Assembly: GCF_008271805.1 (NCBI RefSeq)
Contig: NZ_VSRY01000094.1
Span: 1-64,000 of the forward strand
DNA: 64,000 nucleotides
Source: Streptomyces sp. TRM49041
GTDB lineage: Bacteria; Actinomycetota; Actinomycetes; Streptomycetales; Streptomycetaceae
Direction of reading: 5' to 3'
Position 1 is the first letter of the stretch. Every line of letters begins with the position of its first letter. This document shows, in pieces, positions 1 through 64,000 of this stretch. Below the pieces are notes generated by a model. It had not been told where the DNA came from, did no database searches, and saw only the letters and a list, made by a program, of their open reading frames with translations. The position numbers were made by a program, and so were the translations under genes.

Positions 1-657
1 CCCGCCGTGGCGGGCGGCGGTGGGGGCCCCGCCACTACGGCGACCGGGCGCCGTACGGGCGCCGTGCCCGGGGGCAGACGCCTGAGGGCCGCGCCGGACC
101 TCGCCGAGGCCACGGAGCGGGCCGGGACGCTCGACCTGGTCGACACGGTCGCGGCGACCCTGCTGCGCGCCGCGCCCGGCGACCCCCGGCGGGCGCTGGA
201 GGCGGCGGCGCGGGTTCTGCACGGCCGGTTCGCCGACTGGGTGATCGGCGACATGACCGGGGCCGAGGGGGCCCGGCCGGTGCGCCGCGCCGTGGTGCTG
301 GGCCCGGCCGGCGACCAGCCGCTCGCCGGGGCGCTCATGGAGCAGGACCCGGCGGACTGCCCCCTCGTGGCCGAGGTGGCCGCGGGCGCCTCCGCTTCCC
401 TCCAGGTACGGCCCGAGGACGCCCTGGCGCTGGGTACGGATCCGGCCGGGGCGGCCGTGCTCGTACGCGCGGAGGTCAGCTCGCTGCTGTGTCTGCCGAT
501 CGTGGGCGACACCGCCCCGGGCGCGGACGCCCCCGAGGTCCTGGGTGTGCTGACACTGCTGCGCTGCGGCGCGCGGCGGGCGTTCTCGATGGCCGAGGCG
601 CAGGCCGCCGACGTGCTGTCCCGCCATGTGGGGCTGGCCATGCGGCGGCCGGGCTGA
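1..657 (+). CDS. GAF-domain protein, 5' end open
   Basis: The reading frame is open at the left edge of the window, so the start is unknown; the first in-frame start candidate is the GTG at 7. After about 30 low-complexity residues the rest resembles a single GAF-type sensory domain: a helical lead (LVDTVAATLLRAAPG), a central strand-rich part and the typical GAF ending LGVLTLLRCGARRAFSMAEA, then a helix. GAF domains bind small ligands or act as dimerising sensor modules, often attached to phosphatases, kinases or ANTAR domains. No catalytic domain follows the GAF domain, so this is either a stand-alone GAF protein or the C-terminal end of a larger signalling protein. The stress sigma factor gene converges on it 125 bases downstream. 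The specific ligand cannot be inferred. Confidence 0.7.
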   Translation, partial: PAVAGGGGGPATTATGRRTGAVPGGRRLRAAPDLAEATERAGTLDLVDTVAATLLRAAPGDPRRALEAAARVLHGRFADWVIGDMTGAEGARPVRRAVVLGPAGDQPLAGALMEQDPADCPLVAEVAAGASASLQVRPEDALALGTDPAGAAVLVRAEVSSLLCLPIVGDTAPGADAPEVLGVLTLLRCGARRAFSMAEAQAADVLSRHVGLAMRRPG

Positions 658-734
658 CCGGCGCCGCCCCGGCGCCGCGCGGCGGTTCTGCCCGCGCGGC
701 GCCCTGTCGGGCGGCGTCGTGGTCGGGCGGCGTC

Positions 735-794
735 CTGGCAGGCGGTTCCCTGTCAGGCGGTTGTCTGGCAGGCGGTCCCCTGTCAGGCGGCGTC
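735..794. repeat. Four tandem copies of a 15-bp unit
   Basis: The unit CTGKCAGGCGGYNNN is repeated head to tail at 735-749, 750-764, 765-779 and 780-794, with looser related copies from about 706. The last copy runs into the 3' end of the sigma factor gene and encodes part of its C-terminal Arg-Asp-Ala-Ala-stop, so the array probably grew from the gene end. It lies between two convergent genes. A short repeat like this is a good strain-typing marker; no function is implied. Confidence 0.85.
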
Positions 795-1574
795 CCGCAT
801 GATGTCCTCCCGCAGCCGCGTGCAGCAGCGGCTTATGAGCCGGCTGACGTGCATCTGCGAGATGCCGAGGTCCTCGGCGATGCTGCTCTGCGTCATGTCC
901 CGGAAGAACCGCATGTAGAGGATCTTCTGCTCGCGCTCGGGAAGCGAGCGGAGCCTCGGCTTGACCGCCTCGCGGTCGACGACCACGTCGAGGGCCGGGT
1001 CCGGCCCGCCGAGGGCGTCGACGAGGGTGTAGCCGTCCTCGGTGCCGGGCAGTTCGGCGTCCAGGGACAGGGCCGTGAAGCTGTCGAGGGCTTCGAGGCC
1101 CGCGACGGCCTCCTCCTCGGTCATGCCGGCCTTCTTGGCTATCTCGGAGACCGTGGGGGCGCGGCCGCCGACGGAGTGCGAGAGCTCCTGGTAGGCGACG
1201 CGGACGCGGCCGCGGAGGTCCTGCACGCGGCGCGGCACGTGAAGAGTCCACATGTGGTCGCGGAAGTGACGCTTGATCTCTCCGGTGATGGTGGGCACGG
1301 CGAAGCTCTCGAAGGCCGCGCCGCGCGACGGGTCGTACCGGTCCACGGCCTTGACCAGGCCGAGCGCGGCGACCTGCTTGAGGTCCTCGAGTGCCTCGCC
1401 ACGATTCCGGAAACGGCCCGCGAGCCGGTCGGCCATGGGAAGCCAGGCGCGCACGATGTCCTGGCGCACGGCCTCCCGTTCCTCGCCGGGCGGTAGCGTC
1501 GCCAGACGCTGGAACGCCTCGGCGGTGTCGGGTGCGTCGTCGTGCGGATGCTTCGTGTGAGCGAGGGTACGCAT
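783..1574 (-). CDS. RNA polymerase sigma factor, SigB/SigF/SigG family
   Basis: The 263-residue product has the layout of the general-stress or sporulation sigma factors of Streptomyces: region 2 at about 48-120 (LEDLKQVAALGLVKAVDRYDP and SFAVPTITGEIKRHFRD), region 3 at about 125-175 (GRAPTVSEIAKKAG), and region 4 at about 205-258 with the helix-turn-helix SSIAEDLGISQMHVSRLIS. It should direct core RNA polymerase to promoters with a GTTT / GGGTA-type consensus and in this family is normally held by a HATPase anti-sigma factor; no such partner lies next to it here. The ATG start at 1574 is preceded by GGAGCTGAAG, giving a slightly long spacing. Streptomyces carries up to nine paralogues, so the exact member cannot be assigned. 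Confidence 0.95.
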   Translation of the reverse strand: MRTLAHTKHPHDDAPDTAEAFQRLATLPPGEEREAVRQDIVRAWLPMADRLAGRFRNRGEALEDLKQVAALGLVKAVDRYDPSRGAAFESFAVPTITGEIKRHFRDHMWTLHVPRRVQDLRGRVRVAYQELSHSVGGRAPTVSEIAKKAGMTEEEAVAGLEALDSFTALSLDAELPGTEDGYTLVDALGGPDPALDVVVDREAVKPRLRSLPEREQKILYMRFFRDMTQSSIAEDLGISQMHVSRLISRCCTRLREDIMRDAA

Positions 1575-1941
1575 GTGGTCTTCAGCTCCTTGAACGGCGC
1601 TGATGGGTTGCTGTCACCCCGGGGAGCGCCGCCTGGACCGGGCAAGGACACGCCCGGAGCGGGGGGCCGCTCCCACGGACGTGCCTCCGGTCCGAAGCAC
1701 GAGGTGCATATGCCCGGGGGCCGCGGTGGCAAACGCCTTGATCCCACTGTCGGCGCGATTGCCCCGTTCGGCTTCCGCAGGTGGGCGCGGCAGGACCACT
1801 ACTGGCCGGTTCTACCCTGCGGTCGCGGTTGAGCGCGGTGATATATCCGCAGATGGCCGCATCCGTGCCGGGCGCGGGCAAGAGGGCTGCGGAGATCTTC
1901 GGGGAGGCGGCGAAGTTCGGCTGTCCGGGTGACCGGGGCGA
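1575..1941. other. Non-coding gap of 367 bp upstream of the sigma factor
   Basis: No reading frame here has convincing composition. On the minus strand a GGGTAG box (1812-1817) lies about 240 bases upstream of the sigma gene and could be a SigB-type -10, but no good GTTT -35 is seen at the right distance, so self-regulation is only a guess. A short AT-richer patch (GATATATCC, about 1840-1848) is the other visible landmark. Confidence 0.4.
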
Positions 1942-2229
1942 CTACGCCGCGTCCGCGGGCGTCACCGGCTGATCGGTGACGGGGAGCGGTGCGGCCGGGG
2001 CGGTGAGCGGGGTGACCGGGGCATCGCCCTCGGCTTCGCCGGCGGACTCCACGGCCTCGGCGTCCTCCTCGGCCTCGGCCGGCACCACGGGCTCACCGGG
2101 CTCTCCGTGCTCACCGGGTTCCACGGTCAAGGCCGGCAGGACCAGGTCCTCGTAGCAGGCCATCGCCAGGATCACCCCGAGCATCAGGGGCGGCAGCAGC
2201 AAGGCGATCAGCATGGCCATGACGTCCAT
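1942..2229 (-). CDS. Small single-pass membrane protein, acidic tail
   Basis: This 95-residue product is of unknown function. It starts with one hydrophobic segment (about residues 3-24, AMLIALLLPPLMLGVILAMA) and continues as an acidic, proline- and alanine-rich tail with repeated GEPGE/AEAE elements and no cysteines beyond the one near the membrane. The ATG at 2229 is preceded by GAAGGACGAGG. Similar short membrane peptides are common near stress sigma genes of Streptomyces, but no family is recognised. The strong codon-position bias and start signal support it; the low-complexity tail lowers confidence. Confidence 0.55.
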   Translation of the reverse strand: MDVMAMLIALLLPPLMLGVILAMACYEDLVLPALTVEPGEHGEPGEPVVPAEAEEDAEAVESAGEAEGDAPVTPLTAPAAPLPVTDQPVTPADAA

Positions 2230-2471
2230 CGCCTCGTCCTTCCGTCCGTCGGGAGGCGGCGTGGGGAGCGGCCCCGGCGGGACCGCCGTCCACGCCCCGG
2301 GCCGCTCCGCCGCCCTTCACCCCTTGGCCGTTCGGCCGCTCAGGCACTCGGCCGCAGCGGCGAGTCCCCTGCACCGGAGCACTCAAACCAGCGGCAGACG
2401 CCGCCGGGGTTTGCTGCGGCCCGGCCGGGTACCCGCCCGGCGACCGACCCACGCGGACCGTGGAGGGCGCC

Positions 2472-2837
2472 ATGCAGCGAGGCAGCGATCGGCTCAGCCG
2501 CCGTCAGGACGATGAGATGAAGCACCAGCTCAAGGGGCTGCTCCAGTCCGGCCACCCGACCAGGACCGAGGAGTGGCACGACCCCGAGCCGGTGGCCGAC
2601 GACGACCCGGAGCTGGCCTCCGGAGGTCGCGTCCCGTCCGACGCGTTCGAGGCGTTGCGTCTGGAACTGGCCCGGCACCTCGCCCGGACGCCGTTCCCGG
2701 CGCACCGAGGGGACCTGTTGCGCGTCCTGCGTGAACGGCACGCACCTGATCCGCTCACGCACCGTGTGGAGGGCCTCCCCGGAGACCGGACATACCGCAG
2801 CGTGCAGGACGTCGCGGTCGCCCTGCACCGCCGGTGA
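2472..2837 (+). CDS. DUF2795-type protein
   Basis: The 121-residue product has an N-terminal charged stretch (RLSRRQDDEMKHQLKGLLQSG) like that of many small Streptomyces stress proteins, and a C-terminal DUF2795-like module from about residue 60: LARTPFPAHRGDLLRVLRERHAPDPLTHRVEGLPGDRTYRSVQDVAVAL, where the L-P-D/G-x-x-Y pattern is diagnostic. The function of DUF2795 is unknown. I chose the ATG at 2472 because GGAGGG lies seven bases before it; an in-frame GTG at 2460 has no such signal. It sits 30 bases before the CBS-domain gene on the same strand and is probably co-transcribed. Confidence 0.75.
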   Translation: MQRGSDRLSRRQDDEMKHQLKGLLQSGHPTRTEEWHDPEPVADDDPELASGGRVPSDAFEALRLELARHLARTPFPAHRGDLLRVLRERHAPDPLTHRVEGLPGDRTYRSVQDVAVALHRR

Positions 2838-2867
2838 CCGGCAGCACGGAGGGAGTGACCGACAGCC

Positions 2868-3296
2868 ATGGCGCAGCTCGTGAGAGAAGTCATGACGCCG
2901 GGCGTCGCCGCGGTCCGCCCGGACGCCTCGCTGGTCGAGGCGGCGCAGCTGATGCGTGCCCAGGACATCGGGGACGTACTGGTGGCCGACGGGGACCTGC
3001 TCGTCGGCGTGGTGACGGACCGGGACATCACCGTACGGGCGGTGGCCGAGGGCGCCGACCCGCTCACCGTGAACGCCCAGACCGTGTGCACGCCCGACCC
3101 CGTGTGCGTGGCACCGGACGACGACGTGTCCACCGCCGTACAGCTGATGCGGCGGCACGCCGTACGGCGGCTGCCGGTGATCGAGGACGGGCGGCCGCTG
3201 GGTGTGGTCAGCCTCGGGGACCTGGCGGTCTCGGAGGACTCGACGTCGGCACTCGCCGACATCAGCAGGGCCGAACCGAACACCGACACCGCATGA
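2868..3296 (+). CDS. Tandem CBS-domain protein
   Basis: A 142-residue protein made of one CBS pair (Bateman module), CBS1 at about 7-60 (VREVMTPGVAAVRPDASLVEAAQLM...VVTDRDI) and CBS2 at about 72-132 (QTVCTPDPVCVAPDDDVSTAVQLM...GVVSLGDLAV). The D-R-D-I and L-G-D-L signatures that close each repeat are intact. CBS pairs bind adenosyl nucleotides (AMP, ATP, SAM) and sense energy status; with no attached enzyme this is a stand-alone sensor. In Streptomyces such genes are frequently in stress regulons, consistent with the neighbouring PfpI and DUF2795 genes. It ends 16 bases before the next start. Confidence 0.93.
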   Translation: MAQLVREVMTPGVAAVRPDASLVEAAQLMRAQDIGDVLVADGDLLVGVVTDRDITVRAVAEGADPLTVNAQTVCTPDPVCVAPDDDVSTAVQLMRRHAVRRLPVIEDGRPLGVVSLGDLAVSEDSTSALADISRAEPNTDTA

Positions 3297-3312
3297 GGAA
3301 GGGGCGTTGATC

Positions 3313-3870
3313 GTGCGCATCGCGTTTCTCGTGGCGCCGGAGGGCGTCGAACAGGCCGAACTCACCAAGCCGTGGCAGGCGGTGACGGAGGCCGGGGACT
3401 CGCCCGTCCTCGTCTCGACCAAGCCGGGCCGGATCCAGGCGTTCGACCACCTGGACAAGGCGGACACGTTCCCCGTCGACCGGACGGTCGACGAGGCGTC
3501 GGCGGACGAGTACGACGGGCTGGTCCTGCCCGGCGGCGTCGCCAACCCGGACCTGCTGCGGACGGACCGGAAGGCGGTCGACTTCATCCGCGGCTTCTTC
3601 GAGACCGGCAAGCCGGTCGCGGCGATCTGCCATGCGCCGTGGACTCTGGTGGAGGCGGACGTCGTGCGGGGGCGGCGGCTGACGTCGTATCCGAGTGTGC
3701 GTACGGACGTGCGGAACGCGGGGGGCGAGTGGGTGGACGAGGAGGTCTGCGTCAGCGACACGGGCCCGAACACCCTGATCACCAGCCGCAGGCCCGCCGA
3801 CCTGAAGGCGTTCTGCGCGGCCTTCATCGCCGAGTTCCGGAAGGCGGCGCGGAGCACCAGGGCGGCCTGA
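3313..3870 (+). CDS. PfpI/DJ-1 family type 1 glutamine amidotransferase-like protein
   Basis: The 185-residue product matches the DJ-1/PfpI superfamily over its whole length: the first strand RIAFLVAPEGVEQAEL, the oxyanion region DGLVLPGGVANPD, and the nucleophile elbow AICHAPW with Cys followed by His. Members act as intracellular proteases, deglycases or stress chaperones; the exact substrate here is unknown. I prefer the GTG at 3313 because GGAAGGGG sits about eight bases upstream; the in-frame TTG at 3307 would be too close to it. It follows the CBS gene directly, suggesting a stress operon from 2472 to 3870, and converges with the gene on the other strand after 17 bases. Confidence 0.92.
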   Translation: MRIAFLVAPEGVEQAELTKPWQAVTEAGDSPVLVSTKPGRIQAFDHLDKADTFPVDRTVDEASADEYDGLVLPGGVANPDLLRTDRKAVDFIRGFFETGKPVAAICHAPWTLVEADVVRGRRLTSYPSVRTDVRNAGGEWVDEEVCVSDTGPNTLITSRRPADLKAFCAAFIAEFRKAARSTRAA

Positions 3871-3887
3871 ACGGAGCGGACCGGCCA

Positions 3888-4463
3888 TCAGGACTTACGG
3901 CCCAGCATGGCCAGGAGCTTCGTCTGGGCGTCGGCGTCCGGGGGGACCGGGACGGCCTCGGCGAAGTAGCCGGTGCCCGACAGGGAATCCGCGTAGGGGG
4001 TGAACTCCTGGAGGGCGAAGTCCACCAGGGGCAGCGGCAGGCGGTCGTCCGCTCCGATCGCCCGCGACAGGTCCCACGAGTGGACGACCGCGTCGGCCAC
4101 CATCTGCGAGCAGTAGGCGCGGGCCGGGGTGTCCCCGGACGACAGGTTCACCGTCCGGTCCAGCGCGCCCTCCTCGCGGAAGGCGTCCCGCGCGCCCGCC
4201 ATGGCGCGGTCCCAGGCGGCGACCGGGGCGTCCCCCAGGACGTCGCCGTCGTACGCGTCACCGACCTCCGCGACGGTGCGCCCTGTGCCTACGAGGTCGA
4301 CGACCCACAGCTGCTCACCGGTCAGGTGACTGACCAGGTCCCGTACGGACCATTCGGTGCACGGCGTGGGGTCGTCCCACTGGTCGTCCCGGACGGCGTG
4401 GACGCGCGACGAGAAGAGTTCGAGCGCCTCCGCGTGCCGGTCGAGGAGCGGGCTGCCGGACAT
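3888..4463 (-). CDS. TIGR03086-type DinB-fold metal-binding protein
   Basis: The 191-residue protein has the maleylpyruvate-isomerase N-terminal / DinB fold pattern: first helix ALELFSSRVHAVRDDQWDDPTPCTEWSVRDLVSHL, where T-P-C-x-x-W-x-V-x-D-L-x-x-H carries the first metal-ligand His, and a later A-D-A-V-V-H-S-W-D-L (about residues 125-134) with the second ligand. These proteins are thought to be mycothiol-dependent enzymes of actinobacteria, fitting the host. The ATG at 4463 lies in a clear intergenic region and the first 30 residues align with the family pattern. No pathway partner is adjacent. Confidence 0.88.
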   Translation of the reverse strand: MSGSPLLDRHAEALELFSSRVHAVRDDQWDDPTPCTEWSVRDLVSHLTGEQLWVVDLVGTGRTVAEVGDAYDGDVLGDAPVAAWDRAMAGARDAFREEGALDRTVNLSSGDTPARAYCSQMVADAVVHSWDLSRAIGADDRLPLPLVDFALQEFTPYADSLSGTGYFAEAVPVPPDADAQTKLLAMLGRKS

Positions 4464-4597
4464 GGGTCACCTCCACGTGGGGTTCGGGGTTCCACTCTGT
4501 GCGGGGACGCCGGTTCGCGCGACAGCAGAGGTCTGTGTGTCGGCCGAACGCACGGGTACTCGTCCGGCACGGACGTTCCGGCCCCGGGAGGGAAGCC

Positions 4598-5764
4598 ATG
4601 CAACTCGCCTTTCTGACCAGTCTCTACGACCGTCCCGGACCGTGGGCCAGCGTGTATCTGGACACGTCCCGGATGGACGAGTCCGCCAGGTGGCGGCGGG
4701 AGCTGCAGGCGCGGAACGCCTGCGACGAGCTCGCCGCGCAGGGCGGCGACGACGCGACCGTGCAGGCCGTGTACCAGGCGCTGTCGGACTGGCCCCGCCC
4801 GGCGGGCGAGGCCGGGCGGGCGGTGTTCGCGACGCACGGCGAGGTCGTCCTGGACCCGCCGCTGGCCGTGCGGCCGATCGCCCCGTCCCAGGTGTTCTGG
4901 TCCGCGCTGCCTCGTCTGGGGCCGCTGCTGGACCTGGCGGCGCAGGAACCGGCGTGCCTGGTGGCGTACATCGACCGGACCGGCGCGGACCTGGAGCTGC
5001 GCAGTGCCATCGCGTCGATGCCGGCCGGGAAGGTGGAGGGCACGAAGCAGTGGCCCATGCACCGCACGGCGACGAACGCCTGGTCCGAGCGGCACTTCCA
5101 GCTGAGTGTGGAGAACACCTGGGATGAGAACGCCGCGGAGATCGCCGACGCGATCGCCGGCGCCGTGGAGGAGCTGGGCGCGGATCTGGTGGTGCTGTGC
5201 GGTGACACGCGTGAGCGGCGCTCGGTGCACGAGCGGCTGCCCGCGGGCCTCCGGGCGACGGTCGTCGAGACCGAGCACGGCGGCCGCGCCGCGGGCTCGT
5301 CCCGGCTGCTGCTGGACGAGGACGTACGGGCGGCCCGGGAGACGTATCTGCGGCGTACCGCCGAGGCCGAGCTGGACCGGTTCCGGGCGGCGCGCGCGCC
5401 GGAGGGCGCGAGCGCGGCCGGGTCGGGCGCGGCCGAGGGTGTGCCGGCACTGGTCGAGGCGGCCCGCGAGCACCGGATCGCCGAGCTGCTGATCCGCCCC
5501 GAGGGGCCGGACGCGCACCGCCAGGTGTGGGTGGGCGCCGAGCCGGACCAGGTGGCCGTGCGCCGCACGGAGACGCAGTACCTGGGCGACACCGAGCCGC
5601 TGCCGGCCCGGGCGGACGACGCGCTGCTGCGGTCGGCGCTGGCCACCGGGGCGGATGTGCTGCGCGTGCGGCCGGAGATCGAGGACGAACTGCCGGTCGG
5701 CGGGCTCGGCGCGCTGTTGCGGTGGCCGTACGACGAGCAGGAGACCGAGGCCGCGACCATGTGA
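4598..5764 (+). CDS. Vms1/Ankzf1-type (bacterial eRF1-like) peptidyl-tRNA hydrolase family protein
   Basis: The 388-residue product is of the baeRF type that is common in actinobacteria. It begins with the VLRF1-like part (MQLAFLTSLYDRPGPWASVYLDTSR), has a middle domain with LVAYIDRTGADLEL and W-P-M-H-R ahead of F-Q-L-S-V-E-N, and ends with eRF1 domain 2/3-like strands (DLVVLCGDTRERRSVHERLP, then L-L-I-R-P-E-G-P). Eukaryotic relatives release nascent chains from stalled ribosomes; the bacterial role is inferred from fold only. The ATG at 4598 follows GGGAGGGAAG; an upstream in-frame ATG at 4499 lacks such a signal and the residues between have no family resemblance. Confidence 0.82.
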   Translation: MQLAFLTSLYDRPGPWASVYLDTSRMDESARWRRELQARNACDELAAQGGDDATVQAVYQALSDWPRPAGEAGRAVFATHGEVVLDPPLAVRPIAPSQVFWSALPRLGPLLDLAAQEPACLVAYIDRTGADLELRSAIASMPAGKVEGTKQWPMHRTATNAWSERHFQLSVENTWDENAAEIADAIAGAVEELGADLVVLCGDTRERRSVHERLPAGLRATVVETEHGGRAAGSSRLLLDEDVRAARETYLRRTAEAELDRFRAARAPEGASAAGSGAAEGVPALVEAAREHRIAELLIRPEGPDAHRQVWVGAEPDQVAVRRTETQYLGDTEPLPARADDALLRSALATGADVLRVRPEIEDELPVGGLGALLRWPYDEQETEAATM

Positions 5765-5814
5765 GTACGCGGATGTGAGCACGCGGATGTGAGCACGCCG
5801 ATGTGAGCGTGCGG
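5761..5814. repeat. 14-bp tandem repeat, 3.9 copies
   Basis: The unit GTGAGYACGCSGAT occurs at 5761-5774, 5775-5788 and 5789-5802, and a partial copy runs to about 5814. The array starts on the stop codon of the eRF1-like gene and fills most of the gap before the convergent transporter gene. It probably arose by slippage; no hairpin forms. Confidence 0.85.
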
Positions 5815-5825
5815 CCGGGCGCCCG

Positions 5826-6755
5826 TCAGCCTTCCTCGCCGATGGGCGCCTCCGTGATGTCGAGGAACACCTGGTCCACCTCGGGCCACCGGCGCGCCAC
5901 GGTCCGTTTGATGCGCTCGGACACCAGCTCCACCTCCTCGCTGTCCAGCCCGGGTACGAGGTCCACGCGCGCGGCGACCAGGGCCGAGTCCGGGCCGAGC
6001 CGCATCGTCAGCAGGGCGGCCACATTGTCGATCTCGGGCTGGGCCGCCAGGAGTTCCCGGATGCGGGACGCGAGAACGGGGTCCACGGCCTGGCCGATGA
6101 GCTGGTCGCGGGCCTCGCGGCCGAGCCGGTACGCCACGTACACGAGCAGCAGCCCGATCGCGAAGGACGCCCCCGCCTCCCAGACGGCCTCGCCGGTCGC
6201 CAGGTGCAGGCTCATCCCGGTCATCGCGAAGGCCACGCCGAGGACGGCGGCGCTGTCCTCTCCGAGGACGGTACGCAGCGCGGGGTCACGGCCGTCCTTG
6301 CCGTGGGTGCGGAACTGGTGCAGGGCGCGCAGTAGCGAGGTGCCCTCGGCGAGCAGGGCGACACCGAGGACGGCGAGGCCGACGGCGTAGCGGGACGAAG
6401 GTTCGCCGTGGTGTCCGGCGAGCGCCTGGTAGCCCTGGAAGAAGGAGAAACAGCCGCCCATGACGAAGATTCCGACGGCGGCGAGCAGCGACCAGAACCA
6501 GCGCTCCTTGCCGTACCCGAACGGGTGACGGCGGTCGGCCGGACGGCGGCTGCGGCGCAGGGACGCGAGCAGGAACACCTCGTTGAGCGTGTCGGCCACC
6601 GAGTGGGCCGCCTCCGACAGCAGGGCGGGCGACCCGGCGATGAGCCCGCCGGCGGTTTTGGCGGCGGCGATGACCAGGTTCGCCGAGAGCGCGACCCAGA
6701 CCGTCAGCCGGGTCCTGTGGTCCGACCGGCGTGCTTTCGCGTCCCGCGTCGTCAC
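5826..6755 (-). CDS. Cation diffusion facilitator (CDF) family transporter
   Basis: The 309-residue product has the CDF layout: TM1 (TVWVALSANLVIAAAKTAGGLIAGS), TM2 region with A-E-A-A-H-S-V-A-D-T-L-N-E, where the H-x-x-x-D pair is the metal site, a cytosolic D-R-R-H-P-F-G-Y-G-K-E-R motif typical of the family, then four further TM segments and a C-terminal cytoplasmic domain of about 80 residues. It should export divalent metal (Zn, Fe, Mn or Co) by proton antiport. The GTG at 6755 follows GGTGG and begins right before the family-like N-terminus; upstream in-frame codons to 7004 overlap a small gene on the other strand and look non-coding. Confidence 0.93.
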   Translation of the reverse strand: MTTRDAKARRSDHRTRLTVWVALSANLVIAAAKTAGGLIAGSPALLSEAAHSVADTLNEVFLLASLRRSRRPADRRHPFGYGKERWFWSLLAAVGIFVMGGCFSFFQGYQALAGHHGEPSSRYAVGLAVLGVALLAEGTSLLRALHQFRTHGKDGRDPALRTVLGEDSAAVLGVAFAMTGMSLHLATGEAVWEAGASFAIGLLLVYVAYRLGREARDQLIGQAVDPVLASRIRELLAAQPEIDNVAALLTMRLGPDSALVAARVDLVPGLDSEEVELVSERIKRTVARRWPEVDQVFLDITEAPIGEEG

Positions 6756-6821
6756 GTCACCACCGTACGAGCCGTGTACGGGGCCGGATGCGGGGCACCC
6801 GGAGTTGCGGAGGTGCAGACC

Positions 6822-6992
6822 ATGGTTCCCATCTTGCTGATTCTGCTGCTTGCCATCGTGCTCTTCGGTGTCGGGTTCCTCTGGGATGTCCTGTGGTGGA
6901 TCGCGCTGGCCGTGCTGGTGATCTGGCTGCTCGGCTTCTTCATGAGGGGTTCGACGGCGGGGGGTGGACGGTCGCGCTGGTACCGGTGGTAG
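6822..6992 (+). CDS. Small hydrophobic membrane peptide
   Basis: This 56-residue product is almost wholly hydrophobic (two segments: PILLILLLAIVLFGVGFLWDVLW and WIALAVLVIWLLGFFM) and ends in a short Gly/Arg/Trp tail, RSRWYRW. Streptomyces genomes commonly encode near-identical 'hydrophobic proteins' of this length, and the terminal aromatic-basic tail is a recognisable trait; function is unknown, with possible roles in membrane stress. The ATG at 6822 has GCGGAGG nine to fifteen bases upstream. It is divergent from the CDF gene, with only 66 bases between the two start codons, so promoters overlap. Confidence 0.8.
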   Translation: MVPILLILLLAIVLFGVGFLWDVLWWIALAVLVIWLLGFFMRGSTAGGGRSRWYRW

Positions 6993-7005
6993 AAGCGCGC
7001 ACACC

Positions 7006-7040
7006 GGAGCGCCGACGGGCTCGGAGCCGGTCGGCGCTCC
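7006..7040. terminator. Bidirectional hairpin terminator
   Basis: GGAGCGCCGAC (7006-7016) pairs perfectly with GTCGGCGCTCC (7030-7040) around a 13-base loop, and the stem extends outward imperfectly through ACAC/GTGT. It lies between the ends of two convergent genes (6992 and 7063) and so probably serves both. Confidence 0.75.
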
Positions 7041-7062
7041 CGTGTGTCGAGCCTGTCTGTCG

Positions 7063-8907
7063 TCAGTGCGCGATCACCCGTTCCACCAGCAGCTTCACCG
7101 CCGCGGCGATCGCCTCCGCGTCGATGCCGGAGGTGTGCAGCTGCTCCTCCGGGGTCGCCGACGCGGGCATTGCGCGCACCGCGAGGCGGGCCGTACGGGG
7201 TGCGGGGCGGCCGTCGGCGAAGGCTTCGGCGACCGCGTCGCCCAGTCCGCCCTCCGGGTGGTGGTCCTCGACGGTGAGGACGCAGCCGGTCTGGCCTCCG
7301 GCGTCGTTGAGCGTCTCGACGTCCACCGGCTTGACGGAGTAGAGGTCGATGACACGTACCGGGATGCCCTCGGCGTCGAGCAGGTCTGCCGCCTTGAGAG
7401 CCTCGTGGACGGTGACGCCCGCGGCCACGACGGTGGCCTTGTCGTGCTCGTGGTGGCGCAGCACCTTACTGCCGCCGACGGGGAAGTCCTCGTCGGGGCC
7501 GTAGATCACGGGTGTGTCGCCGCGCGTGGTGCGCAGGTAGCGGATGCCGTCCAGATCGGCCATGGCGCCGACGAGCCGGGCGGTCTGGTTGGCGTCGCAC
7601 GGATAGAGGACGGTGCTGCCATGAACGGCGCGGAGCATCGCGATGTCCTCCAGGCCCATTTGGGACGGGCCGTCCTGCCCGATGGCGACACCCGCGTGGG
7701 AGCCGACCAGATTGACGCCGGCGCGGCTGACGGCGGCCATGCGGATGAAGTCGTGGGCGCGGGTGAGGAACGCTGCGAAGGTCGACGCGTACGGCACATA
7801 GCCGCGGGCGGCGAGGCCGACGGCCGCGGCGACCATCTGCTGTTCGGCGATGTAGCACTGGATGTACCGGTCGGGGTGGGCCTTGGCGAAGAACTCCGCG
7901 CGCGTGGAGTCGCCGACCTCGGCGTCGAGGGCGACGACCCGGCCGCGTGCCGCGCCGACCGCTTCGAGGGCGTGCCCGAACGCCGTACGGGTGGCGACCT
8001 CGTCGCCCACGTCGAAGCGGGGCAGCTCGGGCTCGGTGTCCTCCACGGCGGGCAGCACCTCGCCCTCGGACGGCCGCTGGACGGTGACCCGGATGCCGCG
8101 TACGCCGCCGAGTTCGGCGATCGCCTCCTCCGCGTCCGGCAGGGGCTTGCCGTGCATTCCCTCGCGGTCCTCGACGGCCTCGACACCGTGGCCCTTGCGG
8201 GTGCGGGCGAGGATCGCGGCGGGCTGCCGGACGGTGGAGCGGGCCTCGGCGAAGGCGGCGTCGACGGCCTGCACGTCATGGCCGTCGACCTCGATGGTGT
8301 GCCAGCCGAAGGCGTGCAGCCGCCGCGCGTACGCGTCGAGGTCGTGTTCGTGCCGGGTGGGGCCGCGCTGGCCGAGCCGGTTGACGTCCACGACGAGGGT
8401 CAGGTTGTCGAGGTGGTTGTACGCGGCGTGCTCGACGGCCTCCCAGACGGAGCCCTCGGCCATCTCACTGTCGCCGGACAGGACGTACACGCGGTACGGG
8501 ATCCGGTCGAAGCGCTGCCCCGCGATGGCCATACCGACGGCGACGGGCAGTCCCTGGCCCAGGGAACCGGTGGCGACGTCCACCCAGGGCAGCCGCGGCG
8601 TGGGGTGCCCTTCGAGGCGGCTGCCGAGGGTGCGGTAGCCGAGGAGCTCTTCGTCGTCGACGGCGCCGGCCGCCCGGTACAGGGCGTAGAGGAGCGGTGA
8701 GGCGTGGCCCTTGGAGAGGACGAGCCGGTCGTTGCCGGGATGGTCGGGCCGGTCGAAGTCGTAGCGCAGATGGTGGGCGAGGAGGACCGCGGCGAGTTCG
8801 GCGGCCGACATGGAGGAGGTGGGGTGGCCGGAGCCTGCCGCGTCGGCTGCGCGTACCGCGTCGGCCCTCAGCTGCTGGGCCAGGTCGGCGAGTTCCTCGT
8901 ACTGCAT
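7063..8907 (-). CDS. Transketolase
   Basis: The 614-residue product is a complete transketolase of the shorter actinobacterial type. The thiamine-diphosphate domain carries GSGHPTSSMSAAELAAVLL and the cofactor motif GDSEMAEGSVWEA with the distal N at VVDVNRLGQ; the pyrimidine-binding domain has the F-A-A-F-L-T-R-A-H-D-F region and E-Q-Q catalytic Glu (YIAEQQMVAAAVGLA); the C-terminal domain ends near the stop. It transfers two-carbon ketol units between sugar phosphates in the cytosol. The ATG at 8907 is preceded by GGAAGGAG. It begins 8 bases after the oxidoreductase gene ends, so the two are one transcript. Streptomyces normally has another tkt with transaldolase, so this is likely a paralogue. 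Confidence 0.95.
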   Translation of the reverse strand: MQYEELADLAQQLRADAVRAADAAGSGHPTSSMSAAELAAVLLAHHLRYDFDRPDHPGNDRLVLSKGHASPLLYALYRAAGAVDDEELLGYRTLGSRLEGHPTPRLPWVDVATGSLGQGLPVAVGMAIAGQRFDRIPYRVYVLSGDSEMAEGSVWEAVEHAAYNHLDNLTLVVDVNRLGQRGPTRHEHDLDAYARRLHAFGWHTIEVDGHDVQAVDAAFAEARSTVRQPAAILARTRKGHGVEAVEDREGMHGKPLPDAEEAIAELGGVRGIRVTVQRPSEGEVLPAVEDTEPELPRFDVGDEVATRTAFGHALEAVGAARGRVVALDAEVGDSTRAEFFAKAHPDRYIQCYIAEQQMVAAAVGLAARGYVPYASTFAAFLTRAHDFIRMAAVSRAGVNLVGSHAGVAIGQDGPSQMGLEDIAMLRAVHGSTVLYPCDANQTARLVGAMADLDGIRYLRTTRGDTPVIYGPDEDFPVGGSKVLRHHEHDKATVVAAGVTVHEALKAADLLDAEGIPVRVIDLYSVKPVDVETLNDAGGQTGCVLTVEDHHPEGGLGDAVAEAFADGRPAPRTARLAVRAMPASATPEEQLHTSGIDAEAIAAAVKLLVERVIAH

Positions 8908-8915
8908 GGCGTCGT

Positions 8916-10253
8916 TCACTCCTTCCCGGTTCCACCGGTGACGCGGGCCGGCTCGGGCGCGTCGGTGTCGAGGGGGACCTGCCAGGAGCGGACCAGGCCC
9001 AGCTGGACGGCCTGTCGGGGCAGGGCGGCGTCGAGCAGCCAGTCGGCGGCGACACGGACCCGGTTGCCGGGCATGGCGGCCAGGTGGTAGCCGCGGGTGA
9101 CGGCGCCGGCGAGCGGCCCGGACAGAGGGACTCCGAGCGGGTTGGCCGCGGCCTTGACGCCGCCGAGGTCCACGGCGAAGCCCAGGTCGTCGTGGCGGTA
9201 CGGCACGGGGTGGCCGTGGCCGAGGGACGCGGCGACGTTCCGGGCCGCGGTCTTCCCCTGCCGGGAGGCGTGCTGCGCCGTCATGGGGGTGAGCCGGCCG
9301 GGACGGGCCAGGTCGGGCACGGCGGCGGCGTCGCCGCATGCGAAGACCTCGGGGTGACCGGGGACGTTGAGCTCTGGAGTGACGACGAGGCGGCCCTGTT
9401 CGAGGGGCAGGCCGAGCTCCTCGACGAGCGGGTCGGGGCGGACGCCGACGCACCAGATCAGCCCGCGTGTGGAGATGAACCGGCCGTCGTCGAGCCGGAC
9501 GCCGTCGGCCGTGGACTCCTGCACGGAGGTGTTCGTGCACACCTCGACACCCCGGTCGCGCAGGACGCGGTCGGCGGTGTCGGCGAGCCGCTCGTCGAGG
9601 CCGGGCAGGACGCGCGGGGCGACGTCGACGAGCAGCCAGCGGGGCTTCAGGCCGCGGGGCCAGGCGGACTGCTCACGGACGAGGGCGTCGGTGAACATCT
9701 TGCCGTGGGCGGCGACCTCGGTCCCGGTGTAACCGGCCCCGACGACCACGAAGGTGCAGCGTGCGGCGGCGGTGTCGGGGTCGGTCTCGGTGGCGGCGAG
9801 CTCTATCTGCCGGGTGATGTGGTCGCGCAGGTAGAGCGCCTCGGGGAGATCGCGGAAGCCGGTTGCGTGCTGGGCGACGCCGGGGATGGGGAGGAGTTTG
9901 CTGACGCTGCCGGCGGCGAGGACGAGCCGGTCGTAGCGGATCTTCCCAGAGGTGCCCTCGGGGTCGGTGCAGTGGACGGTGCGGTCCTCGAGGTCGATGT
10001 GGTCGGCCTGGCCGAGGACGAGCCGTACGTGGCGGAGGGTCCCCGGCAGGGACACGGTGACGCGGCGGGGTTCGAGGATCCCGGCGGCGACCTGGGGGAG
10101 CAGCGGCAGATAGAGGAAGTAGTCGGTGGGATTGAGCAGCACGGTCTCGGCGCGTCCGCGCAGGAGCCGGGAGAGTCCGCGTGCGGTCTGGTAGCCGGCG
10201 AACCCGGCTCCGACGACCAGGACGCGCGGGCGGTTCCGGGTAGGGGTGGTCAC
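8916..10253 (-). CDS. Type II NADH dehydrogenase-like FAD oxidoreductase
   Basis: The 445-residue protein has two Rossmann folds: the FAD-binding GAGFAGYQTARGL at about 13-25 and the NAD(P)H-binding VVVGAGYTGTEVAA at about 165-178; the second FAD motif V-F-A-C-G-D-A-A-A-V-P-D follows near 300, then T-A-Q-H-A-S-R-Q-G. This is the NDH-2 / pyridine nucleotide-disulfide oxidoreductase class-II pattern with no redox-active CxxC pair. It should oxidise NAD(P)H and pass electrons to quinone at the membrane face. The GTG at 10253 follows CAGGAGGCCCT. It is first or second in an operon with the transketolase downstream, a pairing that links sugar metabolism to redox balance. Confidence 0.93.
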   Translation of the reverse strand: MTTPTRNRPRVLVVGAGFAGYQTARGLSRLLRGRAETVLLNPTDYFLYLPLLPQVAAGILEPRRVTVSLPGTLRHVRLVLGQADHIDLEDRTVHCTDPEGTSGKIRYDRLVLAAGSVSKLLPIPGVAQHATGFRDLPEALYLRDHITRQIELAATETDPDTAAARCTFVVVGAGYTGTEVAAHGKMFTDALVREQSAWPRGLKPRWLLVDVAPRVLPGLDERLADTADRVLRDRGVEVCTNTSVQESTADGVRLDDGRFISTRGLIWCVGVRPDPLVEELGLPLEQGRLVVTPELNVPGHPEVFACGDAAAVPDLARPGRLTPMTAQHASRQGKTAARNVAASLGHGHPVPYRHDDLGFAVDLGGVKAAANPLGVPLSGPLAGAVTRGYHLAAMPGNRVRVAADWLLDAALPRQAVQLGLVRSWQVPLDTDAPEPARVTGGTGKE

Positions 10254-10282
10254 AGGGCCTCCTGCTGAGGGGGTGGATGCGG

Positions 10283-10543
10283 TCAGGCGCGGTGGTGCGG
10301 GGTCTCCGGATCGACGGGCGGACCGGGGGGCTCGGACGGAGCATGCTCGGCGGGCGGAGCGTGCTCGGTCGGCGGTGCGGGCTCGTCGGGGCCGGAGGCC
10401 TGCGGGGTCTCGACCGGGTGGCGCTCGGCGGTACGCGCCGCGCGGCGGCGCACCACCTCGATCAGCGCGGCCAGCAGGGCACCCCCCAACGCCGCGGCCG
10501 TCGCCCGTACCGGCTTCCTCGACCGCGGGGACTTCGTTTCCAT
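10283..10543 (-). CDS. Small membrane-anchored protein, unknown
   Basis: An 86-residue product with a basic N-terminus (METKSPRSRKPVR), one hydrophobic helix (ATAAALGGALLAALIEVVRRR) and a proline/glutamate-rich tail with tandem APPTEHAPPAEHAP. The family is not recognised. It ends 29 bases before the oxidoreductase start on the same strand, so it may head that operon. No good ribosome-binding site is seen before the ATG at 10543, and the repetitive tail makes this call less secure than its neighbours. Confidence 0.5.
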   Translation of the reverse strand: METKSPRSRKPVRATAAALGGALLAALIEVVRRRAARTAERHPVETPQASGPDEPAPPTEHAPPAEHAPSEPPGPPVDPETPHHRA

Positions 10544-10680
10544 GCGGCGGCGGGTACCCGGGCGCCCCCGCGCGTAACACCGCACTCGTCGTCCATATAT
10601 TGAGAAACACGTCTCGCTATTCGGCATAGCGGCGTACCGTTGCTGCCCTGCCCGATCACCCCGAGAGACGGAGTACGGCG

Positions 10681-11484
10681 ATGACGGAAGCTGTCTACAC
10701 GCACGGACACCACGAGTCGGTGCTGCGCTCGCACCGCTGGCGCACAGCCGAGAACTCGGCGGCGTACCTGCTGGGCGAGCTGCGCCCCGGCCTGGACGTG
10801 CTGGACGTGGGCTGCGGACCCGGCACGATCACGGCGGACCTGGCCGCGCTGGTCGCACCTGGCCGGGTCACGGCGGTCGACGCGGCCGCCGACGTCCTGG
10901 CGCAGGCCCGTGCGGTCGCCGCCGGGCGCGGACTGGACGACATCGAGTTCGCGGTGGCCGACGTCCACGCGCTGGACTTCCCCGACGACTCGTTCGACGT
11001 GGTCCACGCCCACCAGGTGCTCCAGCATGTGGGCGATCCGGTGGGGGCACTGCGCGAGATGCGGCGGGTGTGCCGCCCCGGCGGGGTCGTCGCCGTGCGG
11101 GACAGCGACTACGCGGCGTTCACCTGGTTCCCCGAGCCGCCGGTGCTGGACGAGTGGCGGGAGCTGTACCGCCGGGTGGCGCGGGCCAACGGCGGCGAGC
11201 CCGATGCGGGCCGACGGCTGCTGTCGTGGGCCCGGCGGGCCGGCTTCACCGACATCACCCCGAGCGCCGCCGTGTGGTGCTACGCCACACCCGAGGAGCG
11301 CACATGGTGGAGCGCGCTGTGGGCGGACCGTACGACGGAGTCGGTGTACGCACGACTGGCGGTCGACGGCGGCCATACGACGCCGGAGCGACTGGCGGCC
11401 ATCTCCGCCGGCTGGCGGGAATGGGGGGCGGACGGCGACGGTTGGTTCGCGGTGCCGCACGGCGAGGTCCTCTGCCGGGTGTGA
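10681..11484 (+). CDS. SAM-dependent methyltransferase (class I)
   Basis: The 267-residue product carries the full class I methyltransferase core: motif I VLDVGCGPGTITADLAALV (about 40-58), the acidic loop V-T-A-V-D-A-A, motif II F-A-V-A-D-V-H-A-L-D-F-P-D-D-S-F-D-V-V-H-A-H-Q-V-L-Q-H-V, and motif III LREMRRVCRPGGVVAVRDSD. The pattern is that of the UbiE/Methyltransf_11 group acting on small molecules. The C-terminal half has no substrate signature I know. The ATG at 10681 is preceded by GAGACGGAG. The next gene starts 24 bases downstream. Confidence 0.9.
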   Translation: MTEAVYTHGHHESVLRSHRWRTAENSAAYLLGELRPGLDVLDVGCGPGTITADLAALVAPGRVTAVDAAADVLAQARAVAAGRGLDDIEFAVADVHALDFPDDSFDVVHAHQVLQHVGDPVGALREMRRVCRPGGVVAVRDSDYAAFTWFPEPPVLDEWRELYRRVARANGGEPDAGRRLLSWARRAGFTDITPSAAVWCYATPEERTWWSALWADRTTESVYARLAVDGGHTTPERLAAISAGWREWGADGDGWFAVPHGEVLCRV

Positions 11485-11508
11485 TCCGCCCCAACTACCC
11501 TTTCCGGC

Positions 11509-11859
11509 ATGGAGATCCTCGGCACCACTCTGCGTATCTGCGTCGACGACCTGGACACCTCGGTCGTCTTCTACGAACGGCTCACCGGCAGCCGGGCGCT
11601 GCGGTTCGAGCGCGGCGGCGTCCATGTCGCGGCCGTCGGCTGTTTCCTGCTGATGAGCGGGCCGGAGGCGGAGCTGGAGGTGCTGCGCAGGGTGACCGCG
11701 ACGATCGCGGTGGATGACGTGGATGTGGCGCACACGGCACTGACCGAGGTGGGCGCCCGGGTGGTGGCGGGCCCGGTGCCCACACCGGTGGGCCGGAATC
11801 TGATCGCCGTCCACCCGGACGGATCGGTGTTCGAGTACGCGGACAGGCGGGCCGGCTAG
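11509..11859 (+). CDS. VOC (glyoxalase/bleomycin-resistance) family protein
   Basis: The 116-residue protein is one VOC fold: TTLRICVDDLDTSVVFYERLTG at the start, V-L-R-R-V-T-A-T-I-A-V-D-D-V-D in the middle, and the ending G-R-N-L-I-A-V-H-P-D-G-S-V-F-E-Y with the C-terminal metal-binding or substrate Glu. Such proteins bind metals and act as dioxygenases, isomerases or drug-binding proteins; the substrate is unknown. A TACCCT box at 11496-11501 sits seven bases before the ATG, suggesting a leaderless transcript. Its stop overlaps by four bases the end of the convergent acetyltransferase gene. Confidence 0.88.
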   Translation: MEILGTTLRICVDDLDTSVVFYERLTGSRALRFERGGVHVAAVGCFLLMSGPEAELEVLRRVTATIAVDDVDVAHTALTEVGARVVAGPVPTPVGRNLIAVHPDGSVFEYADRRAG

Positions 11860-12425
11860 GGAGTGTCCGGCGGGACCGGCGTCTCGGCGGTGACCGCCCA
11901 GCGTTCGTGGTCGCGCCACGCCCCGTCGATGAACAGCATCGCCGGGGAGAAGCCCTCCTTGCGGAACCCGGCGCGGCGCACCAGGGCGAGCGAGGCCGTG
12001 TTGCCCGGCTGGATGTTCGCTTCCAGGCGGTGGAGGCCGAGCGGGCCGAAGGCGTGCCGCACGACGAGGCCGAGCGCCTCGCCCATCAGACCCCGGCCCG
12101 CGGCGTGCGCGAAGGCGCCGTAGCCGAGGGCGCCGCTCTGGAAGGCGGCCCGCACGATGTTGTTGATGTTGATGAACCCGGCGACGGCGCCGTCGGCGCG
12201 CTCGCACACCAGGTACCCGGCGCGTGCCGGGTCCTCGATGAGCGCGCGGGCGTAGGCGGCGTACGCCTCCGCGGTGTCGGGCGGGAAGAGCCAGGGCCGG
12301 TGGAGGCCCCGGCTCTCCCGCGCCCGGGCGGTGAACTCGTCGGCGTCCCGGTACCGGAACGGCCGCAGGCCCACCCGCGGGCCTTCGGCGAGGTACGCGG
12401 GGGGCGGGCTGCGGTGATCGGCCAT
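11856..12425 (-). CDS. GNAT N-acetyltransferase, RimJ/RimL-like
   Basis: The 189-residue product has the GNAT order of the RimJ/RimL type: L-R-P-F-R-Y-R-D-A-D-E-F at the start, V-C-E-R-A-D-G-A-V-A-G-F-I-N-I-N-N-I in the central strands, the acetyl-CoA loop A-A-G-R-G-L-M-G-E-A (a Q/R-x-x-G-x-A variant), and H-R-L-E-A-N-I-Q-P-G-N-T-A-S-L-A-L-V-R-R-A-G-F-R-K-E-G, which is diagnostic. Members acetylate ribosomal protein N-termini or aminoglycoside-like small molecules. The target is not predictable. The start at 12425 is isolated by 66 bases from the exporter gene behind it. Confidence 0.92.
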   Translation of the reverse strand: MADHRSPPPAYLAEGPRVGLRPFRYRDADEFTARARESRGLHRPWLFPPDTAEAYAAYARALIEDPARAGYLVCERADGAVAGFININNIVRAAFQSGALGYGAFAHAAGRGLMGEALGLVVRHAFGPLGLHRLEANIQPGNTASLALVRRAGFRKEGFSPAMLFIDGAWRDHERWAVTAETPVPPDTP

Positions 12426-12490
12426 TCAGCCAGCGTACGAGGCGACGCCGGGGCCGCTCGGTGGCGGTGGCGTTCGGTGGCCGGTGACGC

Positions 12491-13951
12491 TCAGTGGTGG
12501 GAGAGGACCAGCGGCCGCTCGGCGTCCGTGCTCGTGGTCTCCTCCCGGGGGCGCTGGATGAGCAGCGACGTCAGCACACCCACGCCCAGGAGGGCGAGCG
12601 CGGTGTACATGGCGTGCTGGTAGCCGGCCTCGGTGACGCCGTGGGCGTCGCTGCCCGCCGTGATCATGGCGGAGGCGAGGGCGATACCGAGGGACGCGCC
12701 GATACCGAAGCAGGCGCCGTTCAGCCCGGAGAGCGAGCCCGGCTTGTCCTTGGGTGCGGTGGTGACGGCCAGGCCGTTGAGGCCGGTGAGCATGAAACCG
12801 CCGTAAGTGACGCCGAGCGCGGCCAGCGAGGCGACGAGGATCCACTCGCTGTGCAGGAAGAGCGTCGCGAAGAGGAAGATCACGAAGTTGGCGGCGGCGC
12901 CGGTCACGACGATCCTGCGCCAGCCGATCTTCGGGCCGAGGCGGCCGGTCAGCGGGGCGGAGATCACGCCGATGAGCTGGATCGGGGTGAGGAAGAGGAT
13001 CGCCGAGGTCACCGCGGACAGGCCGAGGCCGACCCGGGCGTCCTGCGAGAACAGCGGGATGGTCAGGGCGATCGCACCGAACGCGCCGCCGAGGGTGCAG
13101 ACCGTGGTGAGCAGCAGCGGCCAGGCGCGGCGCGAGGCGAGCACGTCGAGGTCGATGACCGGGTTGGGGGCGCTCTTCTGCGAGACGACGAAGAAGGCCA
13201 GCGATGCGAGGCCGCCGAGGAGGAAGCCGAGCGTGAGGGCGGACGTCCAGCCCCAGGCGGCGCCCTGGGCGAGCCCGACGAGGATGCCGGTGAGGCCGAG
13301 GGCCAAGGCGGTGATGCCACGCGAGTCGAAGCGGGCGCCGGGCTCGGTGGTGGGCGGCACGTCGGGTACGTAGCGGCGGACGCCGATCAGTCCGGCGACG
13401 GCGATGAGGGTGGAGCAGACGAAGATGCCTCGGAAGCCGATGGTGTCGGCGATCTGGCCGCCCGCGATGGCGTCGACGCCGGCGAGGCCGCCGTTGACGG
13501 CGGTGATGATGCCCGCCGCCTTGCCGAAGCCGGCCGGTGTGAGCAGCTGGTTCAGGGTGAGGAAGGCGAGGGTGAACATCGCGGCGGAGACGCCCTGGAG
13601 GACACGGCCCGCGATGAAGATCTCGATGTTGGGCGCGAAGACGCAGAGCAGGTTGCCGACGATGAGGACCACGGCGCAGACGAGCATCATGGGCTTGCGG
13701 CCGCGTTGGTCGCTCAGACGGGCCAGGGTGACCTGGCCGATGGCCGCCATGAGGAAGAACAGCGTCTGGGAGAGACCGGCGGCCGCCGTCGTGGTGCCGA
13801 GACGCTCGATCACATCCGGCAGCGCTGGGCTCAGCATGGTCGCGTTGATCTGGTAGCCGAGGACGGCGAGGACCATCGCGAGCAGCATGGGGCCGCGCCC
13901 CGAGAGGTCGGATTCGGCTCCGGAACGGGTCCGGCCGAGCGTGGTTGACAT
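12491..13951 (-). CDS. MFS drug-exporter-type transporter, 14 TM segments
   Basis: The 486-residue protein shows 14 hydrophobic segments, the layout of DHA2-type proton antiporters. The A motif between TM2 and TM3 is present as L-A-R-L-S-D-Q-R-G-R-K-P, and the TM5 region A-G-I-I-T-A-V-N-G-G-L-A-G-V-D-A-I-A-G is a motif-C variant of exporters. The family expels drugs or metabolites. The ATG at 13951 follows AAAGGGG at a normal distance; an upstream in-frame ATG at 14008 lacks a ribosome-binding site. It is divergent from the GntR regulator gene with 238 bases between them, so that regulator is a plausible controller. Confidence 0.92.
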   Translation of the reverse strand: MSTTLGRTRSGAESDLSGRGPMLLAMVLAVLGYQINATMLSPALPDVIERLGTTTAAAGLSQTLFFLMAAIGQVTLARLSDQRGRKPMMLVCAVVLIVGNLLCVFAPNIEIFIAGRVLQGVSAAMFTLAFLTLNQLLTPAGFGKAAGIITAVNGGLAGVDAIAGGQIADTIGFRGIFVCSTLIAVAGLIGVRRYVPDVPPTTEPGARFDSRGITALALGLTGILVGLAQGAAWGWTSALTLGFLLGGLASLAFFVVSQKSAPNPVIDLDVLASRRAWPLLLTTVCTLGGAFGAIALTIPLFSQDARVGLGLSAVTSAILFLTPIQLIGVISAPLTGRLGPKIGWRRIVVTGAAANFVIFLFATLFLHSEWILVASLAALGVTYGGFMLTGLNGLAVTTAPKDKPGSLSGLNGACFGIGASLGIALASAMITAGSDAHGVTEAGYQHAMYTALALLGVGVLTSLLIQRPREETTSTDAERPLVLSHH

Positions 13952-14189
13952 GTCGGCCCCTTTGCCTGGGATGTCATCTCGTGCAAGTGCTGTGGACGCC
14001 GTCGGCAAGTGTTGTCAGACAAGCGCCAGAGCACACCTTCTGTTCTACGCGCGTAAAACGTCAAGGGCCTCCTGGTTGTGACCTACGTCGTCCGCCCGTC
14101 CGGCCTGGTCGGAACGGATTGCCGGGCGGGCTGCGCGGGGCATACCGTGCGCCATGACCTGCTGACAGGTGAGCCCGGGAGGAACAGCG

Positions 14190-14936
14190 GTGGTCAGTGC
14201 GGAGCGGCGGCGCCCGGTCGTGGTGCTGTACGAGCGGATCGTCGACGCCATCCACGCCGGCGCGTACCCGCCCGGCTCGACCCTGCCGTCCGAGCCACGG
14301 CTCGCCGCCGAGCTGGGCGTGAGCCGGCCCGCGCTGCGCGAAGCGCTGCTGCTGCTCCAGGAGGACGGGCTGCTGTCGGTACGCCGGGGTGTGGGCCGCA
14401 CGGTCAACGAGGGCCCGCCCCGCCGGGGCTTCGAGCATGTGCAGCCGCTGGAGGAGCTGCTCGGCGCGGGCGCCCCCGTCCGCGTACGGGCGCTGCTGCG
14501 GACCATGGAGGAGCCGACGGACTTCACCACCCAGCACCTGCTCGCCCCGGCGCGGGCGGAGCTGCGGTTCTGGGAGTCGCTGCTGGCGGCGGAGGGCACG
14601 GCGGCGTCGCTCAGCCAGGAGTGGGCGGCGCCCGACGCCGTACTGGAGCGCGCCCATCCCGCGTTCGCGGCGGCCCTGCGGGAGGTGGCGGCGCCGGAGC
14701 GCACGTCGATGCTGGCCGTGCTGGCCGGGGCGTCGCGCGGGGTGCCGCTGGGGGCGCACAGCGCGGTGACGGCGACGCTGCTGGGGGCGCGGCGGGGCGA
14801 GCAGCTGGGACGTCCCGCCGACACCCCGGCGGTCCTGGTCACGCAGGTGGTGCGGGCCGGGGAGACCCCGGTGCTCGCGGCGAAGCACATGCTGCCGACG
14901 GGAGCGCCCGCGCTGCCGGTGCTCCAGTCGAGCTGA
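14190..14936 (+). CDS. GntR-family transcriptional regulator, HutC-like
   Basis: The 248-residue product starts with a GntR winged helix: VVLYERIVDAIHAGAYPPGSTLPSEPRLAAELGVSRPALREALLLLQEDGLLSVRRGVGRTV, with all landmark residues present (P-S-E-x-x-L-A, S-R-x-x-L-R-E-A-L). The C-terminal domain of about 170 residues is UTRA-like, ending V-L-V-T-Q-V-V-R-A-G-E-T-P-V-L-A-A-K-H-M-L-P, which suggests an effector-binding chorismate-lyase fold. I chose the GTG at 14190 because GGGAGGAAC lies just upstream; the in-frame GTG at 14169 has none. It sits between the divergent exporter and the adenosine deaminase gene, so a nucleoside or drug effector is possible. Confidence 0.92.
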   Translation: MVSAERRRPVVVLYERIVDAIHAGAYPPGSTLPSEPRLAAELGVSRPALREALLLLQEDGLLSVRRGVGRTVNEGPPRRGFEHVQPLEELLGAGAPVRVRALLRTMEEPTDFTTQHLLAPARAELRFWESLLAAEGTAASLSQEWAAPDAVLERAHPAFAAALREVAAPERTSMLAVLAGASRGVPLGAHSAVTATLLGARRGEQLGRPADTPAVLVTQVVRAGETPVLAAKHMLPTGAPALPVLQSS

Positions 14937-15015
14937 CGCCCGCCCGCACCGCGGACCGGCGGCGGGTGCGGTCGGTACCGGACAAGCCCCCGGCGGACCG
15001 AGGTCCGGCGTGCCC

Positions 15016-15021
15016 TACACT
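15016..15021 (+). promoter_or_regulatory. Probable -10 box for a leaderless adenosine deaminase mRNA
   Basis: TACACT lies six bases before the ATG at 15028, which puts the expected transcription start on or next to the A of the start codon. No SD sequence precedes that ATG, agreeing with leaderless translation. No good TTGACA-like -35 is visible. Confidence 0.5.
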
Positions 15022-15027
15022 CCCCGC

Positions 15028-16122
15028 ATGTACTTGTCTGACAACCTCGCCTCGAACGTCGCCGTAGCCGACTGGATCCGCCGGGCCCCCAAGGCCGTCC
15101 TGCACGACCACCTCGACGGTGGTCTGCGTCCCGCCACGATCATCGAGCTGGCCCGTGCCTGCGGGTACGCCGGGCTGCCGACCGAGGAGCCCGGCGAGCT
15201 CGCGGTGTGGTTCCGGGACGCCGCCGACTCGGGGTCGCTGGAGCGGTACCTGGAGACGTTCGCCCACACCTGCGCGGTCATGCAGACACGCGACGCGCTT
15301 TTCCGGGTCGCGGCCGAGTGCGCCGAGGACCTGGCGGCCGACGGGGTCGTCTACGCGGAGGTGCGGTACGCGCCCGAGCAGCACCTCGCGGGCGGCCTGA
15401 CCCTGGACGAGGTCGTCGGGGCCGTGAACGAGGGCTTCCGGGAGGGCGAGCGGCGTACGGACGGGCGGATCACCGTCGGCACCCTCCTCACCGGCATGCG
15501 GCACACCGACCGCTCCCTGGAGATAGCGGAGCTGACCGTCGCGCACCGGGACCGGGGCGTCGCCGGGTTCGACATCGCGGGCGGCGAGATCGGCAACCCG
15601 CCGGCCCGCCACCTGCCCGCCTTCCAGCACCTGAAGCGGCACAACTGCCACTTCACCATCCACGCCGGCGAGGCCGTCGGCGCGGAGTCGATCCACGAGG
15701 CCGTGCAGGTGTGCGGCGCCGAGCGGATCGGCCACGGCGTGCGCATCACGGACGACATCGCCGCCGACGGCACGCCGGGCCACCTCGCCGCGTACATCCG
15801 CGACAACGGCATCGCCCTGGAGGTCTGCCCGACCTCGAACCTCCAGACGGGCGCCGCGAAGGACTACGCCTCGCACCCGATCGACCAGCTGCGCCGCCTC
15901 GGTTTCCGGATCACCCTGAACACCGACAACCGGCTGGTGTCCGGCACCACCATGAGCGAGGAGTTCCAGCACATGGCGGATGCCTTCGGCTACGGCCCCG
16001 AGGTGTTCGAGGAGTTCACGGTCGCCGCCGTCGAAGCCGCGTTCCTGCCGCTGCCGGAGCGCCGCCGGATCATCGACGAGGTCGTGCGCCCGGGGTACGC
16101 GGCTGTCCGAGCCGCCCGCTGA
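15028..16122 (+). CDS. Adenosine deaminase
   Basis: The 364-residue enzyme contains all catalytic landmarks of the adenosine deaminase family: the zinc-binding H-D-H-L-D-G-G (His26 and His28), the T-I-H-A-G-E-A segment with the third His ligand and the catalytic Glu, R-I-G-H-G-V-R-I with the acid/base His, and N-T-D-N with the zinc-ligand Asp. It converts adenosine (or deoxyadenosine) to inosine in purine salvage. The ATG at 15028 is chosen over a GTG at 15010 because of the TACACT box and because family members begin a few residues before the first strand. It converges with the S66 peptidase gene 56 bases away. Confidence 0.96.
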   Translation: MYLSDNLASNVAVADWIRRAPKAVLHDHLDGGLRPATIIELARACGYAGLPTEEPGELAVWFRDAADSGSLERYLETFAHTCAVMQTRDALFRVAAECAEDLAADGVVYAEVRYAPEQHLAGGLTLDEVVGAVNEGFREGERRTDGRITVGTLLTGMRHTDRSLEIAELTVAHRDRGVAGFDIAGGEIGNPPARHLPAFQHLKRHNCHFTIHAGEAVGAESIHEAVQVCGAERIGHGVRITDDIAADGTPGHLAAYIRDNGIALEVCPTSNLQTGAAKDYASHPIDQLRRLGFRITLNTDNRLVSGTTMSEEFQHMADAFGYGPEVFEEFTVAAVEAAFLPLPERRRIIDEVVRPGYAAVRAAR

Positions 16123-16178
16123 CGACCGGCAGCGACCGTTCGGGCGCTTTCCGGAGCACTCGTCGTAGCGGGGGCCGC

Positions 16179-17120
16179 TCAGCCGAGCGCGGGCGCGTCC
16201 AGGGTCAGTGTCCCCGCGTCCGCGTCGAGTTCGGCGGCGGCCCCGAGCGGTACGGTCAGGGCGGGGGTGCCGTGCCCGAAGCCCAGCTCCTCGACCACCG
16301 GGACACCGAGTCCGCCGAGCCGGTCCCGCAGCACCTCGCGCACCGCGCCGTACGGCCCGCAGTCCTCCCAGGAGCCGAGCGCGACGCCCGCGACCCCGTC
16401 CAGCAGGCCGGCGCGCAGGAGTTGGGTCAGCATCCGGTCGATCCGGTACGGCTCCTCCCCCACGTCCTCCAGCAACAGCAGCCCGCCCCGCAGCGACGCC
16501 CGCCCGTCCGGTGTGCCGAGCCCGGCGGCCAGCAGGCTCAGACAGCCGCCCACGGTGACACCGCGCGCCCGCCCCGGCACAAGGGCCCGCGCGGTGTCCG
16601 CGCCCAGTGTGCGCACGGACCGGGGCTCGAACAGCGTGGCCCGCAGTACGTCCTGGGTGCCCGCGTCCTTGAGGAAGGCGACCGCCCCGGCCATCGGCCC
16701 GTGCAGCGTGGCCAGGCCCAGGCGGAGCGCGAACGCCTCGTGGAGCGCCGTGGCGTCGCTGAAGCCGACGAACACCTTCGGCCCGGCCGCCCGCATGGCC
16801 GTCCAGTCCAGCAGGTCGACGACGCGCTGGGCGCCGTACCCGCCGCGCGCGCAGATCACCGCGTCGACCGCCGGGTCGCACCACGCGGCCTGGAGGTCCC
16901 GGGCGCGGTCCTCGTCGGTGCCCGCCAGGTAACGGGCGACGGGGTGGCGGTCCAGGACGTGCGGCAGGGCCACGGGGTCGAGGTCCCAGCCGCGCAGGAT
17001 GTCCAGACCGGCCTGGAGCCGCTCCTCGGGCACCGGGCCGCTGGGCGCGACGACCGCGACCCGGGCGCCCGGCCTCAGCCGCGCCGGCCGGGTCAGGGGC
17101 GGGAGAAGGGAACGGCTCAC
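16179..17120 (-). CDS. S66-family LD-carboxypeptidase (muramoyltetrapeptide carboxypeptidase-like)
   Basis: The 313-residue product is a complete S66 peptidase: R-V-A-V-V-A-P-S-G-P-V near the start, the C-A-R-G-G-Y-G-A-Q-R-V strand, the nucleophile S in V-G-F-S-D-A-T-A-L, the Glu in L-L-E-D-V-G-E-E-P-Y-R-I-D-R-M, and the His in G-F-G-H-G-T-P-A-L-T. Family members cut the L-D bond of murein tetrapeptides during cell-wall recycling, or self-immunity peptides (MccF group). Its GTG start overlaps the stop of the S9 peptidase gene by four bases (GTGA), so it is translationally coupled as the last gene of a four-hydrolase operon. Confidence 0.93.
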   Translation of the reverse strand: MSRSLLPPLTRPARLRPGARVAVVAPSGPVPEERLQAGLDILRGWDLDPVALPHVLDRHPVARYLAGTDEDRARDLQAAWCDPAVDAVICARGGYGAQRVVDLLDWTAMRAAGPKVFVGFSDATALHEAFALRLGLATLHGPMAGAVAFLKDAGTQDVLRATLFEPRSVRTLGADTARALVPGRARGVTVGGCLSLLAAGLGTPDGRASLRGGLLLLEDVGEEPYRIDRMLTQLLRAGLLDGVAGVALGSWEDCGPYGAVREVLRDRLGGLGVPVVEELGFGHGTPALTVPLGAAAELDADAGTLTLDAPALG

Positions 17121-19105
17121 TTCCTCAGCTCCAGGAGCGGGACGTCGAACCGCTCGATCGCGAAGGTCTGTACGTACAGGGAGAGTTCGGACTCCAGGGC
17201 GCGGACGAGGGTCTCGGCGCGGCGGAAGCCGTGCGCCTCGCCCTCGAAGGCGATGTACGCGTGCGGGATGCCGCGGCCCGCCATCCGCGCCAGGAACCGT
17301 TCGCACTGCACGGGTGGGCAGATCAGGTCGTCGAGCCCCTGGAGCAGCAGGAACGGTGTGCTGATCCGCTCCACCCGGGTGATCGGCGAGCGTTCCCGGT
17401 AGCGGCCCGGCACCTCGGCGCGCGGCCCGATGAGCGACTCCAGATAGTGCGACTCGAAGTCGTGGGTCTCCCCCGCCCCCCAGCCGCTCAGGTCCAGGAC
17501 CGGGTAGCGGATGGCGGCGCAGGCGTACACGTCGGTTCCGGCGAGGGAGGCGGCGGCGGTCCAGCCGCCGGCGCTGCCGCCGCGGATCGCGAGCCGCGCC
17601 CGGTCGGCGGTGCCCTCGGCGGCGAGCGCCTCGGCGACGGCGGCGCAGTCCTCGACGTCGACGACGCCCCACTGTTCGCGCAGCTGCTCGCGGTAGGCGC
17701 GGCCGTACCCGGTGGAGCCGCCGTAGTCGACCTCGGCGACGCCGATGCCCCGGGAGGTGAAGTAGGCGATCTCCAGGTCGAGGACGAGGGGTGCGCGGCC
17801 GGTGGGGCCACCGTGCGCCCACACCACATAGGGCGGCAGTTCGTCGTCGGGGGCGACCCGGTCGGGGTTGTGCGGCGGGTAGATATGGGCGTGGATCTCC
17901 CGGTTGTCCGGGCCGGTGAAGGTACGGATCTGCGGCTCCGGGTAGTACGCGGGGTCGACCGGGTCGCGGTGGGCGGCGCCGATGACACGCGCCCGGCCGG
18001 TGCCGGTGTCCAGCTCCACGACCTCGTACCCGCTGCGCGGGCTGGCGGCGACACCGAACACCCGGCTGCCGTGCGCGGTGAGCGTGGGTGCCCACTCGGT
18101 CCAGGGGCCCGCCGCGTCGACGAGTTCACCGGTCTCGGGGTCGAGGATGCCGAGCGCGGTGGTGCCCCTGCCGTGGAGGACGGCGACGAGCCCGCTGTCG
18201 AGCGGCTGGAACCAGTTGAGGCCGACCTTCCACAGCGGCCCGCCGAATTCCTCGTCCCGGCCAGGGCACAGGGCGGTCGCGGCCGTGCCGCCGGGTGCGA
18301 TCCGGTGCAGTTCCCACCAGCCGCCCCGGTCGGAGGCGTACAGCAGGGAGCCGTCGGCCGCCCAGTCGGCCTGGCAGACCGACTCGTCGACGGCCCCGGC
18401 GACCGGCGCGACGGCGGTGAACGGGCCGCCGTCGACGACGTCGCCGGTCATCACGAGCGTGCCGTCCCACGGCATGAGCGGGTGGTCCCAGGCGAGCCAG
18501 GCCACGCGCCGACCGTCCGGGGAGAGCCGGGGGCCGGTGACGAACCGGTGCCGGTCGTCGGTGAGTTCGCGTACGGCGCTGCGGTCGTCGGCCGCCGACC
18601 CGTCGAGCGGTACGGCGGTGATGACCCGCCGCACGTCGCCGGGCCCGTCGCCGGTGTACTCCTCCAGGACGCACCACACCTCGTCGCCGTCCGGGTGGAT
18701 GACGGGGTCGGCCCAGCGCAGCCCGCCGCCGGTGCCGGAGACCGGGGTGAGGGGCCGGGGCGGGGCGGTGCCTTCCGGTTCGTACGCGTACAGCCGCTGG
18801 TCGGGGAAGTGGCAGAAGACGACGAGCGGCCCGGCGGCACCGGCTCTGGGGGCGCCCGCCCAGGGCCGTCCGCCGTACTCGACGACCCGGCTGCGGATGT
18901 TCCACGGGGCGGGCAGGACGGGCTGTTCGGCGCCGTCGGCGGTCCGCCGCACCAGGGCGCGGCGGCCGCCCTCGGCGGGGCGGGGCTCGGTCCACCACAC
19001 CTCGTCGCCGACCGTCCCGACGTACTCGGGAAGTCCCTCGTGCGCGGCGGCGAGCCGCGCGTCGATCGGTGACGGCCACGTTCCGTAGGCCCCCGTGGGC
19101 ACCAT
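17117..19105 (-). CDS. S9 prolyl-oligopeptidase-family peptidase
   Basis: The 662-residue protein has an N-terminal beta-propeller region (about 1-400, with repeated blades such as R-V-A-W-L-A-W-D-H-P-L-M-P-W-D and L-L-Y-A-S-D-R-G-G-W-W-E-L) and a C-terminal alpha/beta hydrolase. The hydrolase shows Y-V-V-W-A-H-G-G-P-T-G, the S9 nucleophile elbow I-R-G-G-S-A-G-G-W-T, L-L-L-Q-G-L-D-D with the Asp, and F-E-G-E-A-H-G-F-R with the His. It should act in the cytosol on short peptides. The ATG at 19105 follows GGGGGGAG. It lies 20 bases from the end of the M20 gene in the same operon. Confidence 0.94.
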   Translation of the reverse strand: MVPTGAYGTWPSPIDARLAAAHEGLPEYVGTVGDEVWWTEPRPAEGGRRALVRRTADGAEQPVLPAPWNIRSRVVEYGGRPWAGAPRAGAAGPLVVFCHFPDQRLYAYEPEGTAPPRPLTPVSGTGGGLRWADPVIHPDGDEVWCVLEEYTGDGPGDVRRVITAVPLDGSAADDRSAVRELTDDRHRFVTGPRLSPDGRRVAWLAWDHPLMPWDGTLVMTGDVVDGGPFTAVAPVAGAVDESVCQADWAADGSLLYASDRGGWWELHRIAPGGTAATALCPGRDEEFGGPLWKVGLNWFQPLDSGLVAVLHGRGTTALGILDPETGELVDAAGPWTEWAPTLTAHGSRVFGVAASPRSGYEVVELDTGTGRARVIGAAHRDPVDPAYYPEPQIRTFTGPDNREIHAHIYPPHNPDRVAPDDELPPYVVWAHGGPTGRAPLVLDLEIAYFTSRGIGVAEVDYGGSTGYGRAYREQLREQWGVVDVEDCAAVAEALAAEGTADRARLAIRGGSAGGWTAAASLAGTDVYACAAIRYPVLDLSGWGAGETHDFESHYLESLIGPRAEVPGRYRERSPITRVERISTPFLLLQGLDDLICPPVQCERFLARMAGRGIPHAYIAFEGEAHGFRRAETLVRALESELSLYVQTFAIERFDVPLLELRK

Positions 19106-19125
19106 GGACGACTCCCCCCTGTGGG

Positions 19126-20487
19126 CTATGCGGACTGCAGATAGTGGTCGAGGACGCGGACGCCGAAGTGCAGCGCGTCGACCGGGACACGCTCGTCGAC
19201 ACCGTGGAACAGCGCCTGGTAGTCGAAGCCGGCGGGCAGCTTCAGCGGGGTGAAGCCGTAGCCGACGATGCCGAGCCGGGAGAACTGCTTGGCGTCGGTG
19301 CCGCCGGACATGCAGAACGGCACGACGTGCGCGTCCGGATCGAACCGTTCGAGCGCGGCGCGGAGTCTGGCGTACGTGGGGGAGTCGACCGGCGCCTGGA
19401 GGGCGGTCTCCTTGTGGTGGAACTCCCAGTCGACGCCGGGCCCGGTCAGTTCGTCGAGGGTGGCGATGAACTCGTCCTCGCCGCCCGGCACGATCCGTCC
19501 GTCGATATGGGCGGTGGCGACGCCGGGGATGACGTTCACCTTGTAACCGGCTTCCAGCATGGTCGGGTTGGCGCTGTTGCGGATCGTCGCCTCGACGAGG
19601 GCCGCGGCGGGTCCCAGCTTGCCGAGGAGCCCCTCGATGTCGAAGTCCGGCCCGTCGAGGTCGGGCTGCTCGATGGCGTGCAGCGCGGCGAGTTCGGTGA
19701 GGGCGGCACGGACGGTGGGGGTGAGCCGGACCGGCCACTGGTGTTCGCCGATACGGGCGACGGCGGCGGCGATCCTGCTGACCGCGTTCTCCCGGTTGAC
19801 CTTGGAGCCGTGCCCGGCTCTGCCCTGCGCGGAGAGTCTGAGCCAGGCCGTGCCGCGCTCCCCCGCGCCGATCGGGTAGAGCGGCATGCGCGGCCCGGCG
19901 TGGAAGGTGTACGCACCGGACTCGCTGATGCCCTCGGTGCAGCCCTCGAACAGGCCGGCGTGCCGGTCGGCGAGGAACCCGGCGCCGTCCTCGGCGCTCG
20001 CCTCCTCGTCGGCGGTGTACGCGAGGACGATGTCGCGGCGCGGCCGGATGCCGCGGCGGGCCCAGTCGCGGACGACGGCGAGGACCATCGCGTCCATGTT
20101 CTTCATGTCGACGGCGCCCCGGCCCCACACGACACCGTCCCGGACCTCGCCGGAGAACGGGTGCACGGTCCAGTCGGCGGGCTCGGCGGGCACGACGTCG
20201 AGGTGGCCGTGGACGAGGAGCGCGTCGGCGGACGGGTCGGTGCCCTCGATGCGGGCGACGACGTTCGTGCGGCCCTTGGTGCGCTCCAGCAGGACCGGTT
20301 CGAGCCCGGCGCCGGCGAGGTGTTCGGCGACGTACTCGGCGGCGGGGCGCTCCCGGCAGTCGCCGCCGCCGCGGTTGGTGGTGTCGATCCGGATGAGGTC
20401 GGAGGTGAATCTCACCACCTCCTCGAAGGCCGGCCCGGCCGGCGGGTCGTGCTCCTGGCCCTGCTCCTGCGGGGTCGGGTCAGCCAT
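19126..20487 (-). CDS. M20/M25/M40-family metallo-exopeptidase
   Basis: The 453-residue product has the di-zinc peptidase pattern: L-L-V-H-G-H-L-D-V-V-P (His and Asp ligands), G-R-G-A-V-D-M-K-N (bridging Asp), Y-T-A-D-E-E-A-S (catalytic Glu and ligand Glu), G-A-G-E-R-G-T-A-W-L in the dimerisation region, and the last ligand His in L-F-H-G-V-D-E-R-V-P. It is expected to release amino acids or hydrolyse N-acyl amino acids. The ATG at 20487 follows GGAGGAG and overlaps the end of the M55 gene by eight bases, so both are coupled. Confidence 0.94.
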   Translation of the reverse strand: MADPTPQEQGQEHDPPAGPAFEEVVRFTSDLIRIDTTNRGGGDCRERPAAEYVAEHLAGAGLEPVLLERTKGRTNVVARIEGTDPSADALLVHGHLDVVPAEPADWTVHPFSGEVRDGVVWGRGAVDMKNMDAMVLAVVRDWARRGIRPRRDIVLAYTADEEASAEDGAGFLADRHAGLFEGCTEGISESGAYTFHAGPRMPLYPIGAGERGTAWLRLSAQGRAGHGSKVNRENAVSRIAAAVARIGEHQWPVRLTPTVRAALTELAALHAIEQPDLDGPDFDIEGLLGKLGPAAALVEATIRNSANPTMLEAGYKVNVIPGVATAHIDGRIVPGGEDEFIATLDELTGPGVDWEFHHKETALQAPVDSPTYARLRAALERFDPDAHVVPFCMSGGTDAKQFSRLGIVGYGFTPLKLPAGFDYQALFHGVDERVPVDALHFGVRVLDHYLQSA

Positions 20488-21313
20488 ACTGCTCCTCCAC
20501 TGCGGCCGAGACGATCGTGGTGACCGCCTTGAAGGTACGGATGGCCTCGTACATCGTGTCGCTGGTGTACGCGATGCGGCGCTCGCCGCTGACCGCCGCG
20601 CCCGGGACGACGGTGGCGGCCGCGGCCAGGTGCTCCGCGTCGAACTCCAGCTCCACGGTGAACGGCCCGCCGCGCACCGGTTCGTACCGTACGGCGAGAC
20701 GCGTCGCGTCCTTCGCCGCGGCGCGGATGTCGGCGGCCGTACGGGTGGGTGTACGGCAGACCGCCGCGTACCGCGACACATGGTCCTTGACGGCGACCAT
20801 ACGCGCTTCGGGCGCGTAGCCGAGAGCGTCCCGGCATGTGAGGTCGTCGCCGGTGACGAGAATGACGGGAACGCCGTACTCGGCGACGACATGCGCGTTG
20901 AGGTAGCCCTCGCCGGCGCGGGTGCCGTTGAGCCAGACGCCGGTGATGGAGTTGGCCAGGTAGGTGTGGGCGAGGACCCCTTCGGCGCCGGCTCCGGTGT
21001 GGTAGCCGACGAAGGCGATGCCGTCGACGTCGCCGTGCTGGACGCCCTCCACCATGGAGAGCGACTTGTGCTTGCCGGTCAGCATCTGGGCGCGGGGGTC
21101 GAGTCGTTCGAGTAGCAGGTTCCGCATGGACCAGTGGGCTTCGTTGATGAGGACCTCGTCGGCGCCGCCTTCGAAGAAGCCGAGGACGGCCGCGTCGACG
21201 TCGGAGGTGAACATCGACCGGCAGCGCTCCCACTGGGGGGTGCCGGGCAGGACGTCGGCGGGCCAGGTGACCCCGGTCGCGCCCTCCATGTCGGCGCTGA
21301 TGAGGATCTTCAT
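20480..21313 (-). CDS. M55-family D-aminopeptidase (DppA-like)
   Basis: The 277-residue product starts with M-K-I-L-I-S-A-D-M-E-G-A-T-G-V, the zinc-binding D-x-E signature of M55; the further ligands appear as I-N-E-A-H-W-S-M-R-N and A-F-V-G-Y-H-T-G-A-G. Bacillus DppA, the type member, removes N-terminal D-amino acids from D-Ala-D-Ala and similar peptides. It is the first gene of the operon; together with the S66 enzyme it points to handling of D-amino-acid peptides from peptidoglycan. The start at 21313 is chosen because a TAACGT box stands six bases before it with no ribosome-binding site, again suggesting leaderless mRNA; a GTG at 21319 is the alternative. Confidence 0.93.
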   Translation of the reverse strand: MKILISADMEGATGVTWPADVLPGTPQWERCRSMFTSDVDAAVLGFFEGGADEVLINEAHWSMRNLLLERLDPRAQMLTGKHKSLSMVEGVQHGDVDGIAFVGYHTGAGAEGVLAHTYLANSITGVWLNGTRAGEGYLNAHVVAEYGVPVILVTGDDLTCRDALGYAPEARMVAVKDHVSRYAAVCRTPTRTAADIRAAAKDATRLAVRYEPVRGGPFTVELEFDAEHLAAAATVVPGAAVSGERRIAYTSDTMYEAIRTFKAVTTIVSAAVEEQYG

Positions 21314-21361
21314 GCCCACACGTTACGCGGCGGTGGGGAGCCGTACCAGGTGCGGACCCGG

Positions 21362-21829
21362 TCAGCGGGGCGGGGCCGGGCGGGGGTACGTACGGGACTG
21401 CTTGACGCTGCCGAACGCGAAGCTCGACTCGATCGACGCGATGCCCGGGATGGCGTGGATGCGGTGGCGGACGAGGTGCTCGTACGCCTCCAGGCTCTCG
21501 ATGACGATGCGCAGCAGGTAGTCGCTGCTGCCGGCCATCAGATAGCAGTCCTGGATGTGTTCGATGAGCCCGACGTGCTCCTCGAAGACGGTGACGGCCT
21601 CCGCGGTGTGCCGCTCCAGGCGGACCCGGACGAAGACGGTGATCGGCAGCCCGAAGGCCACCTGGTCGACCATCGCGGTGTAGCCGCGGATGAGACCGGA
21701 CTCCTCCAGGCGACGGACCCGCCGTAGACACGGTGACGGGGACAGCCGGACACGGTCGGCGAGGTCCTGGTTGGACAGCCGTCCGTCGGTCTGCAACTCG
21801 CGGACGATCTGCAGATCGGTGTCGTCCAT
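21362..21829 (-). CDS. Lrp/AsnC-family transcriptional regulator
   Basis: The 155-residue protein has the classic Lrp form: N-terminal HTH M-D-D-T-D-L-Q-I-V-R-E-L-Q-T-D-G-R-L-S-N-Q-D-L-A-D-R-V (about 1-50) with R-V-R-R-L-E-E-S-G-L-I-R-G-Y, and a C-terminal RAM ligand-binding domain (about 65-145) including Y-L-M-A-G-S-S-D-Y-L-L-R-I. The ATG at 21829 follows CGGGGAG. Such proteins respond to amino acids. It is divergent from a DMT exporter plus aminotransferase operon, a very common arrangement for control of amino-acid export, and it could also influence the M55-led operon 48 bases downstream. Confidence 0.95.
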   Translation of the reverse strand: MDDTDLQIVRELQTDGRLSNQDLADRVRLSPSPCLRRVRRLEESGLIRGYTAMVDQVAFGLPITVFVRVRLERHTAEAVTVFEEHVGLIEHIQDCYLMAGSSDYLLRIVIESLEAYEHLVRHRIHAIPGIASIESSFAFGSVKQSRTYPRPAPPR

Positions 21830-21883
21830 GACCGCTCCCCGGCCTCTCTTCGACGTGTCCTCGACTTGCCTTCGGTCCTCTTT

Positions 21884-21896
21884 GGCAGATCCTGCC
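21884..21896. promoter_or_regulatory. Candidate operator between Lrp and DMT exporter genes
   Basis: GGCAGATCCTGCC is a 5-bp inverted repeat with a 3-base centre, placed 55 bases upstream of the lrp-like start and about 100 bases upstream of the exporter start. Its position fits an Lrp-type binding site. This is inference from symmetry and location only. Confidence 0.3.
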
Positions 21897-21997
21897 TCAA
21901 ACATAGTTCCGAGCGGCAGAACTAGCAATCGGCTACCCCGGCGGAAGACCTAACGTTGCGGCGCAAGGGTGGGGAACGTATTTCGTGGAGGCACTTC

Positions 21998-22975
21998 TTG
22001 GTCGCGACGGACATCGTGGGGGCGGCACCGGCCGCGGGCGCGGCGGGCCGTGGGGCGCGCCCCCGCCTCTCCCCGCAGGCGGTGGGCATGGCGGCGCTGC
22101 TGCTGACCGTGTCCATCTGGGCGGCCTTCGCGCTCAGCGCGCGGGCGCTGAGCACGTCGACACTGCTGCCCGCGGACGCGGCGCTGCTGCGGTTCGGGGT
22201 GCCGCTGGTGGTGCTGGCGCCCGCGCTGTGGCGGCGCAGGCGCGCGCTGGCGGCGGTGCGGCCGGGCCCGGCGGCGAAGATCGTGTGCGGGGCGGGGGTG
22301 CCGTTCTTCCTCGCCGCCATGTACGGCGGCTCGCTGACGTCGGCGGCGTTCGTAGGGGCGATCGTGCCGGGCATGGTGCCGCTGTTCGTGTCCGCGCTGA
22401 TGGTGGCGCGGGGGCGGGGTGTGCCGCGCGGCACTCAGGCGGCCGGGCTCGTACTGATCGCCGTGGGTGTCCTCGCCCTGGTGTGGCGGTACGTGGTGCC
22501 GTTCGACGGCGACGTGCTGCTGGGCTCCGGGACGCTGCTGGTGGCCAGCGGGCTGTGGGCGCTGTACACGGTGGGGCTGCGCGAGGTGGACCTCGACCCG
22601 GTGGGGTCGATCGGGCTGCTGTGTGTGCCGTCGTTCGCCGTGATCGCGCTGCTGGCCTCGGTGGGTGTCCTGCCGAGCGGCCTGGGCGACGCGGCGGTGG
22701 CCGACATCGCGCTGTTCCTGGTCGTCCAGGGCCTGGGCGTGGGCCTGTGCGCGGGGCTGCTGTACGCGTTCGCGATACGGCGGCTCGGCGCCGAGCGCAG
22801 CTCCGTGGTCGGCAGCCTGAGCCCCGTGGCGGTGGTGCTGCTGGCGATCCCGCTGCTCGACGAGCACCCGACGGTGGCGGTGCTGGCGGGCGTACCCCTC
22901 ATCACGGCGGGCGTGGTCCTGGCGAACCGCCGCTCCCGTGTCTCACGTAACGCGAAGGATTCCCTCGATGCTTGA
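21998..22975 (+). CDS. DMT/EamA-family transporter
   Basis: The 325-residue protein consists of ten hydrophobic segments in two EamA repeats, the first opening with M-A-A-L-L-L-T-V-S-I-W-A-A-F-A-L-S and the second with G-S-G-T-L-L-V-A-S-G-L-W-A-L-Y-T-V-G; it ends S-V-V-G-S-L-S-P-V-A-V-V-L-L-A-I-P-L-L, typical of the superfamily. These carriers usually export amino acids or metabolites. I chose the TTG at 21998 because GGAGG stands seven bases before it; an in-frame TTG at 21956 lacks one. Its stop overlaps the next ATG by eight bases, so it is coupled to the aminotransferase. Confidence 0.9.
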   Translation: MVATDIVGAAPAAGAAGRGARPRLSPQAVGMAALLLTVSIWAAFALSARALSTSTLLPADAALLRFGVPLVVLAPALWRRRRALAAVRPGPAAKIVCGAGVPFFLAAMYGGSLTSAAFVGAIVPGMVPLFVSALMVARGRGVPRGTQAAGLVLIAVGVLALVWRYVVPFDGDVLLGSGTLLVASGLWALYTVGLREVDLDPVGSIGLLCVPSFAVIALLASVGVLPSGLGDAAVADIALFLVVQGLGVGLCAGLLYAFAIRRLGAERSSVVGSLSPVAVVLLAIPLLDEHPTVAVLAGVPLITAGVVLANRRSRVSRNAKDSLDA

Positions 22976-24143
22976 GCTGCTGCCTCCCCCGCCGGTCGAC
23001 CCGCTGTGGGACCTGACCGCCGAATTCGGCGCCGACCCGCGGCCCGAGCGGCTGAACCTGGTGCTGGGCGTATACCGCGACCACACGGGCGTGACGCCGG
23101 TGATGCGGGCCGTGCGGGACGCCGAGATACGCCTGGCGGAGCGTTCCGCCTCCAAGGAGTACCGGGGCCTGTCGGGCAACACGACCTTCAACCGGGCGAT
23201 GCTCGGCATGGTCCTGGGCACGGAGGACCTGGTCCGGCGGGCGACCGCCGTCCAGACCGTGGCCGGCACCGGCGCGCTGCGGCTGCTGGCCGACCTCGTA
23301 CGGCAGACCCGTCCCGGTACGACCGTCTGGATCAGCGACCCCGCGTACGTCAACCACCGGCCGATCCTGGAGGCGGCCGGGCTGGCCGTGCGCACCTACC
23401 GGTGGACCGACCGGCAGGGCCTGCTGGACGACCTGCGGCAGGTGCGGCGCGACGACGTCGTCCTGGTGCAGGGCTGCTGCCACAACCCGACCGGCGTGGA
23501 CCCGACGCGCGAGACATGGGAGGCGCTGGCCGGGCTGGCCGCCCGCACGGGGTGGGTGCCGTTCGTGGACCTGGCGTACCACGGCCTCGGCGACGGCCTG
23601 GAGGCCGACCTGTGGGCGACACGGATGCTGGCGGAACGGCTGCCGGAGGTGCTGGTCGCGGTGAGCTGCTCGAAGAACTTCGGGCTGTACGCCGACCGGA
23701 CGGGCTGCGCGATGGTCCTGGGCGGCACCGGTTCCCCCCTGGCCCATGTGGAGACCGCTCTCCAGAACGCGGCCCGCACGCTGTACTCGATGCCACCCGA
23801 GCACGGCGCGGCGATCGTGGCCACGATCCTGGAGGACGAGGCGCTGCGGGGTGCGTGGCGCGCGGAGCTGGACCTGATGCGCGCCCGCATCACCGCGAAC
23901 CGCACCGCCCTGGTGGCCCGCCTGGAGTCCCTGGGCTGCGGCGCCTGGGCGGAGCCCCTCTCCCACCAGAAGGGCATGTTCGCGGGCCTGCCCCTGTCCC
24001 CCGGCCAGATGCGGGCCCTCCGCCGTGACCACGCCGTCTACGGCACGACGGCCGGCCGCATCAACATCGCGGGCCTCCCCACCGACCGCACGGACCACCT
24101 GGCCGGGGCCATCGCCGCGGTCCTGACCCCGGTAGCGGTCTGA
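22968..24143 (+). CDS. Class I/II PLP aminotransferase (aspartate/aromatic type)
   Basis: The 391-residue enzyme shows the fold-type I hallmarks: L-N-L-V-L-G-V-Y-R-D-H-T-G near the start (the tyrosine-aspartate aminotransferase Ia-like opening), Q-G-C-C-H-N-P-T-G-V-D-P (Asn of the PLP-binding site), V-P-F-V-D-L-A-Y-H-G-L-G (Asp and Tyr), and the PLP lysine in V-S-C-S-K-N-F-G-L-Y-A-D-R-T-G. It resembles the oligomeric Asp/aromatic aminotransferases. ATG 22968 follows GAAGGA and lies within the end of the exporter gene. The exporter-aminotransferase pair facing an Lrp regulator suggests a dedicated amino-acid disposal unit. Confidence 0.94.
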   Translation: MLELLPPPPVDPLWDLTAEFGADPRPERLNLVLGVYRDHTGVTPVMRAVRDAEIRLAERSASKEYRGLSGNTTFNRAMLGMVLGTEDLVRRATAVQTVAGTGALRLLADLVRQTRPGTTVWISDPAYVNHRPILEAAGLAVRTYRWTDRQGLLDDLRQVRRDDVVLVQGCCHNPTGVDPTRETWEALAGLAARTGWVPFVDLAYHGLGDGLEADLWATRMLAERLPEVLVAVSCSKNFGLYADRTGCAMVLGGTGSPLAHVETALQNAARTLYSMPPEHGAAIVATILEDEALRGAWRAELDLMRARITANRTALVARLESLGCGAWAEPLSHQKGMFAGLPLSPGQMRALRRDHAVYGTTAGRINIAGLPTDRTDHLAGAIAAVLTPVAV

Positions 24144-24360
24144 CCCACCGGGTGCCGGCCCTGCCGCGCCCACATTCCGCAGCGCCCCCGGCCGGCCCGC
24201 CGCACCGATCCCGTCGCGGGAGACCGTGGGCCGGCCGGTCCGTTCGCGAGGTACCGGGTACGAGCGAGCGATGTACTGGTCACAGCGCTTGCGTGAGCGA
24301 GCGATGGCGCGCGGGCTCGCGAGGCGAGAGCCGGCCGGCTCCCGCCCCCGCCCCCGCCCT

Positions 24361-26166
24361 TCAGCGCAGCCGGAACACCGGGCCCCGAGGCGTGAACGGG
24401 AGCGAGGCGCCGTCCGGGATCAGGTAGGCGTGGTCGCGACGTACGCGCAGGACGTCGCAGTGGCCGTCGGTGATGATCAGCACGGGGGCCGACGGGGGGA
24501 AGCCGTCGGCGCGGTGGAGGAGGTCGAGTCCCGGCTGGAGGACCGTGCCGCCGCGGCCGTGGACGCGGATGCGGCCCGCGATCTCCGTGGGCAGCAGGTA
24601 GCCCACGTCGTACGGGGCGGCGTCGCAGAACACGACACGGGCCGCCGGCACGTCGCGGGCCTCGGCGTACGAGGCGATGGCGCCGAGCGCCTTGCCGAGG
24701 AGGCGGGCGTTCATGGAGCCCGAGGTGTCCAGGACGACGCCGAAGGTGCAGCGGGCGACCTCCTCGGGCGGGAAGTAGCGGCCGGCGCGGGGGATGTCGG
24801 GGGTGGACGCCTGGCGGCGGGCGGGCCGGGCGAAGCTGCGCACCGGTTCGGCCCGTGGCACGAACTCGTCGAACCAGCGGGCGAGTCGGGCGTCCCAAGG
24901 CACCGGCGGGTGGCTCAGCGCCCGGATCTCCTGGATCAGCCCGGCCGGCAGCAGCCCTCGCTCGCCGCTCATGTGCAGATCGAAGCCCTGGACGAGGCCG
25001 CGCCGGTAGAACTCGTCGAGGTCGACGTAGTCGCCGGGGCGGCCGGGAAGCGGTTCGCCGAGGATGTCGCCGGCACCCTTGCCGCGCAGGGTGGGGAGGC
25101 GCCGCATCCGGCGGGCGTCGCGGACGATCCGGTCGTACACCTCCTCCGCCGACAGGCCCTTCAGCTCGGGGTCGAACAGCAGCCCTTCGGGCATGCTGCC
25201 GACGCCCATCTCGACGAGCCAGCCGTTGATGACGTAGTCGGCGGCGACGTTGAAGAGGTACGGGTCGCGGGGGCCGCGCCGGTCGCCGTGGCGGAGCGCG
25301 GCGTGCAGCATCTCGTGGGCGAGGATGAACCGCCATTCCGCGTCGTCGTACCGGCACAGCGGGTTGACGTAGATCTCGCCGAGCGTCGCGTCCACGGCCG
25401 CGACGGAGATGTTGTGCGCGCGGGCCAGCTCGGCGTCGGCGACGAGCTTGATACCGGCCGCGATACCACCGAGCAGCGGGTAGGACGAGATGAACCAGCT
25501 CAGGGCCCGCTCCCAGGGCCGCCGGGGCACCAACTGGTCGGTCAGCTTGTCGCGCCGCCCGCCCGCCACGTCCATGGCGGCGGACATCGTGCGGGTCAGG
25601 GCGTGGGCGAAGGCCAGCTGCCAGTCCGGCGGGGTCGTCCACTCCCGCCAGGGCACGAGGACCTGGTCGGGGGCGTCCGCCCCGGTGCCGAGGTGTTCGT
25701 ACGCGGCGGGGATGCCGCTCCGGCGCCAGCGGGTGGCCAGTTGCTCCTCGTCGCCGTCGGGATACGACTGCGGGAAGTCGACGGGGGCGCGGCCGACGTG
25801 CAGGGTGAGCATGAAGCGGTTGACGACGGCGCAGCGGGCGGCCCGTTCGAACCGGTCGGGCTGCGGGCGTCGGGCGTCCTTGTGGGCGGGGACGTGACCG
25901 AAGCCGAGGTGCAGCAGGCAGTGGGCGAGCGCCCAGGCCCAGTCGGCCGGGTCGGCGCGGCGGTCGGGATGGACGTGGATGCCGCCGTTGGAGTCGACGG
26001 CGGTGAGCCCGTGGCGGGGGCTCAGCGAGCAGTCGCGGTTACGGCAGATGTCGGCGTCGAGCGCGGCCAGGGCCGGGTTGCGCCTGACGAGGGCGAGTCC
26101 GGCGAGGAACGCCTCGGCGGCCGGGTCGCTGCGCTGGGCTTTGGTGGGCCGCGTGGTACGGCTCAC
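24361..26166 (-). CDS. VWA-like putative metallopeptidase (DUF2201 type)
   Basis: The 601-residue protein has an N-terminal half with a zinc-protease-like helix, F-I-L-A-H-E-M-L-H-A-A-L-R-H-G-D-R (HExxH plus a third His), and a C-terminal VWA-like domain starting V-A-R-C-T-F-G-V-V-L-D-T-S-G-S-M-N, a complete MIDAS-type DxSxS. This is the 'putative metallopeptidase domain plus DUF2201 VWA' family that always travels with a MoxR ATPase. The pair may act as a chaperone or metal-insertion machine; its client is unknown. The GTG at 26166 follows GTGGAGG and overlaps the ATPase stop by four bases. It is followed downstream by 217 bases without a gene. Confidence 0.92.
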   Translation of the reverse strand: MSRTTRPTKAQRSDPAAEAFLAGLALVRRNPALAALDADICRNRDCSLSPRHGLTAVDSNGGIHVHPDRRADPADWAWALAHCLLHLGFGHVPAHKDARRPQPDRFERAARCAVVNRFMLTLHVGRAPVDFPQSYPDGDEEQLATRWRRSGIPAAYEHLGTGADAPDQVLVPWREWTTPPDWQLAFAHALTRTMSAAMDVAGGRRDKLTDQLVPRRPWERALSWFISSYPLLGGIAAGIKLVADAELARAHNISVAAVDATLGEIYVNPLCRYDDAEWRFILAHEMLHAALRHGDRRGPRDPYLFNVAADYVINGWLVEMGVGSMPEGLLFDPELKGLSAEEVYDRIVRDARRMRRLPTLRGKGAGDILGEPLPGRPGDYVDLDEFYRRGLVQGFDLHMSGERGLLPAGLIQEIRALSHPPVPWDARLARWFDEFVPRAEPVRSFARPARRQASTPDIPRAGRYFPPEEVARCTFGVVLDTSGSMNARLLGKALGAIASYAEARDVPAARVVFCDAAPYDVGYLLPTEIAGRIRVHGRGGTVLQPGLDLLHRADGFPPSAPVLIITDGHCDVLRVRRDHAYLIPDGASLPFTPRGPVFRLR

Positions 26167-27224
26167 CGGCGCGCCTCCACCAGGCGCGGCATGTCCCGCG
26201 CCGCCTCGACCAGGAACCAGGCGGGCAGCACGGGCTGTCCGTCCTCGTCGTCGCGGATGACCGTCTGGGCCACCTCGACGGAGATCTCGGCGAGCTGCAC
26301 GAGCAGCGACTTGGCGCGGTAGGCGGTCTGCCGCAGCGCGGCCGGGATCTGGTCCTTGGTCGCGGGAAGGTCCTTGATGAGCCTGCCCCGGAACGCTTCG
26401 GCGAGGTAGTACAGCAGGTCGCGGTCCTCGACGCGGTTCGGCCAGGACGCGTCGCCCTTGATGATGGCCTCGATGCCGTAGGCGTGCCGCACGATCTTGG
26501 CGTATCCGCAGAAGGAGACGGCGTGCGCGGGGGTGAGCGTGCCATGCGCCACGATCTTGAGGGTCTCCTCGTCGAGCGTCGGCCCGAAGGAGTGCAGCGC
26601 GTCGGACAGCATGTGCCAGGAGCGCGGCGTGGAGAACGGCTCCTCTGACTTGGGCGGCTGCGACCACAGGTGGTCGGGGCGGTCGGTGAGGTAGTCGACG
26701 ACCCAGGGATGAATGCCGTTCTCGCCGGCCCACACCAGCCAGTCGACGGCCGAGGCGCGCAGATGGATGTGGGTGAGGCGGTTGACCAGCGCGGAGGCGA
26801 CGGGGCGGGCGAGGGCGTTGTCGGTGGCGCGGTTGCCGGCGCCGATGACGAGGGAACCGGCGGGCAGTTCGTAGCTGCCGACGCGGCGGTCGAGGATGAG
26901 GGAGTAGAACGCCTTCTGCACGTCGGGGGTGGCGGCGTTGAGCTCGTCGAGGAAGAGACAGTACGGCTCGTCGCGGGCGATGGTCTCGGGCGGGCAGAAG
27001 ACGGACTTGCCGTCGCGGATCTGCGGTACGCCGATGAGGTCTTCGGGCGCGAGCTGGGTGCCGAGCAGGCTGACGCACTCCAGCCCCAGGGATTCGGCGA
27101 AGTTCCGTACGAGGGACGACTTGCCGATGCCGGGCGCGCCCCAAAGGAAGACGGGTCGTACGGTCGCGAGGCCGAGCAGCAGCTCGGGGACGCGGGCGGG
27201 CGTGACGGTGACGGCTGCCTGCAA
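26163..27224 (-). CDS. MoxR-type AAA+ ATPase
   Basis: The 353-residue product carries a full AAA+ core: Walker A G-A-P-G-I-G-K-S-S-L-V, Walker B Y-C-L-F-L-D-E-L-N-A-A, sensor 1 V-I-G-A-G-N-R-A-T-D-N, and an arginine-finger region A-S-A-L-V-N-R-L-T-H. It belongs with MoxR proteins that work with VWA partners, here the next gene. I chose the TTG at 27224 because AGGAG lies nine bases upstream and the first residues (Q-A-A-V-T-V-T-P-A-R-V-P-E-L-L-L-G) match the family start; a GTG at 27248 is possible. Stop and downstream start overlap, so the two proteins are made in equal amounts. Confidence 0.92.
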   Translation of the reverse strand: MQAAVTVTPARVPELLLGLATVRPVFLWGAPGIGKSSLVRNFAESLGLECVSLLGTQLAPEDLIGVPQIRDGKSVFCPPETIARDEPYCLFLDELNAATPDVQKAFYSLILDRRVGSYELPAGSLVIGAGNRATDNALARPVASALVNRLTHIHLRASAVDWLVWAGENGIHPWVVDYLTDRPDHLWSQPPKSEEPFSTPRSWHMLSDALHSFGPTLDEETLKIVAHGTLTPAHAVSFCGYAKIVRHAYGIEAIIKGDASWPNRVEDRDLLYYLAEAFRGRLIKDLPATKDQIPAALRQTAYRAKSLLVQLAEISVEVAQTVIRDDEDGQPVLPAWFLVEAARDMPRLVEARR

Positions 27225-27341
27225 GCGGGAACACTCCTGAAAGCGCACGATGTCCGGAGCATCCGGACTGTTCGACGGTGTTCGCACAGTGTGGACGCGC
27301 AGGACATCACGGCGCAGCCGAATTAAGCCCATCGGCGCCCG

Positions 27342-27500
27342 ACCGCCGGGGTCGTCGAAGGCTCCCCGGTCCTCGCCGGCGTGGGTGCGGGAATCTCCCT
27401 GCACGCCAAGGCCCCCCGGGCCGTGCTGCACCGGCTGCTGCGTGCGGCTCTGCCGGCCAAGTTCCTGGCCGTCGGGGCCGAGGCGACCTCCGCGGACCGC
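27342..27500 (+). pseudogene. Possible remnant of an FAD-dependent monooxygenase
   Basis: In the 462-base gap between the ATPase and the next gene, one plus-strand frame reads V-V-E-G-S-P-V-L-A-G-V-G-A-G-I-S-L-H-A, which resembles the first FAD-binding segment of PHBH-type monooxygenases (VVE...VGAGI.L..N), then directly A-V-L-H-R-L-L-R-A-A-L-P-A-K-F-L, which resembles their C-terminal helix. The middle 300 residues are missing and there is no usable start. The evidence is a short pattern only. The rest of the gap (27500-27672) shows nothing clear. Confidence 0.3.
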
Positions 27501-27672
27501 ATTGGCCCCCTCCCGCACAACCGTCCGGTTCGCTGCACCGAGCCGGTGGGCTGCTGCCATCGGCGTCAGCGTCGGCGGCCAACGTCCCGTCGACGTCGAC
27601 CTCCTCGGCGCCACTCCTTTGTGCTGATGGGGCACTACCTGGGGGCGGAGCGCCGCCGACCGGTCGCCGCGA

Positions 27673-27678
27673 TAGATT
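27673..27678 (+). promoter_or_regulatory. Probable -10 box, leaderless GTG start
   Basis: TAGATT sits eight bases before the GTG at 27687, with no SD sequence between them. The spacing would place the transcription start at the start codon. Confidence 0.4.
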
Positions 27679-27686
27679 GTGCCCTC

Positions 27687-28196
27687 GTGTCCACACCTGA
27701 CAACGTCATGAAATTCCGCGCCCGGTACGAGCACATACACGGCTGGGGTCTCTTCCTGCTCTTCGTCGCGGCGGTGCTGTGGTTCTGGTTCGCCGTGCTG
27801 CTCTTCCTGCCGTACAGCATCGAAGGGAGTTACGGCACCTCGACCACCTGCGAATCGCGCTTCAGCGTCGAGGACTTGGATCGAGATCGTCTCATCTGTG
27901 TGGACGAGCGCAACTGGCCCGAACTCCTCGCCGTCCTCGGCAGCTCGGTGCCTGTCTCGGTGGTCGGTGCCTGCCTCTACGCCGTCGGCAAGACCAACGT
28001 CCAGATGAGCGAGCACGCCGAGAGCCTCGCCCGGCGAATCAAGGCCGATCTCAAGGACCAGGCCCAGGCCCACGTCAAGGACGAGAAGGACCCGGTCCAA
28101 GCCGTCGCTTCAGGAAGCGCGGACGGCACGAACGGCACGAACGGCACGAACGGCACGGACGGCACGGACGGCACGCCATCGCATACCGGCCTTTGA
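27687..28196 (+). CDS. Two-TM membrane protein with Asn/Asp-Gly-Thr tail
   Basis: The 169-residue product is of unknown family. TM1 (W-G-L-F-L-L-F-V-A-A-V-L-W-F-W-F-A-V-L-L-F-L) is followed by an extracytoplasmic loop holding two cysteines (T-T-C-E-S-R and L-I-C-V-D-E-R) that could form a disulfide; TM2 is L-L-A-V-L-G-S-S-V-P-V-S-V-V-G-A-C-L-Y-A-V; then a charged cytoplasmic helix and a GTN/GTD repeat. The GTG start is supported by the TAGATT box; the reading frame continues upstream but without coding character. No operon partner. Confidence 0.65.
   Translation: MSTPDNVMKFRARYEHIHGWGLFLLFVAAVLWFWFAVLLFLPYSIEGSYGTSTTCESRFSVEDLDRDRLICVDERNWPELLAVLGSSVPVSVVGACLYAVGKTNVQMSEHAESLARRIKADLKDQAQAHVKDEKDPVQAVASGSADGTNGTNGTNGTDGTDGTPSHTGL
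28122..28175. repeat. 9-bp tandem repeat, six copies
   Basis: RACGGCACG repeats six times (one GAC, three AAC, two GAC forms) and encodes the Gly-Thr-Asn/Asp tail of the membrane protein. Period 9 keeps the frame, so copy number may vary between strains without breaking the gene. Confidence 0.9.
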
Positions 28197-28307
28197 GGTC
28201 CTGGCCGATCGAAGCGGGCGGGCCCTCCAGAACACCCAAGAAACCCAGGTCACAGACACAATCACGAGCCTCTGACAGACCCGGAGCGGTTCAGTCCGGC
28301 TGGAGCG

Positions 28308-28817
28308 CTAAGACCGGAGCGTCGCGTCCCGCGGGCCCGGGATGGCCAGGAGGTCCAGGAGTTCCGGGCGGTGGAGGGCCGAGACCGGGGTCAGGAGGTC
28401 CGGGTGGCGCAGGAGCGCCGCCGCCCGCAGGTCCCGCTCGGTCGGGTTCAGCAGCCGCCGGCACTCCGGCGCCACACCGTGCCCGACGACCGCCGCCACC
28501 GCCGCCGACGCCAGCTCGGGCTCACCCAGCAGGCACGCGGCCCAGCTGGCCACGACCTCGTCCACCCATGTGCGCCACGGCGCCGGATCACCGTCCGCGC
28601 CGGTGATCCAGTCGAGCCGGTCCGCCCCGCCCGCCCCGGTGACGGCGACCAGCCCCGCGTCCAGCTCCGTCGGGTACCGGAGCGCCGCCGCCACGCCCAC
28701 CGCCTGTCGTGCCTGGGCCTCCGCGAGGGCACGGTCGACGGCGCCGCCCCCGGCGGGGTAGGCGCTGGTCAGCCACCGTGCGGTGGCGGCGACGAGTGGG
28801 GAGAGGTCGGGGTGCAC
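28308..28817 (-). CDS. Conserved-looking helical protein, unknown function
   Basis: The 169-residue product is rich in Ala and Leu with alternating helices and no TM segment or recognised motif (L-S-P-L-V-A-A-T-A-R-W-L-T-S-A-Y-P-A-G-G at the start; A-S-W-A-A-C-L-L-G-E-P-E-L in the middle). Coding character is good. The GTG at 28817 has a TACCGT box (minus strand, 28824-28829) six bases before it, again a leaderless layout. It is divergent from the hemerythrin gene. I do not recognise the family. Confidence 0.6.
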   Translation of the reverse strand: MHPDLSPLVAATARWLTSAYPAGGGAVDRALAEAQARQAVGVAAALRYPTELDAGLVAVTGAGGADRLDWITGADGDPAPWRTWVDEVVASWAACLLGEPELASAAVAAVVGHGVAPECRRLLNPTERDLRAAALLRHPDLLTPVSALHRPELLDLLAIPGPRDATLRS

Positions 28818-28930
28818 GCCTGCACGGTATGCCCGACCACCCCGATGGCGGAATGACGCATATCACTCGCATTCGGTGGTATCCGGCCGGTGCCCGGTCA
28901 GAGCTGTACCTACACGGAGGGAGCCGCACC

Positions 28931-29494
28931 ATGGCCGATACCCGAGACATGATCATCGAACTGATGAACGATCACCAGGAAGTGGAAGAGCTGTTCGCCC
29001 GTATCGAGGAGCTGCCGGCCGGCGACGACCGGCGCAAGGCACTCGCCGACCAGATGACCATGGAACTGGTACGCCACTCGATCGCCGAGGAGGAGTATCT
29101 GTACCCGGCCGTGCGCGAACACATCCCGAACGGGGACGCGCTCGCCGACAAGGAACTGAAGGACCACAACTCCGCCGAGCGCACGATGAAGGACCTGGAG
29201 AGCTGCCGGGCCGACGACCCCCGGTTCGACACACTGATCACACAGCTGATGGCGGAGGTCCGGGAGCACGTCGCCGACGAGGAGGGGAACCTGTTCCCCC
29301 GGCTCCGCGCGTCCTGCCCGCAGGAGCGGCTGGACCGGCTCGGCAACAAGGTGCGGCAGGCCAAGAAGACGGCACCGACCCGCCCGCACCCGGCCGCCCC
29401 GGACAAGCCGCCGCTCAACAAGCTGCTCGCTCCGGGCGCGGGACTGGTCGACCGGGTGCGCGACATGATCTCGGGGCGCGGCAAGCACCGCTGA
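28931..29494 (+). CDS. Hemerythrin HHE-domain protein
   Basis: The 187-residue protein has the hemerythrin-like four-helix ligand pattern: N-D-H-Q-E-V-E-E-L-F, L-V-R-H-S-I-A-E-E-E-Y-L-Y-P, L-K-D-H-N-S-A-E-R-T-M, and V-R-E-H-V-A-D-E-E-G-N-L-F-P, giving the His and Glu residues for a di-iron site within about residues 1-125. It may bind O2 or NO or sense redox stress. The C-terminal 60 residues are basic and proline-rich. The ATG at 28931 has ACGGAGGGAG upstream. It converges with the methyltransferase gene 41 bases away. Confidence 0.94.
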   Translation: MADTRDMIIELMNDHQEVEELFARIEELPAGDDRRKALADQMTMELVRHSIAEEEYLYPAVREHIPNGDALADKELKDHNSAERTMKDLESCRADDPRFDTLITQLMAEVREHVADEEGNLFPRLRASCPQERLDRLGNKVRQAKKTAPTRPHPAAPDKPPLNKLLAPGAGLVDRVRDMISGRGKHR

Positions 29495-29535
29495 CCGCCG
29501 CGCGCGGCACCCGTGGCCTCGGCCGGTCCCCGGAC

Positions 29536-30267
29536 TCAGCCGCGGCCCACCACCAGCCACACCGACGGCAGCTCGACGGGGCTGCCGTCGGGTGCGTGCT
29601 CCGTGGTGGCGAGCGGTGCCTCGCCCGTCGCCAGGACGTCGAGCCCGGCCGCCCGGAAGTACGCGGGCACCGCGGCGTCGGTCACCCCGCCGGGCGTGAT
29701 GCCGTGCTTCAGCACGGGCAGCAGCTTGACGGGCGGACCTTCGGGGCCCTGGGTCAGCGCGCCCAGGGTCTTTCCGGCCGCCTCGCCGGGCTCCACGACG
29801 AAGGCCCGGCCGCGGCGGCCGACAAGGGCGGCGATGGTGCCGGCGAGGGTGTGCCGGTCCTCGGGCGCGGTCTGGTGCAGGACGCCCCTCATGTAGACGT
29901 TGCTGTCGCCGAGCTCGGCGCTCAGGCCGGCCACGGCCCCGGTATCGACCGCGTCGAGTTCACGGAAGTGGAACCGTGACGCGTCGGGCCCCGCCTGAGT
30001 CCGGGCGTGCTCCAGCGCGGCCGCCGACACGTCGACGCCGAAGACCGGGCCGGGTATGCGGTCCGCGAGGTACCGGGTCTGCGTGCCGTTGCCGCAGCCG
30101 AGGTCCACGAGCGGCAGTTCCGGTGCCGCGAGGTGCGGGGCGAACAGCGAGAGGTGGACGGCCGCGGTGGTCGCGGGGTCGGCGTCCCAGAAGACGGCGC
30201 CCGGCTCGGGCGGCGCCTCCCGCCAGAAGCCCTCCCATGCCTCCCTGTATCGATTCGTCACGGTCAT
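29536..30267 (-). CDS. Class I SAM-dependent methyltransferase
   Basis: The 243-residue product has motif I L-P-L-V-D-L-G-C-G-N-G-T-Q-T-R-Y-L, the acidic residue V-F-G-V-D-V-S, and the V-Y-M-R-G-V-L-H-Q-T-A-P-E-D region where many relatives carry an N-P-P-Y or similar motif. It starts with T-N-R-Y-R-E-A-W-E-G-F-W-R-E-A, a form seen in small-molecule methyltransferases of actinobacteria. Substrate unknown. The ATG at 30267 follows GGGAGGCGG. It is 32 bases behind the SpoIIE-type phosphatase gene and probably in its operon. Confidence 0.85.
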   Translation of the reverse strand: MTVTNRYREAWEGFWREAPPEPGAVFWDADPATTAAVHLSLFAPHLAAPELPLVDLGCGNGTQTRYLADRIPGPVFGVDVSAAALEHARTQAGPDASRFHFRELDAVDTGAVAGLSAELGDSNVYMRGVLHQTAPEDRHTLAGTIAALVGRRGRAFVVEPGEAAGKTLGALTQGPEGPPVKLLPVLKHGITPGGVTDAAVPAYFRAAGLDVLATGEAPLATTEHAPDGSPVELPSVWLVVGRG

Positions 30268-30299
30268 CTGCCGCCTCCCCACGCGGTACCGAAAGAACG

Positions 30300-32729
30300 T
30301 CAGCTTCTGGTCTTCCTCGGCAGCGGCACCTCGAACCACACGGATGTACCGTCGGCGGAGCGGCTCGCGCCCCACGCACGGGCGAGGGCGCCGACGACGC
30401 GCAGTCCGCGCCCGGCCTCGTCGTCGGGGCCCGCGGCGCGCAGCGTGGGCAGGGTGTGGCCGCCGTCCGCGACCTCGCACAGCAGGGCGTCCGTCCGCAC
30501 CAGCCGTACCTCGATCGGCTGCCCCGCCCCGGCGTGCCGTACGGCGTTGGTGACGACCTCGCTGATCAGGAGCTCGACGGTGTCGGCGAGGGCGCCGAGG
30601 CCCCATTCGGACAGCCGCGCCCGGGCGAAGGCGCGGGCCCGGCGGGCGGCGAGCGGCTCCGGGTCGAGGCGCCGCCGGGCGACGTCTTCGGCGGCGATGC
30701 CGTTCAGCCGGGCCATGAGCAGCGCCACGTCGTCCCGGCGGCCGCCACGGCTGCCGAGGGCGCGGATGATGGTGTCGCAGGCGTCGTCCATGGAGGCGGC
30801 CGGGTGGGCGGCGGACTCGCAGAGCGTGGCGAGGCCGACGCCGATGTCCTGGCCGCGCATCTCGACGAGGCCGTCGGTGCACATGACGAGCCGGTCGCCG
30901 GGGGCCACGGGTACGCGGACGCTCTCGAAGGGGACGCCGCCGACGCCTATGGGAGCGCCGGACGGCAGGTCGAGGAGTTCGCTGCGGCCGTCGCGGGCAC
31001 GGACGAGCACGGGCGGTACGTGCCCGGCGTTGGCGAGGGCCAGTTCGCCGCCGACCGGGTCGTACACGGCGTACAGACAGGTCGCGAGGTAGTGCTCGCC
31101 GAGCCGCTGGGCCAGGTCGTCGAGGTTCCGCAGGAGCTGCGCGGGCGGCACGTCCAGCGCGGCCATGGTCTGTACGGCGGTCCGCAGCTGGCCCATCATG
31201 GCGGCCGAGTTGATGCCGTGGCCCATGACGTCGCCGACGACGAGGGCGGTGCGGGAGCCAGGCAGTTTGATGGTGTCGAACCAGTCGCCGCCGACCCGGC
31301 CGAGGAGGGTGCCGGGCAGGTAGCGGGTGGCGGTGTCGCAGCCGGGCAGGCGGGCGGGGACCTGCGGGAGCATCGAGTCCTGGAGGGTCTCGGCGACGTT
31401 CTCCTGGTACGTGTACATGCGGGCGTTGTCGAGGACGAGCCCGGCGCGTGCGGCGAGTTCGGCGCCGGTGACGCGGTCCATGTCGTCGAACGGCGCCCGG
31501 GCCGGATGACGCAGCAGGATCATGAACCCGAGGACGACGTTCCGCGCCTTGAGCGGGACGACCAGCATGGAGCGGCCGTTGATGAGGGGCCGGATGTCCC
31601 GCTTCTCGAACTGGGCGGCGATGGCGGTGCCCGCCTGCTCGCTGATCCGGGGCACGAGGACGGGCTCGCCACTCGTCATGCACTGGAAGAACGGCGTGTG
31701 CACGGGGAACGGCATGGCCTCGCCGACCGGGATCACGTCGTCCCAGCGGCCGGGTGCGTCGACGTGCTCGACGGCGACGCGGTGCCACAGCGTGGTGGCG
31801 TCGGGCGGGCCGTCCGGGAAGCCCTCCCCGGCGACGACCTGTTCGCGGAGGTAGGTGCCGGCCACGTCCGTGAAACGGGGGACGACGGCGGCGCTGACCT
31901 CCTGGATCGTACGGGCGAGGTCGAGGGACGAGCCGATGCGTCCGCTGACCTCGTTGAGGAACTCCAGCCGCTCGCGCACCGCGGCGTACTCGAGGTCCTG
32001 CGCCTCCTCGTGCCGCGCCGGTGCCTGCGCGGCCGTCGCGGCCGGTCCGGCGGTGTGCGGGCGGGCCCCGCGATCGGCGCGGCGGCGCCGCGGCACGCCC
32101 CAGTCGGGCGTGACGGGGATGCGGGCGCGGCGGCTGAACTCGAGTACGGGATAGCCGAGTTCCAGGATCTGCGTGACGATCCGGGTGGCCTCGTGGACGC
32201 TCATGCTGGGGAGGATCTCGGGAAGCCGCCGCGCCAGGTCGTCGGCGCCCTCGAACTCGGTGTGGAGGGCGAAGCCGGGCGCGACCCGCTCGGGGTCGCG
32301 GCGGTCGGCGGCGGTGTCACCTTGGTAGCGGGCCGCGTCGGCGGCCAGGACGAGGAGCCGTTGCGGGCCGGGACCGGCCAGCGGATAGGCCCACCACAGG
32401 ACGTCGGTCCGCTCCTGGCCCGGTCCGGTGAGGCGGGCGCGGCCGGCCGAGGGGTACGGCTCCGGCGGGGTGCCGTCCGGTTCGGGACAGTCGGGGCCGG
32501 GCCCGGCCTCGGCCTCGTACGCGCCGTCGTCGCGGAGCGCGCCCGAGATGGGCAGGAGGTCGACGGCGGACCGGCCCACGGCCTCCTCGCGCCCGGGGCC
32601 GAAGAGTCTCCTGGCGCCGGTCGACCAGTGCGAGACCCGTCCCTCGCGGTCGACGACGACCACGGCGAGTGGGATGCGGCCCTCCTCGGGGAACCGCTCC
32701 GGCACCGCCTGAGGCGCGCCACTGTCCAT
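30300..32729 (-). CDS. SpoIIE-family PP2C phosphatase with PAS, GAF and HATPase domains
   Basis: The 809-residue signalling protein reads: PAS-like (about 15-140, I-P-L-A-V-V-V-V-D-R-E-G-R-V-S-H-W-S), a linker with an ANTAR-like helical segment, GAF (about 250-410), PP2C/SpoIIE phosphatase (about 430-640, with L-L-G-R-V-G-G-D-W-F-D and V-V-G-D-V-M-G-H-G-I metal-binding motifs), and a C-terminal HATPase_c (about 660-805, I-S-E-V-V-T-N-A-V-R-H-A-G and D-D-E-A-G-R-G-L-R-V-V-G). The combination suggests a partner-switching protein that can both dephosphorylate anti-anti-sigma factors and act as an anti-sigma kinase. Start 32729 follows AAGGAG; an in-frame ATG at 32810 is weaker. Confidence 0.94.
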   Translation of the reverse strand: MDSGAPQAVPERFPEEGRIPLAVVVVDREGRVSHWSTGARRLFGPGREEAVGRSAVDLLPISGALRDDGAYEAEAGPGPDCPEPDGTPPEPYPSAGRARLTGPGQERTDVLWWAYPLAGPGPQRLLVLAADAARYQGDTAADRRDPERVAPGFALHTEFEGADDLARRLPEILPSMSVHEATRIVTQILELGYPVLEFSRRARIPVTPDWGVPRRRRADRGARPHTAGPAATAAQAPARHEEAQDLEYAAVRERLEFLNEVSGRIGSSLDLARTIQEVSAAVVPRFTDVAGTYLREQVVAGEGFPDGPPDATTLWHRVAVEHVDAPGRWDDVIPVGEAMPFPVHTPFFQCMTSGEPVLVPRISEQAGTAIAAQFEKRDIRPLINGRSMLVVPLKARNVVLGFMILLRHPARAPFDDMDRVTGAELAARAGLVLDNARMYTYQENVAETLQDSMLPQVPARLPGCDTATRYLPGTLLGRVGGDWFDTIKLPGSRTALVVGDVMGHGINSAAMMGQLRTAVQTMAALDVPPAQLLRNLDDLAQRLGEHYLATCLYAVYDPVGGELALANAGHVPPVLVRARDGRSELLDLPSGAPIGVGGVPFESVRVPVAPGDRLVMCTDGLVEMRGQDIGVGLATLCESAAHPAASMDDACDTIIRALGSRGGRRDDVALLMARLNGIAAEDVARRRLDPEPLAARRARAFARARLSEWGLGALADTVELLISEVVTNAVRHAGAGQPIEVRLVRTDALLCEVADGGHTLPTLRAAGPDDEAGRGLRVVGALARAWGASRSADGTSVWFEVPLPRKTRS

Positions 32730-32851
32730 GGCCGGCTGCTCCTTCCCCGCCGCGACGATCTGCGGCTCCGTCACCACGGTACGGGCGTACGCCGGTTGTG
32801 CGCCGGGCATCGGCCGAATACTTCGTGCGGTTTTACGGAACTGATCGCTGA

Positions 32852-35434
32852 TCAGTCACCGTGGCCGAGTCGGACATCGCGTTCGGTACGGTTGCCGCCC
32901 GCCACCTGCAGGGCGGTGGCGACCGGCGGGTAGCCGGAGGCGATGACCGTGTAGGCGCCGGACGAGAGGTCGATGAAGCGGAAGATGCCGTCGGGGCCGG
33001 TGGTGAGGGTGTCGACGACGTTGCCCGCCGCGTCGAGGAGAGTCACGCGCGCCTCTTCGACAGGACGGCCACCGGGGGCGCGGACGGTGCCGCGCAGGAC
33101 GACGCCGCCCGCGAGCTCGATGTTCTGTCGGGTCTCGCGGGCGGTGTGCACGCTCACCGGCAGGGCGGTGGGGCGCAGGCCCGGCGCGCCGGCCGCCAGG
33201 GTGTACTCGCCGGCGACCAGACCCGTGAGGAGGTAGCCGCCGTCGCCGCCCGTGCGGGTGGTGGCGACGACGTCGCCGCGTACGTCGGTGAGGGTGACGG
33301 TGGCGTCGTACACGGGTGTTCCGTCGGCGGAGGCGACGGTGCCGGAGAGCCGGCCGGCGCCGCCGAGGACGATGTCGTGTTCGTCGGGGCGGTCGGGGCG
33401 GTCGGGGCGGTCGGGGCGGTCGGGGCGGTCGCCGACGGTGAGGGTGACGGCCTGCGGCTGGTGCCCGGCGGCGGACGCGATCATCACGTATGTGCCGGGG
33501 GCGGGGGTGCTGAGCGCGTACCGTCCGTCGGTGCCGCTCGCGCCGCGGCCGGTCTGGCGGCCGTGCCCGTCGATGAGGGTGAGGGCGGCGCCGGCCACGC
33601 CGGAGCCGTCGTGGCGGCGGACGGTGCCGCAGAGGGGCGCCCCTGGCCCGGCGGGCACGGAGGCGGGCCCGTACGCGGCCTCGGGCGGCGGGGGCGGCGG
33701 GGTCGGTGAGCCGGGCGTGTCCGGTGCCGGCGGGTTGACGGCCGCGGGGACGGGGGCGACCAGCGTGGGGGCGGGGACGGAGCCGGGGGGCGGTACGGGC
33801 TCCGGGCTGCGCGCCGCGGGGACGGAGCCGGCGGCGGGGTGCGGTTCGGCACCGGGGTCGAGGTCGGACACCAGCGGTTTCTCCTTGAGGAAGAAAGCGA
33901 CCAGCAGACCCAGGGCGAGCACCGGCACCAGGTGGAGCAGGATCCGGGGCGCGGTGTCGGCGTACACCTGGACGTGTCCGTCCCGCAGGGCGGGGGGCAG
34001 GGCGTGCGGCTCCGCGAAGCGGGTGCCGAGGAGGGTGACGCCCGCGCAGGCGCCGATCTGCCGGAAGAGGGTGTGGGCGCCGGTGGCGGCGCCGAGGTCG
34101 GCGGCGGGTGCGGCGTTCTGCACGGCGAGCACGAGGACGGGCAGGACGAGGCCGATACCGGTGCCGAGGACGGTCTGCCACACGCTGTGGTCGAGGCGCG
34201 GTGTGCCGACGTCGAGCTGGGAGAGCGGCCACCTGCCGACGGCGGCGGCGACGGCGACGGCAACGGCAACGGCAACACCGACGACGGCGTACACGCCGTA
34301 GTGGCCGGTGCGGCTGACGAGGTGTCCGGAGAGGAGCGAGGCGGCGGTGAGCGAGCCGAGGAGCGGCAGGATCAGAAGCCCCGTGCGGAGGACGCCGGCC
34401 GTGCCGTACTGCTGCTGGAGGAGGGCCGGGAGGCAGACGGCGACACCGAGGAGGGCGACGCCGACGACGGCGCCGACGAGGCCGGAGACGAGGAACACCG
34501 GGTCGCGGAAGAACCGCAGGGGGATGACGGGCTCGGGTGCCCAGTAGGCGACGACGAGGTACAGCAGGGCGCAGCCCGTGGCCGCACAGGCGAGGCCGAG
34601 GGTGACGCGGGAGGTCCAGGCGTGCTGGGTGCCGCCCCAGGTGACGAGGAGGATGAGGCAGGTGGTCGCGGTGGTGAGGAGCAGCGCGCCGAGCACATCG
34701 GGGCGGGCCCTGCGCGGTCCGGCGGCGGAGCCGCGGCCGCGTGCCGGTGCGGCGGGGGGCTTGAGGGCGGCGCCGACGACGGCGAGGGCGACCAGACCGC
34801 CCGGCACGGCGAGGTGGAACGTCCAGCGCCAGGAGGCGAGTTCGGTGACGTACCCGCCGAGCAGCGGGCCGGCGACGGTGGCGACCGCGAAGGCCGCGCC
34901 GAGCAGTCCGAGGTGGCGGCCTCGGCGCCGGGCCGGGACGAGGTCCGCCGCGATGACCTGGACCCCGGTCAGGACGCCTCCGGCGCCGAGGCCCTGGACG
35001 GCGCGGAAGGCGACCAGCTCGTCGAGGGTGCGGGCCCAGCCGGCCAGCGCTGAGCCGGCGACGAAGAGCACGAGGGCGAACTGGAACATGCTCTTGCGGC
35101 CGTAGAGGTCGCCCAGCTTGCCGTGCAGGGGCAGGGACGCGGTCGCGGTGAGCAGATAGGCGGTGACGGCCCAGGAGGCGCGGTCCGCGCCGCCGGGCAG
35201 GTCGGCGGCGATGGCCGGGAGCACGGTGGCGACGCCGAGCTGCTGGAGCGCGGCGAGGAGCACGGCGACGACGAGCCCGGGCAGGACGAGCCCCGCGCGG
35301 CGCGGGGCCGGGCAGGGCGCGGCTCCGGTGGGTTCGGGGCGGGGCGGGGATCCTCCGCCGGGGGACGGCGGTGCGGTGCCGTCCGGTGCCGCCCGTACGG
35401 GCTGTTCGTCCTTCGCCAGCGTCGTCCCACCCAC
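32852..35434 (-). CDS. MFS transporter fused to carboxypeptidase-regulatory-like repeats
   Basis: The 860-residue product has an N-terminal 14-TM DHA2-like MFS exporter (about 45-515; motif A as L-H-G-K-L-G-D-L-Y-G-R-K, motif C region L-G-A-G-G-V-L-T-G-V), a proline-rich linker (about 520-595), and three or four beta-sandwich repeats of the CarboxypepD_reg/Cna-B-like type, each with a G-x-V pattern then A-x-V-T-L and a D-G-x-Y/F-x-L turn (for example G-T-V-A-S-A-D-G-T-P-V-Y-D-A-T-V-T-L). The repeats face outside or inside depending on TM number; 14 TM would put them in the cytosol. The GTG at 35434 has GGGGAG upstream. Confidence 0.9.
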   Translation of the reverse strand: MGGTTLAKDEQPVRAAPDGTAPPSPGGGSPPRPEPTGAAPCPAPRRAGLVLPGLVVAVLLAALQQLGVATVLPAIAADLPGGADRASWAVTAYLLTATASLPLHGKLGDLYGRKSMFQFALVLFVAGSALAGWARTLDELVAFRAVQGLGAGGVLTGVQVIAADLVPARRRGRHLGLLGAAFAVATVAGPLLGGYVTELASWRWTFHLAVPGGLVALAVVGAALKPPAAPARGRGSAAGPRRARPDVLGALLLTTATTCLILLVTWGGTQHAWTSRVTLGLACAATGCALLYLVVAYWAPEPVIPLRFFRDPVFLVSGLVGAVVGVALLGVAVCLPALLQQQYGTAGVLRTGLLILPLLGSLTAASLLSGHLVSRTGHYGVYAVVGVAVAVAVAVAAAVGRWPLSQLDVGTPRLDHSVWQTVLGTGIGLVLPVLVLAVQNAAPAADLGAATGAHTLFRQIGACAGVTLLGTRFAEPHALPPALRDGHVQVYADTAPRILLHLVPVLALGLLVAFFLKEKPLVSDLDPGAEPHPAAGSVPAARSPEPVPPPGSVPAPTLVAPVPAAVNPPAPDTPGSPTPPPPPPEAAYGPASVPAGPGAPLCGTVRRHDGSGVAGAALTLIDGHGRQTGRGASGTDGRYALSTPAPGTYVMIASAAGHQPQAVTLTVGDRPDRPDRPDRPDRPDEHDIVLGGAGRLSGTVASADGTPVYDATVTLTDVRGDVVATTRTGGDGGYLLTGLVAGEYTLAAGAPGLRPTALPVSVHTARETRQNIELAGGVVLRGTVRAPGGRPVEEARVTLLDAAGNVVDTLTTGPDGIFRFIDLSSGAYTVIASGYPPVATALQVAGGNRTERDVRLGHGD
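33383..33427. repeat. 9-bp tandem repeat inside the MFS fusion gene
   Basis: Five exact copies of GTCGGGGCG encode an Asp-Arg-Pro run between two of the beta-sandwich repeats of the transporter fusion. The period keeps the frame, so the linker length can vary. Confidence 0.9.
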
Positions 35435-35571
35435 GAAACCCGCTCCCCTCGTCTCGCCGCGCTCGCGTGCGCGGCGCCATTGTCGGCATCACGCGCGGAC
35501 CGTGATCAAGTTGGGTATCGCAGGGCGAGGGAGTGGGCAGAGGGGCACAGAGGGGGCGCTGCCACGGCATT

Positions 35572-35612
35572 CCCGGGCCCCCGGCGTCTCACGCACGCCA
35601 GGGGGCCCGGGG
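35572..35612 (-). terminator. Strong hairpin terminator after the SRPBCC gene
   Basis: CCCGGGCCCCCGGCGT (35572-35587) pairs with ACGCCAGGGGGCCCGGG (35595-35611), one bulged base, loop of seven. It lies about 45 bases beyond the stop of the SRPBCC gene on the minus strand, where a terminator is expected. No T-run follows, as is usual in actinomycetes. Confidence 0.75.
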
Positions 35613-35654
35613 AAATCCACTCGAACCGGTGACGGGCCGGGCAACCCTTGAGTG

Positions 35655-36098
35655 CTACTTCTCCACTTCGGCAGCCAGGTTGGCGAGCACCGCGTCGTAG
35701 ATCCGGGCGAGGCCCTTGGGGGCGAAGGCGCGCTCGAAGAAGCCGCCGATGCCGCCCGCGCCGTTCCAGACGGTGGTGACGACGGCCTTGGAGCGGCCCT
35801 CGCCGGCGGGGGTCACGGTCCAGGTGGTGACCATGGAGGAGTTGCGGTCCTTCTCGACGAGCTGCCCGTCGCTGGGCTCGGTGACCTCGAGCAGGCAGTC
35901 GCGGATGCGCTTGCTCGTGGCCTGGAGCTTCCAGTGGACGAGGGTGCCCTCGCCGTCGCCGCCCTGACGCACCTCGTAGGCGCTGAAGTGCTCGGGCAGG
36001 AGCTTCGCGCGGGTGTCCTTGTAGTCGGCGAGCGCGTCGAACACCGTCTCCGCGTCCGCCGCGATGACCCGCTCCGTCGTGGCCTCGACCTGCGCCAT
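35655..36098 (-). CDS. SRPBCC-family (START-like fold) protein
   Basis: The 147-residue product has the polyketide-cyclase/SRPBCC2 pattern: V-E-A-T-T-E-R-V-I-A-A-D-A-E-T-V-F-D-A-L-A-D-Y-K at the start, central strands ending L-V-H-W-K-L-Q-A, and the long C-terminal helix F-F-E-R-A-F-A-P-K-G-L-A-R-I-Y-D-A-V-L-A-N-L. The fold binds hydrophobic ligands; the ligand here is unknown. The ATG at 36098 follows CTGGAGGACAAGG. It is divergent from the truncated radical-SAM gene. Confidence 0.92.
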   Translation of the reverse strand: MAQVEATTERVIAADAETVFDALADYKDTRAKLLPEHFSAYEVRQGGDGEGTLVHWKLQATSKRIRDCLLEVTEPSDGQLVEKDRNSSMVTTWTVTPAGEGRSKAVVTTVWNGAGGIGGFFERAFAPKGLARIYDAVLANLAAEVEK

Positions 36099-36242
36099 CG
36101 CCTTGTCCTCCAGCAGTCGTTCGTCAAAGGGGGCACCAGCCAACCACCTGCGGCGGTCGGGCCCAAATCCGGGCCGAGGCGATCATGGGAACAATTGTTC
36201 TATTCTAAGTTCGAGTACGCCCGTACGACCGAGGAGGCCGCC

Positions 36243-36497
36243 ATGCGCTGGGACAACCTGGGGGACCGCCCCGACGGTGCCGCCGACCCGGCCACGGGCA
36301 CGACCGCGGCGCTGTTCGGGACGGACGCGGTGACCACCCGGACGTTCGACACGCCCGAGTTCCGGGGCATCACCTTCCACGAGGTCCGGGCCCGCACGAT
36401 CCTCAACCGGGTGCCCGGCGCGTCCCGCATGCCGTTCGAGTGGACGGTCAACCCGTACCGCGGCTGCACCCACGCCTGCGTGTACTTCACCGCCTGA
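36243..36497 (+). pseudogene. Truncated radical-SAM gene (Rv2578c-like)
   Basis: The 84-codon frame matches the N-terminus of the Rv2578c-type radical SAM proteins: M-R-W-D-N-L at the start, then R-T-I-L-N-R-V-P-G-A-S-R-M-P-F-E-W-T-V-N-P-Y-R-G-C-T-H-A-C-V-Y. Intact members continue C-F-A-R at this point, giving the third cysteine of the CxxxCxxC cluster site, and run for roughly 340 residues. Here the frame reads F-T-A-stop instead, and no continuation exists downstream. The break falls at about 36,486 and marks the end of ordinary chromosome. The protein cannot form the iron-sulfur cluster and is dead. Confidence 0.85.
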
Positions 36498-36520
36498 CCC
36501 TATTGAGCCCGGGAGGGCCG

Positions 36521-36724
36521 ATGCTCAGCACTCCGAACGCGGACAAGGCCTGGAAAGGCATGACGAGGTCATTCCCGACCCCGGAGGCGCCAGGCCAGTA
36601 TGCCGCCCCCAGCAAGGCGGAGAGGACGGCTTACGCCGTGCTGCTGCATGGACCGGCCGCGCGCTCAGGCGCCGCCGACGCGAGTCAGTGGCTGCTGCGC
36701 GACCGCGCAGCGAAGCGCCTATAA
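36521..36724 (+). CDS. Small hypothetical ORF behind the breakpoint
   Basis: A 67-codon frame starts at ATG 36521 with GGGAGGGC just upstream and has fair codon bias (S-T-P-N-A-D-K-A-W-K-G-M-T-R-S-F near the start; A-S-Q-W-L-L-R-D-R-A-A-K-R-L at the end). No family is recognised. It lies directly right of the radical-SAM break, so it may be a fragment. From 36,725 to about 36,960 I see no gene. Confidence 0.3.
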   Translation: MLSTPNADKAWKGMTRSFPTPEAPGQYAAPSKAERTAYAVLLHGPAARSGAADASQWLLRDRAAKRL

Positions 36725-36959
36725 CCGACGCACCAGCAGCAGCCACACTTCAGGAACACGTCAGTCGCCCAGGACGCCTCTGCATGCGATGCGCTGGCCG
36801 AATGAAGCCTGTGATCCGGCCGTCGTCGGACCGCCCAACGAGCCGAACGCTACGTCGCCCATCGTCTCCGAGGTAGAGCCGGGTGATCGTCACAGCGCTG
36901 GCGACCTCGGTGTGTCTACGCAGGCGGCCTTGGTGCGCCGCCGGGAGGACGGGCAGGCA

Positions 36960-37029
36960 TGGGCAGGGCCACCCGCCCGAGCGCGACGGACAGCATGGTC
37001 TTGCCGACCCCGGGAGGTGAGCTCATGTT
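36960..37029 (-). pseudogene. istB fragment (IS21-type ATPase)
   Basis: On the minus strand the frame reads P-P-G-V-G-K-T-M-L-S-V-A-L-G-R-V-A-L, the Walker A region of IstB-like helper ATPases of IS21 elements (PPGVGKTHLA..LG). Only about 23 codons remain, with no flanking homology seen, so this is a scrap of an old insertion sequence. Confidence 0.6.
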
Positions 37030-37079
37030 GGGAAGACAATGCTTATGAGCCGGGCTGAGTCCCCGTACATGCAGGCATT

Positions 37080-38100
37080 TCAGCATTCGAATGCCCAGTC
37101 CTGCTGCGGGTCGGCGTCGACCGCGGCAACATGGGCGGGTAGGAAGGCGTGGACGAGCTGGTTGTCGAAGGGCTCGATGGCCAGCAGGTCGGCGAGGGTG
37201 AGGTGGTCGCCGAGCTGGACGGGCCGCAGGGCGGTCTCGTTGATCAGGACGGCGTCGGCCCCAGCCCGGTGTGGAGCCGGGCGGTGATCTCGGCGAGGAG
37301 GTGCCCGCGGTCGAGTTCGGCGTTCCGGTAGGGCTCGTTGACGGTGCCGAGGAGCGCGGTGAGCATCCGCCCGGTAAAGCCGATCTCCTGGTGCAGGGCG
37401 GCGAGATCGTCCGGGACGTGGTCGGTCTGGGGGAAGTGGGTGGTGCGGGCGGCGGCCCAACCACCGGGGACGGCCTCGGCGAGCGCGTATCCGGCGCCGA
37501 GCTCGGTGCCTTTGAGGACGAGTGTGTCGCCGACGTTGATGGGCTCGTACGTGTCGCTGTGGCAGTGCCCGGCGAAGATGACGTCCGTGAACGGGCTCGC
37601 GGCGGCCAGTTTCAGGTCCTCGGTGAACCCGGAGTGCGACAGCACGATCCAGGCATCGACGTGGTGGTGGTGCTCCAGCATCAGCTGCCGCAGGGCGGCG
37701 GCGGGCTCGGTGACCTGGTGTCCGGTCCGCTGGTGGGCGGGGATGGCGTTGAACGCCTGCGGGCCCAGGACGGCGGTGACGGCAACCCGTCGGCCCCGGA
37801 TGCGCACGATGCGCATCCGGTTGAACAGCGGCTTGCCGTCGGCTTCGGCGACCGCGTTCGCGCAAACGGTCATCGGGTGCAGGTCCGTCTCGAAGTAGTG
37901 GGGCCAGCCGTGGTTGCCGGGCGCCAGCACGTCGTACAGGCTCGTCAGCGTCTCGCGCTCGAGCTGTCCTTTGCCCAGGTGGTAGCCGGTGCCCTCAAAG
38001 AAGTCAGGCGGGCACGGGCGGTCCGCGTGCACCTTGCTGATCTCGACGGTCGCGGCGGTGAGCCGCCGAAGCGCCGCGGTATTGGCAATCCCCCTCGGCC
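37080..38100 (-). pseudogene. Bifunctional metallophosphatase/5'-nucleotidase, broken
   Basis: Two minus-strand frames together give most of a 5'-nucleotidase: D-F-F-E-G-T-G-Y-H-L-G-K-G-Q-L-E-R-E-T-L-T-S-L-Y-D-V-L-A-P-G-N-H-G-W, then S-H-S-G-F-T-E-D and A-G-H-C-H-S-D-T-Y-E-P-I (metallophosphatase motifs). Near 37,258 the frame is lost; the C-terminal domain continues one frame over as V-L-I-N-E-T-A-L-R-P-V-Q-L-G-D-H-L-T-L-A-D-L-L-A-I-E-P-F-D-N-Q-L-V. The first metal motif (D-x-H) at the N-terminus is missing, and the segment before D-F-F-E-G looks damaged. It is a decayed gene for extracellular nucleotide or UDP-sugar breakdown. Confidence 0.8.
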
Positions 38101-38300
38101 GCCGCGAGCGCGCGGGCCTCCTGCTTGAGGGCGTTGCTACCAAAAGCACGCGGGTTCTCGGAATCCCGGAACCGAAGAACGTCGAACCCGGACGCCGGTT
38201 CCCTGTGTCCGGGGGCGGTCGTACGAGTTCAGCCTGCATGCCTGGGGCCGCCAGAGGGGGCACCCGTGCTCAGCCGGGACGTGTTGCGGCCCCTCCGGTG

Positions 38301-39707
38301 TCAGCTGGCGTGGCTGTTCACTTCGAAGCGTTGGAACAGGGCCGGCAGGAACTGCTGTAGGAGGGTCCTGGCGTCTTCCGCATGCCTGAGTTCGTCGTGG
38401 CCGAACCGGAAGACCTCGTAGCCTCTGAGCTTGAGGTCACGGTCGCCGGCCACTAGCTCCGCGTACTTGTGGCTGTCGGGTACCTGGCCGTCGTCTCGGG
38501 TGTAGTGCTGGGATCCGTCGACCTCAAGAACGACCCGCTGGCCGTGGGGCAGCAAGAGCAGGAAGTCCATGCGGGAGCGCAAGAGCGCTTCAGGGCCCCG
38601 CTCGCGGACTGTCTTGTGGTCCCAGTGAAGCCACACCTCGGGTAGGAGTGCCGGGAGGTCATAGACGGCGGGACCGAGGATGTGGTGATAGAGCTCGAAG
38701 AGGTTGCGCTGCCCGGGGGAGTTGCCGGGCAGGCTGCGGCGGAGCCGGTGGTAGAGGGTCTTCTTGGCTTCGGCTTCGTCGGCGATCTCTTGGGTGTCCT
38801 GCCACCAGGTTTGAAGGTCTCGCCAGCGGATGCCGTCGCCTGTGATCTCGCGGTCGTAGACGAGGACGTTGCCGGGGTCGCCGACGATCTCAATGTCGTT
38901 GTCCACTGCGGAGAGGAAGCGGATGTCCGGCTTGGTGAGCGAGGCGAAGATGACGTTCTTCGGCCGGCGGTTGTCGGCGAGCCGGGTGGAGACCATGGTG
39001 AAGCGCGGGTAGCCTCCGTCGGTCCCGGTCTCACGCAGCTCGATTCCCGCGCTGCGGATCTGCTCGTTGATCTGGGCCACGAGGTGACGCTGGGCGGGCT
39101 CATCGAGGAGCACGTCGGCAGAGGCGGCCGTTTCGAGGAAGCGGGCGAACCGCGCGTCGCCGGCCTCGAAGGCCCCCAGGTGTTCGAAGAGGTCCTCTGC
39201 CGACCAGTCCTCCGGGTTACGGAAGACGTGTTGCTCGATGTGCTCTCTCAGCCCCGGCAGGCGATTGGCGCTGGGAAGTAGCAGGTCAGCGAGGGATTCT
39301 TCGCGGTCGAGTACCCAGAAACGCTCCAGCAGCGCCATGAACCGGGCTTCGTGGCGTGCCAGGTCCGCAAGGTCCAGGGCCCGGGCGAGTTCACGCCGGA
39401 CCCTCTTGGGTATCTCCGGAGGTGAAGACTCCGCCCAGAGCAGATCCTGTATCCCGTTGCGGGTCGCGGCGGTGAGGTTTCCTCGGGCCAGGATGCGCTG
39501 CGCGACTTGGGGGAGGTCGTTGTCGGAAACCTGGGCGTAGCTGCGCTCGATCCGTACGCGCAGCGATCCCTCTTCCTTGGGGACCTCCGGCATGGCCAGC
39601 TCCGCGAACGCTGCGTTGAGTGTGGCGTGCGTGTTTCCACTGAGGTGGCGCGAGACAACGCCGTCCAGCAGCTGCCGAAGTCCCGAGCGCTCCCTGCTGT
39701 TGGCCAT
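38301..39707 (-). CDS. AbiJ-like N-terminal domain plus DUF559-like nuclease, candidate phage-defence protein
   Basis: The 468-residue product is intact. Its first 150 residues (R-H-L-S-G-N-T-H-A-T-L-N-A-A-F and V-A-Q-R-I-L-A-R-G-N-L-T-A-A-T-R-N-G-I-Q-D-L-L-W) resemble the N-terminal domains seen on AbiJ-type abortive-infection proteins; this is recognised by pattern only. The C-terminus has the PD-(D/E)xK arrangement of DUF559/Vsr-like nucleases: Asp381 in R-M-D-F-L-L-L-L, Glu395 and Asp397 in V-V-L-E-V-D-G-S-Q-H-Y, then D-R-D-L-K-L-R-G-Y-E-V-F-R-F. It stands alone among IS and gene fragments, as defence genes often do. Normal Streptomyces codon use argues against very recent arrival. Confidence 0.72.
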   Translation of the reverse strand: MANSRERSGLRQLLDGVVSRHLSGNTHATLNAAFAELAMPEVPKEEGSLRVRIERSYAQVSDNDLPQVAQRILARGNLTAATRNGIQDLLWAESSPPEIPKRVRRELARALDLADLARHEARFMALLERFWVLDREESLADLLLPSANRLPGLREHIEQHVFRNPEDWSAEDLFEHLGAFEAGDARFARFLETAASADVLLDEPAQRHLVAQINEQIRSAGIELRETGTDGGYPRFTMVSTRLADNRRPKNVIFASLTKPDIRFLSAVDNDIEIVGDPGNVLVYDREITGDGIRWRDLQTWWQDTQEIADEAEAKKTLYHRLRRSLPGNSPGQRNLFELYHHILGPAVYDLPALLPEVWLHWDHKTVRERGPEALLRSRMDFLLLLPHGQRVVLEVDGSQHYTRDDGQVPDSHKYAELVAGDRDLKLRGYEVFRFGHDELRHAEDARTLLQQFLPALFQRFEVNSHAS

Positions 39708-39868
39708 CCACCGATGATCCCAGAGCTCCGCCGGGGAGTCAGCAGTTCGTACTGTCCAACCTGCGCGTTGAGTCAGCCGGTTCTCTTGGACAGAGGCTGC
39801 AGCCCGAGGCGAGCTGGGGTGAGTCCGTGCATTTCAGCGCCGGTGCTGTGGACGGTGTACTGCGCAGC

Positions 39869-39907
39869 AGGTGTGGCGTCATCATCCTGCGTGGTGACGC
39901 CACACCT
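39869..39907. terminator. 13-bp perfect hairpin
   Basis: AGGTGTGGCGTCA (39869-39881) and TGACGCCACACCT (39895-39907) pair without mismatch around a 13-base loop. It lies between the minus-strand SDR fragment and the AbiJ-like gene, where it would end transcription coming from the right and insulate the AbiJ-like gene. The rest of 39,708-39,990 shows no gene. Confidence 0.6.
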
Positions 39908-39990
39908 ACGGCGAGCGCACGGTGCAGGCCGCGATGGGGACCGGCCTTGCGGTTTCTCGGCCGGTACAACGCGGGTGACTACGGCAAGGG

Positions 39991-40278
39991 TCAGTTGCGG
40001 CCGGCCATGACGCCGCCGTCGACGTCCCAGACGGCGCCGGTGACCCAGTCGGTCTGGCCCGACAGCAGGAAGGCGACGGTGGCCGCGATGTCCTCGGGGG
40101 TGCCGGTCCGGCCGATCGGGTGGAAGTCGTTGAAGCCGTCGAGCGCGGAGTCGAGGTCCGCCTTGGGAATGAACTCCTCGTAGATCGAAGTACGCACGAC
40201 GGCGGGGGCGACGGCATTGGCACGGATGCCATGCGGAGCGAGTTCCATCGCCAGGTGCCGTCTGCACAGCGCCCGCAC
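39991..40278 (-). pseudogene. C-terminal fragment of an SDR oxidoreductase
   Basis: The frame reads [25 protein letters not shown], then [20 protein letters not shown] and [17 protein letters not shown], the unmistakable last third of a short-chain dehydrogenase. The NAD-binding GxxxGxG and the YxxxK active site, about 150 residues, are absent; upstream lies the SCO4225-type gene. It is a remnant, though the frame is open from a GTG at 40278. Confidence 0.85.
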
Positions 40279-40282
40279 ACTG

Positions 40283-40621
40283 TCACTTTTCCCAGGGCTG
40301 TGCCGGGGACCGCTGGCCCGTCCGAATGCGTGAGACGAGGGCGCCCAAGCACAGGGACTGGATGAGTACGGAAGCCACCACGGAGGTGTAGAGGAACCAA
40401 GACGGCATGGCGTCGAAGAAGAGGCTTCCGGCCCCGGCGAGGGCCAAGCTCGTCGGCAAGGTGACGACGAACATCCAGAACCCGGCGAACGGGTCAGTCG
40501 GCTCAGCCACGCCGAGCAGCAACCAGAGGACGGCTGCGGCGGCGGCCAGCGCGAGATAGATCTGCGAGGCGCGGTTTCCGAAGGTCAGTCGTGCTATTGA
40601 GTGCAGCCGTTGAGAGTTCAT
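40283..40621 (-). CDS. SCO4225-family small membrane protein
   Basis: The 112-residue product matches the SCO4225-type membrane proteins in its opening ([19 protein letters not shown]) and three or four hydrophobic segments ([50 protein letters not shown]). Function is unknown; Streptomyces often has several copies on chromosome arms. The ATG at 40621 follows CCGGGGAAG. An 18-bp palindrome lies 67 bases upstream and may control it. Confidence 0.8.
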
Positions 40622-40688
40622 GATCTTCCCCGGAAGATGGGTGCCTGTTCGGTCTTCTCTGGATGGTAGGTCGGCTGGCCGGATCCGC

Positions 40689-40706
40689 CTGAGTACCGGT
40701 ACTCAG
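40689..40706. promoter_or_regulatory. 18-bp perfect palindrome, candidate operator
   Basis: CTGAGTACCGGTACTCAG is perfectly symmetrical and lies 67 bases upstream of the SCO4225-type start on the minus strand. The rest of 40,622-40,870 holds no gene. Its position at promoter distance suggests a dimeric regulator's site; which regulator is unknown. Confidence 0.5.
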
Positions 40707-40870
40707 ACGGGGCTGGGTAGTAGCCCATCCTCATAACCGCCGCCGGGCCGCACCGGCAGCCCCAGCACCCGTCGACCGCTCCTCATTCGTCAAGTCACCC
40801 GGCCCCACACTGGCCGTCCCCTGGTCGCCGTCCGGAGCCGGCTCATAGCCCACCAGCCGCCGACACCCAG

Positions 40871-41041
40871 CCCTCGACCGTGAACGAGATCCGCCGCCTG
40901 TACGACCGGCTCGTCCTCGCCCCCGCCCGCACCGCCCGGACCTGGCTCGTCATGCACTGGCACCGCTGGCGCACCCGCCATCAAACCCGAGCCCGCGCCA
41001 GCCACTACCGCACCCGAGCAGCCCGCGCTCACTCACCGTGA
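40871..41041 (+). pseudogene. C-terminal scrap of an IS701-type transposase
   Basis: Fifty-six codons read P-S-T-V-N-E-I-R-R-L-Y-D-R-L-V and H-W-H-R-W-R-T-R-H-Q-T-R-A-R-A-S-H-Y-R, the basic tail (W-R-x-R-H-Q-x-x-A-R-x-x-H-Y) found at the end of IS701-like transposases of actinomycetes, closed by a stop. The catalytic part is gone. Pattern recognition only; no flanking repeats were found. Confidence 0.55.
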
Positions 41042-41181
41042 AACCACCGGCTGTAGTACTAATGGGGCTTCGCCCCAGCCCGACGAGCCATGTCCGGTGG
41101 TGCGCGTTCGTCACACGCGCCACTGCCGTGACAACTTGACTCGATCATGCACAGTTTCGGCGACCTAGCAGGCTAGCGCGG

Positions 41182-41205
41182 GCTGACGACGCGTCAGCTC
41201 TTTTT
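41182..41205 (+). terminator. Short hairpin with T-run
   Basis: GCTGACG (41182-41188) pairs with CGTCAGC (41192-41198), followed by TCTTTTTC on the plus strand. It would end plus-strand transcription from the IS701 remnant; it also overlaps the end of the HTTM gene on the other strand. Confidence 0.45.
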
Positions 41206-42258
41206 CTGGACGGCTCGGGTGTCGAGTGGGTCAGGGGCGGGCTGGGCAGGCAGGGGAACGAGTGGGCCCGGGGTGGTAGGGGGACGGCGCCAGGGGGCCC
41301 GGACAGCGCGGGTGAGGCGGACGAGGAGGTCGTCCGGCAAGAAGACGGCGTCGGCGATGATCATGGCGCCGGAGAAGACGGGCAGCCCCAGCAGGACGGC
41401 GATCCCGAGGTGCATGCCGAGCAGGAGAGCCAGGGTGACGTACTTGAGCCTGCTGAACAGGGCGAACGGGAAGGCCACCTGAACCAGCACGGTCACGTAG
41501 CCGGTGATCGCGAGGAGAAGAGCGTGACCGTCGGCCAGTTGGGAGAGCGCGGGCCAGGGCCGGAACAGGTCGAGGTGCAGGACATAGTGCAGCGCGGTGC
41601 CGTCGCGCCAGAGGCTGCCCTGCACCTTGTAGAGGCCGGCGGATCCGTAGAGAACGCAGACTTGGGCCGCGATGACGAACATGCCGCAGTTGTGAACGAG
41701 CGTGGCCAGTCGGCTGCGGACCAGTCCGGCCTGCTGCTGCCATCGGGGCGTCGGCCCAGCCCCGGTCGCCGCGCAACGCAGCCGTGCCCGACGGGCGTCG
41801 AGGGACCAGCGGCGGCCGCACGCCGTGAGGGTGAGATAGAGGGCCATCAGCACGATGAGGTTGTCCCCGCCGTCCGTCATGAAGACGGCGCGGCCGTGGA
41901 ACGAGGTCACCATGACGGCGAACAGCACGGACACCGCCCTGGTGTGCCATCCCAGCGCGAACAGTGCGGACACCACGAGAGTCAGCGCGTAGCAGGCTTC
42001 GAACCAGGTGCCACTGTCCGAAAGAGTGAGAAGGCTGAACCCTCCCATCTGGCCCAGGAGTTCGCGCGCAAGATCCGGGGTCCATGGTGAGCCGGGGCCC
42101 CAGATCTCGTCCCGGTGCGGGAACTCGCGCAGCAGGAAGCCGAGATACAGCAACCCGTAGCCGATCCGCAGAACGGCTGCCGCGTGGAGCGAGACGGCAC
42201 ACTCGGTGAGGAAGGTGAACACCCTGGTGACGGGGTCAGGAGCCTGGTCAGCGGTCAT
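41194..42258 (-). CDS. HTTM-domain (gamma-carboxylase-like) membrane protein
   Basis: The 354-residue protein has the HTTM pattern: L-R-I-G-Y-G-L-L-Y-L-G-F-L-L-R-E-F-P-H-R at the start, G-W-H-T-R-A-V-S-V-L-F, F-M-T-D-G-G-D-N-L-I-V-L-M-A-L-Y, and Y-G-S-A-G-L-Y-K-V-Q-G-S-L-W-R-D-G-T-A-L-H-Y. About eight TM segments are visible. The domain is shared with vitamin-K-dependent carboxylase but the bacterial function is unknown. The ATG at 42258 follows AGGTGG and lies inside the end of the DUF5819 gene, so the two are coupled and likely form a membrane complex. Confidence 0.9.
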   Translation of the reverse strand: MTADQAPDPVTRVFTFLTECAVSLHAAAVLRIGYGLLYLGFLLREFPHRDEIWGPGSPWTPDLARELLGQMGGFSLLTLSDSGTWFEACYALTLVVSALFALGWHTRAVSVLFAVMVTSFHGRAVFMTDGGDNLIVLMALYLTLTACGRRWSLDARRARLRCAATGAGPTPRWQQQAGLVRSRLATLVHNCGMFVIAAQVCVLYGSAGLYKVQGSLWRDGTALHYVLHLDLFRPWPALSQLADGHALLLAITGYVTVLVQVAFPFALFSRLKYVTLALLLGMHLGIAVLLGLPVFSGAMIIADAVFLPDDLLVRLTRAVRAPWRRPPTTPGPLVPLPAQPAPDPLDTRAVQKKS

Positions 42259-42961
42259 GGGAATCCACCTGCCACCACGGGAGATACCTGGCGCTGGACA
42301 GCGCACCGCCAGAGGACACGTTGGTCGGCGCTGACGACCCCGGAGGTGCGATCGGCGTCCTGACCACGCGCAACTGGACTGCTTCGAAGCGGGGTTGGGT
42401 GCCGGCGACGGCGAGGCGCTCGGCGGCGATGTTCGCCAGGTACTCCTGGAGCATCCGCCCCCGTTCCGACGTGGACTGCTGGTCGTAGACGGCCCACGCC
42501 CGGCGCAGCATGTTCTGTGCCGTGTGGCTGGGGAAGGGCGTGTGCCGAACCGCGGCGGCGTCGACCGCTGTCAGGTCGAGCCACTCACCGACCTGCCGCG
42601 ATCCGTCGGGAGCCACCGCCGCCGACCGGGCCGAGATCCGCCAGCGCACCGACTCCGGGTTCGGGGCGAAAAGCTGCCAGTTCTGCTCGAAGTAGGGGTA
42701 GATCCAGGCGTCGATCTGCTTTCCGTACCGCTGCGAGACTGTGTTGGACGGTGCGACGTACAAGAACACCAGGCAGACATGGGTGAGGGCCGCCAGGACA
42801 CAGAGGACGGTCGCGAAGGCCACAGTCAACTCGGCCGGCAGCGACAGGGACGGAGGTGACGCTCCTCCGCCGCTCACCGGCTCCGTCTCTGGCGGGGGCG
42901 CGATGACGAGGATTCCCGGCGGCTTTTCGTTTTCCGAGCATTCGTGGTCGGCGTTGCTCAT
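42248..42961 (-). CDS. DUF5819-type membrane protein
   Basis: The 237-residue product has a charged N-terminus, one TM helix (L-T-V-A-F-A-T-V-L-C-V-L-A-A-L-T-H-V-C-L-V-F-L-Y-V-A), then an outside domain with P-Y-F-E-Q-N-W-Q-L-F-A-P-N-P, the pattern I associate with DUF5819. It occurs repeatedly next to HTTM proteins, as here. ATG 42961 follows GAAGAGGAAACG. The gene lies 127 bases downstream of the DUF3494 pseudogene on the same strand and may once have been co-transcribed with it. Function unknown. Confidence 0.82.
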   Translation of the reverse strand: MSNADHECSENEKPPGILVIAPPPETEPVSGGGASPPSLSLPAELTVAFATVLCVLAALTHVCLVFLYVAPSNTVSQRYGKQIDAWIYPYFEQNWQLFAPNPESVRWRISARSAAVAPDGSRQVGEWLDLTAVDAAAVRHTPFPSHTAQNMLRRAWAVYDQQSTSERGRMLQEYLANIAAERLAVAGTQPRFEAVQLRVVRTPIAPPGSSAPTNVSSGGALSSARYLPWWQVDSHDR

Positions 42962-43088
42962 CGTTTCCTCTTCACCAGCCCGCACCCTCACAGTTCCGCC
43001 CGTCGTTCGGTGCTGTCGCGCTTGCTCACCGCTGTGTCCCCGCGTGGCTTCACCCACACGGGGACATCAGCACAGGTTTGTCGTGCGG

Positions 43089-44284
43089 TCAGGCGGACGC
43101 GGTACGTGCGCGTCGGCGGACGACGAAGACGGCGGCGCCGGTCAACGACAGCCCGATGAGAACGGCACCGACAGTGATCTCGGTGGCGTTCGGTCCCTGC
43201 GCGTAGCCGCCGAGCCCGGCGGCTACGCCGCCGACCGGGCGGTGGTGACCGCCGTGGTGATCGCCGCCACCGGTCGTGCCGCCGGTGTCGCCACCTGTGG
43301 TTCCGCCGGTTGTGCCACCGGTGGTTCCGCCCGTGGTTCCGCCCGTGTCGCCGCCGGTCGTGCCGCCGGTCGTGCCCCCGGTGTCGCCACCTGTGGTTCC
43401 GCCGGTTGTGCCACCGGTGGTTCCGCCCGTGGTTCCACCTGTCGTGCCGCCGGTGTCGCCACCTGTGGTTCCGCCGGTGGTTCCGCCCGTGGTTCCACCT
43501 GTCGTGCCGCCGGTGTCGCCACCTGTGGTTCCGCCCGTGGTTCCACCTGTCGAGCAGGGCCTCCGCGTGATGGTGTTGGTGTCCAGCGTGACCGACCCGT
43601 TCCGCGCCAGCGCCCGGCCGTCGATGGTCGCCCCGGTGGTGGCCGAGATCGACGTCAGCGCCAGGATGTTGCCCACGAACGTGGAGTTGGTCCCCAGCGT
43701 GGCGGAGCTGCCGATCTGCCAGAAGACGTTGCACGGCTGGGCACCGTTGACCAGGAGCACCTCGCTGGCGGAAGCCGTCGTCAGCGTCGACCCGACCTGG
43801 AAGATCCAGACGGCGTTGGGGTCGCCGTGGGCGTCGAGCGTGACAGTGCCGATGAGCCCGATCGACGACTCGCGGTGTAGACGCCCGGATCCAGCGTCTG
43901 GCCGCCAAGGTCTCCCGAGATGCTGGCGTCCGACGCCTGGACGGCCGCGTTGTTGTACGCCGTGGTCAGGTCGGTCTGCGCATTCTGCGCTTCGGCGTCG
44001 GCCGAGTGGATTACGCCGTTCACCGTGCCCGGAGGAAAGCCGGTCACCGAGGTCCCCGGGCTCACCCCGACATTCCCGGTGATGGTGCTGGGACCGGTGT
44101 TCGTGACGGACTGGCCGCCCAGAACGGCGAAGCTGTCCGCCTCGCCGAGCGGTACGGCAACGCCGATCGCGTGGGCGGGAATCGGCAGCACCGCCATCCC
44201 CGCGGCGACAGCCAGCATGAGGGTCCTGGTGACCCAGGAGGTGAATCCGCGCCGGTGAGGCGCGGCAGAGACATGCGAATTCAT
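43089..44284 (-). pseudogene. DUF3494 ice-binding-like surface protein, frameshifted
   Basis: From ATG 44284 the frame gives a signal peptide (T-L-M-L-A-V-A-A-G-M-A-V-L-P-I-P-A-H-A) and the DUF3494 opening A-D-S-F-A-V-L-G-G-Q-S-V-T-N-T-G-P-S-T-I-T-G-N-V-G-V-S-P-G, through L-D-P-G-V-Y-T-A. Near 43,870 one base is missing; the next frame continues S-S-I-G-L-I-G-T-V-T-L-D-A and A-V-W-I-F-Q-V-G-S-T-L-T-T. After the DUF3494 domain come a long Thr-Gly-Gly repeat and a C-terminal TM helix with an Arg tail (V-F-V-V-R-R-R-A-R-T-A). No LPxTG signal is seen. With the missing base restored it would be about 400 residues, so a sequencing error cannot be excluded. Confidence 0.85.
43270..43551. repeat. Thr/Asp-Thr-Gly-Gly coding repeat, 12-bp period
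   Basis: About 280 bases consist of degenerate 12-bp units that, on the minus strand, code for T-G-G-T or T-G-G-D tetrapeptides, roughly 23 copies. The D-containing unit recurs every three to six units, giving a higher-order pattern. It forms the stalk of the DUF3494 protein between the folded domain and the membrane anchor. Confidence 0.92.
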
Positions 44285-44412
44285 CGAGGCGCCGAGCTCC
44301 TTCAAGAGGGGCCGATGGAGTTGGATGCAATCGACCAGAACGTTTCGACCTCTCATCCTCGGGGCTGTGCAAAGAAAATGAGAGAAGGAGAATTCGTCTC
44401 GACCCAGCCCTC

Positions 44413-44440
44413 TTGAATGGAGATCGCTTTTGAATAAGAT
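44413..44440 (+). promoter_or_regulatory. Candidate promoter in AT-rich leader
   Basis: TTGAAT (44413-44418) and TAAGAT (44435-44440) are separated by 16 bases, a fair housekeeping-type promoter pointing to the sortase gene 330 bases away. It lies in the only clearly AT-rich stretch of the window (about 44,380-44,460). The 483-base gap 44,285-44,767 otherwise holds nothing convincing, although the sortase frame stays open from 44,486. Confidence 0.4.
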
Positions 44441-44767
44441 ATGAAAAATCTCGCTCCCTGCCCTCATTGAGGCGGGCGCATACGAGTGATTCCGAGTAGG
44501 GCTGCCGGCCCCACCCGCGATGATGGTGACACCCCATCAGAAGGTCCCGCCGACCCCGACACCGGGATGGGCGAGCCAATGCGCACAATCACTCGTTCGG
44601 GCCGGTGGCGGTTGACGTCAGGACAGAGAGTCCGATGGCACTATGCACGAATCTCTGACAACCGGTCCCCGCACCGACAGTCCGAATTCGCCGTGGACCC
44701 CGCACTGTCCGCGGTCCCCCTTCGGACACCACGGCGAGCACAGCCGGAGCCAGAAGAGGAGACGACA

Positions 44768-45160
44768 GTGCACGGATTCTGGAAGCCGGGGCCGGAAGCC
44801 ATCGGCGCCGTCCTGGTCCTGGCCATCGGTGTGTGGCTCGTACATGACGGCAGCCGAACGAGACTCCCACCGCTACCGACAGCTGCGGAACAGGTCACAA
44901 AGCCGCCCGCGATCCCCGGCACGGGCGCTTCGCCCCCGATCCGGATCCGTATCCGCGCCATCGGGGTCGAGGCGCGCGTCACCCCCATCGCGCTGGACGC
45001 CGAAGGCCACCTCGATCCGCCCCCGCCGGACGACGACAACCTGGTCGGCTGGTACCAGGGCGGCGTTGCGCCGGGCCAGAACGCCAACGCTGTGATGGCT
45101 GGACACGTGGACAGCAAGCGAGGGCCTTCCGTCTTCTACAACCTGGGTCGCCTGCGCCCG
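44768..45160 (+). pseudogene. Class F sortase, cut by an ISAs1-type element
   Basis: The frame gives an N-terminal TM helix (I-G-A-V-L-V-L-A-I-G-V-W-L-V), a Pro-rich linker, and the first half of a class F sortase: I-R-I-R-I-R-A-I-G-V-E-A-R-V-T-P-I-A-L, then L-V-G-W-Y-Q-G-G-V-A-P-G-Q-N-A-N-A-V-M-A-G-H-V-D-S, which holds the active-site His. It stops at L-R-P at 45,160, where the IS terminal repeat begins, so the catalytic Cys and Arg are lost. I chose the GTG at 44768 because GAGGAG stands six bases before it. The remaining half was not found elsewhere in the window. Confidence 0.85.
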
Positions 45161-45645
45161 CAGGGCTTGATCAAGTTCCGTATGTGTCTGAGTTGTGGGT
45201 GATGCCCAGGATGGCGAGTGCTCGTTCTGGTTCGTCGCGGATTGTTCGGGTGGTCTTGGCGATATTGTCGGCGCCGAGGGCCTTCAAGGTGCCTGGCCAG
45301 GTTGCGGAGGGTGGCCATGGCGCGGGGTGCGATGCCAGTGTGGACGGTGGAGGCGTCCTCGGCGAAGGTGACATCTCGGATGTGGTGGCTGGAGTTTTCC
45401 ACTCCCCAGTACCCTCGGATCGCGGTGGCCAGGTCGGCCGGGCCGGCCTGGTGGGTGTCAAGGCTGGTGACGGCGTAGACGCTTTCGCGGCTCTCGCGCC
45501 GCCAGCCGATTTCCTTGCGGCGGCGGTAGACACGGATGGCCAGGGCCGCGTGGAGGAAGGCAATGCCGCCGAGTTCGTCGGCGATGGCGCAGGTCTTGAT
45601 CGAGCGCGACTCGCGGCGGCCCGAACCCGGCCGGACCGGCCCTGC
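45161..45645 (-). mobile_element. ISAs1-family remnant, 3' part only
   Basis: It begins with the terminal repeat CAGGGCTTGATCAAGTT (45161-45177), the exact inverse of the outer end of the complete copy at 47761-47777. The following minus-strand DNA is clearly homologous to the last 150 codons of that copy's transposase (M-E-N-S-S-H-H-I-R-D-V-T-F-A-E-D-A-S-T-V-H-T), with small differences and frame breaks, and similarity stops near 45,645. It is thus a related but separate, older element that inserted into the sortase gene and later lost its 5' part. Confidence 0.85.
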
Positions 45646-45693
45646 TCAACTCCCCTGCATCCTGGGGCTCTTTCACATCAAGTATCGCAGCCG

Positions 45694-45921
45694 TCACCAG
45701 ATCCCGATGAACAAGGTGATTGCAGCGATCACCCAAAAAGAGCCGCCTACACGAAAAAGGACTACCCAGGCAGGGGTGGCCGCCTTCCCCTGACTCTTGA
45801 AGTAGGCGTGATTAATAAGCCCCCTGTGGTTAGTCAGGACCAGAAGGCCAATTATCAGCATGAAGGGGGCAAAGCCCAGCCTGACAATGATGTCGTCACT
45901 GAATTTCGCTCCAAGGTTCAT
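45694..45921 (-). CDS. Small two-TM membrane protein
   Basis: The 75-residue product reads F-A-P-F-M-L-I-I-G-L-L-V-L-T-N-H-R-G-L-I-N for TM1 and F-R-V-G-G-S-F-W-V-I-A-A-I-T-L-F-I for TM2, a form I have seen among short Streptomyces membrane proteins of unknown function. The ATG at 45921 has GGGTGA just upstream; an in-frame ATG at 46035 would run through the terminator hairpin. Codon use is less GC-biased than in its surroundings, like the rest of the DNA between the two IS copies. Confidence 0.65.
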   Translation of the reverse strand: MNLGAKFSDDIIVRLGFAPFMLIIGLLVLTNHRGLINHAYFKSQGKAATPAWVVLFRVGGSFWVIAAITLFIGIW

Positions 45922-45953
45922 TTTCACCCATTTGTGAGGTCGTAAAATCGACA

Positions 45954-45990
45954 GGCGGCCTGCCGCACCCGCAGGATGCGGCAGGCCGCC
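45954..45990 (-). terminator. 14-bp perfect hairpin terminator
   Basis: GGCGGCCTGCCGCA (45954-45967) pairs perfectly with TGCGGCAGGCCGCC (45977-45990), loop of nine. It begins 20 bases past the stop of the minus-strand pseudogene ending at 46010 and would terminate that transcript before the small membrane protein gene. Confidence 0.8.
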
Positions 45991-46009
45991 CAGGATCATG
46001 GTTGAGGCG

Positions 46010-46400
46010 TCAGCTGCACAAGCCGCCGATGGCATCCTTGATCATACTGCTGGCATCGGTGAAATTGTATCCGATGGAGACTTCAAGCTCTGCACCGTAT
46101 TCAACCCCTCCATTAGCCGATCAAACTTGCTTGCCCTTGGAATTTTCCGCGTCAATCCCGAACTCAATGCCCACGTTCACGCCGTCACCCCAGGCTGCGC
46201 TCGCCCCGAAGTCGATTCCGTGGCCGTGAAGCTGCGAAGGGTCATCGGCGTTACTGTACTGGCCAGCAGGTTGACTTCGGCGCTGCCGCCAACGGTGGAG
46301 AAGTCGACGCCAACCGACTCAGTCCGGTCAAGGACGAATTCCCCGCTCGGCAACTGCGCGACAGTCAGGCTGGTTGAGGCATTCCCTCCAACCACGAACC
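46010..46400 (-). pseudogene. Unknown gene, C-terminal part, broken by IS insertion, shift and stop
   Basis: Minus-strand frames give F-V-V-G-G-N-A-S-T-S-L-T-V-A-Q-L-P-S-G-E-F-V-L, then (after a shift near 46,260) D-F-G-A-S-A-A-W-G-D-G-V-N-V-G-I-E-F-G-I-D-A-E-N-S-K-G-K-Q-V, an in-frame TGA, and G-V-E-Y-G-A-E-L-E-V-S-I-G-Y-N-F-T-D-A-S-S-M-I-K-D-A-I-G-G-L-C-S. Glycine-rich strands of this kind suggest a beta-rich, perhaps secreted, domain. The complete IS copy cuts it at 46,401. I do not recognise the family. Confidence 0.6.
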
Positions 46401-46467
46401 CAGGGCCGTTGTAAGTTCCGGGGTCGTGCGGGTGGTCGGGTGGTGACCGGTTGGGGTGCACAGCAGA

Positions 46468-46533
46468 GCAGGCACGGGCTTCGTGATCATTGTGGTGTCT
46501 AAGCCCGATGATCACGAGGTGGCCCGTGCCTGC
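46468..46533 (+). promoter_or_regulatory. Long hairpin covering the transposase start
   Basis: GCAGGCACGGGC (46468-46479) plus TCGTGATCAT (46481-46490) can pair with ATGATCACGA (46508-46517) plus GCCCGTGCCTGC (46522-46533). The right arm holds the GAGGTGG ribosome site and the GTG start at 46526, so RNA read in from outside would hide the start and limit transposition. Confidence 0.6.
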
Positions 46534-47767
46534 TGCTGCATCTTCTCCCATCCCTGCCGTGCTGGTGAAGCTGGGGCCGCTGGACGCCGGCCGGGTCGCA
46601 GACCTGCGCCCCTACTTCGACTCGGTGCCCGACCCGCGCTCGCCGCGGGGCCGGTGGTACTCGCTGACAGCGATCCTGCTGGTCTGTGCCTGCGCGGCCG
46701 TCTCGGGAGCGAAGAGCATCGACGAGCTCGCGGAATGGGGCGAACGTGCCTCGAAGACACTGCTGGCGGTCATCGGCGTCCGTCGCCATCTGCTCACCTG
46801 GCGGCGGGCTCCGTCATCGGCCACGATCGGGCGTGTACTGGGGGCTGTTGACGGTGATTCCCTGGACCGGGCGGTGGGCGCCTACCTGGCCGACCGGCAC
46901 CGCGCGGCCACCGAGCCCGCCGTGACGCCGCGGGTCTCCGCACCCGGGCCACGGCGCGTCATCGCAGTCGACGGCAAAGCGCTCAAGGGATCAGCCCGTT
47001 TCACCTCGGCGCGTCGGCACCTGCTCTCGGCGGTCACCCACGGCTGCGTCGTGACCCTTGCCCAGGCCGAGGTCGGAGCGAAGACGAACGAGACCACGCA
47101 CTTCCGGCCGCTGCTGGCACCGCTGGATCTGGTCGGCACCGTGGTCACCTTCGACGCGCTGCACTCGGTCAAGGCGAACATCTCCTGGCTGGTCGAGACC
47201 AAGAAAGCCCACTACATCGCCGTGATCAAGACCAACCAGCCGACCGCCCACAGCCAGCTCGCGGCCCTGCCGTGGCGGGACATCCCCGTCCAGCACACCG
47301 CCTCCGGGGCCGGGCACGGCAGGCGGGAGTCCCGCTCGATCAAGACCTGCGGGATCGCTGAGGAACTCGGCGGAATCGCCTTTCCCTACGCCCGCCTGGC
47401 CATCCGCGTCCACCGCCGCCGTCGCCAGACCAGCAAGCGCGAGACCCGCGAGAGCGTCTACGCCGTCACCAGCCTCGACGCCCACCAGGTCGGCCCGGCC
47501 GATCTGGCCGCCGCGATCCGTGGGCACTGGGGAGTGGAGAACTCGTCGCACCACATCAGGGACGTCACCTTCGCCGAAGACGCCTCCACCGTCCACACCA
47601 GGACCGCACCTCGCGCCATGGCGACCTTCCGCAACCTCGCCATCGGCGCGCTGAAAACCCTCGGAGCCGGCAACATCGCCAAGGCCACCCGAGCCATCCG
47701 CGACGAACCCGAACGAGCACTCCCCATCCTGGGCATCACCCACAACCCGGACCTCTACGAAACTTGA
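46526..47767 (+). CDS. ISAs1-family transposase
   Basis: The 413-residue product, with start GTG 46526, is complete. It opens with L-R-P-Y-F-D-S-V-P-D-P-R-S-P-R-G-R-W-Y-S-L-T-A-I-L-L, the H_repeat-associated N-terminal domain of ISAs1. The DDE residues appear in V-I-A-V-D-G-K-A-L-K-G, V-V-T-F-D-A-L-H-S-V-K and H-W-G-V-E-N-S-S-H-H-I-R-D-V-T-F. It should cut and join the element's ends. GAGGTGG precedes the start; in-frame upstream codons at 46490 and 46508 are possible starts. Its last codons lie inside the right terminal repeat. Nothing looks inactivating. Confidence 0.9.
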   Translation: MPAAASSPIPAVLVKLGPLDAGRVADLRPYFDSVPDPRSPRGRWYSLTAILLVCACAAVSGAKSIDELAEWGERASKTLLAVIGVRRHLLTWRRAPSSATIGRVLGAVDGDSLDRAVGAYLADRHRAATEPAVTPRVSAPGPRRVIAVDGKALKGSARFTSARRHLLSAVTHGCVVTLAQAEVGAKTNETTHFRPLLAPLDLVGTVVTFDALHSVKANISWLVETKKAHYIAVIKTNQPTAHSQLAALPWRDIPVQHTASGAGHGRRESRSIKTCGIAEELGGIAFPYARLAIRVHRRRRQTSKRETRESVYAVTSLDAHQVGPADLAAAIRGHWGVENSSHHIRDVTFAEDASTVHTRTAPRAMATFRNLAIGALKTLGAGNIAKATRAIRDEPERALPILGITHNPDLYET

Positions 47768-47777
47768 TCAAGCCCTG

Positions 47778-48159
47778 CCTGCTGGAGGACCTGCAGGACC
47801 TGTTGTACGAGCGCCTTCAGGCCCGTGGCCAGGAGATGGTCTCTGCTCGTGGGGTGTTCGCGGATCTTGCGGCCGCCGCCGAGTTCGCGTGGTTCTTGGC
47901 CACGCCGGACTTCCTGACCGGTGCCGATGCCGTGGTCGTGGAGCGCTTCGCCGTGTTCTCGCGCAGGTACCCGGCCGAGCCCGGCAGGAACCCGGGTCGC
48001 AAGGACCGGGCGGCCTACGATCCTCTGGTGCGGACTGCTTGCCTGCGCATCGCCTCCCAGATCGTGTTCAGCGCCGATCCGTGGAAGGCCGCTATGGACC
48101 TGGTGGACTTCGCAGCCAGGCCGATGCACCCGTCGGTGAAGCCCTTGCACCGGGCATAG
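47778..48159 (+). CDS. Hypothetical protein fragment, 5' end lost to the IS
   Basis: The frame enters from within the IS end (open from 47764) and runs 127 codons with good codon bias: L-E-D-L-Q-D-L-L-Y-E-R-L-Q-A-R-G-Q-E-M-V-S-A-R-G-V-F-A-D-L-A, T-P-D-F-L-T-G-A-D-A-V-V-V-E-R-F, and the end A-A-R-P-M-H-P-S-V-K-P-L-H-R-A. It appears helical with no TM. No start codon of its own is obvious. The family is unknown; it is probably the C-terminal part of a gene cut by the IS. Confidence 0.5.
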
Positions 48160-48281
48160 CTGAAGCGGCCGCCGAGGGATACGACGCCGCGAATGGCGCG
48201 GATTGTCAGTACGGTGCGGGTGCCTGCTCCCTCGACGCGAGAAAACGTCAGCCGTGCCGTTCATGTCTCCGGCTGAGGCTG

Positions 48282-49193
48282 CTACCGCTTCGCTCTGCGG
48301 AACAAGCGATGCAGGAGGGACGGCGGGTCCTCGCCGCGGGGGCCGGGAACGGCTCGGTCGATGGGCCGAGAAGGTGCCGACGGTGCGGGCTGAGGGCTCG
48401 CGGGTGTTGGCCTGGGCAGGGCGATGCCGCGTTCGACGGCGATCCGGGCAGCAATCTCTCCCGGGTCGGTACGGGCGCGGGCAGGCCGCTGGGCGCCGCG
48501 TTCGGCAGCGAGGGTTGCTGCTGCGACTCCGGGGCGCTTCTCCGCGCTGGGCGGTCGTTTGAGGGTGATCCCGGCGTCGGTGAGGATGCTCAGGTCCAGT
48601 GTCCAGGTGGTGGCCGAGCGTACGTCCCACACCGTGAACGCCATGTCGATGTGCTGGCGGGCCTCGGCGCGGCTCATCCCGGTGACCTTGACCAGGTGGG
48701 CGAACGCCTTCGCTTCCAGGCCGCGGACCTGGGCGTATCCGTAGTGGGTGACGGTGTGGCAGTCGGTGCACAGGCAGATCAGTCGTTTCAGGCGCTGGAC
48801 GCGGGCCGCATCGTCGTACACCCACCGCTCGTGAGCTTCCAGCCACCGCTTGGCGTCCCGGTCCTCCGCGGCGCCGCACGCCTCGCACCGCATCCCCGCA
48901 CGGTGGGTGATCATCCGGCGGAGCCGTTCCCAGTCCCGCGGCGTCACGCAGGAGCGGACGTTGGTGAACCAGCAGCTGGAGGGCACCAGGTCGACGAACA
49001 GGCCCTCGCCCAGCGTGCGGTCCTCGCCGGGAAGCAGGTCGGGCACGTCCGGGGCCGCCGCCCACGACTCAAGGGCGGTCATGCCCTTGCGGGGTGCGTA
49101 CCAGCGCTTGGCGGCCGGATCCCACCGGGCCCCGGCCGCCTTGGCTTGGTCCTTCTCCGCGTACGGAACATCCAGCCAGATCCGGTCGACCAC
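48282..49193 (-). CDS. DUF5710 plus HNH-like zinc-finger protein
   Basis: The 303-residue product starts with a DUF5710 module (I-W-L-D-V-P-Y-A-E-K-D-Q-A-K-A-A-G-A-R-W-D-P-A-A-K-R-W-Y-A-P), followed by a Cys/His cluster: M-R-C-E-A-C-G-A at about 130 and L-I-C-L-C-T-D-C-H-T-V-T-H-Y-G at about 170, with H in E-A-H-E-R-W-V between, an HNH-like layout. The C-terminal 100 residues are Pro/Ala/Arg-rich. DUF5710 is found with primases, topoisomerases and mobile DNA. The GTG at 49193 follows GGGAGGGGAG. It probably binds or nicks DNA, but the catalytic pattern is not certain. Confidence 0.75.
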   Translation of the reverse strand: MVDRIWLDVPYAEKDQAKAAGARWDPAAKRWYAPRKGMTALESWAAAPDVPDLLPGEDRTLGEGLFVDLVPSSCWFTNVRSCVTPRDWERLRRMITHRAGMRCEACGAAEDRDAKRWLEAHERWVYDDAARVQRLKRLICLCTDCHTVTHYGYAQVRGLEAKAFAHLVKVTGMSRAEARQHIDMAFTVWDVRSATTWTLDLSILTDAGITLKRPPSAEKRPGVAAATLAAERGAQRPARARTDPGEIAARIAVERGIALPRPTPASPQPAPSAPSRPIDRAVPGPRGEDPPSLLHRLFRRAKR

Positions 49194-49340
49194 CGCGCTC
49201 CCCTCCCGTGTCCGTCGTGGCGATATAAGGGCTACCCCCTCGGCGCAGAGCGACGCTACCGGCCACCTGCGAACCTCGCCGGACGAACAGTGATCTTCCG
49301 GCGCGTAATGTCCGGATTCAATGGCTGGCGGAGAGAGGCG

Positions 49341-49868
49341 GTGAGGGCGGTGCTGGAACTGGGTGAGCCGAGGGTGCTGGTGTGCGGAAGCCGCCGCTGG
49401 CCCTGGCCGCACGTGGTCGAAGCTGTCCTTGACCGGCTCACCGTTCGTTACGGCCAGGACCTGGTCGTCATCGAAGGGGCCGCGACCGGCGCGGACCGGG
49501 CCGCCCATGACTGGTGCAGGCGCCACGGCCTCGGCGAGGAGCGGCACCGCTGTCATCCGGTGGACTGGGCAGCCGAGAAGCGGGCCCGCCCCGATCGGTG
49601 GCGGATGGCCGGCCCGGAACGCAACACGCGCATGCTGCTGACCGAGCGCCCCCGTTTGGTCATCGCCTTCCACGACCACTTCACCCCCGCCAGCGGAGGC
49701 ACCTCGGACATGGCCCTGCGGGCCGTGCTCCGCGACGTGCCGGTGTGGCTGGTACCGGGCTGGGATGTCACCGTGGGGACCTGGGTACGTCCCGGAGTCT
49801 TCCCGGCTGACCGGACCCGCAGGGTCGCCGTCGAACTGCGGGCGGCAGACGAGCGACAGAGCCGATGA
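49341..49868 (+). CDS. SLOG-family (DUF2493, YspA/cpYpsA-like) protein
   Basis: The 175-residue product has a SLOG nucleotide-binding fold: P-R-V-L-V-C-G-S-R-R-W-P-W-P-H-V-V at the start, V-V-I-E-G-A-A-T-G-A-D-R-A-A-H-D-W-C (the GA.TGAD signature), and W-R-M-A-G-P-E-R-N-T-R-M-L. Relatives sense or make nucleotide-type ligands, and some work in defence or with mobile elements. I chose the GTG at 49341, preceded by GGAGAGAGG; an ATG at 49308 in frame has no ribosome-binding site. It is divergent from the HNH gene, with a gap of 147 bases, and converges with the next gene. Confidence 0.85.
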   Translation: MRAVLELGEPRVLVCGSRRWPWPHVVEAVLDRLTVRYGQDLVVIEGAATGADRAAHDWCRRHGLGEERHRCHPVDWAAEKRARPDRWRMAGPERNTRMLLTERPRLVIAFHDHFTPASGGTSDMALRAVLRDVPVWLVPGWDVTVGTWVRPGVFPADRTRRVAVELRAADERQSR

Positions 49869-49884
49869 CCGGCCCGAGCCAACG

Positions 49885-50586
49885 TCAGACGCCGAGTGCT
49901 CCTCGGGCCACTCCTGCCTCCCACTCCTCACGGTCGGGCTGCGGCAGCGCCTCGATACGGTCGGTCAGCACCGACAGAGCCTCACTCAGGGCTGTGGTGG
50001 CGAGGTTCAGGACGTAGACGCCGTCGTCGCGGTAGGGGCGGAACCCCAGGCTGGACCAGGTGCGTTGCAGGGCGCTGACGGCGCGGTCGCGGGCGGCGTC
50101 GTCCGCAAGTCCGGTCCGGTCCAGCGGGGACGGGTAGCAGGCGGCCCCGCGGGCACCGGCTCCCAGCCGGGCGATGGCCTTGCCTGCCAGCACCGCTCCG
50201 ATGCCGAACCCACGCCACGGGCGGGCCAACTGTGCGGAGTTGAGCAGGACCATGCCCGATCCGAACGGCTCGGCGTACTCGTCCAGGTCGTCACGGAAGT
50301 GCCCGGTGGCCGGGTTCAGGATCGACTCGGCGATCACGCCGGCGTCGCCGTCGTAGCCATCGAGGACGCCGAACAGGTCGCGGGTGGCATAGGGGTCGGC
50401 GCGGTAGAACTCGAAGTCGCCGACGTGCTCGACTCTGCGTTCGGTTTCCCAGTCGTACAGGTCAGCGGCCACGTGCCAGATCTCCGGCTCGTCCTCGCCG
50501 GTGTCCCACCAGCCCTGCTCGCAGGTGTAGGTGAGGCGGATCGCGCTGACCGGGCCGGGCAGTGCCCGCGGCTCGGGCGCCGTCAC
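49885..50586 (-). CDS. Probable GNAT-fold protein, uncharacterised
   Basis: The 233-residue product has an N-terminal strand-rich half (S-A-I-R-L-T-Y-T-C-E-Q-G-W-W-D-T-G-E-D-E-P) and a central G-M-V-L-L-N-S-A-Q-L-A-R-P-W-R-G-F-G-I-G-A-V-L-A-G-K-A-I-A-R-L, which looks like the acetyl-CoA loop R-G-x-G-I-G of GNAT proteins, then a helical tail. It could be an acetyltransferase or a degenerate relative. The GTG at 50586 follows CCGGAGGCG and overlaps the stop of the upstream gene by four bases, so the two are coupled. Confidence 0.65.
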   Translation of the reverse strand: MTAPEPRALPGPVSAIRLTYTCEQGWWDTGEDEPEIWHVAADLYDWETERRVEHVGDFEFYRADPYATRDLFGVLDGYDGDAGVIAESILNPATGHFRDDLDEYAEPFGSGMVLLNSAQLARPWRGFGIGAVLAGKAIARLGAGARGAACYPSPLDRTGLADDAARDRAVSALQRTWSSLGFRPYRDDGVYVLNLATTALSEALSVLTDRIEALPQPDREEWEAGVARGALGV

Positions 50587-50879
50587 GCGTGCGCCTCCGG
50601 GACCCGGAGGGCTTGGCGTCCGGTGTCGGTGACCTCGACGAGGTCGCCGTGGCTGCCGTTGGCGGGCACCACCACGCGCACGAGGTTCTGCTTCCACAAC
50701 TGGAGCGAGACGCCGTGCCAGGCGATCTGCCGCTCGGTCCACGCCTCGTGGCCTGGGTGGTTCTCGTCCATTCCCGGCTCGGCGGGGTTGAGGACGGGGA
50801 AGTAGTCAGACATCGCCACCGGCTTGGGCGAGTCGGCGATCATCTGCAGCAGGTCACGTTCATCGGTACTCAAAGCCAT
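50583..50879 (-). CDS. Small unknown protein, possible winged-helix fold
   Basis: The 98-residue product begins M-A-L-S-T-D-E-R-D-L-L-Q-M-I-A-D-S-P-K-P-V and ends L-V-R-V-V-V-P-A-N-G-S-H-G-D-L-V-E-V-T-D-T-G-R-Q-A-L, the last part looking like the wing and final helix of a winged-helix domain. No family is recognised. Its start has a TAGCGT box seven bases upstream (leaderless possibility) as well as GGAG very close; GTG 50888 is an alternative. It forms a two-gene unit with the GNAT-like gene. Confidence 0.6.
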   Translation of the reverse strand: MALSTDERDLLQMIADSPKPVAMSDYFPVLNPAEPGMDENHPGHEAWTERQIAWHGVSLQLWKQNLVRVVVPANGSHGDLVEVTDTGRQALRVPEAHA

Positions 50880-51085
50880 GCTCTCCACGCTACGGCAGCC
50901 CGCTGACAGGTCCGTCGGGTGCAGGTGTGGCGGGTTCTGTTCGCGCCGCGGGGTGGCGCTGCTTGTTCAGACGCCGATGGCTCACACGCCGCGCTGGGAG
51001 TCGGGACATCATCACCTCTCGCACGTACGCTCGGGAGTTGCGTCCTGGTGCTTGCGTGACCAGGGGTGCACGATGAACAAAGAAT

Positions 51086-51128
51086 GTGGCGTGGTCCTCC
51101 CCACATCCCCTGGGGAGGACCACGCCAC
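51086..51128 (-). terminator. 17-bp perfect hairpin terminator
   Basis: GTGGCGTGGTCCTCCCC (51086-51102) pairs perfectly with GGGGAGGACCACGCCAC (51112-51128), loop of nine. It starts 18 bases past the stop of the DUF397 gene on the minus strand, so it ends the HTH-DUF397 transcript. The interval 50,889-51,085 holds no other feature I can support. Confidence 0.85.
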
Positions 51129-51146
51129 AATCCGTTGCGCAGATGA

Positions 51147-51389
51147 TCAGTCGAGTACGCCGAAGTCGACGGCGCCGGACTTCACCGTGTCGATGAACGT
51201 GATGTAGGTGGACCGGGGCAGGGTCAGGGCCGGGCCGTTCTTCTCCTTGGAGTCACGGATGCCGACCAGGGCCTTGCGGACTGCGACCTCGACGCAGTTG
51301 CCACCGCCCTGGTCGCTGTATGACGACTTGAACCACGACCCTTCCGGTGCGGACTCGGTGGAGGGAACGGGCTTCGTGTGATCAGTCAT
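51147..51389 (-). CDS. DUF397-domain protein
   Basis: The 80-residue product is one DUF397 domain: W-F-K-S-S-Y-S-D-Q-G-G-G-N-C-V-E-V-A near residues 18-35, V-G-I-R-D-S-K, G-P-A-L-T-L-P-R-S-T-Y-I-T-F-I-D-T-V-K-S-G. In Streptomyces these small proteins are nearly always paired with a DUF5753 HTH regulator, sometimes behaving like antitoxins or anti-regulators (the BldB/WhiJ type of locus). Its ATG overlaps the regulator's stop by four bases, so the partner is the gene immediately upstream. Confidence 0.93.
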   Translation of the reverse strand: MTDHTKPVPSTESAPEGSWFKSSYSDQGGGNCVEVAVRKALVGIRDSKEKNGPALTLPRSTYITFIDTVKSGAVDFGVLD

Positions 51390-52288
51390 TTCCACAGTTT
51401 CTCTTCGAGTTCCATCAGGAATGACGGCGTCTGGGAGGGCCCCGGCGCCGCCTTTACCATGGCATCGAACTGCCGCTGGTACTGCCCAACATCGGCGGGC
51501 TTCGACCACATGGTGATGGATCGGTAGCCGTCGCTCTGGACCACCGGGTCCAGCTCGTCGAACTCCAGCACCGTGAAGCAGAACCCCGCGCGGTAGGTGG
51601 ACAGGTCTTCGGGGATGATCTGCACCTCTACGTTGTCTTGCTCGCAGAGGCGGATGATCTCCGCGTACTGGGCGCGCATCACCTCGGGGCTGCCGATCTT
51701 CGTGCGCAAAGTGTTCTCGGTCAGGATGATGTGGACCTCGCGGTCGCCGTCCAGCAGGGTCTTGCGTTCCATACGCGCCTGGACGCTGCGCTCGACGGCG
51801 TCGGTCGTTCGCTCCTCCACGATCTTGGCTGAACCCATGAGGGCGCTGGCGTACTGCTCGTCCTGGAGCAGTCCGTGCACCACGTTGTTCTCGAAGCCCC
51901 GGATCCGCACGGACTCACGTTCCAGACCCAGGTACCGCGGCATCCCGGAGGGGAGCACGTTCCTGAAGGTCGTCAGCGGCTCGCTCTTGAGGGAATCGCG
52001 CTGCATCTGCAGCAGGACATCGCGGTCGCTGGGCTCTATGACGTCGTACTCGTCCATCAGCGCTTCGAGGTCCGCCAGCTTGGGCAGCGGGATCTCGCCG
52101 GCCTCCACGCGGCTCAGTTTCGATCGGGAGAAGCCCAGCTTCGTGGAGACGGCCTCGGCGGTGTAGGAGCCCACCTCTTCATCCGGCCCAGCTGTCTCCT
52201 CGGCGTACTTCTTCTTCCGCTCGCGCAGCTCACGCAGCTCCTTGCCGAGCATGACCCGCAGGTACGTCGGTCCCCGTCGTGCCGCCAA
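51386..52288 (-). CDS. Helix-turn-helix regulator with DUF5753 domain
   Basis: The 300-residue product has an N-terminal XRE-type HTH (L-G-K-E-L-R-E-L-R-E-R... S-T-K-L-G-F-S-R-S-K-L-S-R-V-E-A-G-E-I-P-L-P-K) at about 12-75, and a C-terminal DUF5753 domain (F-E-N-N-V-V-H-G-L-L-Q-D-E-Q-Y-A, V-E-V-Q-I-I-P-E-D-L-S-T-Y-R-A-G-F-C-F-T-V-L-E-F). The HTH carries an inserted acidic loop before helix 2. TTG 52288 is chosen because GAGGGGACAG precedes it and A-A-R-R-G-P-T-Y-L-R is the usual start; a GTG at 52300 is possible. It is divergent from the lanthipeptide locus and may regulate it. Confidence 0.92.
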   Translation of the reverse strand: MAARRGPTYLRVMLGKELRELRERKKKYAEETAGPDEEVGSYTAEAVSTKLGFSRSKLSRVEAGEIPLPKLADLEALMDEYDVIEPSDRDVLLQMQRDSLKSEPLTTFRNVLPSGMPRYLGLERESVRIRGFENNVVHGLLQDEQYASALMGSAKIVEERTTDAVERSVQARMERKTLLDGDREVHIILTENTLRTKIGSPEVMRAQYAEIIRLCEQDNVEVQIIPEDLSTYRAGFCFTVLEFDELDPVVQSDGYRSITMWSKPADVGQYQRQFDAMVKAAPGPSQTPSFLMELEEKLWK

Positions 52289-52426
52289 CTGTCCCCTCAC
52301 TTCGGTGCGCTGTTCGCCAGATCGGAGCCTCTGTCTTCCGGACCGAGGTGCCTGTCCGTCAGAAAGAGGGTTGCGTCAGGAGTTTGGCACGACCCGTCCT
52401 CTCTGCAACACCCTCTGTCCACTCGA

Positions 52427-52438
52427 TGGCACTTGCCA
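52427..52438. promoter_or_regulatory. Candidate operator between HTH regulator and lanthipeptide locus
   Basis: TGGCACTTGCCA is an inverted repeat (TGGCA-CT-TGCCA) placed 37 bases ahead of the TAGCGT box that may drive the right-hand operon. The 361-base gap 52,289-52,649 holds no other supportable gene; it must contain both divergent promoters. Symmetry and place are the only evidence. Confidence 0.3.
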
Positions 52439-52474
52439 ATTCGTGCTCGTCTGGGGATTCCCTTGAATGTTAAC

Positions 52475-52480
52475 TAGCGT
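52475..52480 (+). promoter_or_regulatory. Possible -10 box of the regulatory operon
   Basis: TAGCGT within GTTAACTAGCGTGCGC stands 170 bases before the first gene. The same hexamer occurs ahead of the precursor gene (55142-55147) and near 50,885, so it may be a shared promoter element. No good -35 is found. Confidence 0.3.
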
Positions 52481-52649
52481 GCGCATCAAGCTGGTTGCGG
52501 AGGTCGAACCGGAGCCCGTCTCCGCTGGCCCCATGGGGGCGTGTGCCCCCGGATTCGTGCGCGATCCCGGCCTCTGTGAGGGCCGGACCAAGACCCTCGG
52601 GAACCGGGCCGACATCCCCATACTGCCCCCTGACGAGCCGAGGCCAGCA

Positions 52650-53165
52650 ATGCGCCAGAGCATCACCGCCCTTAACACGGGCAGGGACTGGATGGACCGG
52701 GAGCGTGACTTCCACGCACGGTTCCACCCCGACGAGATCCGCGTTGAGATGGACCCGCTGGTCCGGCTGATGAACGACCGTCGCGACGTGCTCAACCGCT
52801 GCCTGACGCGCATAGAGGCAGCGGGGCGCCTCCCGCGGGTGTGCCTGTACCTGCTTGCGGCGCGCGGCATCGAGCCCGCGCACTCCTGCGACGCGGCGCG
52901 GGACTACGCCCTCAAGGAGGGCTGGCAGATCAGCACGCTGCAGGTGTTCACGGACCGTTTCGGTGTGACCGATCCGCTGCTGCGGCCCGGCTGGTCCGCC
53001 GTGCGTCACCAGATCCGGGCCGGGTTCGTCGACGGGGTCGTGACGCTCACGCATTCGGTCATCAGCCCGCACCTGGACGAGTACGAACTCCAGCTCGCCC
53101 TAGTCGAGAAGCACGGCGAGTTCGTCGCGCTCGTGACCCCGGAGACCGCGGGGACGACATCGTGA
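52650..53165 (+). CDS. Unknown protein, first gene of the regulatory operon
   Basis: The 171-residue product is not recognised. It starts R-Q-S-I-T-A-L-N-T-G-R-D-W-M-D-R-E-R-D-F-H-A-R-F-H-P-D-E-I, has R-V-C-L-Y-L-L-A-A-R-G-I-E-P-A, then a resolvase-like stretch, R-A-G-F-V-D-G-V-V-T-L-T-H-S-V-I-S-P-H-L-D-E-Y-E-L-Q-L. The latter resembles the middle of serine-recombinase folds (D-G-V-V-x-x-x-x-x-x-x-S) but the catalytic Ser region is absent. ATG 52650 has GAGG six bases upstream; an in-frame ATG at 52467 lies in the promoter area. It runs 37 bases ahead of the HATPase gene. Confidence 0.65.
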   Translation: MRQSITALNTGRDWMDRERDFHARFHPDEIRVEMDPLVRLMNDRRDVLNRCLTRIEAAGRLPRVCLYLLAARGIEPAHSCDAARDYALKEGWQISTLQVFTDRFGVTDPLLRPGWSAVRHQIRAGFVDGVVTLTHSVISPHLDEYELQLALVEKHGEFVALVTPETAGTTS

Positions 53166-53202
53166 GGCCGGGCCGACACGCCGCCCACCGGGGAGGCCGC
53201 CG

Positions 53203-53637
53203 ATGAGCCCGGCCACAGCCGTCGCACCGGTTGCTGCGAAGCGGCTGCCGCAGACGTCGCGCGCCTTCGAGGCGGCCTTCGAACCGGAGCCGGTGTGTGT
53301 CGGCCGCGCACGGCGGATCACCACCGCCTTCCTCGGGCTGTGGCACGTGAGCGGGCCGCTGGCCGACAACATCGTGCTCGTCGTCTCCGAGCTGGTCAGC
53401 AACGCCGTCGAGCACGGAGCAGGCGATGTCGTGCTGCGCGTGCGGTACCCCGACGACGAGATCCGCATCGAGGTCACCGACGGCAACCCGGCTCCGGCCA
53501 CGAGGCGCTATGCCGGTGATGACGACGTATCGGGGCGCGGCCTGTTGCTCGTCACGGTGCTCGCGCGGAAGTGGGGCGTCATCAACGACGGCCGTACCAC
53601 CTGGGCCACCTTCCGCGTTCCCTCAAGGAGGCCGTGA
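53203..53637 (+). CDS. HATPase-type ATP-binding protein (anti-sigma-factor-like)
   Basis: The 144-residue protein is a single GHKL ATPase domain: R-R-I-T-T-A-F-L-G-L-W-H-V, the N box L-V-V-S-E-L-V-S-N-A-V-E-H-G, the G1 box I-E-V-T-D-G-N-P-A-P and G2 V-S-G-R-G-L-L-L-V-T-V-L-A. It matches the RsbW/SpoIIAB-like kinases very common in Streptomyces, often beside DUF397/DUF5753 genes. The ATG at 53203 follows GGGGAGGCC. Its stop overlaps the next ATG by one base. It may hold a sigma factor or regulator in check in response to ATP and a phosphatase. Confidence 0.92.
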   Translation: MSPATAVAPVAAKRLPQTSRAFEAAFEPEPVCVGRARRITTAFLGLWHVSGPLADNIVLVVSELVSNAVEHGAGDVVLRVRYPDDEIRIEVTDGNPAPATRRYAGDDDVSGRGLLLVTVLARKWGVINDGRTTWATFRVPSRRP

Positions 53638-54119
53638 TGGTAGCCGTCGACGACGTGACCGCCGCGGAGCTGCTGAGCCGGCCGGTTGGCGTCGAGGACG
53701 AGCTGAAGCGCCGGATCGCGCACCTTCTGTCCCGCTCGCTCGCTGACGAGGGCATCGGCGATGACCTGATCGACACCCTCGAAGAAGTCCTCAGCGACCG
53801 GCCGGGACCCGCCGCCCCCAGCCGGAAGATCGACGCCCTCCTACTGCGCTGGGGCCTGCCCGTCCCCCGGCGGCGGCCGCCCGAGGTGGCGCCGCTGACC
53901 GCCAAGGACGCGGCACGGATCACCGACCGGTTCCGCCGGGCCACCCGCCAGCTGACGCAGGTCGTCCCGCACCGCGTCGCGGTGTACCCGACCGAGGAAC
54001 TGCGTGGCCTGCTCGCCCTGCGCGACGAACAGCCTACCCCCGCGCAGGCGTTGTCGTACCTGCGCCGGTACGCCCTGGCGATCCTCGCCGTCCTGGACTT
54101 GATGGGAGACGACGCATGA
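53637..54119 (+). CDS. Unknown helical protein
   Basis: The 160-residue product is probably all helical: A-A-E-L-L-S-R-P-V-G-V-E-D-E-L-K-R-R-I-A-H-L-L-S-R-S-L, then R-I-T-D-R-F-R-R-A-T-R-Q-L-T-Q-V-V-P-H and A-Q-A-L-S-Y-L-R-R-Y-A-L-A-I-L-A-V-L-D-L-M. No family is recognised and no TM. Start ATG 53637 follows AAGGAGG and touches the previous stop; its own stop overlaps the next ATG by four bases. Strict coupling suggests it works with the HATPase and LuxR proteins. Confidence 0.7.
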   Translation: MVAVDDVTAAELLSRPVGVEDELKRRIAHLLSRSLADEGIGDDLIDTLEEVLSDRPGPAAPSRKIDALLLRWGLPVPRRRPPEVAPLTAKDAARITDRFRRATRQLTQVVPHRVAVYPTEELRGLLALRDEQPTPAQALSYLRRYALAILAVLDLMGDDA

Positions 54120-54415
54120 CACCTCCCATCGCAGACGTCGGGCCGCGTCCCTCGCCGGCCCGACGCACCGCCCGGTGCTGGGAGAACACGGCTCCGTACG
54201 TCCCCCACGGGGAGCCGAAGCGCCCCAGCGCCGGGCGGGACCCCTGCCGCCTCGCCTTCGCACTCCTCTGCGCGCTCGCCCTCGCGGCCGTGTGCCGAGC
54301 ACGGTCCCGACGGCGGCCGACACCCGTCATACACCGCCTGGTGGCCGCCGACGAGCTGCGATTCACCGCGCTGTGCCAGCAGATCACCGACGCACACCGA
54401 GGAGTTGAACAGTGA
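54116..54415 (+). CDS. Small single-TM protein
   Basis: A 99-residue product with a basic-polar first 45 residues, one hydrophobic segment (L-A-F-A-L-L-C-A-L-A-L-A-A-V-C), then an Arg-rich stop-transfer (R-A-R-S-R-R-R-P) and a helix H-R-L-V-A-A-D-E-L-R-F-T-A-L-C-Q-Q-I-T-D-A-H. Its start (ATGA) and stop both overlap neighbours by four bases. Unknown family; the topology suggests a small membrane tether. Confidence 0.6.
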   Translation: MTPPIADVGPRPSPARRTARCWENTAPYVPHGEPKRPSAGRDPCRLAFALLCALALAAVCRARSRRRPTPVIHRLVAADELRFTALCQQITDAHRGVEQ

Positions 54416-54879
54416 AGACCACGACCATCACGAAGGTCGTCCTCACGCCCCGTGAGCGGCAGGTCCTCGAGGGCCTGGCCACCGGCGACGCCCTGGCCGT
54501 GGTCGCACGGGACCTCAAGATCCGCGAGGGCACCGCTGCGGGCTACCTCAAGTTGACGAAGAACAAGCTGCACGGCGCGAGCGAGACCGCCGCTGCGGTC
54601 GCCGTCGGCTACGCCACCGAGGCCATCACCCGACCTGCGCTCCTGGACCCCGGGATGCTGTTCCTGCCGCGCGAACAGCGCGACCTCGTCCCGCTCATCG
54701 CACGCGGCATGGCGGCCGCGCAGATGGCCACGGAGCTTGACCGGCCGGTCACCGACGTTCGCGCGGACGGCCGTGAACTCCTGGCGACCCTCCAGGCCCG
54801 CAACCGATCGCACCTGGTCACCCGCGCGTGGCAGTTCCAGGTCCTCACCGCGGGCCAGGTGATCGCATGGCTGAGCTGA
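54412..54879 (+). CDS. LuxR-type HTH protein
   Basis: The 155-residue product has an N-terminal LuxR/GerE HTH: L-T-P-R-E-R-Q-V-L-E-G-L-A-T-G-D-A-L-A-V-V-A-R-D-L-K-I-R-E-G-T-A-A-G-Y-L-K-L-T-K-N-K-L-H-G, with the T-P-R-E opening and the K-L recognition-helix end intact. No receiver domain precedes it; a second weaker HTH-like repeat (F-L-P-R-E-Q-R-D-L-V-P-L-I-A-R-G-M-A-A-A-Q-M-A-T-E-L) follows at about 80-125. GTG 54412 follows GAGGAG. As the last gene before the precursor peptide it is the best candidate activator for it. Confidence 0.82.
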   Translation: MKTTTITKVVLTPRERQVLEGLATGDALAVVARDLKIREGTAAGYLKLTKNKLHGASETAAAVAVGYATEAITRPALLDPGMLFLPREQRDLVPLIARGMAAAQMATELDRPVTDVRADGRELLATLQARNRSHLVTRAWQFQVLTAGQVIAWLS

Positions 54880-54996
54880 CCCGCGGCCCAGCCCCCTGTA
54901 CCGCCTGCCCGCCGCCCGGTGCGTGACGGTCCCGGACGGCGGGCGGGTGCACGACCCGGCAGCCGGGCCTGGAGCAAGGCTCGGTGCCGGAGGAAG

Positions 54997-55039
54997 CGTG
55001 TGGGGAGGAGTCCCCCTCCCACTGGCCCCTCCCCACACG
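54997..55039 (+). terminator. Hairpin after the LuxR-type gene
   Basis: CGTGTGGGGAGG (54997-55008) pairs perfectly with CCTCCCCACACG (55028-55039) around a 19-base loop. It lies 118 bases past the LuxR-type stop and before the precursor's putative promoter, so it likely separates the two transcripts. Confidence 0.6.
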
Positions 55040-55141
55040 CCCGACCTGAGCGAGCGGAGGAAGGGCGTGCAGTTCCAGCCGAACCCCAACAGCTATCCCG
55101 CCCACTGGCCCATAGCCACCCCCGAGGGGCAGTGGCCTGGC

Positions 55142-55147
55142 TAGCGT
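55142..55147 (+). promoter_or_regulatory. Possible -10 box for the precursor gene
   Basis: TAGCGT (in TGGCTAGCGTCAC) lies 163 bases ahead of the precursor start, giving a leader of about 150 bases. The same hexamer stands before the regulatory operon at 52475. No clear -35. Confidence 0.25.
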
Positions 55148-55310
55148 CACAGCCGACCAACCGGCCAGGCGCCCTCACGACCGCGCCCCGACACCTTCCG
55201 GCACGTGACCCAGGTTGCCGGGCCGAAGCGACACGGCACCGCCACCTGGCCCCCAAGCGCCGGGACCCGACCGGGCCCCGGAACCTGCACCACCCGTCAA
55301 GGAGGTATGC

Positions 55311-55502
55311 ATGACCGCCGTCCACCTGGAGCAGCCGGTTGCCCCCGAGCAGCCGACCGCCGACGCCGTCGGCACGGCCGACGACCCGTTCCAGCTCGAC
55401 ATCACCTTCATCGAGAACACGCCGGCCACCGAGACGGTGCTGATGTGCAGCACCGGCGACAACTGCGGGAGCTCCTGCCCGAGCGCCTGCACCACCTCGT
55501 AA
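55311..55502 (+). CDS. FxLD-family lanthipeptide precursor
   Basis: The 63-residue peptide has an acidic/neutral leader with the family motif F-Q-L-D at 27-30 (D-P-F-Q-L-D-I-T-F-I), the mark of FxLD precursors, and a C-terminal core rich in Ser, Thr and Cys: C46, C52, C56 and C60 with S47, T48, S54, S55, S58 and T61-S63 available for dehydration. The segment C-S-T-G-D-N-C holds one Asp-Asn pair, a possible site for the isoaspartate-type methyltransferase. No double-Gly or other clear protease site is seen, so the leader/core boundary is unknown (probably between 30 and 45). ATG 55311 follows a perfect GGAGGT. The biosynthetic genes follow at once. Confidence 0.93.
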   Translation: MTAVHLEQPVAPEQPTADAVGTADDPFQLDITFIENTPATETVLMCSTGDNCGSSCPSACTTS

Positions 55503-55518
55503 CCCAGGCCAGTCCGGC

Positions 55519-55556
55519 GGCGCGGGCCGGACGGAGCTGTCCGTCCGGCCCGCGCC
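55519..55556 (+). terminator. Hairpin between precursor and lanB, partial terminator
   Basis: GGCGCGGGCCGGACGGA (55519-55535) pairs perfectly with TCCGTCCGGCCCGCGCC (55540-55556), loop of only four, followed by CTTTCT. It stands 17 bases after the precursor stop and 28 before the lanB start. Such a hairpin would stop most transcripts after the precursor and let a minority run into the enzyme genes, giving many peptides per enzyme, or protect the short mRNA. Confidence 0.85.
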
Positions 55557-55583
55557 CTTTCTGCCAAGAACGGAGTGTGGGCG

Positions 55584-57623
55584 ATGACGCGCTCACGACA
55601 CAGCCTGTATCGGGGTGCCGGCGACGGGATGCTGCGCGCCGCGGTGAACCTCACCGGGCCTGACATGCCGCCCTGGCCGGGGCCCGCAGCTCCGCTCGAA
55701 CACTGGCGTTCGTGGCTGACCGCGGTATGGGCCGATGACACCTTTCGGCAGGCCGTCTCCGGCGCCAGCCCCGACCTGGCCCGCCAGGTCCAGTCGATCC
55801 TCGACGGGGCGCGTTCACCGAAGGTGCGCCGGGTGAGGCGGGCGGCACTGGCCACCGCCCGGTACGCGATCAGATACACACGCCGCTCCACACCGTTCGG
55901 CCGGTTCGCGGGCGTCGCTCTGATCGGGTTCGGCGACAGGGCCGAGGTGCGCGTCGGGGACCGCCACGAGGCAGTTGCCCGGCCGGACTCGGTGGCGCTG
56001 GACGCGGCGATCAGCGACTGGGAGGCCGACGCCGAGCGGATGGCCGACGCCGAGGTCTGCGTCAACAACCTGGCACGTCAGCGGAGCGGGCGCGTCTACG
56101 TTCCCTCCGAGGGCGCCTCGGAGTTCTCGCTCGCGCTGACGCCCGCTCTCGCGCTGGTGATGGACATGGCACGCTCCCCGATCCGCTTCTCGGCCCTGGC
56201 GGACAAGCTCGCCGCCGAGTTCCCGGACACCACCGCACACCACCGTTCCCGGCTGCTCGTTCAGCTGCTCCGGGTTCGGCTGCTGCGGTCCTCACTGCGC
56301 GCTCCCGCCACCGTCATCGATCCGGCCAGCTCCTTGCCCCCCGCCCTGCTTGTGGACGCCTGGAGGCATTCGGCGGCGCCGGATCTGCGGCTGGACGCCG
56401 CGGTGCGGCTGCCGCAGGCGGTGATGACGGAGGCGGAGACCGCCGCGACAGCCCTGGCACGGCTCGCCGCGCATCCGACGGGCACCCCGGTATGGCGCCG
56501 CTACGCCGAGCAGTTCGCCGACCGCTTCGGTGAGGGCGTCGAGGTGCCGCTGGAGCTGGTGACGGACCCCGAGCGGGGCTTGGGCTTTCCCGACGGGTTC
56601 GGCCACGTGTCCGAGCCTCCCCGCCCGATGACCCGACGCGACCGGCTGCTGCTGGAGCTGGCCGGAACCGCGGCGGCCGAGGGCAACAGGGCGGTGACCC
56701 TGACCGCCGCGATGATAGAGGAACTGGAGGCCGCCGCAGGCACGTCCACGCTCCCCGCACCCCACCTCGAACTGGGCGTGCGCGTCCACGCCAACTCGAC
56801 GCGTGCCCTGGACCGTGGGAACTTCCGCCTTCAGGTCCTAACCGTCTCCCGCGCGGCCGGCTCGATGACGGGCCGGTTCTGGCACCTGTTCCCGCAGACT
56901 GGTGCGTCGTACGCAGAAGTGCCCACGGTCGAGCCCGGCGCGGAGCTGGCCCAGCTCTCCTTCCACGCCGGCCGCATCCTGGCCGACCTGCTCACCCGTG
57001 CCCCGCACGTACTGCCCCGGCTGGTCAGCGTCGGCGAATTCCGGCACCGCACGAAAGAGGTGCTGTTCCCGTCCGACCTGGCCGTCGGCATCCGCGACGG
57101 CCGTCTCTACCTCACCGAGGCCGTCACCGGCACACGCCTGGAACTGCTCGCACCGACCGCGCTGAACTTCCTGTGGAACAACTACACCCCGCCGCTGGCC
57201 CGGTTCCTGGCCGAAATCAGCCGGGCCGCCACCCCGCAGGTGACATGGTTCGACTGGGGCGCGGCCTGGACCCTCCCGTTCACTCCGGCGCTGCACTACC
57301 GCCGTTCGATCCTGGTGTCCGCGCGATGGAAGGTGCGTGCTCGCGATCTGCCCGGCCGTACCGCGACGCTGGATGAATGGGGTGGGCAACTGCGGGCCTG
57401 GATGGGCCGCTTCCGCGTGCCGGACCGCGTGCTCCTGGCCGAGGACGACCAGCACCTCCCCCTCGACCTGTGCCAGGACATGCACCTGGCCCTGCTGCGC
57501 GCCCACCTTGACGCCAGCCCGACCAGAGTCGCGACCCTGCACGACGCGCCGCCGCCGGACGCCGACGGATGGATCGGCGGACGGGCCCACGACCTCGTCC
57601 TCCCGCTGAAGGCACGCCCATGA
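55584..57623 (+). CDS. LanB glutamylation domain protein (lantibiotic dehydratase, N-terminal part)
   Basis: The 679-residue protein is the tRNA-Glu-dependent glutamylation part of class I dehydratases: R-R-V-R-R-A-A-L-A-T-A-R-Y-A-I-R-Y-T-R-R-S-T-P-F-G-R-F-A-G-V at about 75-110 (the S-x-x-x-P-F-G-x-F-A signature), then D-R-G-N-F-R-L-Q-V near 410, and the C-terminal T-K-E-V-L-F-P-S-D-L-A-V-G-I-R-D-G-R-L-Y-L. It lacks the roughly 250-residue elimination domain, which is supplied by the protein two genes downstream. It should glutamylate Ser/Thr of the precursor in the cytosol. ATG 55584 has GGAG upstream; the stop overlaps the next ATG (ATGA). Confidence 0.93.
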   Translation: MTRSRHSLYRGAGDGMLRAAVNLTGPDMPPWPGPAAPLEHWRSWLTAVWADDTFRQAVSGASPDLARQVQSILDGARSPKVRRVRRAALATARYAIRYTRRSTPFGRFAGVALIGFGDRAEVRVGDRHEAVARPDSVALDAAISDWEADAERMADAEVCVNNLARQRSGRVYVPSEGASEFSLALTPALALVMDMARSPIRFSALADKLAAEFPDTTAHHRSRLLVQLLRVRLLRSSLRAPATVIDPASSLPPALLVDAWRHSAAPDLRLDAAVRLPQAVMTEAETAATALARLAAHPTGTPVWRRYAEQFADRFGEGVEVPLELVTDPERGLGFPDGFGHVSEPPRPMTRRDRLLLELAGTAAAEGNRAVTLTAAMIEELEAAAGTSTLPAPHLELGVRVHANSTRALDRGNFRLQVLTVSRAAGSMTGRFWHLFPQTGASYAEVPTVEPGAELAQLSFHAGRILADLLTRAPHVLPRLVSVGEFRHRTKEVLFPSDLAVGIRDGRLYLTEAVTGTRLELLAPTALNFLWNNYTPPLARFLAEISRAATPQVTWFDWGAAWTLPFTPALHYRRSILVSARWKVRARDLPGRTATLDEWGGQLRAWMGRFRVPDRVLLAEDDQHLPLDLCQDMHLALLRAHLDASPTRVATLHDAPPPDADGWIGGRAHDLVLPLKARP

Positions 57624-58693
57624 CCGCGACACCGCCCCCGCCCCGGACGCAGGACCTCTCCGAAGGCGCGCTCGGGATGGCGCTGCTGCACATCGAGCGC
57701 GGTGACCTCGCCGCCGCACGAAGCAGCCTCACGCAGGCGGTTGCAGGCGGCGTCAGCGCCGGACGCAACGCCTCCCTGTTCCACGGCGCCCCTGCCCTGG
57801 AGTTCGTGCTCAACTGCGCCGGGCGCGTCGGCCGCGACGTCCGCGACGCCGTCGACCGCGTCGTGGACGCCCGACTGGCCGCAGCGTCTCGGCGGCAGGC
57901 CTCCGGGGCGCTGCCGCATCTGGCTGAGTTCGACCTGATCCGGGGCCTTGCCGGGCTGGGCGCGCTGCTGCTGACCTGCGGCGAGGCGTCGCCACGGCTG
58001 GAGAAGGTGCTGGCCTACCTGGTCTCCCTGTCGCGGCCGGTCCTCGTCGAGGGCCGACGGGTGCCGGGATGGTGGTCCACGGCCGGGCCCGCCGACGAGG
58101 AGATGCCGGGCGGACACGGCAACAACGGTGTCGCACACGGCATCGCCGGGGTTTCGGCGGCGCTGTCACTCGCCGTTAGGCACGGCGTCCAGGTGCCGGG
58201 ACAGCACGAGGCCATCGAGATGTTCGCGCGCTGGCTGGACACCTACGGCTGCCGCTACTGGATCACCCGCGACCATTTGTCGGCCCCGGAGCCGCCCAGG
58301 CCGGAGCCCGCGCGTCCGTCCTGGTGCTACGGCCAAGTCGGCATCGCCCGCACCCAGCAACTGGCCGCGCTCGCCCTCAATGACCCGGCCCGCAGGCTCG
58401 CGGCAGAGGACACCGTCGCGCACACGCTCGCCGACCCGGCCCTGCTGGGGCGGATCACCGACGCCTCGCTGTGCCACGGCTGGGCCGGCCTTGTGACCGT
58501 GGCCCGCGCCGTCGCCGACGACAGCCCCACACCTGACCGGTTTACACCGCCGATCGAAGACCTCAACAAGCGCCTTGCCGCCGACATGGACCGGCTGACG
58601 AAGCCCGGATTCATGGAAGGCCGTACCGGCGCGCGACTGGCACTGGACGGCACGAACACCACGGGCTGGACCAGAGCCCTGCTGATCACCTGA
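57620..58693 (+). CDS. LanC-type lanthionine cyclase
   Basis: The 357-residue protein has the LanC alpha/alpha-toroid pattern with the zinc ligands Cys236 (S-W-C-Y-G-Q), Cys285 and His286 (L-C-H-G-W-A-G), and the conserved His173 (V-A-H-G-I-A-G) plus G-G-H-G-N-N at about 164-169. It should add Cys thiols to dehydrated Ser/Thr of the precursor and form up to four thioether rings. It opens with L-S-E-G-A-L-G-M-A-L-L-H-I-E-R, the first barrel helix. Its start overlaps the lanB stop by four bases, so the two are translationally coupled. Confidence 0.94.
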   Translation: MTATPPPPRTQDLSEGALGMALLHIERGDLAAARSSLTQAVAGGVSAGRNASLFHGAPALEFVLNCAGRVGRDVRDAVDRVVDARLAAASRRQASGALPHLAEFDLIRGLAGLGALLLTCGEASPRLEKVLAYLVSLSRPVLVEGRRVPGWWSTAGPADEEMPGGHGNNGVAHGIAGVSAALSLAVRHGVQVPGQHEAIEMFARWLDTYGCRYWITRDHLSAPEPPRPEPARPSWCYGQVGIARTQQLAALALNDPARRLAAEDTVAHTLADPALLGRITDASLCHGWAGLVTVARAVADDSPTPDRFTPPIEDLNKRLAADMDRLTKPGFMEGRTGARLALDGTNTTGWTRALLIT

Positions 58694-58741
58694 CCGTCAG
58701 TCCTTCGAGCCGAGCCCTATCGACGAGGAGCGCCCACGATC

Positions 58742-60793
58742 ATGGACGTCGACGACGAGAACCTTCCGATCACCACGCAGACGGACTGGTGGCATGCCAG
58801 CGTGTCATTCCCCGGCAGCGCCGTGAGTCCCGAGGCCGCCCAGGCGCTGTCGTCCGCGTTGGGAGACCAGCGGTTCCACTTCCTGCGCAAGGACGGAGGC
58901 CTGCGCCTGCGCGTCGAGTACTGTGCGGCCGACCTGCTGGACCGCCTCGTCGCCGACCAGCAGGTCAGCGGCTGGGTCGGCGGCGTCTACGAGCCGGAGA
59001 CCGAGGCGTTCGGCGGCCGAGAAGGCATGGACGTCGCGCACGACGTGTTCTGCGCGGACAGTCGCGCCGCCTTGGCCGAGACCGGCAGCCTGGGCGCCCG
59101 GGAGCGCAGTGTGCTGCTGCTGGCCACCATGATCCGGTCGGCCGGGCTGGACCCGTTCGAGGCCGGTGATGTGTGGGCGAAGCTCGGCGCCCTGCGACCG
59201 CCCGTCACCCCGCCCGTCGGCCCGGCGCGCGACCTGGCGGTCTCGGCCATGCGCCGTCTGATGAACGCCGATGCGGCCCTGCGGCCGGATGCCGAGCCCG
59301 GCTGGGCCGAGCGCGTCACCGCCTTCGATACGGCCGGCCGACAGCTGAGGCGGCTCGCCGCTGATGGGCGACTGATGCGGGGCTTGCGCGCGGTGCTCGC
59401 CCATCACGCGATCTTCGCGTTCAACCGCGCTGGAGTGCCGGTCGTTGAGCAGGCCGCTACCGCATGGCTGGGCCGCCAAGTCGCCTTCGCCGAAGACCAA
59501 GCAGCCGACGTGTCTACCCGCCGGTCCGCCTCACCGGACCCTAACCTCACTCGAATGGAGACCACCGTGACACCCGTCACCGACCCCGCTGAACTGCGCG
59601 AAGCGCTCGTGAACCGCCTCATCGACAGCGGCCACCTGCGCACCCCCGCCGCCATCGACGCCTTCCGCAGCACCGAACGCCACCGTTTCCTCCCCGGCGT
59701 CGACCTCCAGAAGGCGTACATCGAAGACGCGGTGCCCACCAAGCATGACAATCACGGCGAGATGATCTCCTGCATCTCCGCGCCCTCCATCGTCGCCACC
59801 CAGCTCGAACAGCTGGGTGCCCAGCCCGGCCACAAGGTCCTGGAAGCCGGTGCCGCCACCGGCTACAACGCCAGCCTCCTCGGGCGGCTCGTGGCCCCCG
59901 GCGGCCACGTGTGGACCGTGGACGTCGACCAGGACCTCGTCGACGGCGCGAACAAGAACCTCGCGCAGGCCGGTGCCTCGAACGTGACCGCGGTACTGGC
60001 CGACGGTGCCGCCGGTCTTCCCGAGCACGCGCCGTTCGACCGCATCCAGTTCACCGTCGGCGCGGGCGATGTGCCTGTGAAGATCCTCGACCAGCTCGCT
60101 CCCGGCGGCCGTCTCGTCCTTCCGATGCGGATCCGCGGCAGTATCTCCCGCAGCTTCGCTTTCGAGCGGGACGGCGACACCTGGAGGACCGTGTCCTGCG
60201 AGATGGCGACGTTCGTGCCCCTGCGCAAGGGCGTCTGCGACGACATCTACACGCTCGTGCGCATGGAGGGTGAGGGCAACGTCCGCCTGGAGACCTTCAG
60301 CGAGCAGGAGGTGGACCGCGACGCGATCCGCACCGTCCTGGACCAGAAGCAAGCCAAGATCTACACAGGGGTGAAGTTCCGCCAGGGCGACCCCTGGGAG
60401 TGGCTGTACCTGTACCTGGCCTCCGTGCTGCCCAACGGCCTGTCCCGCCTCCCCGGCCAGCGGCCCGGGTTCACCCCGCACTTCGGCTGGGGCTCCATGG
60501 CCGCCCTCGACGGCGACACCCTGGCCTACCTGACCATCCGCGAGGGCGAGGACGAGACCGGCAGGTTCTGGGAGATCGGCGTCATCGGCCACGGCTCCCG
60601 CGCCGCCGAACTCGCCGACCAGGTCGCCACCGAGATCCGCGAATGGGACGAAGGCTGGGGCAACACCGCGCCGGAACCCACCTTCCGCATGGCCGTCGGC
60701 GACGCCCGCGACCAGCTCACGGCCGCCGACCCGCGCTTCGTCATCGACAAGACCTACAGCCGTCTCATCGTCGACTGGAAGCGCAAGAGCTGA
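58742..60793 (+). CDS. Fusion: LanB elimination domain plus FxLD-system methyltransferase
   Basis: Residues 1 to about 250 form the SpaB_C/thiopeptide-type elimination domain: W-W-H-A-S-V-S-F at the start, F-H-F-L-R-K-D-G-G-L-R-L-R-V, and Y-E-P-E-T-E-A-F-G-G with M-D-V-A-H-D-V-F-C-A-D-S. Residues 272-683 form an O-methyltransferase of the protein-L-isoaspartate type, with V-L-E-A-G-A-A-T-G-Y-N (about 366-376) as SAM motif I and G-Y-N-A-S-L-L; this is the family known as 'methyltransferase, FxLD system'. It should remove glutamate to give dehydro residues and methylate an Asp of the peptide. A second in-frame ATG exists at the junction. ATG 58742 has GAGGAG twelve to seventeen bases upstream. 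Confidence 0.93.
   Translation: MDVDDENLPITTQTDWWHASVSFPGSAVSPEAAQALSSALGDQRFHFLRKDGGLRLRVEYCAADLLDRLVADQQVSGWVGGVYEPETEAFGGREGMDVAHDVFCADSRAALAETGSLGARERSVLLLATMIRSAGLDPFEAGDVWAKLGALRPPVTPPVGPARDLAVSAMRRLMNADAALRPDAEPGWAERVTAFDTAGRQLRRLAADGRLMRGLRAVLAHHAIFAFNRAGVPVVEQAATAWLGRQVAFAEDQAADVSTRRSASPDPNLTRMETTVTPVTDPAELREALVNRLIDSGHLRTPAAIDAFRSTERHRFLPGVDLQKAYIEDAVPTKHDNHGEMISCISAPSIVATQLEQLGAQPGHKVLEAGAATGYNASLLGRLVAPGGHVWTVDVDQDLVDGANKNLAQAGASNVTAVLADGAAGLPEHAPFDRIQFTVGAGDVPVKILDQLAPGGRLVLPMRIRGSISRSFAFERDGDTWRTVSCEMATFVPLRKGVCDDIYTLVRMEGEGNVRLETFSEQEVDRDAIRTVLDQKQAKIYTGVKFRQGDPWEWLYLYLASVLPNGLSRLPGQRPGFTPHFGWGSMAALDGDTLAYLTIREGEDETGRFWEIGVIGHGSRAAELADQVATEIREWDEGWGNTAPEPTFRMAVGDARDQLTAADPRFVIDKTYSRLIVDWKRKS
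59542..59557 (+). promoter_or_regulatory. Possible internal leaderless start of the methyltransferase domain
   Basis: TAACCT (59542-59547) lies seven bases before the in-frame ATG at 59555 (Met272), exactly at the start of the methyltransferase domain (M-E-T-T-V-T-P-V-T-D-P). A short transcript from here would yield the 412-residue methyltransferase alone. Confidence 0.35.
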
Positions 60794-60797
60794 GCCG

Positions 60798-61895
60798 ATG
60801 ATCCCCGCGATAGCCAGCCGCATCCCGCTGGTCCGCCGCCCCAAGGCACCTGCGTTACCGCTGGACGAGCGCATCACCCACCTCACCGAGCTGACCGTCG
60901 CGCCCGCTGGCGCGAGCCACCCCGACCTGGTGGCCCGCGCCAGCGGGGTCCTCAACTACGCCGCGCTGATCGCCTCCGACGCCGGGATGCCCGACCTGGC
61001 GGCCGACCTGTGCTGGAAGCAGCACAAGGTCTTCGCCGGCGCCGGACACCTCACGGGAGACATCGCCGTGATGGCGCTCATGCCCCTGATCAACATCTCC
61101 CGGCTGCTGACCCGCGAGGGCGACGGCGAAGCCGCCTACGACGTACTCACACGGCTCTACCGCGCCGCCCAGAAACGCGGCACCACCGAGATCCGCGGCC
61201 ACACCGTCGACCTGTCCACGCTGATCAACACCGACGCAGACCACCAGACCATCTGCAAAGAGCTGTGGGTCACCGTCCTCGTCGACGGCGCCAGGGCCCT
61301 GGCCCGCATCGGCCGCTGGACCGAAGCCGCCGACGCCATGACCGCACACCGCGGCATCGGCAACCGCCTCCTCGACGGACGCCAAATCAAGATCATGTCG
61401 CTGATGGAACGCGGCCTCACCCAGCAGGCCCGCGACACCATCGACTCCACCACCCCCACAGAACCGTGGGAAAACACCGTCGCGAGTCTTCTGCGCATCT
61501 GCTGCCGGCCCGCGACCTCACCCCCACGGCAGCCAGAGCTCGACCTTGCCCTGAAGGAAGCCCTCGCGCTGCTCACCCCGCCCGACCCCGAGACCGCCGC
61601 ATTCCAGGCCCGCGTCGGACTGACCGCGCTCGAACTCGCCCGCGACCACACCAGCTACCACGACGCCCTCCTACCGCAAGCCGTCGCCGAGGTGGCGAGC
61701 CTCGACGCCTACGCCGCCCGCGACGTCCTGGACCACCTCGCCGCGCGCTCCTGCCTGAGCGGTGAGCAGAGACGGCAACTCGACGCCGTACTCACCGCGT
61801 CAGGGATCGGTGCAGGGAACCTCCCGCAAGCCCACATGCGCACCCTTACCGAAGCCGTGGACAAAGCCGAAGCCTCACTCCGCGGGCTTCTGTAG
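60798..61895 (+). CDS. Helical-repeat protein of the lanthipeptide operon
   Basis: The 365-residue product is predicted wholly helical, TPR-like: L-D-E-R-I-T-H-L-T-E-L-T-V-A-P-A-G-A-S-H near the start, then pairs such as A-A-Y-D-V-L-T-R-L-Y-R-A-A-Q-K-R-G and A-L-A-R-I-G-R-W-T-E-A-A-D-A-M-T-A-H-R-G-I-G. No catalytic motif. It starts 4 bases after the methyltransferase stop, so it belongs to the operon. I do not know its role; scaffolding of the modifying enzymes or regulation are possible. Confidence 0.75.
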   Translation: MIPAIASRIPLVRRPKAPALPLDERITHLTELTVAPAGASHPDLVARASGVLNYAALIASDAGMPDLAADLCWKQHKVFAGAGHLTGDIAVMALMPLINISRLLTREGDGEAAYDVLTRLYRAAQKRGTTEIRGHTVDLSTLINTDADHQTICKELWVTVLVDGARALARIGRWTEAADAMTAHRGIGNRLLDGRQIKIMSLMERGLTQQARDTIDSTTPTEPWENTVASLLRICCRPATSPPRQPELDLALKEALALLTPPDPETAAFQARVGLTALELARDHTSYHDALLPQAVAEVASLDAYAARDVLDHLAARSCLSGEQRRQLDAVLTASGIGAGNLPQAHMRTLTEAVDKAEASLRGLL

Positions 61896-62021
61896 CCCCG
61901 CTCAGCATCGAGCAGGTTCACCGGATCACTGCAACCCCGGGGACTGTGCATTCGAAGGCTGAAATGCCTCCATGTCCCCACCGGCTGTCGGTGTGCTGGT
62001 GCCGGTCGTTAGTCTTTCGGT

Positions 62022-63362
62022 ATGGCCGAGCGTGTTGCCCCGGGCCGGGCAGATCATCTGGTCACTCTGGCCGCCGCCGACAGTGTGTGGGCCAGCCTGA
62101 CGGCCGGTAGCGCGGTACCGACGACTTCCGCAGTATTCACCTGCTTTCCTTCTGATGTCCGGCCGGGGCGGTACGTCTTGCTCGGTACGTGTGTGGTGGA
62201 GCTGGTGATGACGGAGGACGGCTGGTGGAGAGTTCCGGAGGCTGAGGTGCGCCGGGCGGCGGCGGCATGGAACGCGGTGGAGGTGGACGCCCTGGATCTG
62301 GTCCGTATCGGTCCGTTCCGTGGTGTGCCAGAGCAGGAGCGCCCGGGTGGAACGCTGCGTGGTTGGCGCCGGCGCATCAGCTGGGAACTGCAAGAGGCAG
62401 ATCATCCCGGACGGCAGGCCGGCCATGAGCCCGGACCGTGGTCTCATCTGGCGGGGGTCGACTGGCGGCGGCTGCTGGTGCAGCGGTCCCGTGACGGGGT
62501 CGAGCGGTCGTGGTGGCTTCCGCGTGCCGTGGTCAGGCTGCTGGACACGGCCGAGCACACCGAAGCCGAGTGGCTGCACACCACGCGGGTCGGCAAGGCG
62601 GAGACAGCTGTCACCGAACAGCACCGCCGGGGTCCCCGAGCCACCGACAGCCAGTCCGCGACGGGCGTGAACGGTCCAGCCATCCCGCAGCGCCCGTATA
62701 CGGGGGAGCTGCGGGGTCAGTTGTACTCGGTGCTGAGCCGCAAGCCGGGTATGTCCCGCCAGGTGGCCGGGTGGGTGTGTGCCGTCTGCAGTACGGCGCC
62801 GGCTGCTGTGCTGGATCACTGCCATGAACACGGCTACGTCCGCGCCCCGGTCTGCCTGTCCTGCAACACACTGGAGCGCCCCGACCACCTGTACGACAAC
62901 GACATCCGCGTCGCCAGCCGCTACCACCGCCTCTTCGAGACCGACGCGGTCGGCTGGCTGCGCCACTGGCACCGCTGTCCGGGCTGCCGCACCCGCACCA
63001 CTCTGCCTCTGCCTCACCTCGCCGCATGGACCGCCCACACCGCCACCCGCACCCTGCGCCCCACCCACCCTGACTCCCGCGGGCGGAAGCCTTGCGGAGT
63101 GCTGCGCGTCTCGTGGACGGGCAGTCAGAACACACCTCGCTCCTGCCTGCTCACCGTCTCCGTCGACTTCTGCCCCGCCGGTGAGCACCGCGTCCTGGCA
63201 CGGGTGCCCTACCGGGAGGCTATCGAGCGGTTCGGTACCTGGCTGGCCGAGACCGCCCCTGCTGTGGCGGCCGAAGCCGGTCCCGACCGCCTGGACGGCC
63301 TCCCTGCCGAACCCCGGCCCGTCATAGCTGACACCAGCGGCGAAGGCCTGGCGCTCTTCTGA
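62022..63362 (+). CDS. Protein with endonuclease VII-like HNH domain
   Basis: The 446-residue product has an unrecognised N-terminal half and, at about 252-300, W-V-C-A-V-C-S-T-A-P-A-A-V-L-D-H-C-H-E-H-G-Y-V-R-A-P-V-C-L-S-C-N-T-L-E, the treble-clef motif (CxxC...DHCH...CLxCN) of recombination endonuclease VII. A second Cys pair, H-R-C-P-G-C-R-T-R-T, follows at about 325. A TAGTCT box stands six bases before the ATG, suggesting a leaderless mRNA. It lies after the lanthipeptide operon on the same strand but 126 bases away and is probably unrelated to it. Likely phage- or mobile-element-derived. Confidence 0.8.
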   Translation: MAERVAPGRADHLVTLAAADSVWASLTAGSAVPTTSAVFTCFPSDVRPGRYVLLGTCVVELVMTEDGWWRVPEAEVRRAAAAWNAVEVDALDLVRIGPFRGVPEQERPGGTLRGWRRRISWELQEADHPGRQAGHEPGPWSHLAGVDWRRLLVQRSRDGVERSWWLPRAVVRLLDTAEHTEAEWLHTTRVGKAETAVTEQHRRGPRATDSQSATGVNGPAIPQRPYTGELRGQLYSVLSRKPGMSRQVAGWVCAVCSTAPAAVLDHCHEHGYVRAPVCLSCNTLERPDHLYDNDIRVASRYHRLFETDAVGWLRHWHRCPGCRTRTTLPLPHLAAWTAHTATRTLRPTHPDSRGRKPCGVLRVSWTGSQNTPRSCLLTVSVDFCPAGEHRVLARVPYREAIERFGTWLAETAPAVAAEAGPDRLDGLPAEPRPVIADTSGEGLALF

Positions 63363-63386
63363 CCGAACACCAGCAAACCGGCTTCA

Positions 63387-63414
63387 CAGGCCGCGGACTT
63401 CGTCCGGCGGTCTG
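63387..63414 (+). terminator. Hairpin after the endonuclease gene
   Basis: CAGGCCGCGGAC and GTCCGGCGGTCTG pair with one bulge and one G-T pair around a three-base loop (TTC), 24 bases past the stop. Reasonable terminator, possibly shared with the converging fragment on the other strand. Confidence 0.6.
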
Positions 63415-63444
63415 TGCGCCGAGCTCGGAAGGAACCGGCGGCTG

Positions 63445-63657
63445 TCAGGTGGAGCCGTTGATGCGGGTGTGGTGTGTGATGTCGTGGGCGGCGAGGGTGT
63501 TCCAGACAGTGGTGGTGCTCTGGCCGGTGCGTTCGGCGATCCGGCCGACCGGCTCGCCGTTCGCGTAGGCGTCCAGGACGGCCTCGGCCAGTTTTCGGCG
63601 GGCGGCGTGCAGCGCCTCCTGCGCCGACTGGTAGGCCTGGTGTGCTGCTTCTACTGA
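63445..63657 (-). pseudogene. Small HTH protein, N-terminus lost to the IS630-type element
   Basis: The frame reads A-H-Q-A-Y-Q-S-A-Q-E-A-L-H-A-A-R-R-K-L-A-E-A-V-L-D-A-Y, then the resolvase-like HTH G-E-P-V-G-R-I-A-E-R-T-G-Q-S-T-T-T-V-W-N-T-L-A-A, ending H-T-R-I-N-G-S-T. There is no ATG, GTG or TTG in frame before it until the preceding stop, and the upstream DNA appears to be the IS end. About 70 codons remain of a plasmid-type small HTH protein. Confidence 0.65.
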
Positions 63658-63685
63658 GGTTGAACTCGTGATGTCGCTGGGTCGT

Positions 63686-64000
63686 TCAGGTGGGTCTGAT
63701 GGTCAGGCCGGTCTCGGCGAGGCAGCCGTCTATCAGGTGGCTGCGGTACTGGATGTGCCGGAGGCCGCGTCGGATGCGCTGGACGAGGTGTTCGGGGGTA
63801 TTGAAGGCGACGTTGGAGAGCCAGCCCCGCCGCAGTAGTGACCAGATCCCTTCGACGGGGTTGAGGTCGGGTGCGTAGGGCGGCAAGTAGTAGATGGTCA
63901 GCCAGTCCCGGGCTTCGGCGAACTCCCGCAGCCCGGCGGCCTTGTGAACGTTCAGGTTGTCCCAGACGAGCACGATCGGGCCCCCGAGCTGCTGGTGGGC
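63686..64000 (-). CDS. IS630-type transposase, cut by the window edge
   Basis: The minus-strand frame is open at the right edge and reads I-V-L-V-W-D-N-L-N-V-H-K-A, then Y-Y-L-P-P-Y-A-P-D-L-N-P-V-E-G-I-W-S-L-L-R-R-G-W, the second Asp and the Glu of the DDE catalytic triad in the IS630/Tc1-mariner form, and ends L-T-I-R-P-T. Only the C-terminal 104 codons lie inside the window. The element's end must fall near 63,655-63,680; a target TA cannot be confirmed without the other end. Confidence 0.88.
   Translation of the reverse strand, partial: AHQQLGGPIVLVWDNLNVHKAAGLREFAEARDWLTIYYLPPYAPDLNPVEGIWSLLRRGWLSNVAFNTPEHLVQRIRRGLRHIQYRSHLIDGCLAETGLTIRPT

Follow-up and report, generated by a model that had tools for sequence, protein, structure and literature searches.

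Three described systems stand closest to the cluster analysed here: coi from Streptomyces coelicolor A3(2) (CoiA1, CoiB, CoiC, CoiSA and CoiH), spt (SapT; SptBa/SptBb) and the olv/lanthimiditide systems (OlvSA). According to Sarksian and van der Donk (PMC9486935), CoiSA is a syn-glutamyl lyase fused to a methyltransferase, carrying K46, R51 and R53 and a hydrophobic residue in place of Arg826. Its K46A variant caused glutamylated peptide to accumulate, and the effects of R51A and R53A were mild. When the lyase of CoiB was mutated, the CoiSA lyase alone eliminated at all three Thr residues, and CoiC did not cyclise the peptide dehydrated by the syn lyase alone. The same paper assigns the CoiA1 rings as T43-C47, T50-C55 and T57-C51, and suggests that some syn lyases are Thr-specific. 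Published coi-type clusters retain a full-length LanB. The SapT paper (PMC9011353) reports two elimination domains for 'almost all' clusters of this group, a wording that implies exceptions, and syn-elimination to (E)-dehydrobutyrine (Dhb) was demonstrated for SptBb (PMC9890492). Split LanBs and elimination-PIMT fusions were already noted by Walker et al. (PMC7268733). A TxDGC motif has been described (PMC10787088), and a review of the Asp chemistry lists Gly, Thr, Asn and Asp as possible residues after the core Asp (PMC13001092). The literature titles and abstract openings that were searched, with supplements and subscription papers outside the scope, yielded no cluster in which a fused lyase stands alone.

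The window analysed here is a stretch of 64,000 nucleotides from Streptomyces sp. TRM49041 (contig NZ_VSRY01000094.1, our contig C90; the whole genome comprises 7.49 Mb). It contains a cluster whose only lyase is fused to a methyltransferase.

Gene content of the cluster

A sequence-only reading of the window had proposed an FxLD-type class I lanthipeptide cluster. Matches to TIGR04363, PF04738, PF05147, PF14028/PF01135 and TIGR04364 were all found, and these family assignments confirm positions 55311-61895 as a class I lanthipeptide cluster belonging to the described coi/lanthimiditide type. Its five genes, all with open frames, encode an FxLD precursor, LanB, LanC, a fusion of a glutamyl lyase with a PIMT-type methyltransferase, and a helical protein:

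55311-55502, plus strand: FxLD precursor gene (preA), 63 aa; TIGR04363, 59.6 bits against a cut-off of 30
55519-55556, plus strand: perfect 17-bp, attenuator-like hairpin between the preA and LanB genes, from folding energy
55584-57623, plus strand: split LanB, glutamyl transferase only; PF04738, 533.6 bits in two stretches, no PF14028
57620-58693, plus strand: LanC cyclase; PF05147, 103 bits; start set at the ATG at 57620
58742-60793, plus strand: LanS fusion, putative syn-type glutamyl lyase plus PIMT-type methyltransferase; PF14028, PF01135, TIGR04364
60798-61895, plus strand: helical TPR-like protein in the position of CoiH; sub-threshold TPR match only

AGGAGG stands 5' of preA. LanB and LanC overlap by 4 bases, 48 bases separate LanC from the fusion, and 4 bases separate the fusion from the helical gene. 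The hairpin between preA and LanB has a folding energy of -56.4 kcal/mol for 81 nt (z -5.45), and a strong fold occurs between these genes in 36 of 53 loci, the window included, by a cruder shuffle test. Within LanS, the PF14028 match covers aa 38-241 (lyase part about aa 15-250) and the methyltransferase with its C-terminal extension aa 283-679. The fusion scores 424.7 bits against TIGR04364, the FxLD methyltransferase family (cut-off 320), and the earlier assignment of a fused elimination domain and methyltransferase with a likely Asp modification was right as to family. The 60798-61895 protein is almost all helix in its predicted structure (pLDDT 88), and structure comparison returned no solved fold at E<=0.001. 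Our guess, from gene position and with coi compared by its published description, is that it corresponds to CoiH.

Distribution among actinomycetes

Clusters of this kind are ordinary: of 200 genomes from this strain's family, 96 have an FxLD methyltransferase scoring above cut-off, and 65 of 150 have such a match for the FxLD precursor. LanB was matched (E<=1e-60) in 88 of 295 genomes of the genus. Besides the window, 14 of those genomes carry a short LanB at 66-83% identity, the remaining matches being at most 48% identical and lying in open frames of at least 777 aa. At all 14 of these short-form genus loci, the precursor, LanB, LanC, fusion and helical genes stand in the same order, although three loci (L064, L065 and L075) have an interruption in the LanB or LanC frame, the one in L075 probably reflecting a gap in the assembly.

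Among named genomes, 57 loci of this cluster type were recovered, from Streptomyces, Nonomuraea, Microbispora, Streptosporangium, Actinomadura, Actinocorallia, Frankia, Streptoalloteichus and other genera. The five genes occur in order at 50 of these named loci, in several actinomycete families, a few of these loci being broken. Five of the seven incomplete loci run into a contig end. The other two have no run of N: L153 (S. pilosus) is without the fusion and helical genes, and L186 without the precursor and the start of LanB. L185 and L191 are likewise broken copies. The loci are not independent, because several genus loci and named loci are the same assemblies. Chance is excluded as the origin of the gene set, because homologous clusters are present in dozens of genomes. 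The identification of the cluster also came through the refuting test proposed with the first reading: the precursor, LanC and methyltransferase each fit the expected family, and relatives do have the precursor.

Probable loss of the lyase domain from LanB

No PF14028 domain was found in the LanB of the window, which leaves the fused lyase as the only one in the cluster. The sequence-only reading had named the family correctly and overlooked this consequence of the split LanB. Its orthologues stop at the same place; among the sampled loci of the family, five intact short forms have 1 residue past the transferase match and the broken L246 has 5. Longer LanBs continue for 276-308 residues past the transferase part in 50 of 52 loci, the exceptions being L250 (381) and L257 (91). 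These extra residues carry the canonical lyase, recognised by RxR, the Arg in GRWG-like motifs and the His in LLHxH, motifs seen in most of the 12 full-LanB loci aligned, with L085 and L087 departing in RxR. In the phylogenetic tree, all short LanBs fall into a single clade (100/100); outside the group (99/97) stands a second class I LanB of the window genome (C154), which is full-length. Loss of the lyase domain is therefore the simpler reading. The tree contains two long outgroup branches, flagged by a tool warning, and does not settle the order of the full-length groups.

This arrangement sets the locus apart from each described system. CoiB is full-length with its own anti lyase, whereas the window LanB has no lyase. 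A plain coi-type cluster is ruled out here, no anti lyase being present: LanB has no PF14028, and searches for a LanB-type lyase gave only weak hits in the 57 named loci. The spt system resembles the window in having its transferase and syn-type lyase on separate polypeptides and no anti lyase. SptBb, however, is not fused to a methyltransferase, whereas the window has no stand-alone lyase protein, and SapT is a morphogen with a core unlike that of the window. The olv/lanthimiditide systems share a PIMT-type methyltransferase and a conserved core Asp inside a MeLan ring, but they have a full-length LanB and no syn lyase. The predicted dehydration logic is a hybrid, combining the split, anti-lyase-free organisation of spt with the lyase-methyltransferase fusion of coi.

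Signature and standing of the fused lyase

K50, R55 and R57 are invariant in the 35 aligned fusions of the clade, and all 16 fusions compared have A (14) or T (2) at the position of NisB Arg826 (A89 in the window). The fused domain has neither the Arg826 nor the LLHxH motif of canonical lyases. In sequence, this signature is that of the syn-glutamyl lyases CoiSA and SptBb. A tree that left out two broken rows (L077 and L086) groups the methyltransferase-fused lyases together, from short- and full-LanB clusters alike and apart from the LanB lyases (99/98). A phmmer search of the fused lyase domain against the PDB gave no match, and a profile of the fusion reached NisB at E 0.028 only. Foldseek matched the fusion model to MibB/NisB and to PIMTs; the model is weak overall (mean pLDDT 66, pTM 0.40), so these matches simply back up the sequence assignment.

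An HMM of the LanB-type lyase gave weak hits in 25 of the 57 named loci, at most 24 bits compared with 256 bits for the control. Of these hits, 24 fell on the fusion itself and the other on a short stretch in L172. At genome scale, the fusion is the sole PF14028 match (E<=0.01) in 5 of the 15 genomes with the cluster: two are near-complete (G190 and G443, with 1 and 9 contigs), two are in many contigs (G292 and G308), and G401 is 85% complete. The other ten, including that of the window, have one to four further PF14028 matches.

The main competing explanation is that a canonical anti lyase encoded elsewhere, such as that of the C154 LanB, dehydrates some of the residues while the fused lyase acts on one. 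The window genome does encode two more PF14028 proteins, the full-length C154 LanB with its canonical lyase domain and a thiopeptide-like protein (C167), which may give help in trans in this strain, and the further matches in ten of the 15 genomes point the same way. Against this, no other PF14028 match was found in five genomes, and the distantly related C154 LanB would need to accept a leader from another cluster. We regard such assistance as unlikely and favour the fused lyase acting alone.

Conservation of the precursor core

Precursors were read in 70 of the 72 loci scanned, and none was found in L186 and L190. The core comparison comprises all 67 precursors recovered by pattern from these loci, representing 39 distinct peptides. 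The core residues C46, T48, D50, C52, S55, C56, S58, C60, T62 and S63 are largely fixed: C46, T48, D50, C52, G53, S55, C56, P57, S58, A59, C60 and S63 are invariant in the 39 distinct peptides, so that the TxDxC motif with the core Asp (T48, D50, C52) is kept in every one, and T62 is found in 35 and T42 in 37. The spacing of the ring residues is the same as in coi, which also has the TxDxC motif. An offset of +5 maps T43, C47, T50, C51, C55 and T57 of CoiA1 onto T48, C52, S55, C56, C60 and T62; five of these six counterparts are invariant and the sixth is T62. In four of the 39 peptides, those with longer tails, T62 is replaced by G or N, whereas S63 and S58 are invariant, which makes the donor of the last ring unsure. 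Peptides without T62 would have to use another residue, for example S63. Compared with CoiA1, the window has an extra Cys, C46, which may form a ring with T42, as suggested by counts that are not independent.

At the ring-B position, CoiA1 has Thr and the window has Ser, as do all 39 distinct peptides. Among 42 distinct precursors of full-length-LanB clusters, 38 have Thr there and 4 have Ser. This set was drawn from 60 loci, leaving out loci with a short LanB, those where no precursor or LanB was recognised, L257, whose LanB frame ends early, and L279/L280, which have another Cys pattern (L280 is also without LanB). The counts, which are not independent, suggest that the choice between Thr and Ser is coupled to LanB type. 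Since Ser gives dehydroalanine (Dha), which has no E/Z isomers, it would avoid one of the two positions at which CoiC failed with (E)-Dhb. D50 is followed by Asn (18) or Thr (26) in the 44 standard-length precursors that differ at DNA level, and the corresponding residue is Gly (27) or Asn (15) in the 42 full-LanB precursors; in olv systems it is typically Gly, with Thr, Asn and Asp also reported. A single precursor among the 42 carries Gly at the position of the Asp itself. In L177, L185 and L195, FxLN replaces FxLD and the core pattern is the same.

The pooled pN/pS of the core is 0.14, with nine divergent members across genera; the set comprised 62 of the 67 precursors, five of other length being left out, of which 44 are DNA-distinct. 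This value and the five open genes speak against the cluster being a remnant that yields no product in this strain. That explanation draws on the lack of a matched exporter or protease nearby, on the transposase and endonuclease VII genes flanking the cluster, and on the broken copies in some relatives, and we consider it improbable. Least probable of all is that the fused N-terminal domain is no lyase and has a substrate-binding or other role beside a split LanB working as a peptide aminoacyl-tRNA ligase, as some annotated lantibiotic dehydratases do (PMC11212132, PMC11117183): the missing Arg826 and LLHxH motifs would fit, but the CoiSA/SptBb residues are invariant in the fusions, and LanC and the ring-forming Ser/Thr/Cys are conserved.

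Upstream genes and regulation

Seven genes precede the cluster:

51147-51509, minus strand: DUF397 protein; PF04149, 65.2 bits, domain aa 58-110; start provisional
51386-52300, minus strand: HTH-DUF5753 regulator; PF19054, PF13560
52467-53165, plus strand: first operon gene, encoding a 232-aa protein; no family match in profile searches
53203-53637, plus strand: HATPase_c_2 (anti-sigma-factor-like) protein; PF13581, 52.3 bits
53634-54119, plus strand: 161-aa protein; weak DUF6415 match, PF19979, 21.6 bits, under the cut-off of 27.5
54116-54415, plus strand: 99-aa protein encoded in the regulatory operon; no Pfam match
54412-54879, plus strand: LuxR-type (GerE) regulator; PF00196, 40 bits

The HTH-DUF5753/DUF397 pair is present as described earlier, both genes on the minus strand. 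As specific evidence for the cluster it was discarded, the genome having 29 DUF5753 matches. Three 4-base overlaps join the HATPase, 161-aa, 99-aa and LuxR genes. The earlier description of five overlapping genes is slightly too strong, because the first gene ends 37 bases 5' of the HATPase gene, leaving four that overlap.

Homologues of the LuxR regulator were found in 14 other genomes (150 searched). In six of the 14, the homologue lies less than 10 kb from a class I LanB gene, at distances of 2.5-7 kb; at identities of at least 50%, the proportion is three of eight. This proximity is far above expectation, estimated at well under 1% and derived from about one such LanB per three genomes. 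For HATPase homologues, a LanB stands no more than 10 kb away in 4 of 13 other genomes; homologues of the 99-aa protein adjoin LuxR in L117 and L119, and the 232-aa protein has homologues in 3 of 149 other genomes of the genus. One LuxR copy is near an MvdD-like pre-ATP-grasp gene (weak, below cut-off), and two copies are near a glycosyl hydrolase gene.

With this cluster type the module is rare. A HATPase gene is located upstream, within 7 kb, at 2 of the 57 named loci (L164 and L189), six of the 57 having less than 3 kb of upstream sequence. At 13 of the 14 genus loci there was no regulator match, two loci having less than 3 kb upstream, and the remaining locus has a HATPase of 41% identity 4 kb downstream. 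These counts rule out the operon as a fixed part of the cluster type. The claim that the cluster has its own regulatory operon therefore survives in part: the operon exists and is found again 5' of some other FxLD clusters, yet it seldom accompanies this type. From its recurrence near other LanBs and its presence at only two named loci, the HATPase/LuxR module has the look of a portable regulator that came to stand 5' of the cluster in this strain.

Export and leader removal

As noted in the first reading, no transporter or protease occurs among the families matched in the interval 51147-61895. That reading took the gap to mean supply from elsewhere or a product kept in the cell. A missing protease is described as usual for olv and coi clusters (PMC9486935), coi being protease-free like the window, but a missing transporter is not universal. 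An ABC transporter gene lies 3' of the helical gene in 17 of the 57 named loci (at least 90% for 13 of them) and in 9 of the 14 genus loci, and may serve in export. The window genome has no orthologue of that transporter, the best-scoring match showing 29% identity.

Proposed pathway

We consider it likely that the locus is a coi-like cluster lacking the usual lyase, in which the fused syn lyase carries out all eliminations. As its family suggests, LanB would bind the FxLD leader and glutamylate core Ser/Thr residues from Glu-tRNA. With no lyase domain in LanB, the task of taking off all glutamates is proposed to fall to the lyase part of the fusion, whose syn-type residues predict that Thr would be converted into (E)-Dhb. 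LanC would then add the Cys thiols, forming rings T48-C52, S55-C60 and T62-C56 by homology with CoiA1, with C46 possibly paired with T42. The Thr-derived rings would be D-allo-L-MeLan, and S55 would pass through Dha to give one Ser-derived ring. Within the first ring, the methyltransferase half would methylate D50, leading through an aspartimide to isoAsp. The leader protease and exporter would be supplied from elsewhere in the genome, the upstream HATPase/LuxR operon may control expression, and the hairpin 3' of the precursor gene may lower enzyme relative to precursor message. The pathway makes two demands: LanC would have to accept (E)-Dhb at T48, unlike CoiC, and the fused syn lyase must handle S55 despite the suggested Thr specificity.

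Biological meaning

The kind of cluster is already known; what differs is the fused lyase as the cluster's only one. CoiC could not cyclise a peptide dehydrated by a syn lyase only, and the coi work thereby raised the question whether any cyclase accepts such a substrate. In the present clade, nature seems to have run that experiment itself, and one of the two positions at which CoiC failed is always Ser. Tentatively, and with slightly more doubt than confidence, we suggest that a widespread and highly conserved actinomycete peptide may be made by a LanB without a lyase domain together with a bifunctional syn-lyase/Asp-methyltransferase, the only lyase involved. Its Thr rings would be D-allo-L only, it would contain aspartimide or isoAsp, the LanC would be adapted to (E)-Dhb, and the product would have a standing role. 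The near-frozen core points to such a role, in signalling or development, rather than to an arms-race antibiotic. The cluster would offer a five-gene system for studying stereochemical control and the order of dehydration and Asp modification on one enzyme, and for probing the function of a peptide nearly unchanged across several actinomycete families.

Variation within and around the FxLD cluster

The gap between the precursor and LanB genes holds an inverted repeat, and strong folds were found at the equivalent position in 36 of the 53 loci examined, the window included.

Window 55519-55556: perfect 17-bp hairpin between the precursor and LanB genes

The precursors of three loci in other genomes (L177, L185 and L195) carry FxLN rather than FxLD in the leader, with an unchanged core pattern. 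In Streptomyces philanthi, an insect symbiont, the cluster copy (L191) is broken, its LanB, fusion and helical genes being fragmented. A subset of relatives encodes an ABC transporter immediately 3' of the helical gene (L066:2874-4907 and equivalents), an orthologue of which was not found in a search of the window genome. That genome (G000) contains two additional LanB-type loci, on contigs C154 and C167, the latter resembling a split thiopeptide-type pair.

G000:C154:68955-71963: full-length LanB
G000:C167:29260-32564: apparent split thiopeptide-type pair

An endonuclease VII-type protein and DDE transposases lie on both sides of the region (window 62022-63362, 63686-64000 and 46490-47767); the cluster surroundings are possibly mobile.

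Possible modularity of the fusion and the regulatory operon

Methyltransferase stretches adjoining coi-like clusters at two other loci (L083:7339-8601 and L126:500-1843) share ~75-77% identity with the methyltransferase half of the window fusion and match it without the lyase part, suggesting that the two halves may move separately. Elsewhere, the HATPase/LuxR module adjoins a weak, below-cut-off MvdD pre-ATP-grasp match (L122:6994-7992), an adjacency that suggests possible use of this module with graspetides as well.
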